From assembly GCA_947455725.1 (NCBI GenBank), contig CANGPL010000010.1, forward strand, positions 1-64,000: a DNA stretch of 64,000 nt, written 5' to 3'. The position numbers and the translations under genes are program-made. Positions 1-64,000 of the stretch are shown here, piece after piece; positions within the stretch are counted from its first letter, which is position 1, and every line of letters begins with the position of its first letter. This DNA comes from Hyphomicrobiales bacterium (GTDB lineage: Bacteria > Pseudomonadota > Alphaproteobacteria > Rhizobiales > Beijerinckiaceae). The notes under the pieces are model-generated. The model had not been told where the DNA came from, made no database searches, and saw only the letters and a program-made list of their open reading frames with translations.

Positions 1-38
1 GCCGGTTTAAAATGCGCATCGCTTAAACCTCCTGGAGT

Positions 39-290
39 TTAATTCTCAGAATTCATATCCTTTGGCGGCAAACGCTCGATCATGAAATAGAGATGATCTT
101 TCGCTGCTTCATATTCTAATAAGCGGTCGCCGCGCTGTTGGATCAGATGGGGGATATCAATGGCCGCCATGCCATCGGTGCAGGTGACATGCAGCACATC
201 GCCCGGCGCGAGGCTTGATAGTGCCTTGCCGGTACGCAGCGCGGGTAGGGGGCATTTGAGCCCTTTCAAATCCAAATGATGATCACTCAT
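39..290 (-). CDS. TusA-family sulfur carrier protein
   Basis: This 83-residue protein has the TusA/SirA fold signature. A short strand (LDLKGLKCPLP) near residues 7-17 carries the CPxP motif, whose cysteine holds the persulfide in this family. A glycine-containing strand (GDVLHVTCTDG) and a helix follow. TusA proteins take sulfur from a cysteine desulfurase and pass it on, for tRNA thiolation or molybdenum cofactor sulfuration depending on the homolog. It is divergent from mobB, and mobA lies just beyond, so a link to molybdenum cofactor is possible but inferred. The length is normal for the family. Which acceptor it serves cannot be read from the sequence. Confidence 0.85.
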   Translation of the reverse strand: MSDHHLDLKGLKCPLPALRTGKALSSLAPGDVLHVTCTDGMAAIDIPHLIQQRGDRLLEYEAAKDHLYFMIERLPPKDMNSEN

Positions 291-395
291 GGGGCAATCT
301 TACGCGTCGTCGCAAGCGATGGAAAGGCAGCGCCTCGACGCGCGGCTTAATTTGCTTCAAAAGGCTCTTACTTTTTTGACATTAGGAATGGCTGG

Positions 396-926
396 ATGCG
401 CGTTATTGGTCTTGCGGGCTGGAGTGGTGCCGGAAAAACCACTTTGATCTCGCGTTTGATCCCTGAGCTTTCGCGGCGGGGATTTTCGGTTTCGACGATC
501 AAACATGCGCATCATCGCTTTGATGTCGATTATCCGGGCAAAGACAGCTATGTGCACCGGACATCTGGGGCCAGGGAAGTTCTGGTGGCGTCCGGCGAAC
601 GGTTCGCGTTGATGCACGAGCTGCGTGGCGCGCCTGAGCCTGATTTAAAACAATTGCTCGGCTTGCTGTCACCGGTCGATTTTGTGCTGGTTGAGGGTTA
701 CAAACCTGAGCCGCTGGCGAAAATTGAGGTCCATCGGGCAGAAAATGGCAAAGCCTTTATCTATCCTGATGATTCAACCATTATCGGTGTCGCCACCGAT
801 GTGCCTTCAGAGGTTTCAGGACGTCCGACCTTTGAATTGAGCGATGCGGCTGGGATTGCGGATTGCGTTGAGAAGCATGCGATGCCCATCGAGCAGCTTT
901 TAATGTCCCTGTCAGACAGGGTGTGA
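396..926 (+). CDS. mobB: Molybdopterin-guanine dinucleotide biosynthesis adaptor MobB
   Basis: The 176-residue P-loop protein opens with a Walker A motif (GWSGAGKTT, residues 7-15), followed by an IKHAHH segment and the LVEGYK stretch typical of MobB. MobB binds GTP and helps MobA attach GMP to molybdopterin. The ATG at 396 is preceded by AGGA eight bases upstream. The gene runs tail to tail into mobA, and the last 15 bases of the two reading frames overlap on opposite strands. Assignment is firm at family level. Confidence 0.93.
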   Translation: MRVIGLAGWSGAGKTTLISRLIPELSRRGFSVSTIKHAHHRFDVDYPGKDSYVHRTSGAREVLVASGERFALMHELRGAPEPDLKQLLGLLSPVDFVLVEGYKPEPLAKIEVHRAENGKAFIYPDDSTIIGVATDVPSEVSGRPTFELSDAAGIADCVEKHAMPIEQLLMSLSDRV

Positions 927-1541
927 GGCGATCAAGGCGGCGATTGTTTCGGCTTTTTGCACATCATCGGGCGTGTTGATGTTGAAAAACGGATCGAAAG
1001 GCTGGGTTTCCCATTCCACCGACTGATGTGGGAATACCTCCAACCAATCCGAAACGCGGCGGCCCTTGCCTTCGATAATCGCCTGTTTAATCCGATCAGA
1101 TGCGGCAATCGGCCAAAAACCGATGGTTGGATGGGTGCGACCGGCTGAGGAAGCCGCGATCATCGAATCCGGGGCGATAGAAGGTAATTCAGCCAATCGT
1201 CTTACGAGATCAGAGGGGATAAAAGGACTGTCACCCGATAAGATCAAGACATGGCTCGCGATAGGATTGGTCTTTTTAGCCCATTCCATCGCCGAGACGA
1301 TGCCCGCCATAGGCCCGAGATGCGGCTCGAAATCCGGTAAAATATCACGCGAATAGGCAGCAAAGCGCGCAGGATCGTCATTTGCGCTGAGGGCCAAAGC
1401 GTGGATTTGCGGCTTAATTCGCTCGATAATCCAATCGAGAATGGGCTTACCGCCTATCATGCGCAGGGGCTTATCGCCGCCGCCAAGCCTTTTGGCGGCA
1501 CCTCCGGCTAAGATCACGGCTGAAAAAGGTGGGGTGAGCAT
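912..1541 (-). CDS. mobA: Molybdenum cofactor guanylyltransferase MobA
   Basis: The 209-residue nucleotidyltransferase has the N-terminal motif LAGGxxxRLGGGDKPL (about residues 11-26), which binds GTP in MobA, then a DSPF stretch (ILSGDSPF) for metal and nucleotide contact. It transfers GMP from GTP to molybdopterin to make the bis-MGD or MGD cofactor of DMSO-reductase-family enzymes. One such enzyme lies at 9070-11157 in the same window. Its 3' end overlaps the convergent mobB by 15 bases. It sits 71 bases downstream of hsp20 on the same strand, with a hairpin between them. Confidence 0.95.
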   Translation of the reverse strand: MLTPPFSAVILAGGAAKRLGGGDKPLRMIGGKPILDWIIERIKPQIHALALSANDDPARFAAYSRDILPDFEPHLGPMAGIVSAMEWAKKTNPIASHVLILSGDSPFIPSDLVRRLAELPSIAPDSMIAASSAGRTHPTIGFWPIAASDRIKQAIIEGKGRRVSDWLEVFPHQSVEWETQPFDPFFNINTPDDVQKAETIAALIASHPV

Positions 1542-1551
1542 AAAGCGAGTT

Positions 1552-1578
1552 CCGGATCAGCGAATTGGGCTGATCCGG
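1552..1578 (-). other. Hairpin between hsp20 and mobA
   Basis: A perfect 10-bp inverted repeat (CCGGATCAGC / GCTGATCCGG) encloses a 7-base loop. It lies 34 bases after the hsp20 stop and 10 bases before the mobA start, both on the minus strand. No run of T follows on either strand, so it is not a classical intrinsic terminator. It could stabilise the hsp20 3' end or attenuate read-through into mobA. Confidence 0.5.
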
Positions 1579-1612
1579 CGTGCCCTGCTTCCATTTACCT
1601 GTCAATACGGGC

Positions 1613-2095
1613 TTAATTGGCCGCAGCACGAACAGGAATTTGTTGCGTTTTTACAGCCAATTCTGCAGGTTTTTTGATGCTGATTTTTAAGACGCCCTTT
1701 TCAAATTGTGCATCGACCGTTTTTGAATCCGGTTCAAAATCGAGCGGAACGACGCGATGGAACGATCCGAAGCTTCGTTCCATGATGAAAAAGTCTTTGC
1801 CCTTTTGCTCGGCTTCGCGCTTTTTCTCGCCGGAAATAATCAGGCGGTCGCGGTCAATCGTCACGGAAATTTCCTTGTCCGAGACGCCCGGTAATTCGGC
1901 CGTTACTTCGAGCATGTCTTTGGTTTCGGCAATATCGACAACCGGTAACGTCATATCGGAGCCATTATGGCCCGCTGTTGGCAGACGACGGTCGATAAAG
2001 CCCATCATATCTTGCATCTCGCGACGCAGGCTTTGGAACGGATCGCGTATGGTCTGGATTTCGGGGGTCAGAAACGATGGTAACAAAGAACGCAT
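1613..2095 (-). CDS. Small heat shock protein, Hsp20 (alpha-crystallin) family
   Basis: The 160-residue protein has the alpha-crystallin domain at about residues 50-145 (VDIAETKDMLEVTAELPG onward) and ends it with the GVLKISIKK strand holding the G-x-L motif. The N-terminal arm (residues 1-45) is rich in Phe, Leu and Met, as expected for the oligomerising, substrate-binding part. Small heat shock proteins hold unfolding proteins without ATP. The start is decided by a strong AAGGAGG five bases upstream of the ATG. That Shine-Dalgarno can pair with leader sequence (see the separate entry). Confidence 0.95.
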   Translation of the reverse strand: MRSLLPSFLTPEIQTIRDPFQSLRREMQDMMGFIDRRLPTAGHNGSDMTLPVVDIAETKDMLEVTAELPGVSDKEISVTIDRDRLIISGEKKREAEQKGKDFFIMERSFGSFHRVVPLDFEPDSKTVDAQFEKGVLKISIKKPAELAVKTQQIPVRAAAN

Positions 2096-2158
2096 AATAT
2101 CCTCCTTAAAATGAGCGGCTTCGGCCTATGCTGAAGGAATGATCACGGGAGAGGACAT
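2096..2158 (-). promoter_or_regulatory. Candidate RNA thermometer in the hsp20 leader
   Basis: Read on the minus strand, the leader contains AUGUCCUC (plus-strand 2151-2158), complementary over eight positions, one a G-U pair, to GAGGAUAU of the Shine-Dalgarno and start region (2097-2104). Between them UUCCUU can alternatively pair with AAGGAG, and a small GGC-CGAA-GCC hairpin lies inside. Rhizobial hsp20 genes often carry ROSE thermometers, but the conserved ROSE core (UUGCU opposite the Shine-Dalgarno) is not visible, so this would be a different layout. Pairing was judged by eye, not folded. Confidence 0.4.
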
Positions 2159-2287
2159 AATGTTGCATGACGCTATGCGGGCTTCCTTGATATCGCGCAA
2201 TGGGCTAGGGGTAGAATTCCCTACGTCATCCAATCGACGTAATTGGTAATCCATGCTGTCATGGTTGAAGACAGAGGAGATTCGCGC

Positions 2288-2656
2288 ATGAGTTCCACGG
2301 TCATCGAAGTTGCCCTTACCGATCTTGAGGAAAGCGAAGAGGATCGGATCGAACAGCTTGTCGATACATTGGCAAATGATGTTCTGCCGTCGCTAGCGGA
2401 AGCTGCGGGTGTTTCTGGAACGGTTTTGGCGGCGCGGCTCATGATCGAGATGTCTTATATTGTGGGCTTTACCCATCATCCCGTCGACGCGCTGGAGCTC
2501 TTGACCGGGGCCGGGCAGGCGATGCGCGCGGGCATTGGGGATAATGAACAATCGACGCGCGGCGAAGGCGGCGAGACACAAGCTGAGGATGTTGAGGCTG
2601 ACCTTGGCGGCGAAGAACCCGCTCCGGCGGGAACCAGATCCGATCGTCTGCATTAG
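2288..2656 (+). CDS. Hypothetical acidic protein, 122 residues
   Basis: I do not recognise this gene. The ATG at 2288 is chosen because AGGAGA lies seven bases upstream; an upstream in-frame ATG at 2243 has no ribosome site. The N-terminal two thirds look helical, with an amphipathic stretch rich in Glu and Leu (residues 8-35) and a hydrophobic segment around residues 45-65. The last 40 residues are Gly/Glu-rich and probably disordered. No membrane span, signal peptide or metal motif is visible. It is divergent from hsp20 and followed by a minus-strand tRNA-Lys. Confidence 0.6.
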   Translation: MSSTVIEVALTDLEESEEDRIEQLVDTLANDVLPSLAEAAGVSGTVLAARLMIEMSYIVGFTHHPVDALELLTGAGQAMRAGIGDNEQSTRGEGGETQAEDVEADLGGEEPAPAGTRSDRLH

Positions 2657-2694
2657 TAAAGTCTAAGATTTCGACCGGCCGGTACGGACGAAGG

Positions 2695-2770
2695 TGGTGA
2701 GCGCGCTGGGACTCGAACCCAGGACCTATTGATTAAAAGTCAATTGCTCTACCGGCTGAGCTACGCGCTC
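2695..2770 (-). tRNA. tRNA-Lys (UUU)
   Basis: On the minus strand a complete cloverleaf can be drawn: acceptor GAGCGCG/CGCGCTC, D arm GCTC..GAGC, anticodon stem ATTGA/TCAAT with loop CTTTTAA (anticodon TTT at 2735-2737), variable loop AGGTC, T arm CTGGG-TTCGAGT-CCCAG, discriminator A. CCA is encoded at 2695-2697, giving 76 bases. It stands alone between two plus-strand genes. Confidence 0.96.
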
Positions 2771-2781
2771 GCTCGTGCGCT

Positions 2782-2810
2782 TGCCTAAAGGGGTCCTGTC
2801 GCGGGGTCAA
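2782..2810 (-). promoter_or_regulatory. Possible promoter of tRNA-Lys
   Basis: Reading the minus strand, TTGACC (2805-2810) is followed after 17 bases by TAGGCA (2782-2787), placing a start site a few bases before the tRNA. The -35 matches the sigma-70 consensus in 5 of 6 positions but the -10 is poor, so this is a weak call. Confidence 0.3.
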
Positions 2811-2935
2811 TAGGTTAAACTGCCGCGCTGCCGGTTAAGCGCATAAATTATGGTCACTTCTTGTTCATCCTATCCCGATTATAGAGGGGAATTAGATGGA
2901 TTCGGTTCAAAACGCTTAAGACGGCAGGCCTTTAT

Positions 2936-4294
2936 ATGACAGATCGAAAATGTATTGCGGTGGTTCTTGCGGCTGGTGAAGGCACAAGAATGAAGTCGGA
3001 TGTGCCGAAAGTGCTGCATCCTTTGGCCGGGCGTTCGATGTTAGGCCATGTGCTGAATACCGTCCAAGAGGCAGGGATTGCCGATATTGCCGTGGTGATT
3101 GGCCCGAATAGAGACGATGTTGCGGCGGAAGTGCGCCGTCTGGCACCTCAAGCCTCGATCCATGTTCAAACGGATCGTCTTGGAACGGCCCACGCCGTTT
3201 TGGCAGCCCGCGAGGCTATTGGGCAGGATTATGACGATTTATTGGTGCTTTTTGCCGATACGCCTTTGATTGAGCCTGTAACGCTTCAAGCGATGCGGGC
3301 GCGCCTTGTTGACGGCACCAGCGTCGTCGCATTGGGATTTGAGGCGGCCAATCCGCAGGGCTATGGCCGCTTTTTGGTCGATGGTGATTCTTTGGTCGCA
3401 ATCCGCGAACACAAGGATGCGAGTGAGGCAGAACGTCGCGTTACGCTGTGCAATTCCGGCCTAATGGCGATTGATGGTAAGCGGGCGCTTGGCCTTCTTG
3501 ATTCGATTGGCAATCAAAACGCCCAGAAAGAATATTACCTGACCGACATCGTCGAAATCGCGCGGAAGGTTTCTGCCAAGACCGCCTATGAGGTGGCGCC
3601 TGAGTCGGATGTGTTGGGTGTCAATGATCGATCGCAGCTCTCCGTTGCCGAGGGTATTTTGCAAGACCGGCTTCGTCGAAAAGCGATGATGAATGGTGCC
3701 ACGCTGATCGACCCTTCGACGGTCTATTTCTCGTTTGATACCGTCTTAGGACGCGATGTCGTTGTGGAGCCGAATGTTGTGTTTGGCCCTAAAGTGGTCG
3801 TCGGTGACAAGGTGCAGATTCATGCCTTTAGTCATATTGAAGAGGCTGTGATTTCTCCCTTCGCATCGGTTGGGCCCTTTGCGCGGATTAGGCCCGGCTC
3901 GAGTGTTGGTGAACATGCGAAGATTGGCAATTTTGTCGAACTCAAAAAGGCCAAGATCGGACACGGCGCGAAGATTAGCCATTTAAGCTATATTGGCGAT
4001 GCCGATGTGGGAGCTGAGGCAAATATTGGCGCAGGCACCATCACCTGCAATTATGATGGCTTCTTCAAATATAAAACGGAGATTGGGGAGGGTGCCTTTA
4101 TTGGCGCCAACTCATCCCTCGTTGCGCCGATCAAAATCGGGGCTGGTGCCTATGTCGGTTCGGGGTCGGTGATCACGAAGGAAGTGGCACCCGATCAATT
4201 GGCTGTGGCGCGTGGCAAGCAAATGGCCAAGGATGGTTGGGGCGCGCAATTTAGAGCGACCAGTCAGGAAAAAAAGAAATCGGGCAAAGCTTAA
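2936..4294 (+). CDS. glmU: Bifunctional GlmU: GlcNAc-1-P uridyltransferase / GlcN-1-P acetyltransferase
   Basis: The 452-residue enzyme has two domains. The N-terminal pyrophosphorylase carries LAAGEGTRMKSDVPKVLH (about residues 11-28), the nucleotide-binding signature. From about residue 250 a left-handed beta-helix of hexapeptide repeats forms the acetyltransferase, with the conserved TITCNYDG segment. GlmU acetylates glucosamine-1-phosphate and couples it to UTP, giving UDP-GlcNAc for peptidoglycan and lipid A. glmS follows after 96 bases, so two steps of one pathway are together. Length is normal for the family. Confidence 0.97.
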   Translation: MTDRKCIAVVLAAGEGTRMKSDVPKVLHPLAGRSMLGHVLNTVQEAGIADIAVVIGPNRDDVAAEVRRLAPQASIHVQTDRLGTAHAVLAAREAIGQDYDDLLVLFADTPLIEPVTLQAMRARLVDGTSVVALGFEAANPQGYGRFLVDGDSLVAIREHKDASEAERRVTLCNSGLMAIDGKRALGLLDSIGNQNAQKEYYLTDIVEIARKVSAKTAYEVAPESDVLGVNDRSQLSVAEGILQDRLRRKAMMNGATLIDPSTVYFSFDTVLGRDVVVEPNVVFGPKVVVGDKVQIHAFSHIEEAVISPFASVGPFARIRPGSSVGEHAKIGNFVELKKAKIGHGAKISHLSYIGDADVGAEANIGAGTITCNYDGFFKYKTEIGEGAFIGANSSLVAPIKIGAGAYVGSGSVITKEVAPDQLAVARGKQMAKDGWGAQFRATSQEKKKSGKA

Positions 4295-4300
4295 AGAGCG

Positions 4301-4323
4301 TCACGATTTGTTATTGATCGTGA
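4301..4323 (+). other. Inverted repeat in the glmU-glmS gap
   Basis: A 7-bp perfect stem (TCACGAT / ATCGTGA) with a 9-base loop begins six bases after the glmU stop. It is followed by only three T residues, so it would be a weak terminator at best. It could also be an RNA processing or protein-binding site. No glmS ribozyme-like structure is visible. Confidence 0.35.
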
Positions 4324-4390
4324 TTTGCCTTGGGCCAGCGATATTCGTTACCAGACACTTGTATTTATAAAGATTAGGAACTCAGTTCAT

Positions 4391-6220
4391 ATGTGCGGAA
4401 TCGTCGGAATACTCTCGTCAGAACCAGCCGCCTCGCAAGTTATCGAAGCCCTTAAGCGCCTTGAATATAGAGGCTATGATTCATCGGGCGTTGCCTCACT
4501 CGGTGACAACGGCCACATCGAGCGATTGAGGGCCGAAGGAAAACTGAAAAATCTTGCCGCTAAATTAGCGGGAAATCCGCTATTCGGTCACAGTGCGATT
4601 GGCCATACACGTTGGGCGACGCATGGCAAGCCGACGGAAGACAACGCGCATCCGCATGCAACCGATCGGGTTGCTGTCGTGCATAACGGCATTATCGAAA
4701 ATTTCCGCGAATTGCGGAATGAGCTCATCGCAGAAGGTGTTGTTTTTAAAAGCGAGACAGACACGGAAGTGGCCCTTCATCTCGTTGATCGCGCGCTGCA
4801 GCATACGGGTGATCCCGTAAAGGCGGTTGAAGAGACCTTGCCGAAATTACGGGGTGCGTTTGCGTTAGGATTTTTATTTTCAGGCCATATGGATTTGCTG
4901 ATTGGCGCGCGCCAAGGTGCGCCGCTTGCAGTGGGGTATGGCGAAGATGAAATGTATCTCGGGTCGGACGCGTTAGCGCTTGCGCCTTTCACCGATACGG
5001 TCAGCTATTTGGAAGAAGGTGATTGGGTTGTTCTTCATCGTAAAGGCATTGTTTTTCATGATCGCACCAATGCGGTTGTCCAGCGTGCAAAACAGAAAAG
5101 TGGTGCGGGTGCGTATCTGATCGATAAGGGAAATCACCGTCATTTTATGGCGAAGGAAATTGCCGAGCAGCCAGAAGTTGTTGGTCGTACGCTCGCGCAT
5201 TATCTGGATTTAGGAGCGGGCAAAGTTCATTTGCCTGTTGCCATTCCGTTTGATTGGAAATCGCTTCAGCGCATTACGATTACGGCCTGCGGCACAGCAA
5301 GTTATGCAGGACAAATTGCAAAATATTGGTTCGAATCGCTTGCGCGTATTCCGGTTGAAGTCGATGTTGCGTCTGAATTTCGATATCGTGAAGCGCCGCT
5401 TGAAAAGAATGGTTTGGCGATTTTCATTTCGCAATCGGGTGAGACCGCCGACACGCTTGCGGGCCTTCGCTATGCGAAGTCGCAAGGGCAACATATTTTA
5501 TCGGTCGTGAATGTAACGACTTCATCGATTGCGCGTGAAAGCGATGTGATTATTCCTACCCTTGCTGGTCCGGAAATTGGTGTTGCATCGACAAAGGCGT
5601 TTACGTGTCAGCTTACCGCGCTGGCTTGTTTAGCGATTGCTGCGGCCTCTGCGCGCGGTACGCTAAAGCCGGGTGAAGAAGAAACGCTTGTGAATGATTT
5701 GATTGCCACGCCGGGTTTAATGGTCGAGGCGCTCAAATTAGAACAGCATATCGAGCATGTTGCGCATGATATGGCGAAGGCGACGGATGTTCTCTATCTT
5801 GGCCGTGGGACGAGTTATCCGTTAGCGCTTGAAGGGGCGCTGAAGCTGAAAGAAATTTCATACATCCATGCCGAGGCCTATGCGGCTGGCGAATTGAAGC
5901 ATGGCCCGATTGCGCTGATTGATGAAACGCTTCCTGTTATCGTGATTGCGCCGCATGATGCGATTTATGAGAAGACGGTTTCCAACATGCAGGAAGTGGC
6001 GGCACGTGGTGGTCGTATTATTTTGATCTCCGACCAGCTCGGTATGCATGGCGCTGGTTTAGAGCCCGCGGCAAAAATTGAAATGCCTGCCATGAATTCG
6101 CGCTTTGCGGCCATTGCCTATTCGGTCCCGATCCAATTGCTCGCTTATCATACGGCAGTTGCTTTGGGTAAGGATGTCGATCAGCCGCGTAATTTGGCGA
6201 AATCGGTTACGGTTGAATAA
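4391..6220 (+). CDS. glmS: Glutamine-fructose-6-phosphate aminotransferase GlmS
   Basis: The start is the ATG at 4391, because the mature enzyme needs the N-terminal cysteine of MCGIVGIL as its glutaminase nucleophile. This gives 609 residues, the usual length. The class-II glutamine amidotransferase domain covers about residues 1-220, with GHTRWATHG and the HNG loop. Two SIS isomerase domains follow (ISQSGETADT and GRGTSYPLALEGALKLKEISYIHAE). It converts fructose-6-phosphate and glutamine to glucosamine-6-phosphate, the first committed step of amino-sugar synthesis, and feeds GlmU. Confidence 0.97.
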   Translation: MCGIVGILSSEPAASQVIEALKRLEYRGYDSSGVASLGDNGHIERLRAEGKLKNLAAKLAGNPLFGHSAIGHTRWATHGKPTEDNAHPHATDRVAVVHNGIIENFRELRNELIAEGVVFKSETDTEVALHLVDRALQHTGDPVKAVEETLPKLRGAFALGFLFSGHMDLLIGARQGAPLAVGYGEDEMYLGSDALALAPFTDTVSYLEEGDWVVLHRKGIVFHDRTNAVVQRAKQKSGAGAYLIDKGNHRHFMAKEIAEQPEVVGRTLAHYLDLGAGKVHLPVAIPFDWKSLQRITITACGTASYAGQIAKYWFESLARIPVEVDVASEFRYREAPLEKNGLAIFISQSGETADTLAGLRYAKSQGQHILSVVNVTTSSIARESDVIIPTLAGPEIGVASTKAFTCQLTALACLAIAAASARGTLKPGEEETLVNDLIATPGLMVEALKLEQHIEHVAHDMAKATDVLYLGRGTSYPLALEGALKLKEISYIHAEAYAAGELKHGPIALIDETLPVIVIAPHDAIYEKTVSNMQEVAARGGRIILISDQLGMHGAGLEPAAKIEMPAMNSRFAAIAYSVPIQLLAYHTAVALGKDVDQPRNLAKSVTVE

Positions 6221-6250
6221 ACGCGCGGTGCTAAGTGGTCGGATCACGGG

Positions 6251-6985
6251 ATGATGGGAAATAATCAATCATCAGACGTTCGAGATGCAGGGCCGTTCAC
6301 GCCTATGCCAGTGGTGCGGCCTACAATTAGCCAGCGTATTCGTGGTTATTTTTTTACCGGTATTGTGATCGCCGGTCCGCTCGCGGTGACTGTTTATATC
6401 ACTACATGGATTATCGGATTAATCGATGCGTGGTTTAAGCCGCTTATCCCTGCAGGATTTTTTCCCGCTTGGCTCGCGCCTTATAACATACCGGGGCTTG
6501 GGCTGATTATTGCCTTTGTCAGTCTCACGCTTTTAGGCTTTTTGACGGCTAATCTTGTGGGTCGCTGGATGATCAGCATCAGCGAAACCGTGCTGGGCCG
6601 TATGCCTGTGGTGCGCGGTATTTATAAAGGCATGAAGCAAATTTTCGAGACGTTGTTTTCACAATCCGGAACATCGTTTCGTAAAGTGGGTTTGATTGAA
6701 TATCCATCAAAGGGTCTTTGGTCATTGGTGTTTATTTCCGCTTCGCCTGAAGGGCAGGTGCTCGACGCCTTGCCGGGAGCGGATGAATATTTATCGTGCT
6801 TTTTGCCCTGCTCGCCCAATCCGACGACCGGCTTTTTTCTCTATGTGAAAAAGAGCGAAGTGACTGAGGTTGCAATTTCAATCGATGATGCGGCGAAGTT
6901 GGTGATGTCGGCGGGACTTATTCAGCCTTCCGCAGCTAAGCCGCCAGTTGCGCTTTCCAATCCGACCGCTATCCAGCCCGAATAA
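6251..6985 (+). CDS. DUF502 family membrane protein
   Basis: This 244-residue protein matches the DUF502 pattern: a short cytoplasmic tail, a first membrane span (YFFTGIVIAGPLAVTVYITT, about residues 33-52), a second span (GLGLIIAFVSLTLLGFLT, about 80-97), then a soluble domain with the conserved RMPVVRGIYKGMKQ and QSGTSFRKVGLIEYP stretches. The biochemical function of the family is unknown. It follows glmS by 30 bases and converges on recG, sharing 17 bases at the 3' end on opposite strands. Confidence 0.85.
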   Translation: MMGNNQSSDVRDAGPFTPMPVVRPTISQRIRGYFFTGIVIAGPLAVTVYITTWIIGLIDAWFKPLIPAGFFPAWLAPYNIPGLGLIIAFVSLTLLGFLTANLVGRWMISISETVLGRMPVVRGIYKGMKQIFETLFSQSGTSFRKVGLIEYPSKGLWSLVFISASPEGQVLDALPGADEYLSCFLPCSPNPTTGFFLYVKKSEVTEVAISIDDAAKLVMSAGLIQPSAAKPPVALSNPTAIQPE

Positions 6986-9068
6986 GCCTGATCGCTTCAT
7001 CGCGCTCGAAGAGATACAATAAATTTCGTGCCGCTTGGCCGCGCTCGCGTTCAAGATGCGGATCTTGGGCCAGTAGATTTTTCGCGTCGTCTCTCGCGAT
7101 GACGAGCAGCTCACCATGCTTCTCTGGCACCGAAAGCCGAAAGCCCGGCATGCCGGATTGTCGCGTACCTAAAATGTCGCCTTCGCCGCGTAGACGTAGA
7201 TCTTGTTCGGCGATTTCAAAACCATCATTGGTGGAGCGCATGGTTTCAAGCCGCGCGCGGCCCACTTCGCCGACATTGCCAAAGAGTAAAATGCAGTTGG
7301 AGCGTTCGGCACCTCGTCCCACACGACCGCGCAATTGATGGAGTTGTGATAGCCCAAAGCGCTCGGCATGTTCGATAATCATCACGGTCGCTTCGGGGAC
7401 ATCAACGCCGACTTCGACGACGGTTGTGGCGACGAGGATAGCGGTGCGTCCGGCCGCAAAATCGGCCATGGCCGCATCCTTATCGGGGCCTTTCATTTGT
7501 CCATGAACGAGCCCAACTTTTGTGCCATAGATTTTTTGCAGCGATTCAAAACGCTCCTGCGCGGCAGCAAGATCAAGCTCTTCGGATTCTTCTACGAGCG
7601 GGCAAATCCAATAAGCGCGTTGGCCGGATGTGAGCACGCGTTCGAGGCCATTGGCGACTTCGTCCAACCGTTCGAGCGCGATGGTGCGTGTATCGATGGG
7701 TTTACGACCCGCAGGCTTTTCTCGGATGATCGAGACATCCATATCGCCAAAATATGTGAGCACCAGCGTGCGAGGAATGGGTGTTGCCGTCATCACCAAC
7801 ACATCCACCGCGTTACCTTTTTTAGAAAGCGCCAAACGTTGGTGAACACCGAAGCGATGTTGCTCATCGATCACGGCTAGACCTAGCCGATGAAAGGAGA
7901 CGGCTTCTTGAAACAAAGCATGCGTGCCAATCGCCATTGAAATTGTACCATCGGCAAGACCGGCAAGCGTTTGGGTACGGGCAGCCCCTTTATCACGCCC
8001 CGTTAGAAGCGCGATGGTGATGCCGGCTTTATCGGCCAAAGGCTTTAACCGCTCGTAATGTTGGCGGGCGAGAATTTCGGTTGGAGCCATTAAAGCGGAT
8101 TGCCATCCGGCCTCAACGGCCATTGTCATCGCCATGAGGGCAACAACGGTTTTTCCTGAACCAACATCGCCTTGCAAAAGCCGCAACATTCGCTCGGGCG
8201 AGGCTAAATCGCGTTTGATGTCCGAGAGTGCTTGCTTTTGTCCATCGGTTAGCGTGAAGGGTAATGCCGCGAGCATGGCTTTAACGAGATGACCATCGCC
8301 TAAACGGGTAGCACCCATCTCGCGTTTCATGCGTGCCCGCATCAGCAATAAAGCGAGCTGACCGGCGAGCAATTCATCATAGGCTAACCGAACCCTGTAG
8401 AGCGATAGGGGGGCTACATCGGCAAGACTTGCGGGGCGATGCAAGGTGCGAATAGCGTCTGTAAAGCGTGGCCATTTTTCGCGCGTGATGAGGGCAGGGT
8501 CTATCCATTCCGCTAAGTCTGGAAGCTTTTGTAACGCCCCTTCTGAGGCTTTCACCAAGGCGCGTGCATAAAGCCCTGCGGTCAGGCTGTAAGTGGGTTC
8601 AAAAGCAGGTTGTCGGGCAAGGCCTGCCGCATCCAAGACGCGCTCGGGGTGAACCATTTGGCGATGGCCATCCCATAATTCAATGACGCCCGAAACATAA
8701 CGGATTTCACCAACGGGAAGCATCGCTTCCATGCGCACGCGGCCAACATTAAACCAAGTCAGCGTGATGTCGCCCGTATCGTCTTCAACCAAGACGCGAT
8801 AGGGCGATTTGGCGCGCCCCGGCGGGCCGGGTTTATGTGAAACGACGCGAACTTCGAAAGTGCCTAATCCACCCGGAATTGAATCCGCGATTTTCGACTT
8901 AACCCGTCGATCTGTCGCGCCGGTCGGAAGATGAAACAGGAGATCAATGATCCGTGCCTCGGCGGCTTGCGGCGCTAAAAGCTTGTCATAGAGCGGCGCC
9001 ATTTTTGGCCCAATACCCGATAATCCCCGTAACGGGGCAAAGACGGAATTGAGGAGAGCGGCCCTCAT
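6969..9068 (-). CDS. recG: ATP-dependent DNA helicase RecG
   Basis: The 699-residue protein has the RecG order: an N-terminal region with the helix-hairpin GLSGIGPKMA, an OB-fold wedge domain around residues 60-160, then a superfamily-2 helicase with Walker A (LLQGDVGSGKTVVAL, about residue 295), DEQH box (DEQHRFGV), TATPIPRTL motif III, and LRGRVGRG. RecG regresses stalled replication forks and branch-migrates Holliday junctions. It ends inside the convergent DUF502 gene and begins one base after the stop of the upstream molybdoenzyme gene, so both probably share a transcript. Confidence 0.97.
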   Translation of the reverse strand: MRAALLNSVFAPLRGLSGIGPKMAPLYDKLLAPQAAEARIIDLLFHLPTGATDRRVKSKIADSIPGGLGTFEVRVVSHKPGPPGRAKSPYRVLVEDDTGDITLTWFNVGRVRMEAMLPVGEIRYVSGVIELWDGHRQMVHPERVLDAAGLARQPAFEPTYSLTAGLYARALVKASEGALQKLPDLAEWIDPALITREKWPRFTDAIRTLHRPASLADVAPLSLYRVRLAYDELLAGQLALLLMRARMKREMGATRLGDGHLVKAMLAALPFTLTDGQKQALSDIKRDLASPERMLRLLQGDVGSGKTVVALMAMTMAVEAGWQSALMAPTEILARQHYERLKPLADKAGITIALLTGRDKGAARTQTLAGLADGTISMAIGTHALFQEAVSFHRLGLAVIDEQHRFGVHQRLALSKKGNAVDVLVMTATPIPRTLVLTYFGDMDVSIIREKPAGRKPIDTRTIALERLDEVANGLERVLTSGQRAYWICPLVEESEELDLAAAQERFESLQKIYGTKVGLVHGQMKGPDKDAAMADFAAGRTAILVATTVVEVGVDVPEATVMIIEHAERFGLSQLHQLRGRVGRGAERSNCILLFGNVGEVGRARLETMRSTNDGFEIAEQDLRLRGEGDILGTRQSGMPGFRLSVPEKHGELLVIARDDAKNLLAQDPHLERERGQAARNLLYLFERDEAIRLIRAG

Positions 9069-9069
9069 T

Positions 9070-11157
9070 TCACGCGGGTCTCAAACCAACGCTATTGTCG
9101 TGGAAGGCGGCACCACCGAAGGGCGCGGGAGAGTCAGCACCTACGAGCGTGTTGATCCCTTGGCCATCGGCATAGGCGCTATTGGGCCAAATGGATTCAG
9201 CAACCAACACGCCACGTTTAATGCCGTCGAAATATTTAGCCTTCAAGCGCACGGTGCCGCGATGATTGAACAGAGTGACATAGGACTGATCGGCTACACC
9301 GTTAGGAGCGGCATCATCCGGATGGATTAAGACGGTAGGCTCGCCTTCACGCGCTTTGGATGTTGGCGTTTCGGTAAAGCTCGAATTCAAATAATTACGC
9401 GCGGGCGACGTTGCCAATCGAAACGGATGGTCTTGCGTGGCTTTCTCAGACACATCCCAATGGTCAGGAAATTCGGGCATTGTTTCGATGGGGCCTGATA
9501 TGCGTCCGCTGCCAAAAGGCACTTTAGGCCAATCCGGTTTGAAGCGGAATTTACCGTCCTTCCAACCAAAGCCCTTTGTGAAATGGGCGTCTTCAAAAGG
9601 GGGTTGTGCGTCGATGAATTTCTTCGTTTCCAATTCGTCGAGTGTGCCCCAGCCGGAATGCTGCAACGTCCAATCAATGATTTCGCGCGCGGACATCTCG
9701 AAGCCTTTATGGGTGGCTTCGAGCCGATGGGCTAAGTCACAAATCAAATCATGATTGGAGCGGCATTCGCCGGGTGGATCAATGAGTTTTGGCCCGAGCC
9801 CTAAATATTGATGCCCCCCACCTTGGTAGAGATCATCGTGCTCGGTAAACATTGTTGCGGGCAAAATGATGTCGGCCATTTTCGCCGTGTCGGTCATGAA
9901 TTGCTCATGCACAACGGTAAACAAATCGTCGCGTGCGAAACCCTGTCGAACGAGCGTTTGTTCTGGCGCCACCGATATCGGATTTGTGTTTTGAATAAAA
10001 AGCGCTTTTACCGGACCACCACCGCGAAGCGCGGTTTCATCGCCTGTTAACACGCGACCGATTTGCGATTGATCCATAGATCTGATTTTTGGATCCAAGA
10101 GGTCAAGGCCTTCAATCAGCGATTTGCGCCAATGAAAGATCCCGCTATTGCTGTGGAACGCACCGCCACCTTCATATTGCCATGCGCCAGTAACGGCTGC
10201 GATGCAGCTTGCGGCATGCATATTCACCGCGCCGTTGCGTTGCCGTGAGAAGCCGTAACCCAAACGGAAAAAGGTGCGCTTGTTTTCGCCAACTAACTTG
10301 GCAAAGGCTTCGATTTCCTCAACCGTTAAACCGGTAATGTCAGAAGCCCATTCGGGTGTTTTTGACTTAAGGTGATGTTCGAACTCTTGCGGATAATCGG
10401 TTGAGCGATTGAGATAATCGCGATCCGCCAAATTATCGCGGAAGAGAATGTGCATCACCGCGCAAGCCAATGCGCCATCCGTTCCGGGTTTGACGATGAG
10501 AGCGAGGTCGGCCTGCTCAAGCGTTGCTGTCTTATAAATGTCGATGGCGACGATTTTGGCACCGCGGTTTTTTCTTGCATTCACCGCATGGGTCATCACG
10601 TTCACTTGGGTCGCAACCGCGTTTGTGCCCCAAATGACGACGCAATCGGATTTAGCGATTTCTCTCGGGTCAGGCCCCATGAGCTTGCCGGTTCCCGCGA
10701 TAAAGCCGGGCCATGCCAGATTGATGCAGATGGATGAATAGAAGCCCGAATATTTTTTGGCGTGGCGTAACCGGTTTATGCCATCGCGGTTAACGAGCCC
10801 CATGGTACCTGCATAAAAATAAGGCCAGATGGCCTCTGAGCCATGCTCGGCTTCGATCGCGTTAAACCGCTCGACGATTTCATTGAGCGCGTCGTCCCAA
10901 GAGATTCTCGTAAATTCACCGGAGCCTTTTGGGCCGGTCCGTTTGAGCGGGTAAAGCAAACGATCGGGGTGATGGTTACGCTCGGCATAGCGTGCGACTT
11001 TGGCGCAGATGACACCGGCGGTGTAGGTTTGCTCTTTTGAGCCATAGACGCGACCAATAGTGGCGTGGTCTACGACTTCCACTTCGAGCGCACAGGCTGA
11101 AGGGCAATCATGGGGGCAAATCGTCGATTTGCGAGGGATGCTGACGGGCGCGTTCAT
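9070..11157 (-). CDS. Molybdopterin oxidoreductase of the DMSO reductase family, substrate unknown
   Basis: The 695-residue protein starts with a [4Fe-4S] motif, Cys14-x3-Cys18-x3-Cys22-x28-Cys51, then the molybdopterin oxidoreductase domain and a C-terminal cofactor-binding domain (about residues 580-695, with ATSPARNYLNSSF). Cys144 in SSICINLAW is a candidate molybdenum ligand but cannot be confirmed here. There is no twin-arginine signal and no adjacent iron-sulfur or membrane subunit, so it is probably a soluble cytoplasmic single-subunit enzyme. mobA, mobB and tusA lie 8 kb away and could make and sulfurate its cofactor. Relatives are annotated variously as formate, thiosulfate or biotin-sulfoxide enzymes, and I cannot choose. 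Confidence 0.88.
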   Translation of the reverse strand: MNAPVSIPRKSTICPHDCPSACALEVEVVDHATIGRVYGSKEQTYTAGVICAKVARYAERNHHPDRLLYPLKRTGPKGSGEFTRISWDDALNEIVERFNAIEAEHGSEAIWPYFYAGTMGLVNRDGINRLRHAKKYSGFYSSICINLAWPGFIAGTGKLMGPDPREIAKSDCVVIWGTNAVATQVNVMTHAVNARKNRGAKIVAIDIYKTATLEQADLALIVKPGTDGALACAVMHILFRDNLADRDYLNRSTDYPQEFEHHLKSKTPEWASDITGLTVEEIEAFAKLVGENKRTFFRLGYGFSRQRNGAVNMHAASCIAAVTGAWQYEGGGAFHSNSGIFHWRKSLIEGLDLLDPKIRSMDQSQIGRVLTGDETALRGGGPVKALFIQNTNPISVAPEQTLVRQGFARDDLFTVVHEQFMTDTAKMADIILPATMFTEHDDLYQGGGHQYLGLGPKLIDPPGECRSNHDLICDLAHRLEATHKGFEMSAREIIDWTLQHSGWGTLDELETKKFIDAQPPFEDAHFTKGFGWKDGKFRFKPDWPKVPFGSGRISGPIETMPEFPDHWDVSEKATQDHPFRLATSPARNYLNSSFTETPTSKAREGEPTVLIHPDDAAPNGVADQSYVTLFNHRGTVRLKAKYFDGIKRGVLVAESIWPNSAYADGQGINTLVGADSPAPFGGAAFHDNSVGLRPA

Positions 11158-11210
11158 GGCGATTAGATTACACCTCCGCGCCCGTCAGGCAATATTATGA
11201 TCGATGGCAA

Positions 11211-11633
11211 TTAGCCGACGATTTCGTTACCCGAGAAGAACTGGGCGATTTCGATTGCTGCCGTTTCTGGAGCATCCGATCCATGAACCGTGTTTTCGCC
11301 AACCGACTTTGCGAAAAGCTTGCGGATGGTGCCTTCAGCGGCATTGGCTGGATTGGTAGCACCCATAACTTCGCGATACTTCGCGATGGCATCTTCGCCT
11401 TCCAAGACCTGCACGACGACGGGACCGGAGGTCATGAAATCGACGAGTTCGCCAAAGAAAGGACGCTCTTTATGGACCGCATAGAACGTGCCGGCCTGAT
11501 CACGCGTCATGTGGATACGCTTTTGAGCGACAATGCGGAGACCTGCCTTTTCAATGACCGCGTTTACAGCACCAGTGAGGTTGCGGGCGGTTGCGTCGGG
11601 CTTCAAAATAGAAAAAGTGCGCTGGAGCGCCAT
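11211..11633 (-). CDS. ndk: Nucleoside diphosphate kinase
   Basis: The start at 11633 ([14 protein letters not shown]) gives 140 residues, the normal length. A longer reading from 11696 adds 21 unrelated residues and would start inside the promoter. AGGAT lies upstream of the chosen ATG. The catalytic histidine is in the [12 protein letters not shown] motif near residue 117. Ndk transfers the gamma phosphate between nucleoside di- and triphosphates through a phosphohistidine. It has its own promoter just upstream (see entry), separate from purMN. Confidence 0.96.
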
Positions 11634-11667
11634 GATATCATCCTGTTCGTTGTTGAAATGCTCGCGC

Positions 11668-11696
11668 TCTATAACCTCGCACGGGTGATCGGTCAA
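11668..11696 (-). promoter_or_regulatory. Sigma-70-type promoter of ndk
   Basis: On the minus strand TTGACC (11691-11696) is followed after exactly 17 bases by TATAGA (11668-11673). The -35 matches consensus in 5 of 6 and the -10 in 4 of 6 positions. The predicted start near 11661 leaves a leader of about 28 bases before the ndk ATG. The -35 lies 12 bases after the purN stop codon. Confidence 0.6.
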
Positions 11697-11707
11697 AGGG
11701 CTCGTGA

Positions 11708-12292
11708 TTATTTTTGCGCCAATTGGGCAGCAACGGCAGCCAATGCTTTCGGATAAAGTTTGACTTCTTGCTCTAAAACGCGCGCCGCCAACCGTTCAGG
11801 CGTGTCATCGGGCAGAATGGGAATCGCCGCTTGATCAATGATTGGACCGGCATCGAGCTCCGGCACGACATAATGGACTGTGCAGCCATGGGACTGAGCC
11901 TTTTCCGCCAAAGCGCGCTCATGCGTGTGGAGGCCTTTGAAAGCGGGCAAGAGGGACGGGTGGATATTGAGGAGCCGATGCGGCCATTTCTCGATGAAAG
12001 AGGCGGTTAGAACGCGCATAAAGCCCGCGAGGCAGACCAATTCGACGTGATAGTCGCGTAAAGTACGATCCATTTCGGCTTCGAACGCTTCCCGTGACGG
12101 AAAATTAGTGTGCGGTATGGTAACCGTGTCGACGCCTAAGGCCTTTGCCCGGTCTAACCCGACGGCATCGGCTATGTTTGAGATCACCAGAACGATCTCG
12201 GCTGGAAAATGGGGCTGACGCGCCGCCTCAATGAGGGCTACCATATTGGTGCCGCGCCCTGAAATGAGGATTGCTGTCCTGATGCGACGCAT
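11708..12292 (-). CDS. purN: Phosphoribosylglycinamide formyltransferase PurN
   Basis: The 194-residue enzyme has the N-terminal SGRGTNM phosphate-binding loop and the catalytic region [16 protein letters not shown] with Asn, His and, further on, the Asp of ELDAGPII. It transfers a formyl group from 10-formyltetrahydrofolate to GAR, the third step of purine synthesis. Its ATG follows the purM stop codon with no intervening base, so the two genes are translationally linked. Confidence 0.97.
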
Positions 12293-13366
12293 TTAGAGGG
12301 TCAGCGTGCCGGAATAGGTGACGCGTGGCGCGCTGTCTGAGCCTTGGGTGATTTCGCCCACATCCATCGCGGCTTCACCAGCCGCTCGAAGCACTTGAAT
12401 GGCCTCTTCCGCTTTTGTCGCTTCGACCACCACAATCATGCCGATGCCGCAATTGAAGGTGCGGAGCATTTCATCTTGCGCGACTCCGCCTGTTTTGGCG
12501 AGCCAGCTGAAGACGGGCGGCACTTTAATGGCCGAGAGATTTACGCTTGCTGAGATACCCTCGGGCAAGACGCGCGGAATATTATCGGGAAAGCCGCCGC
12601 CGGTAATATGGGCCATTGCCTTGATCGTGTCGGTTGATTTAAGCGCCTGCAGCATGGGCTTCACGTAAAGGCGAGTTGGTTCCAGAAGTGCTTCGCCAAG
12701 CGTTTTTTCCGGCGCGAAGGGGGCCGCGTCCGTCCAATTGAGTTTCGACAGCTCGACGATCTTCCGGACCAGCGAAAAGCCATTGGAATGGACGCCGGAT
12801 GAGGGGAGGCCGATGAGACGATCACCGGGCTTAATGCCGGTTTTGGGTAAAAGCTGGCCCCGTTCGGCAGCGCCGACGGCAAAGCCTGCGAGGTCATAAT
12901 CGCCTTTGGCGTAAAGACCCGGCATTTCAGCCGTTTCGCCCCCGATCAGAGCGCAGCCCGAGGCAATGCAACCTTCTGCTATTCCTTTGACGATTGCCGC
13001 GCCGACATGGGGAGCGAGTTTGCCGGTGGCGAAGTAATCCAAGAAGAAAAGGGGCTCCGCGCCCTGAACAATGAGATCATTGACGCACATCGCCACGAGA
13101 TCGATCCCGATCGTGTGGTGAATGCCGGTTTCAATCGCGATTTTGACCTTTGTGCCGACGCCATCATTCGCCGCGACCAAGATTGGGTCCTTGAAACCGG
13201 CGGCCTTTAGATCAAACAGACCGCCAAATCCGCCAATTTCCGCGTCCGCGCCGGGGCGTCGTGTGGCCCGGACCAAGGGCTTGATTTCCTCGACCATGGC
13301 GTTGCCCGCATCAATATCCACGCCGGCATCGGCATAAGAGAGACCATTTTTAGGGCTATCGGCCAT
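12293..13366 (-). CDS. purM: Phosphoribosylformylglycinamidine cyclo-ligase PurM
   Basis: The 357-residue AIR synthetase shows the conserved [14 protein letters not shown] start, the NDGVGTK ATP-binding loop, [13 protein letters not shown] and the GGETAEMPG stretch. It closes the imidazole ring in the fifth step of purine synthesis. TGGAG lies upstream of the ATG. It forms a two-gene operon with purN and is divergent from the CDP-alcohol phosphatidyltransferase gene across a 129-base gap. Confidence 0.97.
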
Positions 13367-13495
13367 TCGCTTGCTCCAGAAATATGATAGTTCCGACTAA
13401 GCCTGACGCCTTGCGCTTGCAAGCAATAGCGTTAAGTACCACATGCAAATCTGTGAGTTTGTCGTAAGTTAAGAAGGTTTTCCCCAAATCATCCG

Positions 13496-14032
13496 ATGTT
13501 GCCTAATATCATATCCCTGCTCAGACTGCTGCTCGTTCCGCTGATTATTGGCTTTGTGGCCAATGAGCAGTGGCAATTTGCGCTCTATGGATTTATGATT
13601 GCCGGGATTTCGGATGCGGTCGATGGCTACATTGCGCGCCATTATGATTTACGGACAGAACTGGGATCCTATCTCGATCCGCTTGCCGATAAGGCGCTTC
13701 TTGTATCGATGTTTGTGACATTGGGGCTTTTGGGGCTGTTTCCCTTTTGGCTCGTCACTCTGGTTGTGACACGGGACGTATTGATCGTGGGCGGCATTTT
13801 GCTGGCCTGGCTGTTGGGCAGCCCCTTGGCGATGCGGCCTGCCAAGCTCTCGAAGCTCAATACGGTTGGCCAAATCTTGCTGGTAGGAACGAGTTTAAGC
13901 GTCAAAGCGTTCGAATTTGATATTCCATTACTGCTTCATTTTGGCGAAATTGGCGTTGCCGCGCTAACCTTGGCCTCGATGATGTTTTATATGGTGCAAT
14001 GGCTTAGGCATTTTTCGGACCATCAAGCATGA
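13496..14032 (+). CDS. CDP-alcohol phosphatidyltransferase
   Basis: The 178-residue membrane protein holds the family motif D-x2-D-G-x2-A-R-x8-G-x3-D-x3-D (SDAVDGYIARHYDLRTELGS then YLDPLADK, residues 40-64). Several hydrophobic spans surround it. It should transfer a phosphatidyl group from CDP-diacylglycerol to a small alcohol; PgsA-type or cardiolipin-synthase-type products are both possible. The stop overlaps the hdaA start (ATGA), a coupling often seen in rhizobia. Confidence 0.87.
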   Translation: MLPNIISLLRLLLVPLIIGFVANEQWQFALYGFMIAGISDAVDGYIARHYDLRTELGSYLDPLADKALLVSMFVTLGLLGLFPFWLVTLVVTRDVLIVGGILLAWLLGSPLAMRPAKLSKLNTVGQILLVGTSLSVKAFEFDIPLLLHFGEIGVAALTLASMMFYMVQWLRHFSDHQA

Positions 14033-14718
14033 GCGATTCCCCCCGCCAATTACCACTTGATCTGCCGGTCGAGACGCGTCTTGAGGTCGAAGATTTTCTG
14101 ATTTCGCCGAGCAATGAAACTGCTTTTCATTTTCTCGAAAAATGGCCGGATTGGCCCGATCGTGTCTTATTGCTCACCGGGCCTGAAGCATCGGGCAAAT
14201 CGCATTTAGCCGCTGTCTGGGCCGCGCAATCGCGTGCCTGGATCGAGAAAGCGTCGGATATTAAGCTTGATCGGGTGCCGCATCTTGTCTCAAGCGGCGC
14301 GCTTGTCATCGAAGATTGCGACCGTGGCGCGCTTGATGAACATGCGATGTTTCATCTCATTAATGCCGCTCGGGAACGGGGAACCTATCTCCTGTTAACC
14401 GCCCGAAGCGGGCCTATGGAGTGGGGGCTCAAGACGCTTGATCTGATTTCGCGCCTGCGCTTGGCGCCTGAGGTTAAGATCGATGGTCCGGATGATGCGC
14501 TTTTAAATGCGGTTTTGTTCAAATTGTTTATTGATCGGCAATTGGTGATCGATACGACGATCATAACCTTCATTCAAAGTAGGATTGAGCGCTCGATTGC
14601 GGCCGCTCGTGATTTTGTCGAGCGGCTTGATCGGGAAGGCTTGGCGCGAGGTAAGCCGATAACGCGTGCGCTTGCCGCTCAATTGCTCAAAATCGAGGAG
14701 CAGTCGGATAAGGATTAA
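14029..14718 (+). CDS. hdaA: DnaA-related regulatory protein HdaA
   Basis: This 229-residue protein resembles the AAA+ core of DnaA without its DNA-binding domain IV. Near the N terminus QLPLDLP (residues 7-13) matches the sliding-clamp-binding motif of Hda. A P-loop (GPEASGKSH, about residues 51-59) and Walker B (VIEDCD) follow. Hda proteins bound to the clamp stimulate ATP hydrolysis by DnaA and so prevent over-initiation. The Walker A is complete, so nucleotide binding is likely. It overlaps the upstream phosphatidyltransferase gene by four bases. Confidence 0.9.
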   Translation: MSDSPRQLPLDLPVETRLEVEDFLISPSNETAFHFLEKWPDWPDRVLLLTGPEASGKSHLAAVWAAQSRAWIEKASDIKLDRVPHLVSSGALVIEDCDRGALDEHAMFHLINAARERGTYLLLTARSGPMEWGLKTLDLISRLRLAPEVKIDGPDDALLNAVLFKLFIDRQLVIDTTIITFIQSRIERSIAAARDFVERLDREGLARGKPITRALAAQLLKIEEQSDKD

Positions 14719-14744
14719 CCTTGCTATTTGATTTTTGCGCTGGT

Positions 14745-14776
14745 GTGTCGTCAATTTGTCAAACGGGCGTCATAAT
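14745..14776 (+). promoter_or_regulatory. Candidate PHO box and -10 element before ppk
   Basis: Two direct heptamers, GTGTCGT (14745-14751) and TTGTCAA (14756-14762), are separated by four bases, the spacing of PhoB sites (consensus CTGTCAT-N4-CTGTCAT; 10 of 14 positions match). Eight bases downstream CATAAT (14771-14776) matches the -10 consensus in 5 of 6, so the PHO box would replace a -35. ppk starts at 14821 with AAGGA upstream. Known Pho regulons in several bacteria include ppk. Confidence 0.45.
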
Positions 14777-14820
14777 TGCCTGTAACCAGACGGTATTAGC
14801 CCGTTAAGGAAAACTAGACT

Positions 14821-17049
14821 ATGCCTCGGACACGCAGTGCTACATCGCCAACGACAACCCGCCGGAATGGTGGGCATAAGACGCCGGCGGCCTTGGCAAA
14901 ATCGCCTCATCGCTTCATCAACCGTGAGCTTTCTTGGCTTCAATTCAATCATCGTGTGCTGGAGGAGGCGGCTAATCCGCATCATCCGCTGCTTGAGCAG
15001 CTGCGGTTTTTGTCGATTTCGGCGAATAACCTCGACGAGTTCTTCATGGTGCGTGTCGCGGGCTTGCGCGGGCAAGTGAGCTCGAATGTTGCCCCGTTAT
15101 CCGATGACGGGATGAGCCCCTCCGAACAATTGATCAAAATTGGCGAGGTCGTTACGCAATTATGCGCCGACCAACAAACACGCTGGCGTGAGTTACGCGT
15201 AGCGCTGGATCATGCGGGTATTTCGCTTGTGGAGGGCGATGCGCTCTCAGATCATGAAAAGCAGTGGTTGGAGACGTTTTTTGCCGAAGAAATCTTTCCG
15301 GTTTTGACGCCACTTGCGGTTGATCCGGCCCATCCATTCCCGTTTATTCCAAATTTAGGCTTTACGGTTGCGCTGGCCTTAGCGCGCGCCAATGATGGTA
15401 AAGCTTTGAACGCACTCATTCGTGTGCCGAATAAAATTGATCGATTTATCGGCTTGCCATCGGCTACCGAGACGGATGAGCAGCCAACCTCGCTGCGTTT
15501 CATCGCGCTTGAAAATGCCATTGGTATGTTTATTGGCAAATTGTTCCCGGGCTATCACGTTAAAGGGCTTGGCGCGTTCCGCGTGATCCGGGATTCGGAT
15601 ATTGAAATTGAAGAAGAGGCTGAAGATTTGGTTCGCGTCTTCGAAACCGCGCTTAAACAGAGGCGGCGGGGCTCGATCATTCGTCTTGAGATTGAAGCGG
15701 GGATGCCTGACGAAATCCGGCAATTCGTGATTGGCGAATTCCATGTTGATAATGATGCTGTGTTTGAAATGACCGGCATGCTCGCGTTGAATGATCTTTC
15801 ACAATTGGTGGGGATCGATCGACCAGATCTGAAATTCGAACCCTATAATGCGCGCTTTCCGGAACGCATCCGCGATCATGGCGGCGATTGTTTCGCAGCC
15901 ATTCGTGAGAAGGATTTGATTGTCCATCATCCTTATGAAAGCTTCGACGTTGTCGTTCAATTCTTAAACCAAGCGGCGCGTGACCCGAATGTGGTGGCGA
16001 TCAAGCAAACGCTTTACCGGACATCGGCAAATAGTCCGATTGTGAAAGCGTTGGCCGAGGCGGCAGAGGCTGGAAAATCGGTGACGGCACTCGTCGAATT
16101 AAAGGCGCGGTTTGACGAGGAAGCCAATATCCGTTGGGCGCGCGATTTGGAACGTGCGGGCGTGCAGGTTGTGTTCGGGTTTATCGAACTAAAAACGCAC
16201 GCGAAGCTTTCGATGGTCATTCGACGCGAAGGCGGCCATCTCGTGAGCTATTGCCATTTGGGTACGGGCAACTACCATCCGATTACGGCGCGGGTTTATA
16301 CCGATCTTTCTTTCTTCACCGCTGATCCTGCGATTGGTCGCGACGTTGCGCGGATCTTCAATTTTATTACTGGCTATGCCGAACCCACGCATCTGGAAAA
16401 GCTTTCGGCCTCGCCGTTCTCGTTAAAGAAAACGCTACTCGAAAATATCGCTCACGAGATTGCCAATGCTAAAGCAGGCAAGCCCGCAGCGATTTGGGGC
16501 AAATGCAATTCATTGGTTGATCCGATGATTATCGACGCGCTTTATGAGGCGAGCCAAGCAGGCGTGCAGATCGATTTTGTTGTTCGCGGCATTTGTTGCC
16601 TAAGGCCCAGTATACCCGGCTTCTCAGATAATATTCGGGTGAAGTCGATTATTGGTCGGTTCTTGGAGCATACCCGCATCTTTGCTTTTGCGAATGGCAA
16701 GGCGCTGCCGCATGCGAAGGCGAAAGTTTATATTTCGTCGGCCGATCTTATGCAGCGTAATCTTGACCGTCGGGTTGAATCCTTGGTTCCAATCTTGAAC
16801 GCTACTGTCCATGAGCAGGTTCTGAACCAAATCATGGTCGCGAATTTGATTGATAATGAGCAGAGTTGGACGATTAACTCGGATGGATCGAGCACGCGCG
16901 TGACGCATTCGACTGAGGAGCCTGCTTTTAACGCCCATCAATTTTTCATGACCAATCCGAGCTTGTCAGGCCGTGGAAAATCTTTAAAGGAGTCGGGCCC
17001 GAAATCATTACGGGCCGGTGCGAGCGAGAATACGAGCAAATCACCGTAG
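14821..17049 (+). CDS. ppk: Polyphosphate kinase PPK1
   Basis: The 742-residue enzyme has the PPK1 domain order: N domain ([10 protein letters not shown] near residue 37), head, and two phospholipase-D-like catalytic domains. Both histidines of the E. coli active site are present at the same 19-residue spacing: the phosphorylated one in LKTHAKLS and the second in CHLGTGNYH. It makes polyphosphate from ATP reversibly. The gene is followed after 42 bases by ppx, so synthesis and breakdown are encoded together. The C-terminal 45 residues are Ser/Gly/Lys-rich and probably flexible. Confidence 0.97.
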
Positions 17050-17091
17050 CGTATGTTCTTCTGAGCCATCTTTGGTGGTTGAAGGTATCGA

Positions 17092-18603
17092 ATGGCGAAT
17101 GAAGCTCAAGGCCGTTTAAGCGTAGGCGAACCGGTTGCGATTATTGATATCGGGTCGAACTCGGTTCGTCTCGTTGCCTATGAAGGTCTCACTAGGTCAC
17201 CAACGCCGATCTTTAATGAAAAGGCACTGTGTGGCTTGGGCCGTGGTGTTTTGTCGACCGGATTATTACCGCAAGATGGTATAGAGAAAGCCTATGAGGC
17301 ACTCAGGCGCTTTCGAGTGCTGTGCTCTGTCATGGAAATTGAAAATATTCAGGTCATTGCCACAGCCGCCGCGCGTGATGCGAAAAATGGCCCTGAATTT
17401 CTGAAGCATTGCGAAGGCATTATCGGTTGCCCAGTCGATTTGATTTCGGGCAAACGGGAAGCAGAATTATCCGCGCTCGGCGTCGCGATGGGTATGTATC
17501 AAGCCGATGGGTTGGTGGCCGATCTCGGTGGCGGTTCATTAGAGCTGATCGGCGTTAAGGGTCATAAATTAGGGCAGGGGACGACGCTGCCGATTGGTGT
17601 CCTTTCGTTGCAGGACCGCTCGGGCGGCAACCTCAAAAAGGCTCAGAAAATCATCCGTAAGGAACTTGATCATTTACCCCAGTTGAAGGCCGCCAAAGGC
17701 AAGGCGATTTATGCGGTTGGCGGCACTTGGCGTTCGCTCGCGAGGCTGCATATGAAGCAGCGCGGGTATCCGCTTCATGTGATGCAAAATTATGTTATTC
17801 CGGTTCGCGATGCTGAAGACTTTACGGCTTTGATCGAACGGGTTTCAGCCGATACGATTGATTCAATCGAGGCCGTATCGGCAGCCAGACGGCCTTTGGT
17901 CGGCTACGGCGCTTTGGTGCTTGAAGAGTTAATCCGCAAATGTAAGCCGGCGGAAATTGTGATTTCAGCGCAAGGCGTGCGTGAAGGTCTGCTTTTTGAG
18001 CGGTTGGATTCATCGATCCTTTCACAAGATCCGTTGCTTGCTGCGGCGCGTGATTTGAATGTGTTGCGCTCGCGTTCGCCCAAGCACTGCGAAGAAATTA
18101 TCGATTGGACGGACGCGTTTATGGCGTCGACCAATATTAATGAGACCGCAGAGGAAAAACGGCTTCGCCACGCTGCCTGTCTTTTGGCTGATATTGGGTG
18201 GCGCGCCCATCCGGATTATCGCGGCGAACAGTCGCTTAATATCATTGCGAATGCGAGTTTTATTGGCGTTGACCATCCCGGTCGCGTCTTTATCGCGCTC
18301 GCGGTCGCCTATCGGCATATGGGATTATCAGACGACGAGGTAAGCCCGCGTTTGCGAGAATTGGCGAGCAGCCGAATGCTCGATCGCGCACGCATTTTGG
18401 GGGCGGCAATGCGGGTTGCCTATTTGCTGACGGCCGCGATGCCAGGCGTGTTGCCACGCACGCCGATGGTCTGTGTGAAAGATGATTTAGAGCTCCGCAT
18501 ACCTGATGATCTTGCTGCTTTATCGGGCGAACGGGTGTTTAACCGTTTGCGTGCTTTGGCGCGCATCATAGGCCGCTCGCCCGTATTAAGGGTCGAGTCT
18601 TAG
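17092..18603 (+). CDS. ppx: Exopolyphosphatase, Ppx/GppA family
   Basis: The 503-residue protein has the actin-like ATPase fold signature [15 protein letters not shown] near residue 18, then DLGGGSLEL, which binds phosphate in Ppx/GppA. A C-terminal HD-like helical domain covers about residues 320-500. It should cleave terminal phosphate from polyphosphate, and a GppA-like pppGpp activity cannot be excluded. GAAGG precedes the ATG. Its stop codon overlaps that of the convergent rnd gene. Confidence 0.93.
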
Positions 18604-19745
18604 CGGGGTAGGGCTACGACCCGCCCTTTTGAGAAGGCGAGCGCTAAGCGTCCGTTTTTGAGGTCCAACGCCTTTGCGCCGAATAATTCGCGGCGCCATC
18701 CCTTAAGCGACGGAACATCAGCATCATCATCGGCTGCGATGGCCTCTAACTCATCGACGGTTGCCACGATTTTGGCAGCCACCCCTTCATTATCGCAGGT
18801 CATGCGGAGAAGGACTTTGAGGAGTTCGACGGCGGCGGGGTTGTAGGGCTTGCGCTCAGCTCGTTCCAATTCCGGCAAGGTTTTTGGATCAACCTCGAGG
18901 GCGCGCTCAACCGCTGCTATGATCTCAGCGCCAGACCGTGAACGTTCAAATCCATTCGGTATCGAGCGAAGCTTCGCTAGCGCCTCAACACTGCGGGGTG
19001 CCGAGGTTGCAACATCCATAATGGCATCGTCTTTCAAGATGCGCGAACGTGGGACGTCCCGCGAGCGGGCTTCTCGCTCGCGCCATGCGGCTAATTCGAT
19101 CAGGATCGCCAATTCACGCGGTTTACGGACGCGGCCTCTCAGACGCTTCCACGCGTCTTTGGGATCAAGCTCGTAGGTGGAAGGCGATGTCAGCAGTGCC
19201 ATTTCATCTTCAAGCCAATGCGACCGACCGGATTGCTCCAATTTTGCCGCCAGCGCTTTATAGACGTTTCGAAGATGGGTCACGTCCGAACGCGCATAGA
19301 CGAGTTGGGCCTCGCTCAAGGGGCGCTGTGACCAATCGGTGAAGCGGGACGATTTATCGATTTTAGCCTTCGCCAAATCATGAGCGAGCTGCTCATAAGA
19401 AACACTTTCGCCATAGCCAGCGACCATCGCGGCTACTTGGGTATCGAAACAAGGAACGGGGATGCAACGATCAAGATTCCAAAGGATTTCGAGATCTTGA
19501 CGGCCCGAATGGAATACTTTGACGACGTTCTTATCGCGCATCAGAGCAAAAAACGGGGCTAAATCGAGATTTTCAGCCAATGGATCGATGAGGATATCCT
19601 CTTCTTCGCTCGCCATCTGGATGAGGCAGAGCTTGGGATAAAAGGTCGTTTCCCGCATAAATTCCGTGTCGACCGTTACATAAGAATGTTGGGCCATGCG
19701 CTTGCAAGCGTCGGAGAGCGAAGGGGTATCGGTAATCAATGGCAT
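18600..19745 (-). CDS. rnd: Ribonuclease D
   Basis: The 381-residue 3'-5' exonuclease shows the DEDDy motifs: VDTEF (residues 23-27), [10 protein letters not shown], and YARSDVTHL with the Tyr-x3-Asp. One or two HRDC domains follow (about residues 210-290 and beyond). RNase D trims tRNA 3' ends and other structured RNAs. It is divergent from aspS across 175 bases and converges with ppx, overlapping by four bases. Confidence 0.95.
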
Positions 19746-19920
19746 GTTGGATCGTGTAAACAGGTCGAATCAAAGGCAGGATTGCCGTGACAGATCCCCT
19801 TATACGACAAATCTATGTCAGGGCATCCCTTAAGCTCGGCTGGTTTCTCTTGACAACACAAGCGCCTGCATGCGTTCTCCCCGCAACCCCTTAGACCTGA
19901 TTTGATTGATGAGGATACCC

Positions 19921-21720
19921 ATGCACCGCTATCGTTCACACACCTGCGGCGCCCTCCGTGACAAAGACGTTGGCTCCGATGTTCGCGTCTCCGGTTGGTG
20001 CCATCGTATTCGCGACCATGGCGGCGTGTTGTTTATCGATTTGCGCGACCATTATGGCCTGACGCAATGCGTGGTTGATCCTGATTCCCCTGCGTTCAAA
20101 GTAGCTGAAACCTTGCGTTCCGAATGGGTTGTGCGCTGCGACGGCAAAGCGCGTTTGCGTCCGGCCGGAACGGAGAACCGCGATCTGCCGACCGGCTTGA
20201 TCGAGATTTACGTTACGCATATCGAAGTTTTGGGGCCTTCGGCGGAATTGCCGGTGCAGGTGTTTGGCGATCAGCCATTCCCTGAAGAGACACGCCTTAA
20301 ATATCGCTTCCTCGATTTGCGCCGCGAAAAGCTTCACAACAACATCATGACGCGCGGCCGCGTGGTGGATGCCATGCGCACGAAGATGAAAGAGCAGGGG
20401 TTCAACGAATTCCAAACGCCGATTTTGACGGCCTCGTCACCGGAAGGCGCACGCGACTTTTTGGTGCCGTCGCGTATTCATCCCGGTACCTTCTACGCTC
20501 TGCCGCAGGCGCCGCAGCAATATAAGCAGCTTTTGATGATGGCGGGCTTCGATCGCTATTTCCAGATTGCGCCTTGCTTCCGTGATGAAGACCCGCGCGC
20601 TGATCGCTTGCCGGGCGAGTTCTATCAGCTCGATTTGGAAATGAGCTTTGTCGAGCAAGAAGATATTTTTGCCGCCGTTGAGCCCGTTATCGGCGGTATT
20701 TTTCGTGAATTTGGCAATGGCAAAATGGTAACGCCGAGCCCATGGCCGCGTATTCCATATGCGGTATCCATGGAAAAATACGGCTCGGACAAGCCTGATT
20801 TGCGCATTCGTAACCCCCATACGAGCGAGCCGCTTGAAATGGCGGATGTGTCCGAGCATTTCCGTGGTTCGAACTTCAAAGTGTTCGCACGCATTTTGGA
20901 AGAGCCGAAAAACCGGATTTGGGCCATTCCGGCGCCTACTGGTGGTCAACGTACGTTCTGCGACCGGATGAATGCTTGGGCGCAGGGTGAAGGCCAGCCG
21001 GGGCTGGGCTATGTGTTTTGGCGTGAAGGCGAGGCGGGCGGTGCAGGTCCGATTGCCAATAATATTGGACCGGAGCGGACGGAAGCCATTCGCCAGCAGC
21101 TTGGGTTAAAGGAAGGCGATGCGGCGTTCTTTGTTGCGGGCGATCCTGAAAAATTCATGAAATTTGCGGGCGCCGCGCGCATTAAAGTGGGCCAAGACCT
21201 CAATCTGATCGATGAAAATCGCTATGAATTGGCTTGGATTGTCGACTTCCCGATGTTCGAATGGAATGAGGACGAAAAGAAGGTCGATTTTTCGCATAAC
21301 CCATTCTCGATGCCGCAAGGCGGGTTGGACGCGTTGCAAAATCAAGACCCGCTGACGATTAAAGCCTTCCAATACGACATCGCCTGCAACGGGTTTGAAA
21401 TTGCATCGGGTGGTATCCGCAACCATCGGCCCGAGGGCATGGTGAAGGCGTTTGAAATTGCCGGTTATGGCGAAGAGACGGTTATTGAACGCTTTGGCGG
21501 CATGTATCGTGCGTTCCAATATGGCGCGCCGCCCCATGGTGGTATGGCGGCTGGTGTTGACCGTATCGTGATGCTGCTTTGTGGTGCACAAAATCTTCGT
21601 GAAGTTGCGCTATTCCCCATGAACCAGCAGGCTCAGGATTTGTTGATGGGGGCACCAAGCGAGGCAACCCCACGGCAATTGCGGGAATTGCACCTCCGGC
21701 TTAATCTGCCTGAAAAGTGA
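19921..21720 (+). CDS. aspS: Aspartyl-tRNA synthetase
   Basis: Start ATG 19921 ([13 protein letters not shown]) has GAGG six bases upstream. In-frame TTG 19906 and ATG 19909 would add only a few residues. The resulting 599-residue protein has the N-terminal OB anticodon domain, motif 2 ([19 protein letters not shown]), the GAD insertion and motif 3 ([13 protein letters not shown]). Alphaproteobacterial enzymes are often the nondiscriminating type, which would need GatCAB; this cannot be decided from the sequence. A consensus TTGACA lies at 19850-19855, but no good -10 follows. Confidence 0.97.
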
Positions 21721-21726
21721 TATAAT
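21718..21726 (+). promoter_or_regulatory. Extended -10 promoter of maeB
   Basis: TGATATAAT is a TGn-extended -10 with a perfect TATAAT hexamer (21721-21726). Its TG is part of the aspS stop codon. No -35 hexamer is visible at 16-18 bases, consistent with an extended -10 promoter. The predicted start, near 21733, leaves about 30 bases before the maeB ATG. Confidence 0.5.
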
Positions 21727-21762
21727 TCAGTCCACTCCATTGATGAATTAAAGGGATAGACC

Positions 21763-24045
21763 ATGACCGATGCCTCCGATGATCTTCGTGCAGGGTCCAT
21801 GGTCTATCATCGGTTTCCACGCCCTGGGAAACTTGAAATTCAAGCAACCAAGCCGCTTGGCAACCAGCGCGACCTGGCGCTCGCCTATTCCCCTGGAGTT
21901 GCCGCTCCGTGCGAGGCGATTGCGGCTGATCCGGAATTAGCGGCTGAACTCACGAGCCGGCAAAATCTTGTTGCGGTCATTTCTAACGGTACGGCGGTTT
22001 TGGGACTTGGGAATATCGGCCCCTTGGCATCAAAGCCCGTGATGGAGGGAAAGGCCGTCCTGTTCAAGAAATTCGCGGGCATCGATGTGTTCGATATCGA
22101 GGTGGCCGAGAATAATGCCGACCGCTTTGTTGATGTTGTCGCAGCCCTTGAACCGACGTTTGGCGGTATAAATCTTGAAGATATCAAGGCGCCGGAATGC
22201 TTTGAAATCGAGGCTAAGCTTCGGGAAAAAATGGCCATTCCGGTTTTCCATGATGACCAGCATGGCACCGCGATCATTGTCGGCGCGGCCGTTTTAAATG
22301 CCGTCGATTTGGCGGGCAAGGCGATGGAGACGATCAAAATCGTCGCCTCTGGCGCAGGGGCTGCATCGCTCGCATGCCTTAATCTGCTCGTATCATTGGG
22401 TGTTCGCCGCGAAAATATCTGGATCAGTGATCTTGAAGGTGTCGTCTATAAAGGCCGTACCGCGCTCATGGATCCGTGGAAAAGCGTTTTTGCGCAGGAT
22501 ACCGACAAGCGCAGTTTAGGTGAGATTATTGAAGGCGCGGACGTCTTTTTAGGCCTCTCGGCGGGTGGCGTTTTAAAGCCTGAGATGGTGGCCAAGATGG
22601 CCCCTAAGCCGCTGATCTTGGCGCTGGCTAATCCCAATCCTGAAATTATGCCGGAGGCGGCTCGCGCGGTTCGCTCGGACGCGATGATGTGCACGGGGCG
22701 TTCTGATTATCCTAATCAGGTCAATAATGTGCTCTGCTTCCCTTATATTTTCCGTGGCGCGCTTGATGTCGGCGCTCGCACAATTAATGAGGAAATGAAG
22801 CTCGCAGCCGTTGCCGCTATTGCGCGGCTCGCGCGTGAAGCGCCCTCGGATGTTGCGGCGAAAGCCTATGGTGGCGAGGTTTCGACCTTTGGTGCGGAAT
22901 CGCTCATTCCGAGCCCGTTTGATCCGCGTTTAATTCTTCGTATTGCGCCTGCTGTTGCGAAGGCTGCTATTGCTTCAGGCGTCGCGCGCCGGCCGATTAC
23001 CGATTTCAAGGCCTATGAAGAGCGCCTTTCCGGCTTCGTGTTCCGTTCTGGTTTTATCATGAAGCCGATTTTCGAGCAGGCGAAGGCCGCGCCGAAGCGG
23101 GTCATCTATTCGGATGGCGAGGATGAGCGGGTATTGCGCGCGGCGCAAATTGCTATTGAAGAAGGCTTTGCGATCCCCATTCTCATCGGACGCCCGAATG
23201 TCATCGAGACGCGTTGTGCGCGCTATGGGCTGAATATTCGCCCGGGCAAGAATGTTGAAGTCATCAATCCAGATGATGATCCGCGTTATCGCGATTATGT
23301 TGCGACCCTCATCGAATTGGTGGGTCGAAAGGGCGTAACACCGGATGCGGCTAAAACGCTTATTCGCACGAACTCGACCGTTATTGCCGCCGTAGCCGTT
23401 ATGCGGGGCGACGCGGATGCGATGATTGCGGGATTGGAAGGCCGGTTTAATTCTAAGCTTCGTAATATTCGCGATATTATCGGGTTGAAGCCGGGTGTGC
23501 GTGATTTATCGGCGATGACGCTGATGATCACGTCGAAGGGGCATTATTTTCTGGCCGATACCCATGTTAAACATGACCCGGATGCCGATGATATTGCCGA
23601 TATTGCGCTGTTATGCGCAGGCCATGTTGAACGGTTTGGAATTGCGCCGAAAATTGCGTTGTTGTCCCACTCAGATTTTGGCGATTCCGATGCGCCCTCC
23701 GCGGTTAAAATGCGCCGCGCGCTCGAGATGATCCGGTCGCGGGCGCCGGATTTACATGTCGACGGCGAGATGCAGGGGGATACGGCACTTGTTCAGGCGA
23801 TTAGAGCGAAGCGTTTACCCGATTGTAAGCTCGATGGTGACGCCAATATCCTCGTTATGCCTAATTTAGACGCGGCTAATATTGCGCAGCAATTGATCAA
23901 AGTATTAGCCGATGCGTTGCCCGTTGGACCAATCTTGCTTGGTACAGCAAAGCCCGCCCATGTGCTGACAACATCGGTCACGGCGCGGGGCGTTGTTAAT
24001 ATGACGGCTCTGGCCGTTGTCGAAGCTCAAGCGAATAACGCCTGA
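21763..24045 (+). CDS. maeB: NADP-dependent malic enzyme with C-terminal phosphotransacetylase-like domain
   Basis: The 760-residue protein combines a malic enzyme domain (about residues 20-430; [20 protein letters not shown], and the Rossmann [10 protein letters not shown]) with a phosphate acetyltransferase-like domain (about 440-755). This is the typical long MaeB of proteobacteria. It decarboxylates malate to pyruvate with NADP; the C-terminal domain is regulatory and usually lacks transacetylase activity, responding to acetyl-CoA. AAAGGGA precedes the ATG. A dicarboxylate transporter (dctA) is encoded in the same window but 27 kb away. Confidence 0.95.
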
Positions 24046-24048
24046 GCC

Positions 24049-25791
24049 TCACTGCGGCTCGCGTTGAAGATCAAATAGATCGAGAATGGCAGCGGGGCCT
24101 TCACCCGTTGCCGTGTCCGCGATAGTGACGCCCGTTGGCTTCTTTGATTGGCCGGAAATCATCAGCCTATTTGGATTATTGACGAAGGAGACGAGCGTCT
24201 TTGTCAAACCCTTGGCATTTTCGGACATGCCCAAATAGATTTGCAAACTCGCAGCAGCAGCAGAGGCATAAGAAGCCCGCACCTGTTCTGCGGTCCGTTT
24301 GGTCTTGATCGCTTGTTGATCAATCAAACGTTCGACCAAGCCCCGATTTTCGACGGATATACGGAAGCTTTTGAGGCTCGCCCCCAATAGGGTGATGGGC
24401 GCGTTGCTTGGGCTGGCGATAAGACTATCGGCTGAAACATTCCCAAAGAGGCTCGAGATGGAAATATTCGCCATATTTTGTGACGATAAGTTAGAATTAA
24501 AATCGAGCTCTTGGGTCTTGGGATCGAGATTTGCCTTTATGCCGCCAGACAGATTGAGGTCGCGATAGCCGAGCGATATCAGCGTTTGGATGGTTGAATC
24601 CGTGGTGTCGTTTGGAAGCGGGCCATATAGGCCTTCAAAGCTGAGTTCGAAGCGATTAGGCGGTGCATCTTTTGGTATTTCGAGCGCAAAGAGAAGGCTG
24701 CGTGCGCCAAACTGCTTTGCCCCATCCATATTCGCGTCAATAACGGCGTCATGCAGCTCGATTTTGCCGATTAGGGGCAAAAATACCGTCGGATCGATGT
24801 CTTGAGGCTTTGCCCCTTGCTTCGAGAGTGCTTTTCGAAGACCTAGGAAGACGGCGGCTAGTCTTATTCCGCTTTGACCAAAACTACCTAATTTCAAATG
24901 AAAATCGTCAATCGCGACGTCAACGCCCTCGATCCGGTAGGATGACGCGTCTCCGTTCATGCCACCTAAATATTCTATGCGATTAATGGTGGCGAAATTT
25001 GTTGGAGTCTCGGCATCCCGAACCGCTAGATTGACCAACTCAACCGAGCCCGTCGAGATCGACGAAAATACATCGACGACATCGATCAAGGTGGCCGAAA
25101 GATCTGCATCCGATTGCGGGGCGGCGTTTTGCTTTTTTACCAATCGCTCGGTGATTGCCGACAGCCCATCCCCGCTATTGCGCAGTTGAACATCGCTAAC
25201 GCTCACCCGTTCAACGGTGACGAGGGCTGCTTTCGGACTTTGGGCTGCAATTTTATTGATTTCCGCATGAGAATAAGCGCGACGGAACTCGTCCGATTTC
25301 TTGTCCTTATTAGCAGCGCCAAAGCCAGCCAAAAGACCGAGATCGATATCGTCTAGCGTGATTAAACCAGTTGAACCGGAACTAGCACCCGCCTCATTGG
25401 CGACCGTGCCGAAGGTTGAACTTTCCGCGCTTAGACGAGAAACGATTCCGGCTTTGACGTCAGCAAGGCTGACATTCGAAAAAATGGTCGTTGTTGCCTG
25501 ATCGCCAACGGTTTGCGTCTGCCGAAGCCGAGACACTTTAATCATCGAGGCGTCTAAGGTGGAAAGTGCTTTAGCCTGTGCCGCTAAATCCGACCCGTGC
25601 AGTAGGGCTTCCATGCTTTCGGGCGAGAGATTGACGCCTTCAAGCTCCACGCCCTCGGCGCGATAGGTCATTTGTCCTGAATTAAAGGTCAGACTATCAA
25701 TTCTTACCGGTTCAGCGGCGACGGGTAAGATTGATGTCCCGGCAAGGAAAAGCAACACCAGACCCGTAACTGTTCTGAAGAGTTGCTTCAT
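24049..25791 (-). CDS. Exported protein of unknown function, 580 residues
   Basis: I do not recognise this protein. A clear signal peptide is present: MKQLFR, a hydrophobic core of Leu/Val/Phe to about residue 20, and a likely cleavage after VAA near residue 26. The mature part is rich in Ser, Ala, Asp and alternating hydrophobic residues with repeated short patterns such as VERVSVSDVQLRN and GKIELHDAVIDANM, which suggest stacked beta-strands like those of AsmA or DUF945-type proteins. That resemblance is only an impression. AAGGAAG precedes the ATG. It converges with maeB, leaving three bases, and follows a sugar kinase gene on the other side. Confidence 0.7.
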   Translation of the reverse strand: MKQLFRTVTGLVLLFLAGTSILPVAAEPVRIDSLTFNSGQMTYRAEGVELEGVNLSPESMEALLHGSDLAAQAKALSTLDASMIKVSRLRQTQTVGDQATTTIFSNVSLADVKAGIVSRLSAESSTFGTVANEAGASSGSTGLITLDDIDLGLLAGFGAANKDKKSDEFRRAYSHAEINKIAAQSPKAALVTVERVSVSDVQLRNSGDGLSAITERLVKKQNAAPQSDADLSATLIDVVDVFSSISTGSVELVNLAVRDAETPTNFATINRIEYLGGMNGDASSYRIEGVDVAIDDFHLKLGSFGQSGIRLAAVFLGLRKALSKQGAKPQDIDPTVFLPLIGKIELHDAVIDANMDGAKQFGARSLLFALEIPKDAPPNRFELSFEGLYGPLPNDTTDSTIQTLISLGYRDLNLSGGIKANLDPKTQELDFNSNLSSQNMANISISSLFGNVSADSLIASPSNAPITLLGASLKSFRISVENRGLVERLIDQQAIKTKRTAEQVRASYASAAAASLQIYLGMSENAKGLTKTLVSFVNNPNRLMISGQSKKPTGVTIADTATGEGPAAILDLFDLQREPQ

Positions 25792-25848
25792 TCTATGCTT
25801 CCTTGCCCGAAATGGTCATTCCCGTGGATCGTTCAGGATCATGTCGAT

Positions 25849-26742
25849 TTAAGCCGCGGGCCTGAAGGATTGCATGACCGAGGTGATATCATTCATCGAA
25901 GGCAGGCCTGCCTCATTGCCAAGCTTTTGAATTTTATGGGTCGATGCCGCCCGAGCAAATTCGAAATGCGATTCCCAAGGCAAAGCAGGGCGTGCCAGAT
26001 AGGAATACATATAGGCGCCATGGAAGACGTCACCCGCGCCATTGGTATCGATGATAACAGAGGAAGGGACCGATAAAGGGGGCTGAACGCGCACATTGCC
26101 GCTTTCATCATACCAGAGCATGCCGCGTTCACCGCGGGTGACGCCGCCGATTTTTACGCCTTTTGCTTTAAGAAGCTCAATTAAACCCTTGTCATCTAGA
26201 TTTAATTGCTCCGCCAAACGTTCACCGCAAATGGCGACGTCGATATGTTCGAGCAAATCCATCGTGTTGGAACGTACGCCACCGCCATCAAGCGAGACGA
26301 GCGCGCCCATATTGCGGCATGTTTTGGCATAGTGGATTGCCGCATCACCCATATGGCCATCGAGATGAAGCGCACGGCAGCCATCAAGGCGAAGGGTCGG
26401 GAAGGGATGGAGGTAATCATCATCGCGGCAGCGAATAATAGCGCGCTTGCCATTGTTCGGAATAACGAAGGAAAGCGAGCTTTCTTTAACCTTACGGCCG
26501 TGAACCGGAATGGCGTATTTTGCGGCCATGTCCAAGAACATACGGCCCAACCAATCATCCGCCAGCGAGGTCAAAAGATCAGGCACGACGCCAAGCTTTG
26601 CGCAACAAAACGCAGCCGTTACCGCATTACCACCGAAGGATACCGCATAATCCTGAGCAACAGTCTTATCGTCGCCGGACGGGATGTGATCCGTCAGAAA
26701 GGTCACGTCGATGTAGGTTTGGCCAATAAAGAGAGCGTCCAT
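25849..26742 (-). CDS. PfkB-family carbohydrate kinase
   Basis: The 297-residue protein has the two PfkB signatures: the N-terminal GGNAVTAAFCCAKLG (about residues 37-51) and the C-terminal DTNGAGDVFHGAYMY (about 232-246), with the catalytic Asp of the GAGD anion hole. It phosphorylates a sugar or nucleoside with ATP, but the substrate is unclear. It is transcribed ahead of the unknown exported protein, with 57 bases between. A 7-bp inverted repeat (26755-26761 with 26781-26787) lies directly upstream. Confidence 0.88.
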   Translation of the reverse strand: MDALFIGQTYIDVTFLTDHIPSGDDKTVAQDYAVSFGGNAVTAAFCCAKLGVVPDLLTSLADDWLGRMFLDMAAKYAIPVHGRKVKESSLSFVIPNNGKRAIIRCRDDDYLHPFPTLRLDGCRALHLDGHMGDAAIHYAKTCRNMGALVSLDGGGVRSNTMDLLEHIDVAICGERLAEQLNLDDKGLIELLKAKGVKIGGVTRGERGMLWYDESGNVRVQPPLSVPSSVIIDTNGAGDVFHGAYMYSYLARPALPWESHFEFARAASTHKIQKLGNEAGLPSMNDITSVMQSFRPAA

Positions 26743-26839
26743 TGTAACTCACTGATCCAAGCATAAGAAAAACCGATACACTTGGATTGGATCAAATTTG
26801 CCCGTTGGACAAGCAAAAAAGTGATAAATGAGACTAAAT

Positions 26840-27208
26840 TTAACCGATGGAGAAGCTCGTCCCGCATCCGCAAGCTGCCGTTGCGTTAGGGTTGGTCACG
26901 CGGAAGCTCTGGCCCATGAGATCGTCAACAAAGTCGAGCGTCGATCCGGCGACAAAGGGGAGGGAGACCGAATCGATCAATACGACGGCGCCGTCTTTCT
27001 CGACGCTTAAATCGTCGTTATTTCGTTGCTGATCGACGGTAAAGCCATATTGAAAGCCTGAACAGCCACCGCCGCTGACGCTCACCCGAAGCATGGAGCC
27101 TTGGGGTTCATCATGTAAGATTGACAAAATACGGCGCGCGGCGCGCTCGGTAACGCCAAATCCATCGGCTGATTGCGTGTTTTCAGACATTGTACTCGTA
27201 TTTTCCAT
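26840..27208 (-). CDS. erpA: A-type iron-sulfur carrier (IscA/ErpA/HesB family)
   Basis: The protein has the three conserved cysteines of A-type carriers: GGGCSGFQY and the C-terminal CGCGTSF. It delivers [4Fe-4S] or [2Fe-2S] clusters to target enzymes. Two starts are possible, ATG at 27208 (122 residues) or ATG at 27190 (116 residues), and neither has a good Shine-Dalgarno. Like many alphaproteobacterial ErpA genes it is divergent from dgt. The symbol is by family and position; IscA is the alternative. Confidence 0.88.
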   Translation of the reverse strand: MENTSTMSENTQSADGFGVTERAARRILSILHDEPQGSMLRVSVSGGGCSGFQYGFTVDQQRNNDDLSVEKDGAVVLIDSVSLPFVAGSTLDFVDDLMGQSFRVTNPNATAACGCGTSFSIG

Positions 27209-27235
27209 TGGTAATGACCAAAGATTTCTGCTTCG

Positions 27236-27264
27236 AAGATAGGTATGAACGTGATGTTTTTCAA
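27236..27264 (-). promoter_or_regulatory. Sigma-70-type promoter of erpA
   Basis: On the minus strand TTGAAA (27259-27264, 5 of 6 matches) and TATCTT (27236-27241, 4 of 6) are separated by 17 bases. The start site would fall near 27229, giving a leader of about 20 to 40 bases depending on the start codon. The -35 lies beside the dgt Shine-Dalgarno, so the two divergent genes have overlapping control regions. Confidence 0.5.
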
Positions 27265-27275
27265 CTGGAGGTGCT

Positions 27276-28484
27276 GTGGACCGTAGATTTAATCGTTGGC
27301 GGGCCTCCTATGCGTCCGATCCTGCGCAATCGAGAGGGCGGCAATTTGCCGAGCCTCATTCACCGACGCGGAGCGAATTTCAGCGGGATCGCGACCGGAT
27401 TATTCATTCGACCGCCTTTCGCCGATTAAAGCATAAGACACAGGTTTTCGTCTTTCATGAAGGCGATCACTTTCGAACCCGACTGACGCATACAATTGAG
27501 GTGGCTCAGATTGCCCGGTCTATCGCGCGCGCTTTAGGTTTGGACGAAGATCTGGCCGAAACCTTGGCGCTTGCCCATGATCTTGGACATACGCCTTTTG
27601 GGCATACGGGCGAAGATGTACTAGATGAATGCTTGATGCCCTTTGGCGGTTTTGACCACAATGCTCAGGCACTTCGGATCGTAACCCGCCTTGAACGGCG
27701 TTACCCGGATTTTGACGGATTAAATCTGACGTGGGAAACGCGCGAGGGCTTGGTTAAACATAATGGCCCGTTAATGGATCAAATGGGCCAACCCGTTCCG
27801 AAATATGGGAAATCGGGTATCCCACGGGATATTCTCATCGAAAATGAGCATCAGTCTCTTGAATTGGCGTCATTTGCGGGACCTGAGGCGCAAGTTGCCG
27901 CTCTTGCCGATGATATTGCCTATAACACGCATGATATTGACGACGGTCTTCGTGCAGGCATGTTTTCGTTGGCCCAACTCTCCGATATCCCGTTTGTGCG
28001 TGATATTTTGGCTGAAATTCATCAAAAATGGCCTAATCTCGAAGAAAGCCGAACCATTCATGAGCTTACCCGTCGCTTAATCACGCGATTTGTCGAAGGC
28101 GTTATTCACGAAGGAAGCCGTCGATTAGACTCCTTCAAGGATAAGCCTGTGGCGGCGATAAGGGCGGCTAGTGGTCCTGTTATTGTGTTTGATCAAAATC
28201 TGATGATGGCCGATAAAGACATAAAATCGTTTTTATTTGCTCATATGTATCGAAACCTGAATGTGATGCGCGTTCGGGCGCAAGCCGAGAGCGTTTTGCG
28301 GGATCTGTATCTCAAGCTTAATAACAATCCGTCCCTGTTGCCGGAAGATTGGCGGTTGCGGCTCAACGATACGGACGAGCGAGAAAAAGCCTATCACATT
28401 GCGGATTATATTGCCGGCATGACGGATCGGTTTGCATTAGAAGAACATCGGCGGCTGTTTGACGTTACACCGGATTTGCGTTAG
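27276..28484 (+). CDS. dgt: dGTP triphosphohydrolase-like HD protein
   Basis: The 402-residue protein carries the HD-domain metal motif: RLTHTIEV, then LAHDLGHTPFGHTGE (about residues 96-125), and later DDIAYNTHDIDDG. The preceding FRRLKHKTQVF is conserved in deoxyguanosinetriphosphate hydrolases. These enzymes cut dNTPs to nucleoside plus triphosphate and affect nucleotide pools. The start is GTG 27276, supported by GGAGG five bases upstream. argS follows after 36 bases. Confidence 0.92.
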   Translation: MDRRFNRWRASYASDPAQSRGRQFAEPHSPTRSEFQRDRDRIIHSTAFRRLKHKTQVFVFHEGDHFRTRLTHTIEVAQIARSIARALGLDEDLAETLALAHDLGHTPFGHTGEDVLDECLMPFGGFDHNAQALRIVTRLERRYPDFDGLNLTWETREGLVKHNGPLMDQMGQPVPKYGKSGIPRDILIENEHQSLELASFAGPEAQVAALADDIAYNTHDIDDGLRAGMFSLAQLSDIPFVRDILAEIHQKWPNLEESRTIHELTRRLITRFVEGVIHEGSRRLDSFKDKPVAAIRAASGPVIVFDQNLMMADKDIKSFLFAHMYRNLNVMRVRAQAESVLRDLYLKLNNNPSLLPEDWRLRLNDTDEREKAYHIADYIAGMTDRFALEEHRRLFDVTPDLR

Positions 28485-28520
28485 CCGCCGGGCAGGCATT
28501 TTTGAGAATTGGATTGTGAA

Positions 28521-30281
28521 ATGAATGTGTTCGACCTCTATCAGCGGAAAATTGCTGAGACCGTCGTAGAAATGGGCAGGTCGGGCGAGCTGCCGTCCCA
28601 TCTGGACACGAGCAAGATCGTCGTCGAGCCGCCGCGTGACATGTCCCATGGCGACCTTGCGACCAATGTTGCCTTGGTATTCGCGAAGGAAGCCGGTATC
28701 GCGCCACGCCAATTGGCAGACAAGCTCGTTGCCAAATTGTCTGCTTTTGACGGCGTTTCAAAGGTTGAAATTGCCGGGCCGGGGTTCATCAATCTCACAC
28801 TGGAGCCTCACGTTTTTCATCGCGTAATCGAAGCGGTGCTGACGCAAAAAAGCGAATTTGGACGCAGCAAAGTAGGCGCTGGTCAAAAAGTGAATGTCGA
28901 GTTTGTCTCGGCCAATCCAACAGGTCCGATGCATGTCGGTCACGGTCGTGGCGCGGTTTTTGGCGATGCGCTGGCGAGCCTGCTCGATTTTGCTGGTTTT
29001 GATGTGACGCGGGAATATTACATCAATGATGCAGGTGCCCAAGTCGACGTGTTGGGTCGTTCGGCCTTTTTGCGCTATCGCGAGGCGTTAGGTGAAGAAA
29101 TCGGCGAGATTCCGGAAGGTCTCTATCCGGGCGATTATTTAATCCCGGTCGGCGAAGAGCTCGCCAAATTACACGGCCCGACTTTGCTCCAATTATCCGA
29201 GAAAGATTGGTTGCCGATTACACGGTCGATGGCCATTTCCATGATGATGGACATGATCCGCGAGGATCTTTCGGCGCTCAACATCCAGCATAACGTGTTT
29301 TTCTCGGAGCGCAGCCTATCCCAAGATGGACCGGATGATTTGACCCGCCGGATGATTGAGGAGCTAACCTCGCGTGATCTGATTTATCAAGGTCGGCTTG
29401 CACCGCCGAAGGGTGCGCCGGTCGAGGATTGGGAAGATCGCGAGCAAACGCTTTTCCGCGCGTCTAATTTCGGCGATGATGTGGACCGACCTCTCCTTAA
29501 ATCGGACGGGTCCTACACCTATTTTGCGGCGGATATCGCCTATCATAAATCGAAATTTGATCGGGGCTTTCCGCTGATGATCGATGTGTGGGGCGCGGAC
29601 CATGGCGGTTATATCAAACGTATGGCCGCCGCCGTTCGTGCCGTTACCGATGGCGGCGGCGAGTTGGATGTAAAAATCTGCCAGCTCGTACGATTGCTAC
29701 GCAATGGCGAACAGGTCCGCATGAGCAAAAGATCAGGTGATTTCATCACCTTGCGCGAGGTTGTTGATGAAGTAGGTCGGGACGCCGTGCGGTTTATGAT
29801 GCTGTTCCGTAAAAATGACGCCACACTCGATTTCGATCTTGCGAAAGTGATTGAGCAGTCGAAAGACAATGCGGTCTTTTACGTTCAATACGCCCATGCA
29901 CGGTGTTCCTCGGTCTTGCGGCAGGCGAGTGCCTATGTTTCGTCGGATGATGGTGCAACGTCGCTTGCAAGCTGTGACCGAAGCGGATTGCTGGATCCGT
30001 CCGAACTATCGGTTATGCATAGAATTTCACAATTCCCGCGACTTGTTGAGGCTGCGGCTTTGGCGCATGAACCGCATCGATTAGCGTTTTATCTTTATGA
30101 TTTGGCGAGTGATTTCCATTCTTTATGGAATCGTGGCAAAGATTCCCCTAGGTTGCGTTTCGTAATCGAAGATGATCGGGCCCTCACTCAAGCTCGGCTA
30201 TCATTGGTAGAAGCGGTCCGATTTGTGCTGTCTGCTGGGCTTTCGGTTCTCGGCGTTTCTGCGCCCAATGAAATGCGTTGA
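28521..30281 (+). CDS. argS: Arginyl-tRNA synthetase
   Basis: Start ATG 28521 ([10 protein letters not shown]) gives 586 residues; an in-frame TTG 12 bases upstream adds nothing conserved. Class I signatures are seen: [13 protein letters not shown] (HIGH motif) and RMSKRSGDF (KMSKS equivalent), plus a C-terminal DALR anticodon-binding domain. It attaches arginine to tRNA. It is followed by the SPOR-domain gene. Confidence 0.97.
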
Positions 30282-30338
30282 GTGGAGAGCGCATAGGAAT
30301 AATCAACTGCAACGGACGCGGTTTACAGGGTTGATCTG

Positions 30339-31694
30339 ATGACGGAAGACCAGCAAAATCGACCTGGCGTAAATCTCGAAGAGTTAGAGAGACAACTGCG
30401 CGTCGCGTCGCGCGCGCACGCGGAAGCCGTTGTGCGAGCTAATTCTCAACAGAATTTTACTGAAATACCTGCTCCTGTTCCGGATCTGGAAGCGTTGCGG
30501 CGTGAATATGTGAGGCCACCGCAGTCGAGCGCTCCACCTTTGTCGAATTATACAACGGATCTTCCCGATCCCGGTCCGCCGCCGGCGTTTTTGAGTGCGC
30601 CACCCATAGGCGCGTCGCAGCCGGAATATTCCAATCCCTTCGAGGAGCGCTTCCCGCTCATTGATCGGCGTAAAGAACGTGGATCGCCACTAATTCGCGG
30701 TCTGATTGCGCTCATTGGCCTTATTTTGTTGGGTTCGTTCGGATATTTTTTCTATTCGGGCAAATTGTCGTTGAGCGTTTCTGTTGCTCCTGACCAGAAA
30801 TCGGTACCTGTTATTAAAGCGGATACGAACCCCGTTAAAATTGTACCGGATACGACAGCTTCCGCTGACGCGGCGCCTCCAGGCTCCGAATTATTCGGCA
30901 AGAAGGGCGCAGATACCGTTAGCTCGGCGACCACAAAGTCGACCGTTGAGGCCCCGTTGGACGTCAACGCGGCTGTTAAAGCCAATGGTGCCAAGTCAAA
31001 TTCATTGGTTCCCGGGATGGGTGAGCCTAAATCGGTGCGAACGGTAACGGTTCGACCAGATGGCACGCTGATCGGTGATCCAACTCCCGCTGCACCGGCA
31101 GCAACCGCTAGCACTACGCCTGTCATTGTAACACCTCCGGCTTCAGCGATGGCCCAAGACGCCGCTCAACCGGGCACACCTGCGCCGCCTCCGGCTGCAA
31201 CTGCGCAAGCAACGCCTGCGAAGCAAGCAACCAATGTGGCGGCTGCCGACTCGGTTCCAACCTTACCGGGTTTGCCAACCACTCCGGCAACACTTAATGG
31301 CGTTCCCGTTCCTCTTCCGCCCGTGCGCCCGGCTGAACTGAATGTTCCGTTGGCATCCGAAGACCCTCTTCGAGATCTTGTCGCACAGGCTACAAATCCG
31401 GATATCCAGGCGACCGATGAAGAGCCAAAGGCTAAAGAAACGCCAGTTACAGGTGATTTTTCCGTTCAGTTTGGTGCTTCTCCGTCTGAGACTGAGGCGA
31501 ATGCACTTTCGGCGCGTTTAAAGACGCAGCTTTCGGAATTGCTTGGCGAACATCCGCTTTCTGTGATTAAGGCCGATAGCAATGGTAAGACAATTTATCG
31601 GGTTAGAGCGCTCGGCTATACGAGAGATGAGGCAGGCGCGGCCTGTGCAACGGCAGCTGCAGCCGGCACGAAATGCTTCATCGCGAAGAATTGA
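30339..31694 (+). CDS. SPOR-domain cell-envelope protein
   Basis: The 451-residue bitopic protein has an N-terminal cytoplasmic part of about 125 residues, one membrane span (GLIALIGLILLGSFGYFFYS, about 127-146), a long periplasmic linker rich in Pro, Ala and Thr, and a C-terminal SPOR domain (about 372-451) starting FSVQFGASPSETEANA. SPOR domains bind denuded peptidoglycan at the division septum. nagZ, which processes peptidoglycan turnover products, is next. The SPOR domain includes two cysteines near the end (AACATAAAAGTKC). Confidence 0.88.
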   Translation: MTEDQQNRPGVNLEELERQLRVASRAHAEAVVRANSQQNFTEIPAPVPDLEALRREYVRPPQSSAPPLSNYTTDLPDPGPPPAFLSAPPIGASQPEYSNPFEERFPLIDRRKERGSPLIRGLIALIGLILLGSFGYFFYSGKLSLSVSVAPDQKSVPVIKADTNPVKIVPDTTASADAAPPGSELFGKKGADTVSSATTKSTVEAPLDVNAAVKANGAKSNSLVPGMGEPKSVRTVTVRPDGTLIGDPTPAAPAATASTTPVIVTPPASAMAQDAAQPGTPAPPPAATAQATPAKQATNVAAADSVPTLPGLPTTPATLNGVPVPLPPVRPAELNVPLASEDPLRDLVAQATNPDIQATDEEPKAKETPVTGDFSVQFGASPSETEANALSARLKTQLSELLGEHPLSVIKADSNGKTIYRVRALGYTRDEAGAACATAAAAGTKCFIAKN

Positions 31695-31721
31695 CGGCTT
31701 TTGCATGATGGATCGCTCGCG

Positions 31722-32741
31722 ATGAGCTGCAAGGCCCTGATCATTGGCTGCTCGGGTACGGAAATAACACCCGACGAGGCGCGGTTCATTAAAAAGACCC
31801 GTCCTTGGGGATTGATATTATTTCGTCGTAATATCGCAGATCGTGATCAATTAACGGCTTTAACAGCGGCGTTTCGTCAGCTGGTCGGGCGGGTAGATGC
31901 TCCTGTTTTGATCGATCAGGAGGGTGGGCGCGTTCAGCGAATGGGACCGCCACATTGGCGGAAATATCCCGCCGCTGCCAAATTTCTCGAACTGTGGAAA
32001 GGCGATGTCCAAGAGGCAGCTTCTTTGGCTCGCATCGCGTCTCGGCTGATTGCGCATGATTTAACGGAATGCGGGATCAATATTGATTGTATGCCGGTTC
32101 TCGACTGCCCCATTCCCGGTTCGAATGATGCCATTGGTGACCGCGCTTACGCCCATGATCCTGTTGCAATTGCTGAGATAGGACGTGCGGCGGCGGAGGG
32201 CATGTTGGATGGGGGTGTTTTACCCATTATTAAGCATATGCCCGGCCATGGCCGAGCGATGGTTGATAGCCATTACGCGCTTCCCGTGGTGAAAGATCCG
32301 CGGGATCTGCTGGAAAAGACAGATTTTTATCCGTTTAAGCGCTTGAATGATCTACCCATTGCGATGACGGGTCATATTGTCTTTAGTGCGATTGATCCGT
32401 CTGGTCCGGCAACGACTTCACCAGTGATCATTCGGGACGTCATCCGAGGGTGGATTGCTTTTGATGGACTCTTATTGAGCGATGATGTCTCGATGAAGGC
32501 GCTTTCAGGTTCCTTTGCCGAGCGGACGGAGGCCCTTTTTGCGGCCGGATGCGATATTGCTCTTCACTGTAACGGAATTATGGAGGAGGCGGAGGCGGTT
32601 GCATCCGCTGCCCCGGTCTTGGCAGGGCGAGCGCTGGAACGGGCGGAGCGGGCGTTATCCCGCCTTAAATTGCCTCGATCCGTGTTTGATCCTGTGGAAG
32701 CCGCCAAAATTCTCGAAGCTAAGCTTGCTCTTGCCGACTGA
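31722..32741 (+). CDS. nagZ: Beta-N-acetylglucosaminidase NagZ (GH3)
   Basis: Start ATG 31722 gives 339 residues; an in-frame TTG at 31701 is less likely. The family motif KHMPGHGRAMVDSH (K-H-x-P-G-H-G-x4-D-S-H) holds the catalytic His-Asp dyad, and LLLSDDVSM contains the nucleophile Asp. LIDQEGGRVQRM is also conserved. NagZ removes GlcNAc from muropeptides during cytoplasmic wall recycling. It lies 28 bases after the SPOR gene and 46 bases before scpA. Confidence 0.95.
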   Translation: MSCKALIIGCSGTEITPDEARFIKKTRPWGLILFRRNIADRDQLTALTAAFRQLVGRVDAPVLIDQEGGRVQRMGPPHWRKYPAAAKFLELWKGDVQEAASLARIASRLIAHDLTECGINIDCMPVLDCPIPGSNDAIGDRAYAHDPVAIAEIGRAAAEGMLDGGVLPIIKHMPGHGRAMVDSHYALPVVKDPRDLLEKTDFYPFKRLNDLPIAMTGHIVFSAIDPSGPATTSPVIIRDVIRGWIAFDGLLLSDDVSMKALSGSFAERTEALFAAGCDIALHCNGIMEEAEAVASAAPVLAGRALERAERALSRLKLPRSVFDPVEAAKILEAKLALAD

Positions 32742-32787
32742 AGTCGACAGAATCAAACCCTGTTTTTTGGGATTTGTGTAACTTTCA

Positions 32788-33594
32788 ATGTCTGACGCAA
32801 GGCTGTTTGCCGAAAAGCCGTTCGAAGACGAACGCGGCATCAATGATCCGGTGTGCATGATCGATTTGGACGGTTTTTCCGGCCCGCTCGACCTGCTGCT
32901 GGAATTGGCGCGCCGTCAAAAGGTCGATCTGGCTAAAATTTCGATCCTGACATTGGTGGAACAATACCTCACCTTTATTGAAGAGGCGCGCGCCCTCCGG
33001 TTGGAATTGGCGGCCGACTATCTGGTGATGGCGGCTTGGCTCACCTTTTTGAAGTCCCGTTTGCTGTTGCCGGCACCGGCCTCAGCTGACGAGCCGAATG
33101 CGAATGATTTGGCCGCTGCGCTTGCTAATCGGTTGCGCCGCCTTGAGGCTATTCGTGCCGTCTCCCGGCTTTTGCAGGAACGGCCGCAGCTCAATCGGGA
33201 TATTTTCTCGCGTGGTAGCCCAGAACCGGTAGCACTTAAGCGGATTTCGCTGTGGGAAGCCTCGATTCACGATTTGCTGTCAGCATACGCGCAGCAACGG
33301 CAGGTGCGGGCGCTTGCTCGGATATCCTTAAAGAAGCGGCATGTTTTTTCGCTTGATGCGGCGCGAGCGGCTTTAGAGCGATTAATCGGAACGACGGCCG
33401 ATTGGGCGGTGCTGGACGAATATTTGATTGCGTTCATGGCGGAGCCCGGAATGGAGAGGACGGTTAGGGCCACTTCCCTTTCGGCTACGCTTGAATTGGT
33501 AAAAGAAGGGCGCGCGGAAATTAGGCAGGAGTGTACATTTGCTCCGATCTATATGCGTGCACGGCAGACGAATACGGAAAGGTCCGTGGCATGA
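32788..33594 (+). CDS. scpA: Segregation and condensation protein ScpA
   Basis: The 268-residue kleisin shows the conserved FSGPLDLLLELARRQKVDL start of the N-terminal domain (about residue 30) and a C-terminal winged helix ending near residue 255. It bridges the Smc heads and with ScpB forms the bacterial condensin. Its stop overlaps the scpB start (ATGA). Confidence 0.95.
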   Translation: MSDARLFAEKPFEDERGINDPVCMIDLDGFSGPLDLLLELARRQKVDLAKISILTLVEQYLTFIEEARALRLELAADYLVMAAWLTFLKSRLLLPAPASADEPNANDLAAALANRLRRLEAIRAVSRLLQERPQLNRDIFSRGSPEPVALKRISLWEASIHDLLSAYAQQRQVRALARISLKKRHVFSLDAARAALERLIGTTADWAVLDEYLIAFMAEPGMERTVRATSLSATLELVKEGRAEIRQECTFAPIYMRARQTNTERSVA

Positions 33595-34328
33595 CAGCCG
33601 AGGCAATGGTCATCATGACAGAAGAAAACGACGAAGAACGCCCCGTTCAACGAGATGCGCGCTTTTTGCGGGATAAGCGGATCGTCGAAGCATTGCTGTT
33701 TGCTTCGCCTAAGCCGTTAAGCGAGGAAGATTTTACGTTCCACCTCGGCCCAGACAATGCGCTTGCGGAAATTTTAGCGGAACTTGCCGCTGATTATGCG
33801 CCACGCGGCGTAAACTTGCTCCGTACGGCGGGCAAATGGGCTTTTAGGACGGCGGAGGATCTCGGTCATCTGCTCGTTCGTGAACGCGAAGAGCCGCGCC
33901 GCCTATCGCGCGCGGCACTCGAGACTTTGGCGATCATTGCCTATCATCAGCCCGTCACGCGCGCTGAAATCGAAGATATTCGAGGCGTTGCGACGAGCAA
34001 GGGCACGATTGATGTACTTTTAGAGACCAATTGGATCAAGCTGCGCGGACGTCGTAAGGCACCCGGCCGTCCGGTGACTTATGGGACGACGGAAGCGTTT
34101 TTGGACCAATTCGGGTTACAGACCATCGGTGAGCTTCCAGGCTTATCCGAATTAAAGGGCGCGGGCTTCTTTGATGGACGCCTGCCAGCCGATTTCGATG
34201 TGCCTGAACCATCGGATTCCGCGGAATTACGCCCTGATGAGGACCCTTTGGATGAAGATTTGTTCGTTTTGATCGCAGAGGAGCGGGCAGGGGCGACGGA
34301 AGAGGCGCTTGAGGCAGAGCCTCAGTAG
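33591..34328 (+). CDS. scpB: Segregation and condensation protein ScpB
   Basis: Start ATG 33591 overlaps the scpA stop by four bases and gives 245 residues; a longer reading would extend back into scpA. The two winged-helix domains include RIVEALLFASPKPLSEEDF and ETLAIIAYHQPVTRAEIEDIRG, both hallmarks of ScpB. The C-terminal 50 residues are acidic. It works as a dimer with ScpA and Smc in chromosome segregation. tatA follows after 127 bases. Confidence 0.95.
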   Translation: MTAEAMVIMTEENDEERPVQRDARFLRDKRIVEALLFASPKPLSEEDFTFHLGPDNALAEILAELAADYAPRGVNLLRTAGKWAFRTAEDLGHLLVREREEPRRLSRAALETLAIIAYHQPVTRAEIEDIRGVATSKGTIDVLLETNWIKLRGRRKAPGRPVTYGTTEAFLDQFGLQTIGELPGLSELKGAGFFDGRLPADFDVPEPSDSAELRPDEDPLDEDLFVLIAEERAGATEEALEAEPQ

Positions 34329-34417
34329 CAGGCGACTTTTTGCTATTTTCTAATTCTGTTGCACGAAGTTCTTGTTTTTACGGCGTCGTGCGCCTAGTTT
34401 CACTGCTACACAAGATG

Positions 34418-34434
34418 GCTTAGTCAAACTAAGC
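34418..34434 (+). other. Small hairpin in the tatA leader
   Basis: GCTTAG and CTAAGC form a 6-bp stem with a 5-base loop, 22 bases before the tatA ATG and just upstream of its GGAGG. No T run follows. A role in tatA translation or in processing of a scpAB-tatABC transcript is possible but unsupported. Confidence 0.25.
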
Positions 34435-34455
34435 GAAATTCAATTGGAGGCCCTC

Positions 34456-34704
34456 ATGGGAAGCGTTAGCATCTGGCACTGGGTTGTCGTTGGTATCATC
34501 GTGATGCTCCTCTTTGGGCGGGGTAAAGTGTCCGATTTGATGGGTGATGTTGCTAAGGGTATCAAATCGTTCAAAAAGGGCATGGCGGATGATGAACCTG
34601 TCGCCGCCGCTCATCCGGCCGAGGCTGCAAAGCCCGTTCCGGGACCTGCTGCAGCGCCACAGGCGGCCCCTCAGGCAGCGCCTCACGAGCATAAAGCAGG
34701 TTAA
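34456..34704 (+). CDS. tatA: Twin-arginine translocase subunit TatA
   Basis: Start ATG 34456 has GGAGG upstream and gives 82 residues, the normal size. A single N-terminal span ([16 protein letters not shown]) is followed by the FGRGK hinge and an amphipathic helix ([17 protein letters not shown]). The tail is Ala/Pro-rich. TatA polymerises to form the translocation pathway for folded proteins. It is first in tatABC. Confidence 0.96.
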
Positions 34705-34751
34705 TTGGTCCATCGCGCGCCATAAGCGCGCGGAAAGCAGGCTTTTGCTCG

Positions 34752-35276
34752 ATGTTTGATTTCGGCGCAGGGGAACTGGTTGTCATCGGCGTTGTCGCGC
34801 TTGTGGCGATTGGACCCAAAGAATTACCGGGTCTTCTACGGACTGTGGGACAGGCCGTGGGAAAAATGCGCCGTATGGCCGGTGAATTCCAGAACCAATT
34901 CAACGATGCGATGCGCGAGGCCGACATGGCCGAGACGCATAAGCTGATTGCCGATATTAAATCGGATATGTCAGGTGTCGCCGCTTCCGCTGAAGTCAAA
35001 GAAGTGTACCCCACACTTGCTGAACTGTCCGCTCCAACGCCAGCTTTTCCAGTTGAGCCTGTTGTTGCAGAACCTGAGCCGGTGACGCAGCCGGTTGACG
35101 AGGTTGTTGAAAAGCCGAAGCCTAAACGGCGCACCAAGAAGGCTATAGCCGAGACCGAAAGCGACGATGCTAATCTATTTAGCGCGGCAACCGATACCGA
35201 AGAGGCTCCGAAAGAAGAAAAGCCGAAGCGTCGCGTATCGACCAAGAAATCTGAAGCCCAAGAAGACGCATCATGA
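34752..35276 (+). CDS. tatB: Twin-arginine translocase subunit TatB
   Basis: The 174-residue protein begins [26 protein letters not shown], with the short span and the conserved Glu and Gly-Pro hinge typical of TatB. An amphipathic helix and a long charged tail follow (Pro/Glu/Lys-rich, with [10 protein letters not shown] near residue 120). TatB binds signal peptides together with TatC. The stop overlaps the tatC start (ATGA). Confidence 0.95.
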
Positions 35277-36061
35277 CTGCGGAAGATATTGATGCCTCAA
35301 AAGCTCCGTTGATGGAGCATCTTATCGAGCTGCGCGCGCGGCTGATTAAATCGCTCATTGCTTTTTTCGTGATGTTCTTTTTGAGCTTTTTATTCGCCAA
35401 GCAAATCTATAATATTCTCATTTTTCCCTATGTGCTTGCCGCTGGTGACGTTTCGCAAGTGAAGCTCATCTACACGGCACCGCTGGAATATTTATTCACG
35501 CAAATCAAAATTGCCGTCTTTGGTGCCTCATTCTGCTCCTTTCCAGTGGTTGCAACGCAAATTTATAAGTTTGTGGCACCGGGACTTTATAAGAACGAAA
35601 AAGACGCTTTTATTCCTTATTTGATTGCAACGCCGGTTTTGTTCCTCGTGGGTGCATCGGTCGTGTTTTTCGTCGCGATGCCGATCGTGATGAAATATTC
35701 GATTGGTCAGCAGCAGCTTGACGTCGCGGGTGCCGCCTCGATCGAACTCTTGCCCAAGGTGAGCGAATATCTCTCGCTCATTATGACGCTGATTTTTGCG
35801 TTCGGCATCACCTTTCAGCTGCCGGTTGTTTTAACGCTTTTAGCAAGGGCGGGCTTTATTGATGCGCAGTTTTTGCGCGATAAACGTCGCTACGCGATTG
35901 TTTTGGTGTTTGTTGCGGCTGCGATTTTGACGCCGCCCGATGTGATCAGTCAGATGTCGCTCGCGATCCCGACGCTGCTTTTATACGAAGCCTCTATCTT
36001 CGCCGTACTCGTCGTTGAAAAACAACGGGCGAAGGCAGAAGCCGAGCGAGACGCTGAATAG
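35273..36061 (+). CDS. tatC: Twin-arginine translocase subunit TatC
   Basis: The 262-residue protein has six predicted membrane spans and the conserved motifs [14 protein letters not shown] at the N terminus and the [24 protein letters not shown] region. TatC is the receptor for twin-arginine signal peptides. It is the last tat gene, followed after 43 bases by serS. Confidence 0.97.
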
Positions 36062-36092
36062 CCAGTTTTCTATAGGATTTTAGAATAGTTAG

Positions 36093-37388
<1,296 letters not shown>

Positions 37389-37389
37389 A

Positions 37390-38145
37390 ATGCGTATTTT
37401 GGTCACGAATGACGATGGAATTCACGCTCCCGGATTAGCCATTTGCGAGGCTATCGCGCGTACGCTTTCGGACGATGTCTGGATTGTAGCGCCTGAAACA
37501 GATCAATCGGGTGTCGCGCACTCCCTATCGCTGAATGATCCGCTCCGCCTTCGTCAATCGGGACCGCAGCGTTACGCCGTTCGTGGCACGCCGACCGATT
37601 GCGTTATTATGGCAGTCCGCCATGTGTTGGACCGAAAGCCTGACCTTATTCTTTCAGGCGTTAATCGCGGGCAAAATGTTGCAGAAGATGTCACCTATTC
37701 GGGAACCGTTGCGGCGGCGATTGAGGGCACGATTTTGGGTGTTCCATCCATCGCTCTCTCGCAGTGCTACGGGCCTGAAACAGTAAAATCGCTACATTGG
37801 AATTGTGCCGAAACGTTAGCGCCTGAGATAATCCGCAAGGTTTTAAAAGAAGGCATTCCGCCGAATATTCTGGTCAATATCAATTTCCCGAATTGCAAGC
37901 CGGAGGACGTGAACGGCACGAGCGTTTCGGTTCAGGGGCAGCGTCAGCAAGATTTATTGCGGATTGACGAACGCTTCGATGGTCGGGGCAACCCTTATTA
38001 TTGGATTGCATTCGCCCGCGGAAAATCGGTGCCCGGTCACGGGACCGATCTTGAAGCGATTGCCGATCACCGCGTATCCGTCACGCCACTTCGGCTTGAT
38101 CTGACCGATGAGCCGACGCTGACGCGTTACGCGCAAATTTTTTAA
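37390..38145 (+). CDS. surE: 5'/3'-nucleotidase SurE
   Basis: The 251-residue phosphatase begins [16 protein letters not shown], with the Asp-Asp pair that binds the divalent metal, followed by GTPTDCV and LSGVNRGQN. SurE removes phosphate from nucleotides and is linked to stress survival. serS-surE-pcm-nlpD matches the order around E. coli surE-pcm-nlpD, with rpoS absent here. Confidence 0.96.
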
Positions 38146-38157
38146 AAGGGCTGATGC

Positions 38158-38814
38158 GTGACTGCCTCACTGCAAAATGCCGAAGCAAAAATGTCTTTTC
38201 TTTTGGGGCTACGGACGAGTGGGCTGCTGGATACTGCGAGTTTGAAGGCGTTTGAGCGCGTTTCCCGTTTGGATTTTGTCGGTCATCAATATGCCGACCT
38301 TGCGCTTGAAGATGTGGCGCTCCCCATCGCTTGCGGGCAAACGCAAACGGCTCCTGGTTCAATTGCTCGTATGCTGGCAGCGCTTGAAACAACCTCTGGT
38401 GATCGGATTTTGGAGGTTGGTACCGGTTCAGGCTATACTGCGGCACTCTTAGGTCAAATCGGTTTGAGCGTTACTACCATGGAACGCTATCGGACCTTGG
38501 CCGAGGCAGCCAAGACGCGTTTCACTCGACTCGGCATCACCAATATTAGCGTAGTCCATTCTGACGGTTCGCGTGGGCTTGCCGAGGAAGGTCCTTTCGA
38601 TCGAATCATTGTCCATGGTGCGGTAGAGGGTGATGTTGATCCATTGATTGAACAATTAACGCCGGGTGGTGTGCTTGTTGGCGTCTTACGCGTAAGCCAT
38701 GTTGCAGAGCTGACGCGCTGGCGCCGCCCAGAAGGAGGCCGTTCCGTTGAAATTGATCACTTCGGACGCCTTGATATGCCGCTCTTAGCGATGGGATTAT
38801 CCGAAGCCCTCTGA
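38158..38814 (+). CDS. pcm: Protein-L-isoaspartate O-methyltransferase
   Basis: The start is GTG 38158 with AAAGGG upstream, giving 218 residues; ATG 38191 would remove 11 residues. The SAM-binding motif I is ILEVGTGSGYTAALL (about residue 81). The family also shows DVALPIACGQTQTAPG. It methylates isoaspartyl residues so that they can revert to aspartate. It is transcribed with surE. Confidence 0.95.
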   Translation: MTASLQNAEAKMSFLLGLRTSGLLDTASLKAFERVSRLDFVGHQYADLALEDVALPIACGQTQTAPGSIARMLAALETTSGDRILEVGTGSGYTAALLGQIGLSVTTMERYRTLAEAAKTRFTRLGITNISVVHSDGSRGLAEEGPFDRIIVHGAVEGDVDPLIEQLTPGGVLVGVLRVSHVAELTRWRRPEGGRSVEIDHFGRLDMPLLAMGLSEAL

Positions 38815-38923
38815 GGCTTAAATTTACCTCACTTTATCCAAAGAAAGAACTTCTTAACCTAAACAGAGGTTTAATGCCTTTGTGAACGCGAGTCGTTTTC
38901 TCGCTTTGTTTTGGAGGTCGCCC

Positions 38924-40150
38924 GTGTATTCGAAGTCCGCATTGCGCTTTCTATCTACCTGCGGTCTTTGCGTTTTACTGACTGGTTGCGGAACGGATAT
39001 TATCCGCGTGTCAGATAAATCGCCCGTACCAAATCCATTTGCGGGATCGGCACGGTTTGATCCGCCAACGACTGGTTCGCTGTCGTCTCCACCATCGACG
39101 AACGTGGCGACGGGCGGAGATGTTATCGCAACGCCTTCAGCGCCTATTAGCAACGGTTCGATTGCCTCTGCTCCGATTGATGCGCCTGCAGGTTCGAATG
39201 CGAACATGGGAACAGGTCAAAGCGCTTTGAAGCCTTTGGCGACAACCACGATTTCACAACCGTCAGCGCAACAACCTAACAAGAAGATTGCCGCACTTTC
39301 TGTTGAACCAACGCCAAGCGTGACGGCGCCACAAAACAGCAAATCGGTTCCGGCTGCATCAGGTAACGGTAAATGGGTTGCCCAAGGTGGCACCGAGGTT
39401 ACGCTCGGCAATGGCGAGACCATTGCAACACTTGCGAGCCGTTATGGTGTGCCAGAAGATGCGATCCGTGGCGCGAATGGTTTAACCGCAAAGGCTAAGC
39501 CGCCGCATGGTGCAAAGATTATTATTCCGGTTTTTGTTGGCGAAGGTGGTTTGACCGCCAGCAAGGTGAAGCCGGAAGCGGCAAAGGCAGCAGCTTTGGT
39601 TACAACGACGCCTGCGGTTGCGGATCCGGCTCCGTTAAAAGCCAATGCTAAAAAGGCTGATGCCGCTAAGGTTGCAGCACCGGCGCAGGCTGCAAGTCCT
39701 GCTCAGGTTGCTTCGCTTGATAATTCGACGCCAGCTGGTGCCGCACCGGCAGAAACGGCAAAGGCTGTTGCAGAAGCGGGCTTTCGTTGGCCAGCGCGCG
39801 GACGGGTTATACAAGGGTTCGGCGATAAGAACGGCGTAAAGAGCACGGGTATCAATATTTCATTGCCACAGGGCACGCCGATTAAAGCGGCCGAGGCTGG
39901 CGTTGTTGCTTATGCCGGAAGTGAAGTGAAGGGCTTTGGCAATCTCGTCATGATCCGCCATTCGGATGGTTGGGTCTCGGTCTATGGCAATGCGAGCGAG
40001 ATTAAGGTTAAGCGTGGTGATGAAATCAAGCGCGGCCAAGTTATCGCTTTGTCTGGTCAGTCGGGTGACGTGTCAGCGCCGCAACTTCATTTTGAATTGC
40101 GTAAAGGTTCAGTCCCGGTTGATCCGGTTGAGCATCTAAGTGACGACTAA
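38924..40150 (+). CDS. nlpD: NlpD-like lipoprotein: LysM plus degenerate M23 (LytM) domain
   Basis: Start GTG 38924 has GGAGG six bases upstream and yields a clean lipoprotein signal with lipobox LLTGC (Cys22); an upstream GTG at 38882 spoils it. The 408-residue protein has a linker rich in Pro/Ser/Ala, a LysM domain (about residues 155-200, GETIATLASRYGVPEDAI) and a C-terminal LytM domain (about 285-408). The M23 zinc ligands are altered: the HxGxD motif reads STGIN and the HxH reads QLH. Such degenerate LytM proteins (NlpD, EnvC) activate amidases at the septum. The position after surE-pcm supports NlpD. Confidence 0.85.
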   Translation: MYSKSALRFLSTCGLCVLLTGCGTDIIRVSDKSPVPNPFAGSARFDPPTTGSLSSPPSTNVATGGDVIATPSAPISNGSIASAPIDAPAGSNANMGTGQSALKPLATTTISQPSAQQPNKKIAALSVEPTPSVTAPQNSKSVPAASGNGKWVAQGGTEVTLGNGETIATLASRYGVPEDAIRGANGLTAKAKPPHGAKIIIPVFVGEGGLTASKVKPEAAKAAALVTTTPAVADPAPLKANAKKADAAKVAAPAQAASPAQVASLDNSTPAGAAPAETAKAVAEAGFRWPARGRVIQGFGDKNGVKSTGINISLPQGTPIKAAEAGVVAYAGSEVKGFGNLVMIRHSDGWVSVYGNASEIKVKRGDEIKRGQVIALSGQSGDVSAPQLHFELRKGSVPVDPVEHLSDD

Positions 40151-40170
40151 GATCTTTTTTATGATCTCTT

Positions 40171-40198
40171 AAAAGGTGGCCGATTGGCCACCTTTTTT
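40171..40198. terminator. Bidirectional intrinsic terminator
   Basis: An 11-bp stem AAAAGGTGGCC / GGCCACCTTTT closes a GATT loop and ends in a run of six T (40193-40198). The A run on the left makes it work in both directions. It lies 21 bases after nlpD and at the very end of the convergent DUF815 gene. Confidence 0.92.
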
Positions 40199-41087
40199 AA
40201 TTCAGATGAATGCCGAGGCGTCCGGCTAAATCTTGAATATATTGATAGGCTGTGCGGCCCGAACGTGATCCGCGCGTTGTAGACCATTCCAGACTCTCAT
40301 GCTCAATCTGCGCGTTGTCGGTTTTAATGCCGTAATGTTGCGCATAGCCTCTGACCATTTCCAAATATTCGTCTTGGCTGCATTTATGAAATCCAAGCCA
40401 AAGGCCGAACCGGTCGGATAGCGATACTTTTTCCTCAATTGCCTCGCCGGGATTAATGGCGGTTCCGCGTTCATTGTCCATCATATCGCGCGGCAGGAGA
40501 TGGCGACGGTTCGAGGTTGCGTAAAATATAACGTTTTCCGGGCGGCCTTCGATGCCACCTTCAAGAACGGCTTTGAGCGATTTATAGGATGTATCATTCG
40601 CGTCGAAGGAGAGATCGTCACAAAATACGATAAAGCGACAATCGGCATCGCGCATAATCGCCATTAAAGCGGGCAGGCTTTCGATATCCTCGCGATGAAT
40701 TTCGATGAGTTTTAGTGGTTTGACGCCCGGTGTATTGCGCAGCTTTGCGAGCGCTGATGCGTGAGCGGCTTTGACGAGGGAGGATTTACCCATCCCGCGC
40801 GCGCCCCATAAAAGCGCGTTATTGGCGGGAAGCCCACGGGCAAACCGCTCGGTATTTTCGTTGAGTTGATCGCGGACTCGATCAATGCCGCGCAAGAGTT
40901 CCATTTCGACCCGGTTGACACGCGGGACCGGTGAAAGCCAACCACCATCCGCATGCCATACAAACGCGTCAGCCATCGCAAGATTGGTGAAGGGGCGCGG
41001 TTCAGGCGCCATTCGCTCAAGCGCATCGGCGATTCGCTTCAAATTGGTGGAAATTTCATCTGGCAGGGTAAAGGGCTGGGACGACAT
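40197..41087 (-). CDS. DUF815 family AAA-type ATPase
   Basis: The domain starts near FTLPDEISTNLKRIADALERM and has Walker A (LWGARGMGKSSLVKA), a Walker B-like FIVFCDDLSF and a sensor-like VIFYATSNRRHL segment. This is the DUF815 ATPase, whose function is unknown. The start is uncertain: ATG 41087 (296 residues), 41150 or 41171 are all open, and none has a clear ribosome site. I prefer 41087 because the conserved region begins right after it. Longer readings run into the yajC promoter. It ends in a shared terminator. Confidence 0.82.
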   Translation of the reverse strand: MSSQPFTLPDEISTNLKRIADALERMAPEPRPFTNLAMADAFVWHADGGWLSPVPRVNRVEMELLRGIDRVRDQLNENTERFARGLPANNALLWGARGMGKSSLVKAAHASALAKLRNTPGVKPLKLIEIHREDIESLPALMAIMRDADCRFIVFCDDLSFDANDTSYKSLKAVLEGGIEGRPENVIFYATSNRRHLLPRDMMDNERGTAINPGEAIEEKVSLSDRFGLWLGFHKCSQDEYLEMVRGYAQHYGIKTDNAQIEHESLEWSTTRGSRSGRTAYQYIQDLAGRLGIHLN

Positions 41088-41184
41088 GAGGGCGCTTACT
41101 CGATGAATGACGACATCTTTTCCATAACGGCGAAACTGGGCAACGTCCATAAGCGTTAAATTGACACTCATCGTGTGCTTTGAT

Positions 41185-41212
41185 TTGCAATCCGCCGCTG
41201 TCTGGCTATAGT
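41185..41212 (+). promoter_or_regulatory. Promoter of the yajC-secDF operon
   Basis: TTGCAA (41185-41190, 4 of 6 matches) and TATAGT (41207-41212, 5 of 6) are separated by 16 bases. The start site would be near 41219, giving a leader of about 67 bases before the yajC GTG. Confidence 0.45.
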
Positions 41213-41285
41213 CCCGACCGAAAGTTGGGGGCCATGGGGTTTCATGGTGCGGCCCGCTATTGAGATTTGATCGGAGGTTTCTGAC

Positions 41286-41612
41286 GTGATTACGCCCGCC
41301 TATGCGCAAAGTGCATCCGCCCTCGGGGGCTCGGATATGCTCATTCAGATCATCCCGTTCGTTCTTATTTTTATCATCATGTATTTCTTGATGATCCGTC
41401 CGCAGCAAAAGCGGCAAAAGGAACATCAGGAAATGATCAAAAATGTTCGCCGTGGCGATCAGATCGTGATGAGCGGCGGGCTTATCGGTAAGGTCGTTAA
41501 GGTGACGGACGATAACGAACTCGAACTTGAAATTGCCGACAATGTCCGGGTGCGGGTTTCGCGCTCTGCCATCGCCGACGTCCGCAGCAAGGGCGAACCG
41601 GTCAAATCCTGA
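41286..41612 (+). CDS. yajC: Preprotein translocase subunit YajC
   Basis: The 108-residue protein has a start at GTG 41286 with GGAGG upstream. One membrane span (LIQIIPFVLIFIIMYFLMI) is followed by the family signature RPQQKRQKEHQEM and the GDQIVMSGGLIGKV domain. YajC associates with SecDF and YidC. It leads the operon yajC-secD-secF. Confidence 0.96.
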   Translation: MITPAYAQSASALGGSDMLIQIIPFVLIFIIMYFLMIRPQQKRQKEHQEMIKNVRRGDQIVMSGGLIGKVVKVTDDNELELEIADNVRVRVSRSAIADVRSKGEPVKS

Positions 41613-41639
41613 CCATTCTCGGATAGAGCGACAAGACTC

Positions 41640-43256
41640 ATGCTACGTTATTCTCGCGGCAAGATAGCTGCCATTCTGCTTTTAGCCTTCGCAGGCTTTT
41701 ATTTTGCCGCGCCGAGCTTGATGTCGCCTGAGTTGCGCGCATCAATCCGCGCCAATGCGCCGAGCTTTGTCCCGGCTTGGCTGATCCCGAGTCAGGCGAT
41801 TGTGCTTGGTCTTGACCTTCAGGGCGGCTCGCATGTGTTACTCGAAGTCGACAGTGCTGCGGTTGTAAAGACGCAGATTAATACGCTGCGTGACGATATG
41901 CGCCGCGTGCTGCGGGATGAAAAGGTGGCCCTTGCTGGCGGCATTGCCGTTTTACCGCGCGGGGTTACGGTTCGCATTGCAGATGCCAATGAGCGTGCTC
42001 GTGTTTTGCCGAAGCTTAAAGAGCTCGCGAGCACTGGATCTGCCGTTAATTTGATCCGTGGTGCTGCGCCTTCTTTGATTGAGTTTTCGGAACAGCCGGA
42101 TGGTTTGATCACGCTGACGGTAACCGACGAAGGCATTTCCGAAAAAGTGCGTAAGGCAATCGATCAGGCCATCGAAGTTTTACGCCGCCGTATCGACGCG
42201 TTGGGCACGACTGAACCTAATATCCAGAGGCAAGGTGTGGACCGTATCTTGGTTCAGGTTCCGGGCTTGCAGGATCCAAAGCGCCTGAAGGATATTTTGG
42301 GTACGACCGCGCAGCTTGAGTTCCGTATGGTTGCGGATTCTGGCGCGGCTTCGGGCGATGTAGAAATGCTTCCTCAGGTTGAGGACGGCGGAGGGCAGTT
42401 GCCGATTGAAAAACGGGTCATTGTGCAGGGCGAGGATCTGATCGACGCGCAACCTGGTTTCGATAGCCGCAACTCCGAGCCTATCGTCAATTTCAAATTC
42501 AACATCCGCGGCGCGCAGCGTTTCGGGCAGGCGACGACTGAATCGGTTGGCCGTTCTCTCGCCATTGTGCTTGATCGCAAGGTCATTTCGGCGCCGCGCA
42601 TTCAATCGCCAATTACGGGCGGACAGGGGCAGATTTCAGGTCGCTTCACGGTTGAGGCCGCTAATAATCTTGCCATTCTACTGCGTGCGGGTGCATTGCC
42701 GGCGCCGCTAACCATTGTCGAAGAACGCACCGTTGGTCCGGGTCTTGGACAGGATTCGATCAATGCCGGAAAAATTGCGTCTTATGTTGCCGCCATTTTA
42801 GTCGTTGGGTTCATGTTCGCGACCTATGGCCTGTTTGGCTTCTTTGCCAATATCGCGCTTGCCATTCACGTGGTGCTGATTTTTGCGATGATGTCTCTGA
42901 TTGGTACGACGCTGACGTTGCCGGGTATTGCGGGCATTGTATTGACCATTGGAACGGCGGTTGACTCCAACGTGCTGATTTATGAGCGCATTCGGGAAGA
43001 GGCGCGGCAGGGACGCAGTCTTGTAGCATCCCTAGATGCTGGCTTTACGCGTGCGTTTGCAACGATCATCGACTCGAATGTTACGATGTTTATCGCGGCC
43101 GCAATCTTGTTTTTCTTAGGCTCGGGTCCGGTACGTGGCTTTGCCGTCACGATGGTGTTTGGTATCGTTACGACGGTTGTCACCGCTGTAACCATGACGC
43201 GGATGATGATCGCGCTGTGGTATACGCGGTCTCGCCCGCAAAAAATGCCGTTCTGA
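41640..43256 (+). CDS. secD: Protein translocase subunit SecD
   Basis: The 538-residue RND-family protein has one N-terminal span, a large periplasmic region starting at GLDLQGGSHVLLEVD, and five C-terminal spans from about residue 375 with GTAVDSNVLIYERIREE. With SecF it uses proton flow to pull proteins out of SecYEG. It lies 27 bases after yajC. Confidence 0.97.
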   Translation: MLRYSRGKIAAILLLAFAGFYFAAPSLMSPELRASIRANAPSFVPAWLIPSQAIVLGLDLQGGSHVLLEVDSAAVVKTQINTLRDDMRRVLRDEKVALAGGIAVLPRGVTVRIADANERARVLPKLKELASTGSAVNLIRGAAPSLIEFSEQPDGLITLTVTDEGISEKVRKAIDQAIEVLRRRIDALGTTEPNIQRQGVDRILVQVPGLQDPKRLKDILGTTAQLEFRMVADSGAASGDVEMLPQVEDGGGQLPIEKRVIVQGEDLIDAQPGFDSRNSEPIVNFKFNIRGAQRFGQATTESVGRSLAIVLDRKVISAPRIQSPITGGQGQISGRFTVEAANNLAILLRAGALPAPLTIVEERTVGPGLGQDSINAGKIASYVAAILVVGFMFATYGLFGFFANIALAIHVVLIFAMMSLIGTTLTLPGIAGIVLTIGTAVDSNVLIYERIREEARQGRSLVASLDAGFTRAFATIIDSNVTMFIAAAILFFLGSGPVRGFAVTMVFGIVTTVVTAVTMTRMMIALWYTRSRPQKMPF

Positions 43257-43270
43257 GGAGATAGATCGCG

Positions 43271-44221
43271 ATGAAACTTCTCAGGATTATCCCGGACGAT
43301 ACGAAATTCGGCTTCATGAATTTCCGGAACATCAGCTTTCCGGTTTCGGCTTTGTTATCCGTTATTTCGGTCGTTGCGTTTTTGATGATTGGCCTCAATT
43401 TTGGCATTGATTTTACCGGCGGTACACTCATCGAGATGAAAGCCATCTCAAACCATGCCGATATTGCTAAGGTTCGCTCCTCGACGGCCGCGCTCAATTT
43501 GGGCGATGTTGAAGTTCAAGAATTCGGCAATCAGGGCGAAGTGTCATTGCGCTTTGGTTTGCAGCCGGGTGGCGATAAGGGCCAACAGGCGGTTGTCGAA
43601 CATGTTCGCTCAGTGTTTAGCGCGGATTATGAATTCCGCCGGGTCGAAGTTGTCGGCCCTCGCGTTTCGGGCGAGTTGGTTCAATCGGGTATTTTAGGCG
43701 TTGTGTTGTCTATCTTGGCCGTGCTCGTTTATTTGTGGTTTCGGTTCGAATGGCAATTTGCGGTCGGCGCCGTCATCGCAACCTTGCATGACCTTGTTCT
43801 GACACTCGGCTTTTTCTCTGTCACGCAGATCGAGTTCAATATGACGTCGATCGCGGCTATTTTGACGATTGTTGGCTACTCGCTGAACGATACCGTTGTC
43901 GTGTTTGACCGTATTCGTGAATTGCTTCGCAAATATAAGCGTATGCCGATTTCGGAATTGTTGGATCTATCGATCAATACGACTTTGTCGCGAACCGTCA
44001 TGACTTCGGTAACGACATCGCTTGCGCTTTTAGCGCTGGTTCTGTTTGGCGGTTCGGTGATCAAGAGCTTCTCCTATGCGATGATTTTTGGTGTTGTGAT
44101 CGGCACCTATTCATCGATTTTCATCGCGGCCCCTGTGTTGATCTATCTCGGCGCACGCATTGCAGCTGAGGCGAGCGAGACAGAACTGCCGGTCGACGAA
44201 GCGGCGCAGAAGGCAAAATGA
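43271..44221 (+). CDS. secF: Protein translocase subunit SecF
   Basis: The 316-residue partner of SecD has the conserved GIDFTGGTLIE after the first span and SLNDTVVVFDRIRE in the fourth, part of the proton path. The gene starts 14 bases after secD and its stop overlaps the next gene by ATGA. Confidence 0.97.
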   Translation: MKLLRIIPDDTKFGFMNFRNISFPVSALLSVISVVAFLMIGLNFGIDFTGGTLIEMKAISNHADIAKVRSSTAALNLGDVEVQEFGNQGEVSLRFGLQPGGDKGQQAVVEHVRSVFSADYEFRRVEVVGPRVSGELVQSGILGVVLSILAVLVYLWFRFEWQFAVGAVIATLHDLVLTLGFFSVTQIEFNMTSIAAILTIVGYSLNDTVVVFDRIRELLRKYKRMPISELLDLSINTTLSRTVMTSVTTSLALLALVLFGGSVIKSFSYAMIFGVVIGTYSSIFIAAPVLIYLGARIAAEASETELPVDEAAQKAK

Positions 44222-44601
44222 GTGATGCCCGTTATGAGGGCTTCGTACCGGGCCGGCATTTATTAGATGCCGTGGGTAATGGTGGGTTTCGCTTTGCGGA
44301 TATGTCGCATCGCGGTTCCATCATGATCGTGCCATCGGGCATTCATGCTTGGACGGTTCGCTCGATAGATCAATTAACGACTGTTTCATTTGATCCGGTT
44401 TTTACTGAAGCAAAAGACATCGATCTCTTGCTGTTCGGAACGGGGATTAACCCAGCCTATATCGATGAAAAAATCCGTTGGCGGTTTAAAGAGTTTAAAA
44501 TTGGTCTCGATGCGATGACCACAACGGCGGCGGCACGGACCTATAATGTCTTGATGAATGAAGGCAGGCGCGTGGCCGCCGCACTGATTGCAATCGATTA
44601 A
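44218..44601 (+). CDS. Mth938-like (DUF498) protein, related to mitochondrial NDUFAF3
   Basis: The 127-residue protein belongs to the Mth938 domain family: a YNVLMNEGRRVAAALI C-terminal helix and the LLFGTGINPAYIDEKIRW stretch are diagnostic. The human member is NDUFAF3, a complex I assembly factor. Bacterial function is not established. It is translationally coupled to secF by a four-base overlap and followed three bases later by a gene related to NDUFAF6. Confidence 0.85.
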   Translation: MSDARYEGFVPGRHLLDAVGNGGFRFADMSHRGSIMIVPSGIHAWTVRSIDQLTTVSFDPVFTEAKDIDLLLFGTGINPAYIDEKIRWRFKEFKIGLDAMTTTAAARTYNVLMNEGRRVAAALIAID

Positions 44602-44604
44602 ATT

Positions 44605-45456
44605 ATGGATAAAGCATCAGGAGCGGATTTTTGCCTCGAGAGCCTTAAACAGGCCGACCCTGAACGTTTTTTTACCTGTTTGTTTGCGCCCTCGGAATTT
44701 CGATCTGCGCTAGCCGCGCTGTATGCGTTCAATCTCGACATCGTGCGCACCCGTGAGATTGTTTCCGAACCCATGATTGGCGAGATTCGCCTACAATGGT
44801 GGCGCGATGCCTTGAGTGGAAAAGGCGAGGGGGATGTCGCATCCCATCCCATTGCAGGACCTCTCCTCGACGCCATCTCAAAATATCATCTGCCTTCCCA
44901 TGCGCTGATCAACCTGATCGATGCGCGCGTGTTTGATCTTTATGATGATCCGATGCCGAGTTTGAACGATCTTGAAGCCTATTGCGGGGAAACATCTTCC
45001 GCTTTGTTTCAGCTCTCGCTCTTTATTTTATCAAATGGAAAAGCCGTTTCAGCCGCAGATCTTTGCGGGCATGCCGGTGTTGCGTTCGGAATGATGTCTA
45101 TCTTGAAAGCCTTGCCTTGGCATTCAGCGCGTGGTCAGGTTTATGTTCCGCGCGACATTCTCGAGCGTCATCATATTACCGCTGATGATATAAGGCGGCG
45201 CGAGTTAACGCCTGCAATAAGCGCCGCTCTTAGCGAGATGCGGACGTTGGTTCGCCAACATTTGGATCAGGTGAGGCACCATGTGAAAGCCTTATCGCCC
45301 GAACTCGTTCCAGCATTCCTATCATTGACCAGTATTGAGCCTGTTTTGCGAGCGATGGACAAGCCAAACTATGATCCGTTTAAGTCGGTCATCGAACCTT
45401 CAAGACTGGCGCTGATCTACCGCTATTGGCGCGCCTCTCGCACCAAACTCATTTAG
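44605..45456 (+). CDS. Squalene/phytoene-synthase-fold protein, NDUFAF6-like
   Basis: The 283-residue protein has the all-helical squalene/phytoene synthase fold (ALYAFNLDIVRTREIVSEP, LEAYCGETSSALFQL). The two Asp-rich metal motifs of active prenyl synthases are lost: the first reads LDIVRTRE and the second, normally DxxxD, reads ILKALPWHSARG. This pattern resembles NDUFAF6, the mitochondrial complex I factor, including YAFN, the GEIRLQWWRD stretch and PAFLSLTS. An active carotenoid or hopanoid enzyme is unlikely. It lies three bases after the NDUFAF3-like gene and converges with trmFO, leaving two bases. Confidence 0.82.
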   Translation: MDKASGADFCLESLKQADPERFFTCLFAPSEFRSALAALYAFNLDIVRTREIVSEPMIGEIRLQWWRDALSGKGEGDVASHPIAGPLLDAISKYHLPSHALINLIDARVFDLYDDPMPSLNDLEAYCGETSSALFQLSLFILSNGKAVSAADLCGHAGVAFGMMSILKALPWHSARGQVYVPRDILERHHITADDIRRRELTPAISAALSEMRTLVRQHLDQVRHHVKALSPELVPAFLSLTSIEPVLRAMDKPNYDPFKSVIEPSRLALIYRYWRASRTKLI

Positions 45457-45458
45457 AC

Positions 45459-46856
45459 TTAATGTGCGGATGATTTAATCCAATTATCCATATCCAACGC
45501 GGCACGTGCAATTAGCGCCCGTTTTCTGGCGACTGATTTTTCGGTTCCTTTAAGCCGTTTGCCATTCGCGTCATTTTTATCGAAGGCTACAGGTGGGAAG
45601 AGGCCGAAATTGACATTCATCGGCTGGAATGAGGGCGGACCAGCATCAATTGTTTCAATATGCCCGCCGGTTATGTGATTGATCAATGCGCCGAGCGCTG
45701 TTGTTGGCGGGAAGGGCGATAACTCATGCCCATGGGCTTCGGCAGCCGTAAAACGCCCAGCCGCTAAGCCGATTGCCGCGCTTTCGACATAGCCCTCGCA
45801 TCCGGTAATTTGGCCGGCGAAACGAAGTCGAGGCAGTTCATTGAGCTGAAGGGTTGGGTCGAGCAACCGTGGTGAGTTTAAATAGGTATTGCGATGCAGC
45901 CCGCCGAGCCGCGCGAATTCGGCTTGTTGCAGGCCGGGTATCATCCGCAAGACCTTGGCCTGTTCGCCATATTTCAATTTGGTTTGGAAACCGACAATAT
46001 TATAGAGCGTTCCCAACGCGTTATCCTGCCTAAGTTGAACAATCGCATAAGGTTTGACGGTCGGATTTCTTGGGTTTGTAAGGCCCACGGGCTTCATAGG
46101 GCCATGGCGCAAGGTCTCGCGGCCGCGTGCGGCCATGATTTCGATTGGTAGGCAGCCATCAAAATAGGGCGTGCCTTCCCATTCCTTGAAATCCGTCTTT
46201 TCGCCAACAAGCAAAGCGTCGACAAAAGCGTCATATTCGGCACGATCCATCGGACAATTGATGTAATCCGCGCCATTACCGCCGGGACCAACTTTATCGT
46301 AGCGGCTTTGAAACCAAGCAATATCCATATCGATGGTTTCGGCGTGAACGATTGGCGCAATGGCGTCAAAAAAAGCGAGTTGGCTCTCGCCTGTAACACC
46401 CCGAACCGCTTCAGCCAGGGCAGGCGAGGTTAGCGGGCCAGTGGCGATAATCACACGTCCCCATTCTTCTGGGGGAAGACCGGCAACTTCCTCGCGCTCA
46501 ATTGAAATAAGAGGATGGGTTTCAAGCACCTTGGTAACGGTGTTCGAAAAGCCGTCGCGATCAACGGCTAACGCGCCACCCGCCGGCACCTGATTGGCAT
46601 CGGCCGCTTGCATGATGAGCGAACCGAGTTTGCGCATTTCGGCATGAAGCAGACCTACAGCATTAGTGGATGCTTCATCCGATCGAAAGGAGTTGGAGCA
46701 GACGAGTTCCGCCAAACCTTCGGTCTTGTGCGCATCCGTTTTGCGGGTTGGGCGCATTTCATGAAGGATAACCGGAACGCCGCTCTGAGCAAGTTGCCAA
46801 GCTGCTTCTGATCCGGCCAAACCGCCGCCGATAATATGAATAGGTTTCGTGTTCAT
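45459..46856 (-). CDS. trmFO: tRNA (uracil-54-C5) methyltransferase TrmFO, folate dependent
   Basis: Start ATG 46856 ([20 protein letters not shown]) or the adjacent ATG 46859 is favoured because the FAD-binding GGGLAGSE must sit near the N terminus; the reading from 46913 adds unconserved sequence. This gives 465 residues. [20 protein letters not shown] and the C-terminal INPxNxN-like [16 protein letters not shown] are family features. It methylates U54 of tRNA with methylene-tetrahydrofolate and FADH2. A terminator of the upstream DUF1127 gene lies 55 bases from the start. Confidence 0.94.
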
Positions 46857-46911
46857 CATGCGCCGGACCATAGGCCGCGTCGTTATCTCGCTGCAAGATG
46901 ATTTGATAAAC

Positions 46912-46944
46912 AAAAAACGCCCGCCGGGAGGGGGCGGGCGTTTT
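46912..46944 (-). terminator. Intrinsic terminator of the DUF1127 gene
   Basis: A 12-bp stem (AAAACGCCCGCC with GGCGGGCGTTTT) has a 7-base loop. On the minus strand it is followed by TTTTTTG, which makes it a strong intrinsic terminator, 67 bases after the DUF1127 stop. It separates that gene from trmFO. Confidence 0.9.
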
Positions 46945-47011
46945 ATGAAAGCGGAGAAATGGAACCCGCTTACCGCTCAGACGGAGGGAGAACCGCTGAG
47001 CTTAGAGACAA

Positions 47012-47170
47012 TTAGCGGGCAACCGAACGCTTGGCCACGAAGCGAATATCGCTGCGCGAAATGCCGAGATCGTTAAGATCACGATCACTGAGCGAAGAAA
47101 GCTCGCGGATCGTGTTGCGGATGCGGGCCCAACGGCGGAGATTGTTCTTCAAGGTCGAAATCGTAAGCAT
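47012..47170 (-). CDS. DUF1127 small basic protein, 52 residues
   Basis: The 52-codon frame starts at an ATG with AAGGAT eight bases upstream and ends with TAA at 47012-47014. The sequence includes LRRWARIRNTIRELSSLSDR, then DLNDLGISRSDIR and the tail VAKRSVAR. It is the Arg-rich DUF1127 pattern of alphaproteobacterial small proteins, some of which bind RNA or affect phosphate and stress responses. It has its own leader, containing a hairpin (GACCGC-CTC-GCGGTC, 47205-47219), and its own terminator. Confidence 0.9.
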   Translation of the reverse strand: MLTISTLKNNLRRWARIRNTIRELSSLSDRDLNDLGISRSDIRFVAKRSVAR

Positions 47171-47359
47171 GACATTATCCTTTTACAGTGATTGTTGGCC
47201 TCAAGACCGCCTCGCGGTCACGTCCAACCAAATTTGTTGCACTGCATATAAGATGGATAATGTGGTCTAGCCAGAGGAAGAATGAGGGCACTGATATGCG
47301 TTTTTAGCATACCAACGTTAATTTTAGACTAATGTCATCCAATTTTCACATAGTTGCCA

Positions 47360-50302
47360 CTATTCCGCCGCAATTCCCCGCCGCGTTTTCTTGTGCACTG
47401 CAGCAGGACGGCGCTTCATCACATCTTTGAGGAATCGTGCTGTGTGGCCGGCACCGGACTTGATCACATCCTCCGGCGTTCCTTGAGCCACGATCATTCC
47501 GCCGCCATCGCCACCCTCTGGTCCCATATCGATAATCCAGTCGGCGGTTTTGATGACTTCAAGATTATGTTCAATGACGAGAACGGTATTTCCTTGATCG
47601 ACAAGCTCATGCAACACTTCCAAGAGCTTGGAGACATCATGGAAATGGAGGCCAGTCGTCGGCTCGTCGAGGATGTAAAGGGTACGACCTGTCGCGCGCC
47701 GCGATAATTCTTTTGAGAGCTTGACGCGCTGCGCCTCACCGCCAGACAGGGTCGTAGCTTGCTGGCCTACTTTGACATAATCGAGACCGACACGCGCCAA
47801 AGTTTCCATTTTCTCCCGAATGGATGGTACCGCTTTAAACAGTAGTGCGGCTTCCTCAACGGTCATATCGAGCACATCGGCGATGGATTTATCGCGGAAT
47901 TTTACCTCCAGCGTCTCACGGTCATAGCGTTTGCCTTTGCAGACATCGCAGGTGACATAGACGTCGGGTAAGAAATGCATCTCGATTTTGATGACGCCGT
48001 CGCCCTGACAGGCCTCACAGCGTCCGCCTTTCACGTTGAACGAGAAACGGCCCGGCTGATAGCCGCGCGCCTTTGCCTCCGGCAAGCCGGCGAACCATTC
48101 GCGGATTGGCGTAAACGCCCCCGTATAGGTGGCGGGGTTTGACCGCGGCGTCCGCCCGATGGGGGATTGGTCGATATCGATCACCTTATCGAGATGCTCG
48201 AGTCCCTCAATCCGATCAAAGGGTGCGGGCTGCTCAAAGGCACCGATCAAACGCCGAGCAACCGCGCGATAAAGCGTATCAATGACAAGGGTCGATTTGC
48301 CGCCGCCGGACACACCGGTAATACATGTGAAGGTGCCGAGCGGAATTTCCGCCGTAACATTCTTCAAATTATTGCCCTTGGCGCCGACCAGTTTCAGCAT
48401 CCGGCCTTTTTGCGGCTTACGACGCTTTTCGGGCATGCTGACGCCCATCTCACCATTGAGATATTTTCCGGTCAGCGATTTTGGATCGGCCAGAATATCC
48501 TTGGGCTGGCCCTCCGAGACGATCTGACCGCCGTGGATACCGGCACCCGGACCGACATCGACGACCCAATCGGCCTCTAAAATGGCGTCTTCGTCGTGCT
48601 CTACCACGATCACGGTATTGCCGAGATCACGGAGCCGCTTGAGTGTGCTCAATAGACGTTCATTGTCACGCTGGTGCAGGCCAATTGAAGGCTCATCGAG
48701 CACGTAAAGGACACCTGACAGACCCGAGCCGATTTGCGAAGCCAAACGAATGCGTTGGCTCTCACCGCCTGAAAGCGTGCCGGAATTACGCGAAAGAGTG
48801 AGATAATCGAGACCAACATCGAGCAAGAAGGTCAAACGGTCGCGAATTTCCTTCAATATGCGGCCTGCAATTTCATTCTGCTTGTCGGTCATCTGCTTTG
48901 GCAAAGCACCAAACCAGTGATGTGCATCTCTGACCGAGAAGGCCGCGACGTTGGCAATATGTAACCCGTCGAGTTTGACTGCCAAGGCTTCGGGCTTCAG
49001 ACGAAAGCCTTTACAGGTCGAGCAGGGGGTCGCCGACATATAGCGGCCAATTTCTTCCCGCGCCCAGTCGCTATCGGTTTCTTTCCAGCGGCGTTCTAAG
49101 TTCGGAACGACGCCTTCAAACGGCTTATGGACCTTGTAGGCACGCGAGCCGTCATCATAGGAGAACTTGACGGCTTCTTCTCCCGTTCCGAATAAAATCG
49201 CCTTTTTCGCCTTTTCGGGCAAATCGGCGAAGCGCTGCGTCATTTTATAACCAAAATGCATGCCTAGCGCCTGTAAGGTCTGATTGTAATAAGGCGAAGA
49301 CGACTTCGCCCAAGGCGCAATGGCACCTGCTTTCATCGTAAGCGTTTCATCAGGCACAACGAGGGCAGGATCGACCCGCATCTCATGCCCTAACCCATCG
49401 CAAGCTGGGCAGGCACCAAATGGGTTGTTGAAGGAAAAAAGCCGCGGCTCGATCTCAGGGATGGTAAAGCCAGAGACCGGGCAGGCGAATTTTTGTGAGA
49501 AAGTAATCCGTTTCGCCTCGCCCTTTGCATCTTTCTCATCGGCAAATTCAATAACCGCGATGCCATCGGCCAATTCCAGAATGGTTTCAAAGCTTTCGGC
49601 GAGGCGAGCGCCAATATCGGAACGCACGACAATACGATCGACGACGATTTCGATATCGTGCTTCAGCTTTTTATCGAGAACAGGTGCTTCTGGAATTTCG
49701 TAGAATTTGCCATCGATCTTCACGCGCTGAAAGCCGCGCTTCTGAAACTCGGCTAATTCCTTGCGGTACTCGCCCTTACGTCCGCGAACGACGGGAGCTA
49801 ACAGAAAAAGACGTGTTTTTTCCGGTAGCGCCAATATCCGATCAACCATTTGCTGAACGGTTTGGCTCTCGATTGGCAGGCCTGTGGCGGGCGAATAAGG
49901 TATCCCGGCGCGTGCAAAAAGCAGACGCATATAGTCGTAAATCTCGGTAACGGTCGCAACCGTCGAGCGCGGATTTTTAGATGTTGTCTTCTGCTCGATG
50001 GAAATGGCGGGCGAGAGGCCATCAATCTGATCGACATCGGGCTTCTGCATCATTTCTAGGAATTGCCGGGCATAGGCGGAAAGTGACTCCACATAACGCC
50101 GCTGGCCCTCGGCATAGATTGTATCAAAAGCGAGCGAGGATTTTCCCGACCCCGAAAGCCCCGTGAACACCACCAAACGATCCTTCGGGATCGTCAGATC
50201 GACATTTTTGAGATTATGCTCGCGGGCCCCGCGTATCGTGATGACCCGACCATCCCGTCCGGTTGGGACAGCCTTGTCGAAGAGCGCGTCGAGCTTTGCC
50301 AT
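47360..50302 (-). CDS. uvrA: Excinuclease ABC subunit A, UvrA
   Basis: The 980-residue protein has two ABC ATPase modules with Walker [10 protein letters not shown] (near residue 50) and GVSGGGKST (near 660), signature motifs LSGGE in both halves, and the intact second zinc finger ([11 protein letters not shown] ... [10 protein letters not shown]). The first zinc site reads ACPVSGF, so its second cysteine is Ser, while the later ACPAC is kept. UvrA with UvrB finds DNA lesions for excision repair. It is divergent from ssb and has an SOS box in its promoter. Confidence 0.98.
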
Positions 50303-50397
50303 GGGCCTTTAATCCTTCGATATAAGGGAAGCGCATTACCTAATGCTGCGTGGGTGAAAACGCCATGCTTTCCGTAAAATGTTCGGTTGACTTACGC

Positions 50398-50432
50398 ATG
50401 ATAATCGTTTTGGATGAGAACATAAAGCGAAC
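50398..50432 (-). promoter_or_regulatory. LexA (SOS) operator and promoter of uvrA
   Basis: GTTC-N7-GTTC (minus strand, plus-strand coordinates 50418-50432, spacer GCTTTAT) is the alphaproteobacterial LexA box. A -10 hexamer TATCAT (50398-50403, 5 of 6) follows such that the box covers the -35 region, so bound LexA would block uvrA transcription. The same gap holds the ssb leader on the other strand, so ssb may be affected. Confidence 0.85.
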
Positions 50433-50535
50433 ATTAGATCGCCTTGTGTGGATAACGCATGCAGTCGGGAAGTAATTTCGAATGCTTGCGGTATGGTCCG
50501 CGCATAAAATAAGTTCTGATCGAAGGAGAGCGGAT

Positions 50536-51018
50536 ATGTCAGGCAGCGTGAACAAGGTTATTTTGGTTGGTAATGTTGGTCGTGATCCCGAAATCCGCCG
50601 TCTTGGTTCAGGCGAACCCGTTTGCAATTTCAGTCTCGCGACATCGGAAACTTGGCGCGACAAGGCAACGGGCGAGCGCAAAGAGCGCACCGAATGGCAT
50701 AATATCGTTATTTTTAACGAGAATTTGGCCAAAATTGCCGAACAATATTTAAAAAAGGGCTCGAAGGTTTATCTGGAAGGCTCGCTTCAAACCCGGAAAT
50801 TTACCGATAAGAACGGTGCCGAGCGGCAGGCGACCGAAGTCGTGTTGCAGCGTTACCGGGGTGAAATGACCCTGTTAGACGGAAGGTCGGGCCCATCATC
50901 CGATATGGGTGAGGGGGGTGGCTCGGTAAGTTACGGTGGCGGAAGTTCGGCGGGCTCGCGTCCAGCGATGACGGCACCCGGCGGACGTAGCGATCTGGAT
51001 GACGACATTCCGTTTTAA
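50536..51018 (+). CDS. ssb: Single-stranded DNA-binding protein
   Basis: Start ATG 50536 (MSGSVNKVILVGNVGRDPE) has AAGGAGA upstream and gives 160 residues; the longer frame from 50482 is discarded. The OB fold covers about residues 1-115. A Gly/Ser-rich linker ends in the acidic tip DDDIPF, which recruits repair and replication proteins. SSB protects single-stranded DNA. The gene is divergent from uvrA, as in many proteobacteria. Confidence 0.97.
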   Translation: MSGSVNKVILVGNVGRDPEIRRLGSGEPVCNFSLATSETWRDKATGERKERTEWHNIVIFNENLAKIAEQYLKKGSKVYLEGSLQTRKFTDKNGAERQATEVVLQRYRGEMTLLDGRSGPSSDMGEGGGSVSYGGGSSAGSRPAMTAPGGRSDLDDDIPF

Positions 51019-51140
51019 TTGTTTCGCCAATTTCTAGCCGGCGACTGCAAAAATTGACGATAGTATGAATCCATATAAAAGTTCCTTCGTTTTAATAGGC
51101 CCGAACAGAAAATGGGGCCTTTCATCGGGGGAACATCACT

Positions 51141-52451
51141 ATGTCTATCGCAGCTAGCGGCGCAAAGAAGCCGCTGTTTCAGCGTCTGTATGTTCAGGTT
51201 TTAGTTGCCGTTGCGTTGGGTATTGTCGTTGGCTGGCTGTCGCCAGAATTTGCCAAAAATGACTGGATTAAAGGCCTCGGTGATGGGTTCGTGAAGCTCA
51301 TCAAGATGGTCATCGCTCCGATCATCTTTTGCACCGTTGTTTCGGGAATTGCGCATATTTCGGATGCACGAAAGGTTGGGCGGGTAGGCGTTAAGGCGCT
51401 TGTCTATTTCGAAATTGTGTCGACCTTCGCGCTGATTATTGGCCTTTTGGTCGCCAATATTGTGCAGCCGGGCGCGGGCTTTTCGGGCAAACCCGATGCC
51501 AATGCTGTCGCGGGCTTCTTAAAGCAAGCGGGAGAAATGAAGGCGTCTGATTTCGTCCTCAATATTATCCCTGACAGCGTCGTTGGCGCTTTTGCCAAGG
51601 GTGATGTGCTGCAAGTTCTCCTCTTTGCCGTTCTGTTCGGTTTTTCTCTGATGGCGTTAGGCGAGAAGGGCCACTCGGTTCGTCGGCTCGTGGACGATAT
51701 GGCCCATGCCGTTTTCGGCGTTATTGCCATCATCGTTAAAGCCGCACCCATTGGCGCTTTCGGCGCGATGGCCTTTACGATTGGACGCTATGGGCCGCAG
51801 GCCTTGGGCAATCTTGCAGGCCTCATTGCCACCTTCTACCTGACAGCGTTCCTTTTTGTGGTTGTTGTTTTGGGGATTATTGCCCGTATTGCCGGGTTCT
51901 CGATCTTCAAATTCATCGCCTATATTAAGGACGAATTGCTGATCGTGCTTGGAACCAGCTCGTCGGAATCGGCCTTACCGCAATTGATGGAAAAGCTCGA
52001 GCGGCTTGGCTGCTCGAAGCCAGTTGTTGGCCTTGTCGTTCCGACGGGGTATTCGTTTAACCTCGACGGCACCAACATCTATATGACGCTTGCCACTTTG
52101 TTTATCGCGCAGGCGCTCAACGTACCACTTAGCTTTAATGAGCAGCTGATCATTCTGGGCGTCGCGATGCTGACCTCAAAGGGCGCCAGCGGTATCACAG
52201 GTGCGGGATTTATCACCTTAGCGGCCACTTTGGCTGCCATTCGGCCGGAATTGGTGCCTGGAATGGCGATCGTGCTTGGGATTGATAAATTCATGAGCGA
52301 GTGCCGCGCTTTAACCAATCTGACAGGCAATGGCGTTGCTTGTGTTGTGGTTTCTTGGTGGGAAGGTGAGCTTGACCGCGCCAAGCTTACCCGCGGCTTG
52401 AACCGAGAAATCGACCCATCGGACGTTCAGACGGCGATCACAACCGGCTAA
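51141..52451 (+). CDS. dctA: C4-dicarboxylate transporter DctA
   Basis: The 436-residue DAACS-family protein shows the signatures [15 protein letters not shown] (the Ser-rich re-entrant loop) and [16 protein letters not shown]. Eight membrane segments are expected. DctA imports succinate, fumarate and malate with protons or sodium. No DctB/DctD two-component genes are beside it, unlike the rhizobial arrangement. Glutamate/aspartate transport by the same family cannot be excluded. Confidence 0.9.
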
Positions 52452-52491
52452 GGCCCTAAAAATCGTTATTTTCTAACGAATTGAAGCATTT

Positions 52492-52525
52492 GGCGGCATC
52501 TGACACAATCGGGTGCCGTCATTTT
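52492..52525 (+). terminator. Probable intrinsic terminator after dctA
   Basis: GGCGGCATC (52492-52500) and GGTGCCGTC (52512-52520) form a 9-bp stem with two G-U pairs and an 11-base loop, followed by ATTTTT. It lies about 40 bases after the dctA stop and before gyrA. Confidence 0.55.
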
Positions 52526-52659
52526 TAATCTCTCCGCCTAACCATATGAAAAATCTTTGAATTCACCTAGTGGATGAGGGGTTTTTAACGATAGTGCCAG
52601 CGATCGGAATCGGCTAGAAAAACGACAGTGATTCTGCCCGTTTTTTGCGAGTCTGCATT

Positions 52660-55395
52660 TTGTCCGATAAGACCCCAACGCCTCCGGTACCCGTTCCGCA
52701 AGATATTCGTCCGGTTTCCATCACCGACGAGATGCGCCGTTCCTACCTCGATTATGCGATGAGCGTCATCGTTTCGCGTGCGTTGCCCGATGCGCGCGAT
52801 GGTTTGAAGCCGGTTCACCGCCGTATTCTCTATTCGATGATCGAAAACGGCTACACGCCGGATAAGCCCTACCGCAAATCGGCCCGCGTCGTTGGTGACG
52901 TGATCGGTAAATACCATCCGCATGGTGACCAATCGATCTATGACGCGCTCGTCCGTATGGCGCAGAATTTCTCGATGCGTCTGCCTTTGATCGATGGGCA
53001 GGGCAATTTCGGTTCTGTTGACGGCGATCCAGCCGCGGCGATGCGTTATACCGAGGTGCGGCTTGAGAAGGCCGCCATGTCGATCGTCAATGATCTTGAC
53101 GAAGACACGGTCGATTTCCAGCCAAACTACGATGGCAGCGAGCACGAGCCTGTCGTGTTGCCGGCCCGTTTCCCTAATCTCTTGGTGAATGGCGCAGGCG
53201 GTATTGCTGTTGGTATGGCCACCAATATTCCGCCGCATAATTTGGGCGAGGTGATTGATGCCTCGCTGGCCTATATCGCCGATCCGGCGATTTCGATCGA
53301 TCAATTGATCGAGATTGTCCCAGGACCGGATTTTCCAACCGGAGGTACGATTTTGGGGCGTGGCGGTGTGCGCAACGCCTATCACACGGGCCGCGGGTCC
53401 GTCATGGTTCGGTGTAAAGCCTCGATCGAAGAGCTGCGGCAAGGTCGTGAGGCGATTATCATCACCGAAATTCCCTATCAGGTGAATAAATCGACCCTGA
53501 TCGAGAAAATCGCGGAACTCGTTCGGGAAAAAAAGATCGAGGGTATTTCCGACCTTCGCGACGAGTCTGATCGTGATGGCATGCGAATCGTTATCGAACT
53601 GAAGCGCGACGCGGTTGGCGATGTTGTGCTTAATCAGCTATGGCGCTTCACGCAGCTTCAATCGAGCTTTGGCTGCAATATGGTGGCCTTGAATGGTGGC
53701 CGTCCGGAAGTCTTCACATTGCTCGATTTCATCCGCGCTTTCGTGGAATTCCGCGAGGAAGTTGTAACCCGCCGGACGAAATTCCGTCTTGGCAAGGCCC
53801 GCGACCGGTGCCATGTTTTGGTTGGTCTTGCGATTGCTGTCGCCAATATTGACGAAGTGATCCATTTGATCCGGACGGCGCCAGATCCGAATACCGCGCG
53901 TGAACAATTAATGACGCGCGAATGGCCGGCACGCGATATTGCGTCACTAATCGAGCTGATTGACGACCCACGGCATAAAGTTTCGCCCGAGGGCACGTAT
54001 CGGCTTTCGGAAGCGCAGGCCCGTGCCATTTTGGAATTGCGTCTTGCACGCCTGACAGCGCTTGGTCGGGACGAAATTTCCGATGAGTTAAATACAATTG
54101 CTGCGGAAATCGCTGATTATCTCGATATTTTACGCTCGCGCGCCCGTGTGATGGGTATCATCTCAGACGAACTCGTCGAGGTAAAATCGGCTTATGCGAC
54201 GCCGCGTCGTACCACCATTACCGAATGGGATGCGGATCTTGACGATGAGGATCTGATCCAGCGTCAGGATATGGTGGTTACCGTTTCGCATGCGGGCTAT
54301 ATCAAGCGCGTTCCGCTTTCGACCTATCGGGCGCAGCGTCGCGGGGGCAAAGGCCGCTCTGGCATGCAAACGCGTGATGAGGATTTTGTCTCGCGCCTCT
54401 TTGTTGCCTCAACGCATACGCCAATTCTGTTCTTCTCGTCGCTTGGGCAGGTTTATAAAGAAAAAGTCTGGCGCTTGCCGGAGGCCGCTCCAAACGCGCG
54501 CGGTAAGGCGCTAATTAATATGTTGCCGCTTGAAAAAGACGAGCGGATTACGACGATCATGCCGTTGCCCGAGAACGAGGAAGATTGGGATCGTTTGGAT
54601 GTGATGTTTGCAACCGCGGACGGGAATGTCCGGCGTAATAAGCTGTCCGACTTCGTGACCATCAATCGGGCCGGTAAAATCGCGATGAAGCTCGATGAGG
54701 GCGATGCGATTGTCGACGTACAAATTTGCACGTCGGAGGACGACGTTCTTCTCACAACCGCGAATGGCCAATGTATCCGCTTCTCGGTTGATGAAGTACG
54801 CGTGTTTAAGGGACGCGATTCAACCGGCGTTCGCGGTATATCGCTTGCTAAGGACGATAAAGTTATCTCGATGTCGATCCTGCACCATGTCGACGCGACT
54901 GCGGATGAACGCTCGGCCTATATCAAGATGCGGCGCGCGATTGCGGGGGAAGTGGGCATCGAAGAGCCCGCCGATGAAGAGAACGTTTCCGACGCAGCGA
55001 TTTCTCAGGAACGCTATGCGGAGCTCTCTGCTCGTGAGCAAGTTGTTTTGACCATCTCCGAAAATGGATATGGGAAGCGCAGCTCGGCGTATGAAATTCG
55101 TATCACAGGACGCGGCGGCAAGGGTATCGTTGCAATGGTCGTCAATGAGCGGAACGGCAAATTGGTTGCTTCGTTCCCTGTCGATCAATCGGATCAGATC
55201 ATGCTCGTCACCGATGGCGGTCAATTGATCCGCTGCCCGGTCGACGGCATCCGTGTTGCGGGTCGCGGTACGCAAGGTGTCACCATTTTTGATACAGCCG
55301 AAGGTGAACACGTTGTCTCCGTCGAGCGTATCAGCGATGAGGGCCTTGAGGACGGCAATGCGGACGAGGCAACCGACGACGTGACGGAAGGCTGA
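52660..55395 (+). CDS. gyrA: DNA gyrase subunit A
   Basis: No ATG exists before the conserved [16 protein letters not shown]. The likely start is TTG 52660 (MSDKTPTPP), giving 911 residues; TTG 52645 is an alternative. The breakage-reunion domain has the catalytic Tyr region and the quinolone pocket [10 protein letters not shown], with Gln where E. coli has Ser83. The GyrA box QRRGGKG is present at the start of the C-terminal wrapping domain, which also has an acidic insertion ([13 protein letters not shown]) and an acidic tail. Gyrase introduces negative supercoils. coaD follows after 14 bases. Confidence 0.96.
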
Positions 55396-55409
55396 GGCGA
55401 GGGGCGAAC

Positions 55410-55925
55410 ATGCCGGTCAAAACATTTCGAAAGGCATTCTATGCGGGCTCGTTTGACCCGGTAACGAATGGCCATGTCGATGTTTTGCGGCACGCCTGCC
55501 ACTTAGCCGATCATTTGATTGTCGCTATTGGTGTCCATCCGGGTAAGGCGCCGTTGTTTTCAGCCGATGAGCGTGCGGCGATGATTCAAAAGGCATGTCG
55601 TCCCTTCACATCCTCTGAGGGTGCCGAGGTTGAAGTCATCACCTTTGACGGACTGGCGGTCGAGGCAGCCAAAGCACACGGCGCCACATTGCTTATTCGT
55701 GGCCTTCGGGATGGCACCGATCTCGATTATGAAATGCAGATGGCCGGTATGAACCAGTCGCTAGCGCCTGACATTCAAACCGTTTTTCTACCGTCTTCGC
55801 CGATGGTTCGCCCGATTACCGCCACTTTGGTCCGGCAAATTGCGATGATGGGTGGCGATGTCTCAGCTTTCGTTCCTGATTTTGTTGCTGCGGGCCTCGC
55901 TCAAAAGCTTAAATCATCACGCTAA
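55410..55925 (+). CDS. coaD: Phosphopantetheine adenylyltransferase
   Basis: The 171-residue nucleotidyltransferase begins [18 protein letters not shown], with the T/HxGH nucleotide motif in the form [19 protein letters not shown] and the [10 protein letters not shown] region bind ATP phosphates. It makes dephospho-CoA in coenzyme A synthesis. GAGG precedes the start. Confidence 0.96.
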
Positions 55926-55958
55926 TCACCTGATTTTCCTATAATTTCGGAGTCTTGA

Positions 55959-56489
55959 ATGTTTAAATCACTATGCCTTGCCTTGGTTCTTGCCTTGGGC
56001 GTTAGCTACGCACAAGCTGAGACCCTTGATCCTGCTAATACCGTCTATCTCGATACCAAAGATGGGCGTGTCGTTATTCAATTGCGGCCAGATTTGGCGC
56101 CAAAGCATGTCGCGCAGATTAAGACCCTCGTGAAACGCGGCTTTTATAACGGTATTGTTTTTCACCGTGTGATTGATGGCTTCATGGCCCAAACCGGCGA
56201 TCCGACGGGTACCGGCATGGGTGGTTCTGACTTGCCCAATTTGCCGGCGGAATTCACGCCACAACCCTTTAACCGTGGCACGCTCGGCATGGCACGGTCG
56301 AATGACCCAAACTCGGCCAATTCGCAATTCTTTATTTGTTTCGGACCAGCTGCGTTTCTCAACGGAAAATATACGGTGTTCGGCGAAGTCGTTTCCGGTA
56401 TGGAGTTCGTGGATAAAATTAAGCGCGGCGAGCCTGTGAAAAATCCCGACAAGATTATCAAAATGCAAATGATGGAAGACGCTAAGTAA
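55959..56489 (+). CDS. Exported peptidyl-prolyl cis-trans isomerase (cyclophilin)
   Basis: The 176-residue cyclophilin starts with a signal peptide (MFKSLCLALVLALGVSYAQA, likely cleaved after AQA). The catalytic FHRVIDGFMAQTGDPTGTG and QFFICFG stretches match the following cyclophilin. Its place is the periplasm, so it and the next gene serve two compartments. CGGAG lies upstream. It is 33 bases after coaD. Confidence 0.93.
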   Translation: MFKSLCLALVLALGVSYAQAETLDPANTVYLDTKDGRVVIQLRPDLAPKHVAQIKTLVKRGFYNGIVFHRVIDGFMAQTGDPTGTGMGGSDLPNLPAEFTPQPFNRGTLGMARSNDPNSANSQFFICFGPAAFLNGKYTVFGEVVSGMEFVDKIKRGEPVKNPDKIIKMQMMEDAK

Positions 56490-56504
56490 AAGGAAGACGA
56501 GACG

Positions 56505-57074
56505 ATGGCTAAAGAACCAGCAACAACTGAAAAGAAGCCAGCCGCTAAGAAGGCGACGGCAAAGAAAGCCGCCGCACCAAAAGCAGCTGCTCCAAAGAAA
56601 GAGTCAGCTGAAAAGAAAGCGGATGGCGTAGAACATCTCGTGCTTGAAACGACGAAGGGCACGGTCGTTATTAAATTCCGTCCGGATCTGGCGCCTAACC
56701 ATGTCGCTCGTATTTCGGAATTGGCCAAGTCAAAATTCTATGACGGCGTGGTGTTTCATCGCGTCATTGATGGTTTTATGGCGCAAACGGGTGATCCGAC
56801 AGGTACCGGCATGGGTGGATCGGGTCACAAGCTTAAGGCCGAGTTCAACGGCGAGCCGCATGTACGTGGCACTTGCTCCATGGCGCGTGCGCAAAATCCG
56901 GATTCTGGCGATAGCCAATTCTTTATTTGCTTCGATAATGCACGCTTCTTGGACCGTCAGTATACGGTTTGGGGTCAGGTTGTTGAAGGCATGGAAAATG
57001 TCGACAAGATCAAGCGCGGTGAGCCTGTGCGCGATCCCGACAAGATCGTAACGGCCAGCGTAGAATTGCGCTAA
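56505..57074 (+). CDS. Cyclophilin-type peptidyl-prolyl isomerase with Lys/Ala/Pro-rich N-terminal extension
   Basis: The 189-residue protein has the cyclophilin fold from about residue 42 (VEHLVLETTKGTVVIKF) to the end, including FHRVIDGFMAQTGDPTGTG and QFFICFDN. The first 40 residues are a low-complexity tail of Lys, Ala and Pro (e.g. KKPAAKKATAKKAAAPKA) resembling histone H1 or HU-like extensions. The ATG is supported by AAGGAAGA upstream, and no in-frame ATG follows before the catalytic part, so the extension is real. There is no signal peptide; it is cytoplasmic. Confidence 0.93.
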   Translation: MAKEPATTEKKPAAKKATAKKAAAPKAAAPKKESAEKKADGVEHLVLETTKGTVVIKFRPDLAPNHVARISELAKSKFYDGVVFHRVIDGFMAQTGDPTGTGMGGSGHKLKAEFNGEPHVRGTCSMARAQNPDSGDSQFFICFDNARFLDRQYTVWGQVVEGMENVDKIKRGEPVRDPDKIVTASVELR

Positions 57075-57083
57075 TAAAAAGGA

Positions 57084-57116
57084 CCGGTCGATGGTGCCAA
57101 AGGTGCCATCGACCGG
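57084..57116. other. Strong hairpin after the second cyclophilin gene
   Basis: A 15-bp stem (CCGGTCGATGGTGCC with GGTGCCATCGACCGG, two G-U pairs) closes an AAA loop nine bases after the stop codon. On the plus strand no T run follows. On the minus strand it is followed by a TTTTT stretch (plus-strand 57076-57080), so it looks more like a minus-strand terminator although no minus gene is nearby. The rest of the gap to queA is AT-rich with no feature I can support. Confidence 0.6.
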
Positions 57117-57361
57117 CCAAGACTACACTTACTGAAAATGCCTGCCTTAAAAACTTGCTGAGTTCCCGCAACAGTTTCGGGTCAGCACCTAGTGTGAAAC
57201 AAATTTTGCGACTTCACGCAACGTAAGGCTACACACTTATTACGAGTAAAGTTAAGAAGCCGATGGTGTTTGATTTAAAATCGCGCCTAATTTTTCAAAT
57301 TTAAAACCACGAGAATGAATTAAGAATTTATTCGAATGGTTTTAGGGTCTGGTACTGCACG

Positions 57362-58432
57362 ATGCGGGTTGAAGAGTTTGATTTTGAATTACCGGCAGAA
57401 CGCATTGCTTTGCGTCCAGCAGAGCCTCGCGAGAGTGCACAACTCTTGGTCGTGCAGCCTCATAGCAAATCTGTGCTTGCAGATTTTCGTGTTGCCGATT
57501 TAGTTGGGCTATTGCCCGCAGGCGATTGTCTTGTTGTGAACAACACAAAAGTTTTGCCTGCTCGATTGGTTGGAACACGTCAGCGAGGCAGCTCGGTAGC
57601 GGGTATCGAGGCAACACTTCACAAGCGTGAGGATGCATCAAGCTGGCGGGCTTTTGTGCGACCTGCAAAAAAAGTTTTGCTCGGTGAAAAGATACAGTTT
57701 CAACGCGATCCGGGCGGCGAAATACTCGAAGCAGAGGCTATCGAGAAGGGGGATGCTGGCGACATATTACTTCGCTTTGGTTTAAATGGGGAAGAGCTCG
57801 ACGCGGCTATTCGAAAGGTTGGCGTCATGCCTTTGCCACCCTATATTGCGGCGAAGCGGGCGGAAGATGAGCAGGATGAACACGACTATCAAACCATGTT
57901 TGCCGATCGAACGGGAGCGGTAGCAGCACCAACCGCAGGGCTTCATTTTACGCCTGATCTCATCCGGAACATTCAGCAAGCGGGCGTTCATATCGCGCAA
58001 GTAACACTCCATGTGGGGGCGGGAACTTTTCTTCCGGTCAAGGTGGACGATACAATCGATCACAAGATGCACGCCGAGTGGGGTGAGATTTCGGCTCATA
58101 CCGCTGCCCTTCTTAATGAAACCAAGGCGCGGGGAGGTCGAATTATTGCGGTCGGCACAACCTCATTGCGGCTTTTGGAATCCGCCGTTTCATCGGATGG
58201 CCAGTTCGCGGCGTGGTCCGGCGACACTTCGATTTTTATCACGCCCGGTTATGTTTTTAAGGCCGTTGATGTGCTCATGACGAATTTTCATTTGCCGCGT
58301 TCGACGCTGTTTATGCTCGTTTCTGCATTTTCTGGGCTCGACACGATGCGGAAAGCCTATAAACACGCGATTGAAACGGGTTATCGCTTCTATTCCTACG
58401 GCGATGCCTGCCTGTTGCACCGCGCGATTTAA
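57362..58432 (+). CDS. queA: S-adenosylmethionine:tRNA ribosyltransferase-isomerase QueA
   Basis: The 356-residue enzyme shows [19 protein letters not shown] at the start, [11 protein letters not shown], and the conserved [13 protein letters not shown]. It moves the ribosyl part of SAM onto 7-aminomethyl-7-deazaguanine in tRNA, forming epoxyqueuosine. tgt, which inserts the base, follows 14 bases later. Confidence 0.97.
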
Positions 58433-58446
58433 GGGAATTGGGACTG

Positions 58447-59580
58447 ATGCCGTCCGAGCGTTTTGAATTTACCGTCACTGCCCGCGACGGCCACGCGAGA
58501 ACCGGATTTGTCTCGACGCCTCGCGGCGATATCCGCACACCGGCCTTTATGCCTGTCGGCACCGCTGGTACGGTCAAGGCGATGCATCCGGAGGAAGTTC
58601 GCTCGCTTGGAGCGGATATTGTGCTTGGGAACGTCTATCACCTCATGCTGAGGCCTGGCGCGGAGCGCGTGGCGCGCCTAGGTGGTTTGCACCATATGAT
58701 GAATTGGCCCCATCCGATTTTGACGGACTCTGGCGGCTTTCAGGTCATGTCGCTCGCCAAGCTTAGAAAACTCACGGAAAAAGGTGTTACCTTTTCATCC
58801 CATATTGATGGTTCGAAACACGAGTTAACGCCCGAACGCTCAATCGAGATACAGGGGCTTTTGGGCTCCGATATTCAGATGCAATTGGATGAATGCGTTA
58901 AACTTCCCTGTTCGGACAGCGAGGCTGAACGGGCTATGGAATTATCACTTCGCTGGGCGGAACGCTCCGCGACGGCCTTTGGTGATCAGCCCGGCAAAGC
59001 GATGTTCGGCATCGTTCAAGGCGGCGCCGTCGAGGCCTTGCGCATCCGTAGCGCCGAGGCACTCGCAGCCATGAACCTCAAAGGCTATTCCATTGGTGGA
59101 CTCGCAGTGGGTGAGCCACAAGAGATCATGTTACGGATGATCGAAACGGTTGAACCCTTTTTGCCGAAGGAAAAGCCGCGCTATTTGATGGGCGTTGGTA
59201 CGCCGGACGATATCGTCGAAAGCGTCCGCCGCGGCGTTGACATGTTCGATTGTGTGATGCCGACACGCGCCGGGCGCCACGGGTTAGCCTATAGCCGTTA
59301 TGGGAAGATCAATTTACGCAATGCGCGCCATGCTGATGACCATCGACCACTCGACGAGACATCTAATTGGGCGCCCGCACGTATCTATAGCCGAGCCTAT
59401 TTGCATCATTTGGTAAAGGCGGAAGAAATTTTGGGTATGATGCTTATTACAGGCATCAATCTCGCTTATTATCAAGAATTAATGGCTGGGTTACGAAACG
59501 CAATTTCGCTCGGGCAATTGGATGATTTTATTGCGCAAACGAAGCAGGGTTGGGAACAGGGCGATATACCCGTTCTCTAA
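58447..59580 (+). CDS. tgt: Queuine tRNA-ribosyltransferase Tgt, zinc site absent
   Basis: Start ATG 58447 gives 377 residues; an in-frame TTG nine bases upstream is not needed. The barrel carries the conserved [12 protein letters not shown] and [13 protein letters not shown] with the two catalytic Asp residues. The Cys-x-Cys-x2-Cys plus His zinc site of bacterial TGT is missing: at the aligned positions this protein has Ser306, Trp308, Ala311 and Ile337. The flanking YSRAYLHHL and [10 protein letters not shown] are intact. It exchanges guanine-34 for preQ1 in tRNA and is paired with queA. Confidence 0.95.
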
Positions 59581-59600
59581 TAGGTTTACGAAAGATAATC

Positions 59601-59897
59601 ATGACCGGAACAATCCTTTCCAGCGCTGATCTCGATCCGAGACGACGCAAAATCTTATTTCGTGCATGGCATCGCGGGTTGCGCGAAATGGATCTTATAA
59701 TGGGTCAATTTGCCGATCATTTTTTGAGTTCAATGAGCGAAGTTGATTTGGATCATTTCGAAAAGCTCATTGAGCAAGCCGACCGTGATTTGTTGCATTG
59801 GATCTTGGATGAAACCGATATACCGGCCGAGTTCGATACGGCTTTGCTAAAGGCAATCCGCAACCACCACAATCACAGCGCCCCGATTAATATTTGA
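59601..59897 (+). CDS. sdhE: FAD assembly factor SdhE (DUF339)
   Basis: The 98-residue protein carries the family motif RGxxE (RGLREMD, about residues 25-31) and a helical bundle. SdhE helps attach FAD to the flavoprotein subunit of succinate dehydrogenase. Start ATG 59601 is preferred because a longer frame begins inside tgt. It lies 20 bases after tgt and 23 bases before mfd. Confidence 0.93.
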   Translation: MTGTILSSADLDPRRRKILFRAWHRGLREMDLIMGQFADHFLSSMSEVDLDHFEKLIEQADRDLLHWILDETDIPAEFDTALLKAIRNHHNHSAPINI

Positions 59898-59920
59898 AGA
59901 AGTGATTAACGCGTAACATC

Positions 59921-62900
59921 ATGTCCAAACTTCTTCAGAGCGTGACGGCTGCGATCTCACAAAAGCGACATGTCGTCTTATCGTCCGTGCCTGACGGCTT
60001 TGACGCCATTGTCACAGCGGATCTCGCCCGAGGCCTAGCACGTGACGGGCATGGCAAAGCGGCGGCGTTGGTGTTTGTTGCTCGTGATGGTCAACGGCAA
60101 GCGGCTATGGAAGCCGCGCTTGGTTTTGTTGCACCCGATATTGAAGTGTTAAGCTTTCCAAATTGGGATTGCCAGCCTTATGACCGCGTGTCGCCCAACA
60201 GTTCAATTACATCGCGACGTATGACGGTCTTGGCGCGCCTAGCGAGGTCGCAAACAAGTGAAGATCAACCGCGCGTTTTAATCGTTACAGCCAATGGGTT
60301 GATGCAGCGCGTTCCTTCTCGCGCGCGCGTGGGTTCGGATAGTTTTTCCGCAGCACCCGGTAACCGTGTCGATACAACGGCTTTGGGTTTATGGCTCGAG
60401 AATAATGGCTTCATGCGCCAATCGACCGTTAGGGAAACGGGTGAATATGCCGTGCGAGGCGGCATTATCGATTTATATGCACCCGGAATGACGGGTCCCG
60501 TTCGCTTAGATTTTTTTGGTGACACGTTAGAGTCGATTAGAAGCTTCGATCCCGAAACACAAAGAACCATCGGACAATTACGCTCGCTTGATCTCGTGCC
60601 GATGAGCGAAGTTCAACTAACAACGGAATCAATCAAACGTTTTCGCCAAGGCTATGTCGCGAGTTTTGGTGCGCCGGGTCGTGATGATCATTTTTATGAA
60701 GCAATCAGTGAAGGGCGTCGCCCAGCCGGGTTAGAACATTGGCTGCCTTTATTTCATGAAAAATTAGATAGTGTTTTTGACTATGTGGCTGACGTTCCAT
60801 TCGTACTAGATCCTCTCGTGGAGGAAGCAGCAAGCGAACGGCTCAAACAAATCAATGATCATTATGAGGCACGGCGTGAGGCAATGTCTCATCCGCAACC
60901 GGGTATTGCGCCCTATAAGCCGCTTGCGCCCGATCGTTTACATCTAAAACTATCGGATTTTGAAGCAGCGTTACAAAGCCGTTTGGTTCTTCGATTAACG
61001 CCATTCAATATCATCGAAACAAGCCCGCTCTCGGTTATCGATGCAGGTGCAAGGCAGGGTCGGATATTCGCTGCTGAACGCGCAGCCGCTGAAGGTGCTG
61101 ATAAAAATGACGATGGTAAAAACGTATTTGATGCCGTTGTCGGCCATATTGTCGATCTGCGTACCTCAACACGTCGCATCTTGGTTGCCGCGTGGTCCGA
61201 AGGCGCGCGTGAGCGGTTGGGTCACGTCTTATCCGATCATGGACTATCCGGTCTGGTGCCGGTTTCGACCTATACGCAGGCCTTGGCGCTAAAAGCGGGT
61301 GAGGTTGGGCTAGCGGTTTGGGGTATTGAGCGAGGATTTGAAACGGATACGCTCGTCGTCATCGGCGAGCAGGATATTCTCGGCGATCGTTTGGTCCGTA
61401 AGGCACGCCGTTCCAAGCGCGCACAGGATGTTATAGCGGAGGCAGGTAGTCTAACGCCCGGCGATCTTGTCGTTCATGTGGACCATGGTATCGGACGATT
61501 TGTTGGCCTCAAGACCATCGATGCTGCTGGTGCGCCCCATGATTGTGTCGAGCTGCATTATGCCGGGGGCGATCGCTTATTTTTGCCCGTCGAAAACCTT
61601 GACCTCCTATCGCGCTACGGTTCTGAAGACACAGAAATTGCGCTCGATCGATTAGGTGGCGGAGCATGGCAGGCGCGGAAGGCGAAACTGAAGCAGCGCA
61701 TACGCGAAATGGCGCATGCGTTGATCAAAATTGCCGCTGCTCGCTTGATGAAAGAGGCGCCGAAGCTCACGGTCGCGCACGGATTATATGAAGAATTTGC
61801 CGCTAAATTTCCGTATGATGAAACCGAAGATCAGCTCTCTTCGATTGAATCAGTTTTAAGCGATTTAGCGTCCGGCCGTCCGATGGATCGCTTGCTCTGC
61901 GGCGATGTTGGATTTGGTAAAACAGAGGTCGCGTTACGTGCCGCTTTCGTTGCGGCTTTAGCTGGTAAACAGGTGGCGGTTGTTGTTCCGACTACACTGT
62001 TGGCACGGCAACATTACAAAACCTTTGCGACGCGTTTTGCAGGCCTACCTGTCGTTGTTCGGCAATTGTCACGCTTTGTTTCAACGAGCGAGGCGAAAGA
62101 AACAAAGGCAGGGCTTACGGACGGAACGGTCGATATCGTAATCGGTACCCATGCGCTTCTTGGTAAGGCGATATCGTTCAAAGACCTCGGCTTACTTATC
62201 GTTGACGAAGAGCAGCATTTTGGCGTTGGACATAAAGAACGTTTGAAAGAACTTCGCGCCGAAGTGCACGTTTTAACACTGACCGCTACGCCGATACCAC
62301 GCACGCTGCAATTGGCGATGACAGGTGTGCGCGATCTATCGATTATGGCAACGCCGCCCGTTGATCGGCTGGCTGTCCGTACCTTTGTGATGCCGTTTGA
62401 TCCATTGATGATCCGTGAGGCCTTGTTGCGGGAACGCTATCGCGGTGGACAGAGCTTTTACGTCTGCCCGCGCATTGAAGATATCGCTGAGGTACAAGCC
62501 TTCTTGGCGGCTGAAGTACCGGAAGCAAAGGTCGGTGTCGCGCATGGGCAGATGCCAGCGCAAGAACTCGAAAGCGTTATGACGGCGTTTTACGAAGGCC
62601 AATATGATATTCTCTTATCGACCGCGATTGTTGAATCCGGACTTGATATCCCAAGCGCGAATACCCTTATCATTCATCGTGCGGATATGTTTGGCTTGGC
62701 CGCACTTTATCAACTTCGCGGACGCGTGGGGCGCGGCAAGACGCGTGCCTATGCGCTCTTCACTGTTCCCGCAAACCGCACTTTGACGGTTCAGGCAGAG
62801 AAACGTCTCAAAGTCTTGCAATCGCTCGATCGCTTGGGCGCTGGCTTTGAATTGGCGTCCCATGATTTGGATTTGCGTGGCGCTGGTAACCTCTTGGGCG

Positions 62901-63478
62901 ACGAGCAATCCGGCCATATCAAAGAGGTTGGCTACGAGCTTTATCAACAAATGCTTGAAGAGGCCGTCGCACAACTTAAAGCCGGCATTGAGGATGACGA
63001 CGCGATCGAAGGCCATTGGTCACCTTCCATTACAATTGGTACGCCGGTTATGATTCCTGAGCCTTACGTGCCGGATCTAACGCTTAGAATGCAGCTTTAT
63101 AAGCGCCTCGCTGGTCTCGAAACCGACGGCGATATTGATGCCTTTGGCGCGGAATTGATTGATCGCTTTGGCCCACTGCCGGATGAGGTTCGGCAATTAC
63201 TTTCCATCGTGGGCATTAAAGCTTTGTGCCTCCGCGCCAATGTCGAGAAGATCGATGCCGGTCCGCGTGGGATTATCATCAGCTTCCGGGAGAATGCCTT
63301 TACTAACCCCGATGGTTTGATCCGCTATATCGGCCAATATGGATCGCTGGCCAAGGTCCGCCCCGATATGCGGATCGTGTTCATCGACGAATTTGATACG
63401 CCAAATGCACGGCTTAAGGCCTCGCAAGCCTTATTGCGCGATCTCGTACGAATTGCAGAAGAAAAGAAAAAGACTTGA
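59921..63478 (+). CDS. mfd: Transcription-repair coupling factor Mfd
   Basis: The 1185-residue protein has the Mfd order: UvrB-like N-terminal domains, the RNA polymerase interaction domain starting at LTPGDLVVHVDHGIGRFVG (about residue 515), the helicase with Walker A (GDVGFGKTEVALR), DEEQHFGV and the LRGRVGRGKTRAY motif, and the C-terminal TRCF domain. Mfd removes stalled RNA polymerase and recruits UvrA. It faces the convergent EamA gene, leaving three bases. Confidence 0.97.
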   Translation: MSKLLQSVTAAISQKRHVVLSSVPDGFDAIVTADLARGLARDGHGKAAALVFVARDGQRQAAMEAALGFVAPDIEVLSFPNWDCQPYDRVSPNSSITSRRMTVLARLARSQTSEDQPRVLIVTANGLMQRVPSRARVGSDSFSAAPGNRVDTTALGLWLENNGFMRQSTVRETGEYAVRGGIIDLYAPGMTGPVRLDFFGDTLESIRSFDPETQRTIGQLRSLDLVPMSEVQLTTESIKRFRQGYVASFGAPGRDDHFYEAISEGRRPAGLEHWLPLFHEKLDSVFDYVADVPFVLDPLVEEAASERLKQINDHYEARREAMSHPQPGIAPYKPLAPDRLHLKLSDFEAALQSRLVLRLTPFNIIETSPLSVIDAGARQGRIFAAERAAAEGADKNDDGKNVFDAVVGHIVDLRTSTRRILVAAWSEGARERLGHVLSDHGLSGLVPVSTYTQALALKAGEVGLAVWGIERGFETDTLVVIGEQDILGDRLVRKARRSKRAQDVIAEAGSLTPGDLVVHVDHGIGRFVGLKTIDAAGAPHDCVELHYAGGDRLFLPVENLDLLSRYGSEDTEIALDRLGGGAWQARKAKLKQRIREMAHALIKIAAARLMKEAPKLTVAHGLYEEFAAKFPYDETEDQLSSIESVLSDLASGRPMDRLLCGDVGFGKTEVALRAAFVAALAGKQVAVVVPTTLLARQHYKTFATRFAGLPVVVRQLSRFVSTSEAKETKAGLTDGTVDIVIGTHALLGKAISFKDLGLLIVDEEQHFGVGHKERLKELRAEVHVLTLTATPIPRTLQLAMTGVRDLSIMATPPVDRLAVRTFVMPFDPLMIREALLRERYRGGQSFYVCPRIEDIAEVQAFLAAEVPEAKVGVAHGQMPAQELESVMTAFYEGQYDILLSTAIVESGLDIPSANTLIIHRADMFGLAALYQLRGRVGRGKTRAYALFTVPANRTLTVQAEKRLKVLQSLDRLGAGFELASHDLDLRGAGNLLGDEQSGHIKEVGYELYQQMLEEAVAQLKAGIEDDDAIEGHWSPSITIGTPVMIPEPYVPDLTLRMQLYKRLAGLETDGDIDAFGAELIDRFGPLPDEVRQLLSIVGIKALCLRANVEKIDAGPRGIIISFRENAFTNPDGLIRYIGQYGSLAKVRPDMRIVFIDEFDTPNARLKASQALLRDLVRIAEEKKKT

Positions 63479-63481
63479 TCG

Positions 63482-64000
63482 TTAGGGCAGGGGAGTTGAG
63501 CGATCAAAGCGGACCATAAACAACCCCGCAACAATAACGATAGCCGCACCAATAAGGGTCATCTGATCTGGTACATCACCAAAAACAATAACGCCCCACA
63601 TCACGGCCCATATCATCGCCGTATATTCAAATGGCGCAATAAACGAAGCCTCGGCGTGTTTATAGGCGTAGACCACAAGCGGTAATTGCAGCGACGATAG
63701 AACACCTGCCAACATCATCATGCCGATATCAATCGGGGTAGGGAAGCTCCAGGCACGGGTTAAAAAGGCGAGGCTCTTATTGCCGGCTTCACCGAGATCG
63801 AGGGCATAAAAAGCAAATGCAAAACCTGCATAAAAAAGCGTGAAGACCGCGCTTTGCCAAAGCGATGTTACCGAAGTTGGAAGCGACTGGTCAACCCGGC
63901 GGGTGAGCACTTGGCCAAGCCCATATAAGAACGCGCAGCCAAGAGCTAAAAGCGCTTCCGGTTGAAAAATCGTCGAGCCCGGCCGGGTCATTACAAGCAC
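63482..64000 (-). CDS. EamA/DMT family transporter, 5' part outside window
   Basis: The 172 visible residues are the C-terminal half of a DMT-superfamily permease, with about five hydrophobic spans and the conserved FIAPFEYTAMIWAVMWGVIVFGD repeat motif. The gene continues past the window edge, since family members are near 300 residues. Substrate unknown. Confidence 0.82.
   Translation of the reverse strand: MLVMTRPGSTIFQPEALLALGCAFLYGLGQVLTRRVDQSLPTSVTSLWQSAVFTLFYAGFAFAFYALDLGEAGNKSLAFLTRAWSFPTPIDIGMMMLAGVLSSLQLPLVVYAYKHAEASFIAPFEYTAMIWAVMWGVIVFGDVPDQMTLIGAAIVIVAGLFMVRFDRSTPLP

Follow-up and report, generated by a model that had tools for sequence, protein, structure and literature searches.

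AF6, the second of two genes which follow yajC-secD-secF in the 64,000-nucleotide stretch of Hyphomicrobiales DNA analysed here (the window), most likely encodes a dead HpnD-type synthase that works in complex I assembly. More precisely, we consider it probable that AF6 is an HpnD-derived, non-enzymatic assembly factor for nuo14-type complex I and that the gene before it, AF3, encodes a chaperone of the same step. This reading draws on the anatomy of both genes, the loss of catalytic motifs from AF6, the co-occurrence of the two genes with complex I and a co-loss together with nuo14 and an NDUFAF7-family gene.

Organization of the AF3–AF6 locus

The reading frames and family matches bear out the tight arrangement described in the first-pass annotation: AF3 overlaps secF by four bases (ATGA) and AF6 starts three bases past the AF3 stop (Table 1). 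AF3 matches PF04430 over nearly its full length (E 7e-29, 100.4 bits against a cut-off of 33), and AF6 matches PF00494 (E 1e-52, 179.6 bits).

Table 1. Features of the yajC–AF6 region, in positions of the window.
Feature	Position	Strand	Evidence
yajC	41286..41612	+	TIGR00739, 99.5 bits, above cut-off; PF02699
secD	41640..43256	+	TIGR01129, 468.7 bits
secF	43271..44221	+	TIGR00966, 317.5 bits
AF3, Mth938/NDUFAF3-family gene	44218..44601	+	PF04430 (DUF498); reading frames; solved relatives 2fi9, 2fvt
AF6, degenerate squalene/phytoene-synthase-fold protein, NDUFAF6-like	44605..45456	+	PF00494; AlphaFold model
Asp motif 1 site (DDxxD), here VRTRE	44743..44757	+	Alignments
RLQWWR signature of the AF6 group (R62-R67)	44788..44805	+	Conservation in AF6 proteins
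Asp motif 2 site (D..ED), here A-L-P-W-H	45109..45123	+	Alignments
trmFO-like gene, convergent with AF6	45459..46913	-	PF01134; usual downstream neighbour

AF6 retains the synthase fold and lacks both Asp-rich motifs

Alignments to HpnC, CrtM and HpnD confirm that AF6 is devoid of both Asp-rich motifs, as had been noted before: DDxxD of motif 1 is replaced by V47-R48-T49-R50-E51 and RDxxED of motif 2 by K168-A169-L-P-W172-H173. The best-scoring NCBIfam family is HpnD, yet AF6 reaches only 109.6 bits against the equivalog cut-off of 278.6 (TIGR03465), whereas genuine hpnD genes beside AF6 in two relatives score 297 and 309 bits. Hence AF6 has neither mark of an active HpnD/squalene-phytoene synthase, that is, the two Mg-binding motifs and a score above this cut-off, and it does have two features of NDUFAF6, the SQS_PSY fold and the absence of DxxxD motifs. 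The AlphaFold model (mean pLDDT 96) superimposes on the CrtM-like enzyme 8is6 with TM scores of 0.84/0.87 and on HpnC with 0.73/0.78, and its fold matches also include LvqB4 and CqsB4, two carbazole prenyl transferases. No NDUFAF6 chain was among the matches listed in a PDB profile search.

None of the 155 RLQWW-type rows, among which are a few loci fetched twice, has either motif, while motif 1 is present in 68 of the 99 other rows, some of which are divergent AF6 proteins. Across 26 AF6 proteins, R62 and W66 are invariant and L63, Q64, W65 and R67 are conserved in at least 90%. This figure is unbiased, whereas the invariance of RLQWW in 66 rows from named loci is a selection effect of the RLQWW-holding pattern by which the loci were found. 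The RLQWWR signature does not occur in 20 non-alphaproteobacterial HpnD-type rows. Moreover, the profile match ends at about position 162–184 in a number of genomes, so that the half of AF6 carrying motif 2 has drifted past recognition there.

Conservation of the gene neighbourhood

We compared 40 class loci, fetched for holding AF3, with 80 named loci, which were fetched for holding AF6 and of which several are incomplete. In 34/40 class loci and 58/80 named loci, AF3 and secF share a strand and are no more than 600 bases apart, a proximity that is not due to chance. The first-pass annotation had further treated AF3 and AF6 as a coupled unit tied to the membrane-insertion genes. A generally conserved operon is not what we found: among 124 genomes with both genes, the two matches abut (at most 100 bp apart) in just 14, lie within 10 kb of each other in 93 and are on separate contigs in 23, and opposite-strand genes frequently intervene. 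Among the 31 class loci with both genes, the intervening genes include sodB in 11 and hpn-like genes in 6, and a Urate_ox_N gene was found in all three loci checked for it. A convergent trmFO is present within 6 kb of AF6 in 22/31 class loci and 66/80 AF6-bearing named loci. A functional link to SecDF likewise found no support, as neither secD nor secF was found within 1.5 kb on either side of AF6 in 30 Acetobacteraceae-like loci. The close AF3–AF6 coupling of the window is one local form of a broader gene block. In Azospirillum and relatives, hpnC, hpnD and hpnE adjoin AF6.

Co-occurrence with complex I

The suggested survey of co-occurrence with nuo genes was carried out on 241 alphaproteobacterial genomes, 220 with a NuoD match and 21 without (G237 being assigned to the latter by elimination). 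In this class sample, strong A1 matches were taken as AF6 by score, with motifs read in the fetched loci; G124 and G206 (A1 about 19 bits) were scored negative, and G207 (27.6 bits) positive in view of the AF6-like motifs in G010 and G125, members of its family. On this basis AF3 was found in 134 genomes, AF6 in 153 and both in 124. An obligate pair is not borne out, as 29 genomes have AF6 only and 10 AF3 only. Both genes are absent from all 21 genomes without NuoD, compared with 134/220 (AF3) and 153/220 (AF6) of those with it. All 21 are at most 2 Mb in size; within this size range, either gene is present in 19/66 genomes with NuoD versus 0/21 without (one-sided Fisher p 0.0025, uncorrected for phylogeny). 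One genome (G189) carries both genes alongside a weak NuoD match only. Conversely, 67 of the 220 NuoD-matching genomes lack AF6, which is therefore not generally required for complex I.

Of the class-sample genomes tested for PF02636, the NDUFAF7 family, 17/17 with AF6 had it, as did 1/20 without NuoD, the single exception being G070. Neither this family nor that of AF3 is bound to complex I everywhere: PF04430 also occurs in control genomes including Methanosarcina, and PF02636 in Synechococcus and Haloferax. E. coli has complex I and matches neither. In the PF04430 search the genomes lacking a match were listed up to the first 20; past these, absence was read from the list of positives.

Co-loss of AF6 with nuo14-type complex I

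The Acetobacteraceae-like family (120 genomes) allowed the two complex I types to be compared. AF6, assigned by score where the locus was not fetched and with a profile A2 re-search covering 34 genomes, is present in 96 genomes, and AF3 is above its cut-off in two. AF6 was found in 92/96 genomes with nuo14-type NuoD (two NuoD partial), in 0/9 genomes without complex I and in 1/10 with the NuoCD-fused type only (G261). Among the departures, G265 and G296 have nuo14 without AF6, AF6 is broken in G307 and G257 is uncertain; in G242, G264 and G313, all fragmented assemblies, AF6 is present and a nuo operon was not found. A NuoF search covering 63 chosen genomes revealed high-scoring NuoF without AF6 or PF02636 in G267 and G340. 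Furthermore, the unlinked PF02636 gene agrees with AF6 in 40/40 genomes tested. HpnD is kept in all 18 AF6-less genomes of the complex I-less and NuoCD-only groups, as judged from motif 2 read in their hopanoid loci; motif 1 was read in 16 of them, the alignment beginning past it in G213 and G342.

On a tree of 62 of the 120 genomes, the co-loss of AF6 and nuo14 is one event. An independent-pairs test of the AF6–nuo14 link thus comprised one pair, with no significance and no power; when the exceptions are counted as they stand there are four pairs, about one in the same direction, one in the opposite direction and two without difference.

Origin of AF6

AF6 is nested in HpnD on the tree (support 96/92). 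In the best tree it joins beta/gamma-type, non-alphaproteobacterial HpnD (96/95), apart from alphaproteobacterial HpnD, although this tree is biased, since the non-alphaproteobacterial rows were picked from high-scoring A1 matches. The placement speaks against local duplication of a neighbouring hpnD as the source of AF6, but constraining AF6 to group with alphaproteobacterial HpnD (p-AU 0.29) or with HpnC (p-AU 0.18) was not rejected, so that both are candidate sources. In a look for AF6 beyond the Alphaproteobacteria, 20 high-scoring matches were fetched from a 299-genome phylum sample, a set that skips G376, G392 and G526 and so is not exactly the 20 best; motif 1 is present in 19 of them, and the remaining one, L356, is partly degenerate.

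Proposed role and alternative explanations

We propose that an HpnD-type (presqualene diphosphate) synthase was the ancestor of AF6, which has lost both Mg-binding Asp motifs and probably now serves as a non-enzymatic assembly factor of the mitochondrial-like, nuo14-type complex I. Human NDUFAF6, by analogy, points to the joining of the Q module to the ND1/NuoH membrane subunit as the stage at which AF6 might act, and AF3 would be a chaperone of the NDUFAF3 family at that stage. What the two proteins bind and when they act is inferred in this way; it would be plausible that AF3/AF6 take over directly from the Sec/YidC insertion machinery. The position behind yajC-secD-secF may be a legacy of an old alphaproteobacterial gene block. 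For the complex I assembly module envisaged in the first-pass annotation, support came from co-occurrence, motif loss and co-loss with nuo14 and the NDUFAF7-family gene; an obligate pair, a general operon and a SecDF tie gained none.

How much the neighbourhood means is evenly balanced. AF3 and AF6 might each serve complex I while being functionally unconnected to SecDF and independent of one another in expression, their order being inherited from a block which once held sodB, hpnCDE and trmFO. The sodB, hpn-like and Urate_ox_N genes between them fit this account, as do the equally constant trmFO neighbour and the Acetobacteraceae-like family, which keeps AF6 with AF3 almost gone and has no secD or secF close to AF6 in the 30 loci. 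The proximity of AF3 to secF in the class loci argues against it, and so does PMC7314023, which names NDUFAF3 as a putative partner of Oxa1 in humans and in which ZapE2 of Trypanosoma captured both Oxa1 and an NDUFAF3 homologue. A role of AF3 and AF6 in aerobic respiration or membrane proteins generally, with the complex I link as a by-product of genome reduction and one lifestyle shift of acetic acid bacteria, appears unlikely to us. All NuoD-less genomes are indeed small, the family-level co-loss is a single event, and the acetous clade altered other respiratory enzymes as well, according to PMC10715153. However, the contrast persists when genome size is limited to 2 Mb and AF6 is absent from 9/10 genomes with only NuoCD-type complex I. 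Moreover, PF02636 tracks AF6 in all 40 genomes tested of the Acetobacteraceae-like family, and the human member of PF02636 methylates NDUFS2. That AF6 is no chaperone and still carries out isoprenoid or lipid chemistry, such as an altered prenyl transfer or the delivery of a ligand, is quite improbable: the CrtM/HpnC fold is retained and enzymes of other chemistry (LvqB4, CqsB4) are among the fold matches, but both Asp motifs are gone from every RLQWW-type row, the motif 2 half has drifted in a number of genomes, and AF6 goes with nuo14 loss while hpnD stays.

Building on AF6 as a non-enzymatic factor for nuo14-type complex I, a wider scenario can tentatively be drawn, although as a whole it is rather doubtful. 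AF3, AF6 and the NDUFAF7-family gene may once have been a nuo14-specific assembly kit of ancestral Alphaproteobacteria that passed to mitochondria, with AF6 made from an HpnD-type hopanoid synthase, possibly in an hpnCDE neighbourhood. AF6 and AF7 would have been dropped on one branch when core acetic acid bacteria swapped nuo14 for nuo13 or no complex I, and the isoprenoid cavity left from its ancestor may still serve AF6 for sensing or positioning quinone or the NuoH helices. If AF6 serves the nuo14 type only, alphaproteobacteria with both complex I types, such as Rhodobacter sphaeroides with its two isozymes, offer a clean genetic test of its role, and its binding site can be narrowed down from the subunits in which the two types differ. 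Paracoccus denitrificans has the nuo14 type, and the Zymomonas lineage is not known to have nuo. That a complex I factor has a lipid-synthase fold would be explained by an origin from HpnD.

Comparison with known systems

NDUFAF6 is a human disease gene, and Sicily is the Drosophila member of its kind. NDUFAF3 was reportedly linked to SecF/SecD/YajC and C8ORF38 by Saada and colleagues in 2009, and given this, the pairing of an NDUFAF3-type with an NDUFAF6-type gene, which had been singled out for testing, seems not to be new. Among the papers listed in literature searches, none connected NDUFAF3 with SecDF or NDUFAF6 with hopanoids. What seems to be new is the co-loss along with nuo14 and the proximity of hpnCDE.

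In the literature, human NDUFAF3 and NDUFAF6 are placed at the same ND1/Q-module step and normal MT-ND1 synthesis depends on NDUFAF3, 4 and 6 (PMC6056720), NDUFAF3, C8orf38 and C2orf56 co-evolve (PMC3436739), and DxxxD is absent from NDUFAF6 and its orthologues, with prokaryotic orthologues clustered together with NDUFAF6 in a scheme adapted from Lemire 2017 (PMC8007014). Together with the motifs, these papers suggest that AF3 and AF6 are orthologous to human NDUFAF3 and NDUFAF6.

AF6 shares its superfamily and fold with HpnD (TIGR03465), HpnC and CrtB/CrtM, but differs from them by the missing Asp motifs, a score far under the equivalog cut-off and a long stem branch; relatives of its host carry a separate intact hpnD, in some adjoining AF6. 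AF3 shares its Pfam family with NDUFAF3/C3orf60 and with the Mth938-like PF04430 proteins of known structure (2fi9, 2fvt), and unlike NDUFAF3/C3orf60 its gene overlaps secF. Human NDUFAF6/C8orf38 and NDU1 of Candida resemble AF6 in combining the SQS_PSY fold with the absence of either DxxxD, whereas AF6 is bacterial and located next to secDF and AF3.

A synthase fold without its metal-binding residues

The genome containing the window (2.98 Mb, 128 contigs) carries here, in order, yajC, secD, secF, AF3 (a PF04430 gene of the Mth938/NDUFAF3 family), AF6 (an NDUFAF6-like PF00494 gene) and a convergent trmFO-like gene. The first-pass annotation had AF3 overlapping secF by four bases, AF6 following after a gap of three, and AF6 lacking both Asp-rich motifs of active synthases. 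The reading frames agree, and in our alignments VRTRE replaces DDxxD (motif 1) and A-L-P-W-H replaces D..ED (motif 2). AF6 can be aligned with HpnC and CrtM across most of its length, and its AlphaFold model (66 sequences, mean pLDDT 96) resembles CrtM-like, HpnC and squalene synthase structures, which together with the motif replacements indicates that the fold was retained and the metal-binding residues are gone. The observation is correct, and the genes were largely known already. The closest named relatives of this AF6 belong to Hyphomicrobiales MAGs, Microvirga and Beijerinckiaceae. Upstream, the long listed frame of a DUF815 AAA ATPase gene overlaps the yajC start on the opposite strand, so that its true start is probably internal.

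Neither motif occurs in any of 155 rows with the RLQWW-type signature of the AF6 group (R[LI][QEH][WF]W at its place; 35 + 30 + 10 + 80 rows from fetched loci, a few entered twice), and motif 1 is present in 68 of 99 other rows, some of which are divergent AF6. Among 26 AF6 proteins gathered without the signature, R62 and W66 never vary, while L63, Q64 and W65 are each conserved in at least 90%. The HpnD equivalog cut-off was passed by two hpnD genes adjoining AF6 in relatives and failed by the AF6 proteins tested. The match to the AF6 profile ends at about position 162-184 in several genomes, indicating that the half with motif 2 has drifted. At three loci, weak PF00494-like frames with HI[LM]RDL stretches adjoin AF6 and score 29-41 bits against its profile. 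An HpnD-type protein of a non-alphaproteobacterial genome (L356, G562) has motif 1 replaced and motif 2 partly kept, and synthase activity was perhaps lost there independently.

AF6 forms a single clade (100/100) in a 63-sequence tree. The clade is nested in HpnD (96/92), where its nearest relatives are non-alphaproteobacterial HpnD (96/95) rather than the alphaproteobacterial HpnD found beside AF6 in some genomes. Placements with alphaproteobacterial HpnD (p-AU 0.29) or with HpnC (p-AU 0.18) were not rejected; an HpnD-type ancestor is therefore favoured, not proven, and AF6 is probably a retired HpnD-type enzyme.

Gene block around AF3 and AF6

We surveyed 40 neighbourhoods from an alphaproteobacterial class sample, 80 named loci fetched because they hold AF6, and 30 from family f22 (see below). 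The genes recur in the order yajC-secD-secF-AF3, AF6 and convergent trmFO, and opposite-strand genes often separate AF3 from AF6. Where both genes are present (31 class and 61 named loci, the latter biased toward relatives of the window), sodB lies between them in 11 and 5 loci, respectively, and whole or partial hpn-like genes in 6 and 2, with complete hpnE-hpnD-hpnC in L032, L046 and L054. These three genes also adjoin AF6 in L256 (Azospirillum) and L274, with AF3 not seen within the fetched stretch. Three examined loci have an opposite-strand Urate_ox_N-type gene between AF3 and AF6; L065 has a same-strand dCTP deaminase gene instead. AF3 and AF6 nearly abut (matches ≤300 bases apart) in 41/61 named and 4/31 class loci. 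In f22, sodB adjoins AF6 in 29 of 30 loci, yajC was seen in 15, and secD/secF are absent from the 1.5-kb AF6 flanks in all 30. The tight coupling in the window is thus one local form, and AF6 manages without adjacent secDF. AF6 is no obligate partner of AF3 or SecDF.

Features located in the window and in compared loci
Feature	Location	Positions	Strand
DUF815 AAA ATPase gene	window	40197-41426	-
AF3	window	44218-44601	+
AF6	window	44605-45456	+
Urate_ox_N-type gene	L034	8749-9402	opposite
Urate_ox_N-type gene	L041	8000-8557	opposite
Urate_ox_N-type gene	L246	3140-3883	opposite
PF00494-like frame	L045	8400-9563	-
PF00494-like frame	L075	567-1505	+
PF00494-like frame	L278	4692-5792	+
Broken AF6 matches	G307:C1	289812-290243	

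Co-occurrence with complex I

The class sample comprised 241 genomes, each at least 90% complete, searched for AF3, AF6 and NuoD. The AF6 profile (A1) was built from 26 sequences, and 55 genomes, mostly with weak matches, were searched again and read. AF6 was called in 153 of 177 genomes with any A1 match; 22 held only paralogues retaining an Asp motif (a variant in G096), and two more, matching at about 19 bits, were set aside. AF3 was present in 134 genomes; both genes occurred in 124, AF3 alone in 10, AF6 alone in 29 and neither in 78 (Fisher p 3e-27, uncorrected for phylogeny). Two genomes (G014, G053) have a second, much lower-scoring PF04430 gene.

NuoD was matched in 220 genomes, in 206 over the cut-off. 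In the survey of the pair against nuo genes proposed in the first-pass annotation, neither AF3 nor AF6 was found in any of the 21 genomes without a NuoD match. A1 matches in four of these (G037, G144, G213, G225) were all HpnD/HpnC with Asp motifs kept. NuoF-family matches were below the cut-off in nine of the 21 and over it in none, so genomes are counted here as lacking complex I when NuoD is unmatched and NuoF does not exceed its cut-off. Since all 21 genomes are small, the fair comparison is among genomes ≤2 Mb, where AF3 or AF6 occurs in 19/66 with NuoD versus 0/21 without (one-sided p 0.0025), AF6 in 15/66 versus 0/21 (p 0.010) and AF3 in 11/66 versus 0/21 (p 0.038). The converse fails, as 67 of the 220 NuoD-matched genomes lack AF6. 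One exception, the 450-contig assembly G189, has AF3 and AF6, yet its NuoD match is weak (9e-31) and NuoF is below the cut-off; G061 and G193 likewise combine AF6 with a weak NuoD match, though their NuoF passes the cut-off.

AF6 and complex I type in one family

Two complex I types, nuo13 and nuo14, are described for Acetobacteraceae in PMC10715153, and from two types of this kind we identify f22 as Acetobacteraceae-like. The mitochondrial-like nuo14-type NuoD occurs in 96 of 120 f22 genomes (over the cut-off in 94, partial in G255 and G257), 92 of which have AF6; it was not found in G265 and G296, is uncertain in G257 and broken in G307. AF6 is present in none of nine genomes with NuoD at most weak and no NuoF, in one (G261) of ten with only the NuoCD-fused type and NuoF below the cut-off, and in neither of two (G267, G340) with fused NuoCD and NuoF over it. 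Three more (G242, G264, G313) have AF6 and no nuo operon found in fragmented assemblies of 550, 550 and 160 contigs. AF3 exceeds the cut-off in just 2/120.

The G307 genome has a nuo14-type complex I, and several stops break its AF6 matches; either the gene is decaying or the assembly is faulty. G267 and G340, which have a NuoD frame of NuoCD length, lie in the AF6-less clade without AF6 or PF02636 and possibly carry a third, re-acquired complex I type.

HpnD is kept at the hopanoid locus in all 18 AF6-less genomes of the complex-I-less and NuoCD-fused-only groups (motif 2 in 18, motif 1 in 16), so the fold family as such was not lost. In an HpnC+HpnD tree (FastTree, 62/120 genomes), the AF6-less members of both groups fall together with G267 and G340 in one clade, which implies one loss event; an independent-pairs test yielded one pair and no significance. 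With exceptions counted as they stand there are four pairs, about one pointing the same way, one opposite and two undecided.

As an independent check, PF02636, the family of NDUFAF7, agrees with AF6 in 40/40 f22 genomes tested (both 20, neither 20), and G261 has both. It was found in 17/17 tested AF6-bearing class-sample genomes, in 1/20 tested NuoD-less ones (G070) and in none of three genomes of family f59, where NuoD matches are divergent and AF3 and AF6 are both missing. The window genome's PF02636 gene is on a different contig (C40), and the agreement is thus not due to linkage. Control matches in Synechococcus and Haloferax (PF02636) and in Thermus and Methanosarcina (PF04430) indicate that a tie to complex I is not universal for either family.

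Relation to known assembly factors

Saada et al. (2009) reportedly linked NDUFAF3 through gene conservation to SecF/SecD/YajC and C8ORF38. C2orf56 is NDUFAF7. In our best reading, AF6 and AF3 would act in the assembly of nuo14-type complex I by holding its NuoH/Q-module junction, and SecDF-YidC might hand over to them. Human NDUFAF3, 4 and 6 act around the Q module and are required for normal MT-ND1 synthesis (PMC6056720), a putative partnership of human NDUFAF3 with Oxa1 is cited (PMC7314023), and the human PF02636 member methylates NDUFS2 during complex I assembly (PMC3829151). Our literature search found no report on the hpn neighbourhood or a tie to one complex I type. Earlier work describes NDUFAF3, C8orf38 (NDUFAF6) and C2orf56 as a co-evolving triple (PMC3436739), reports that DxxxD is missing from NDUFAF6 and its orthologues, and records prokaryotic orthologues (PMC8007014). 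Our survey adds that AF6 accompanies nuo14-type complex I and the NDUFAF7-family gene within one family.
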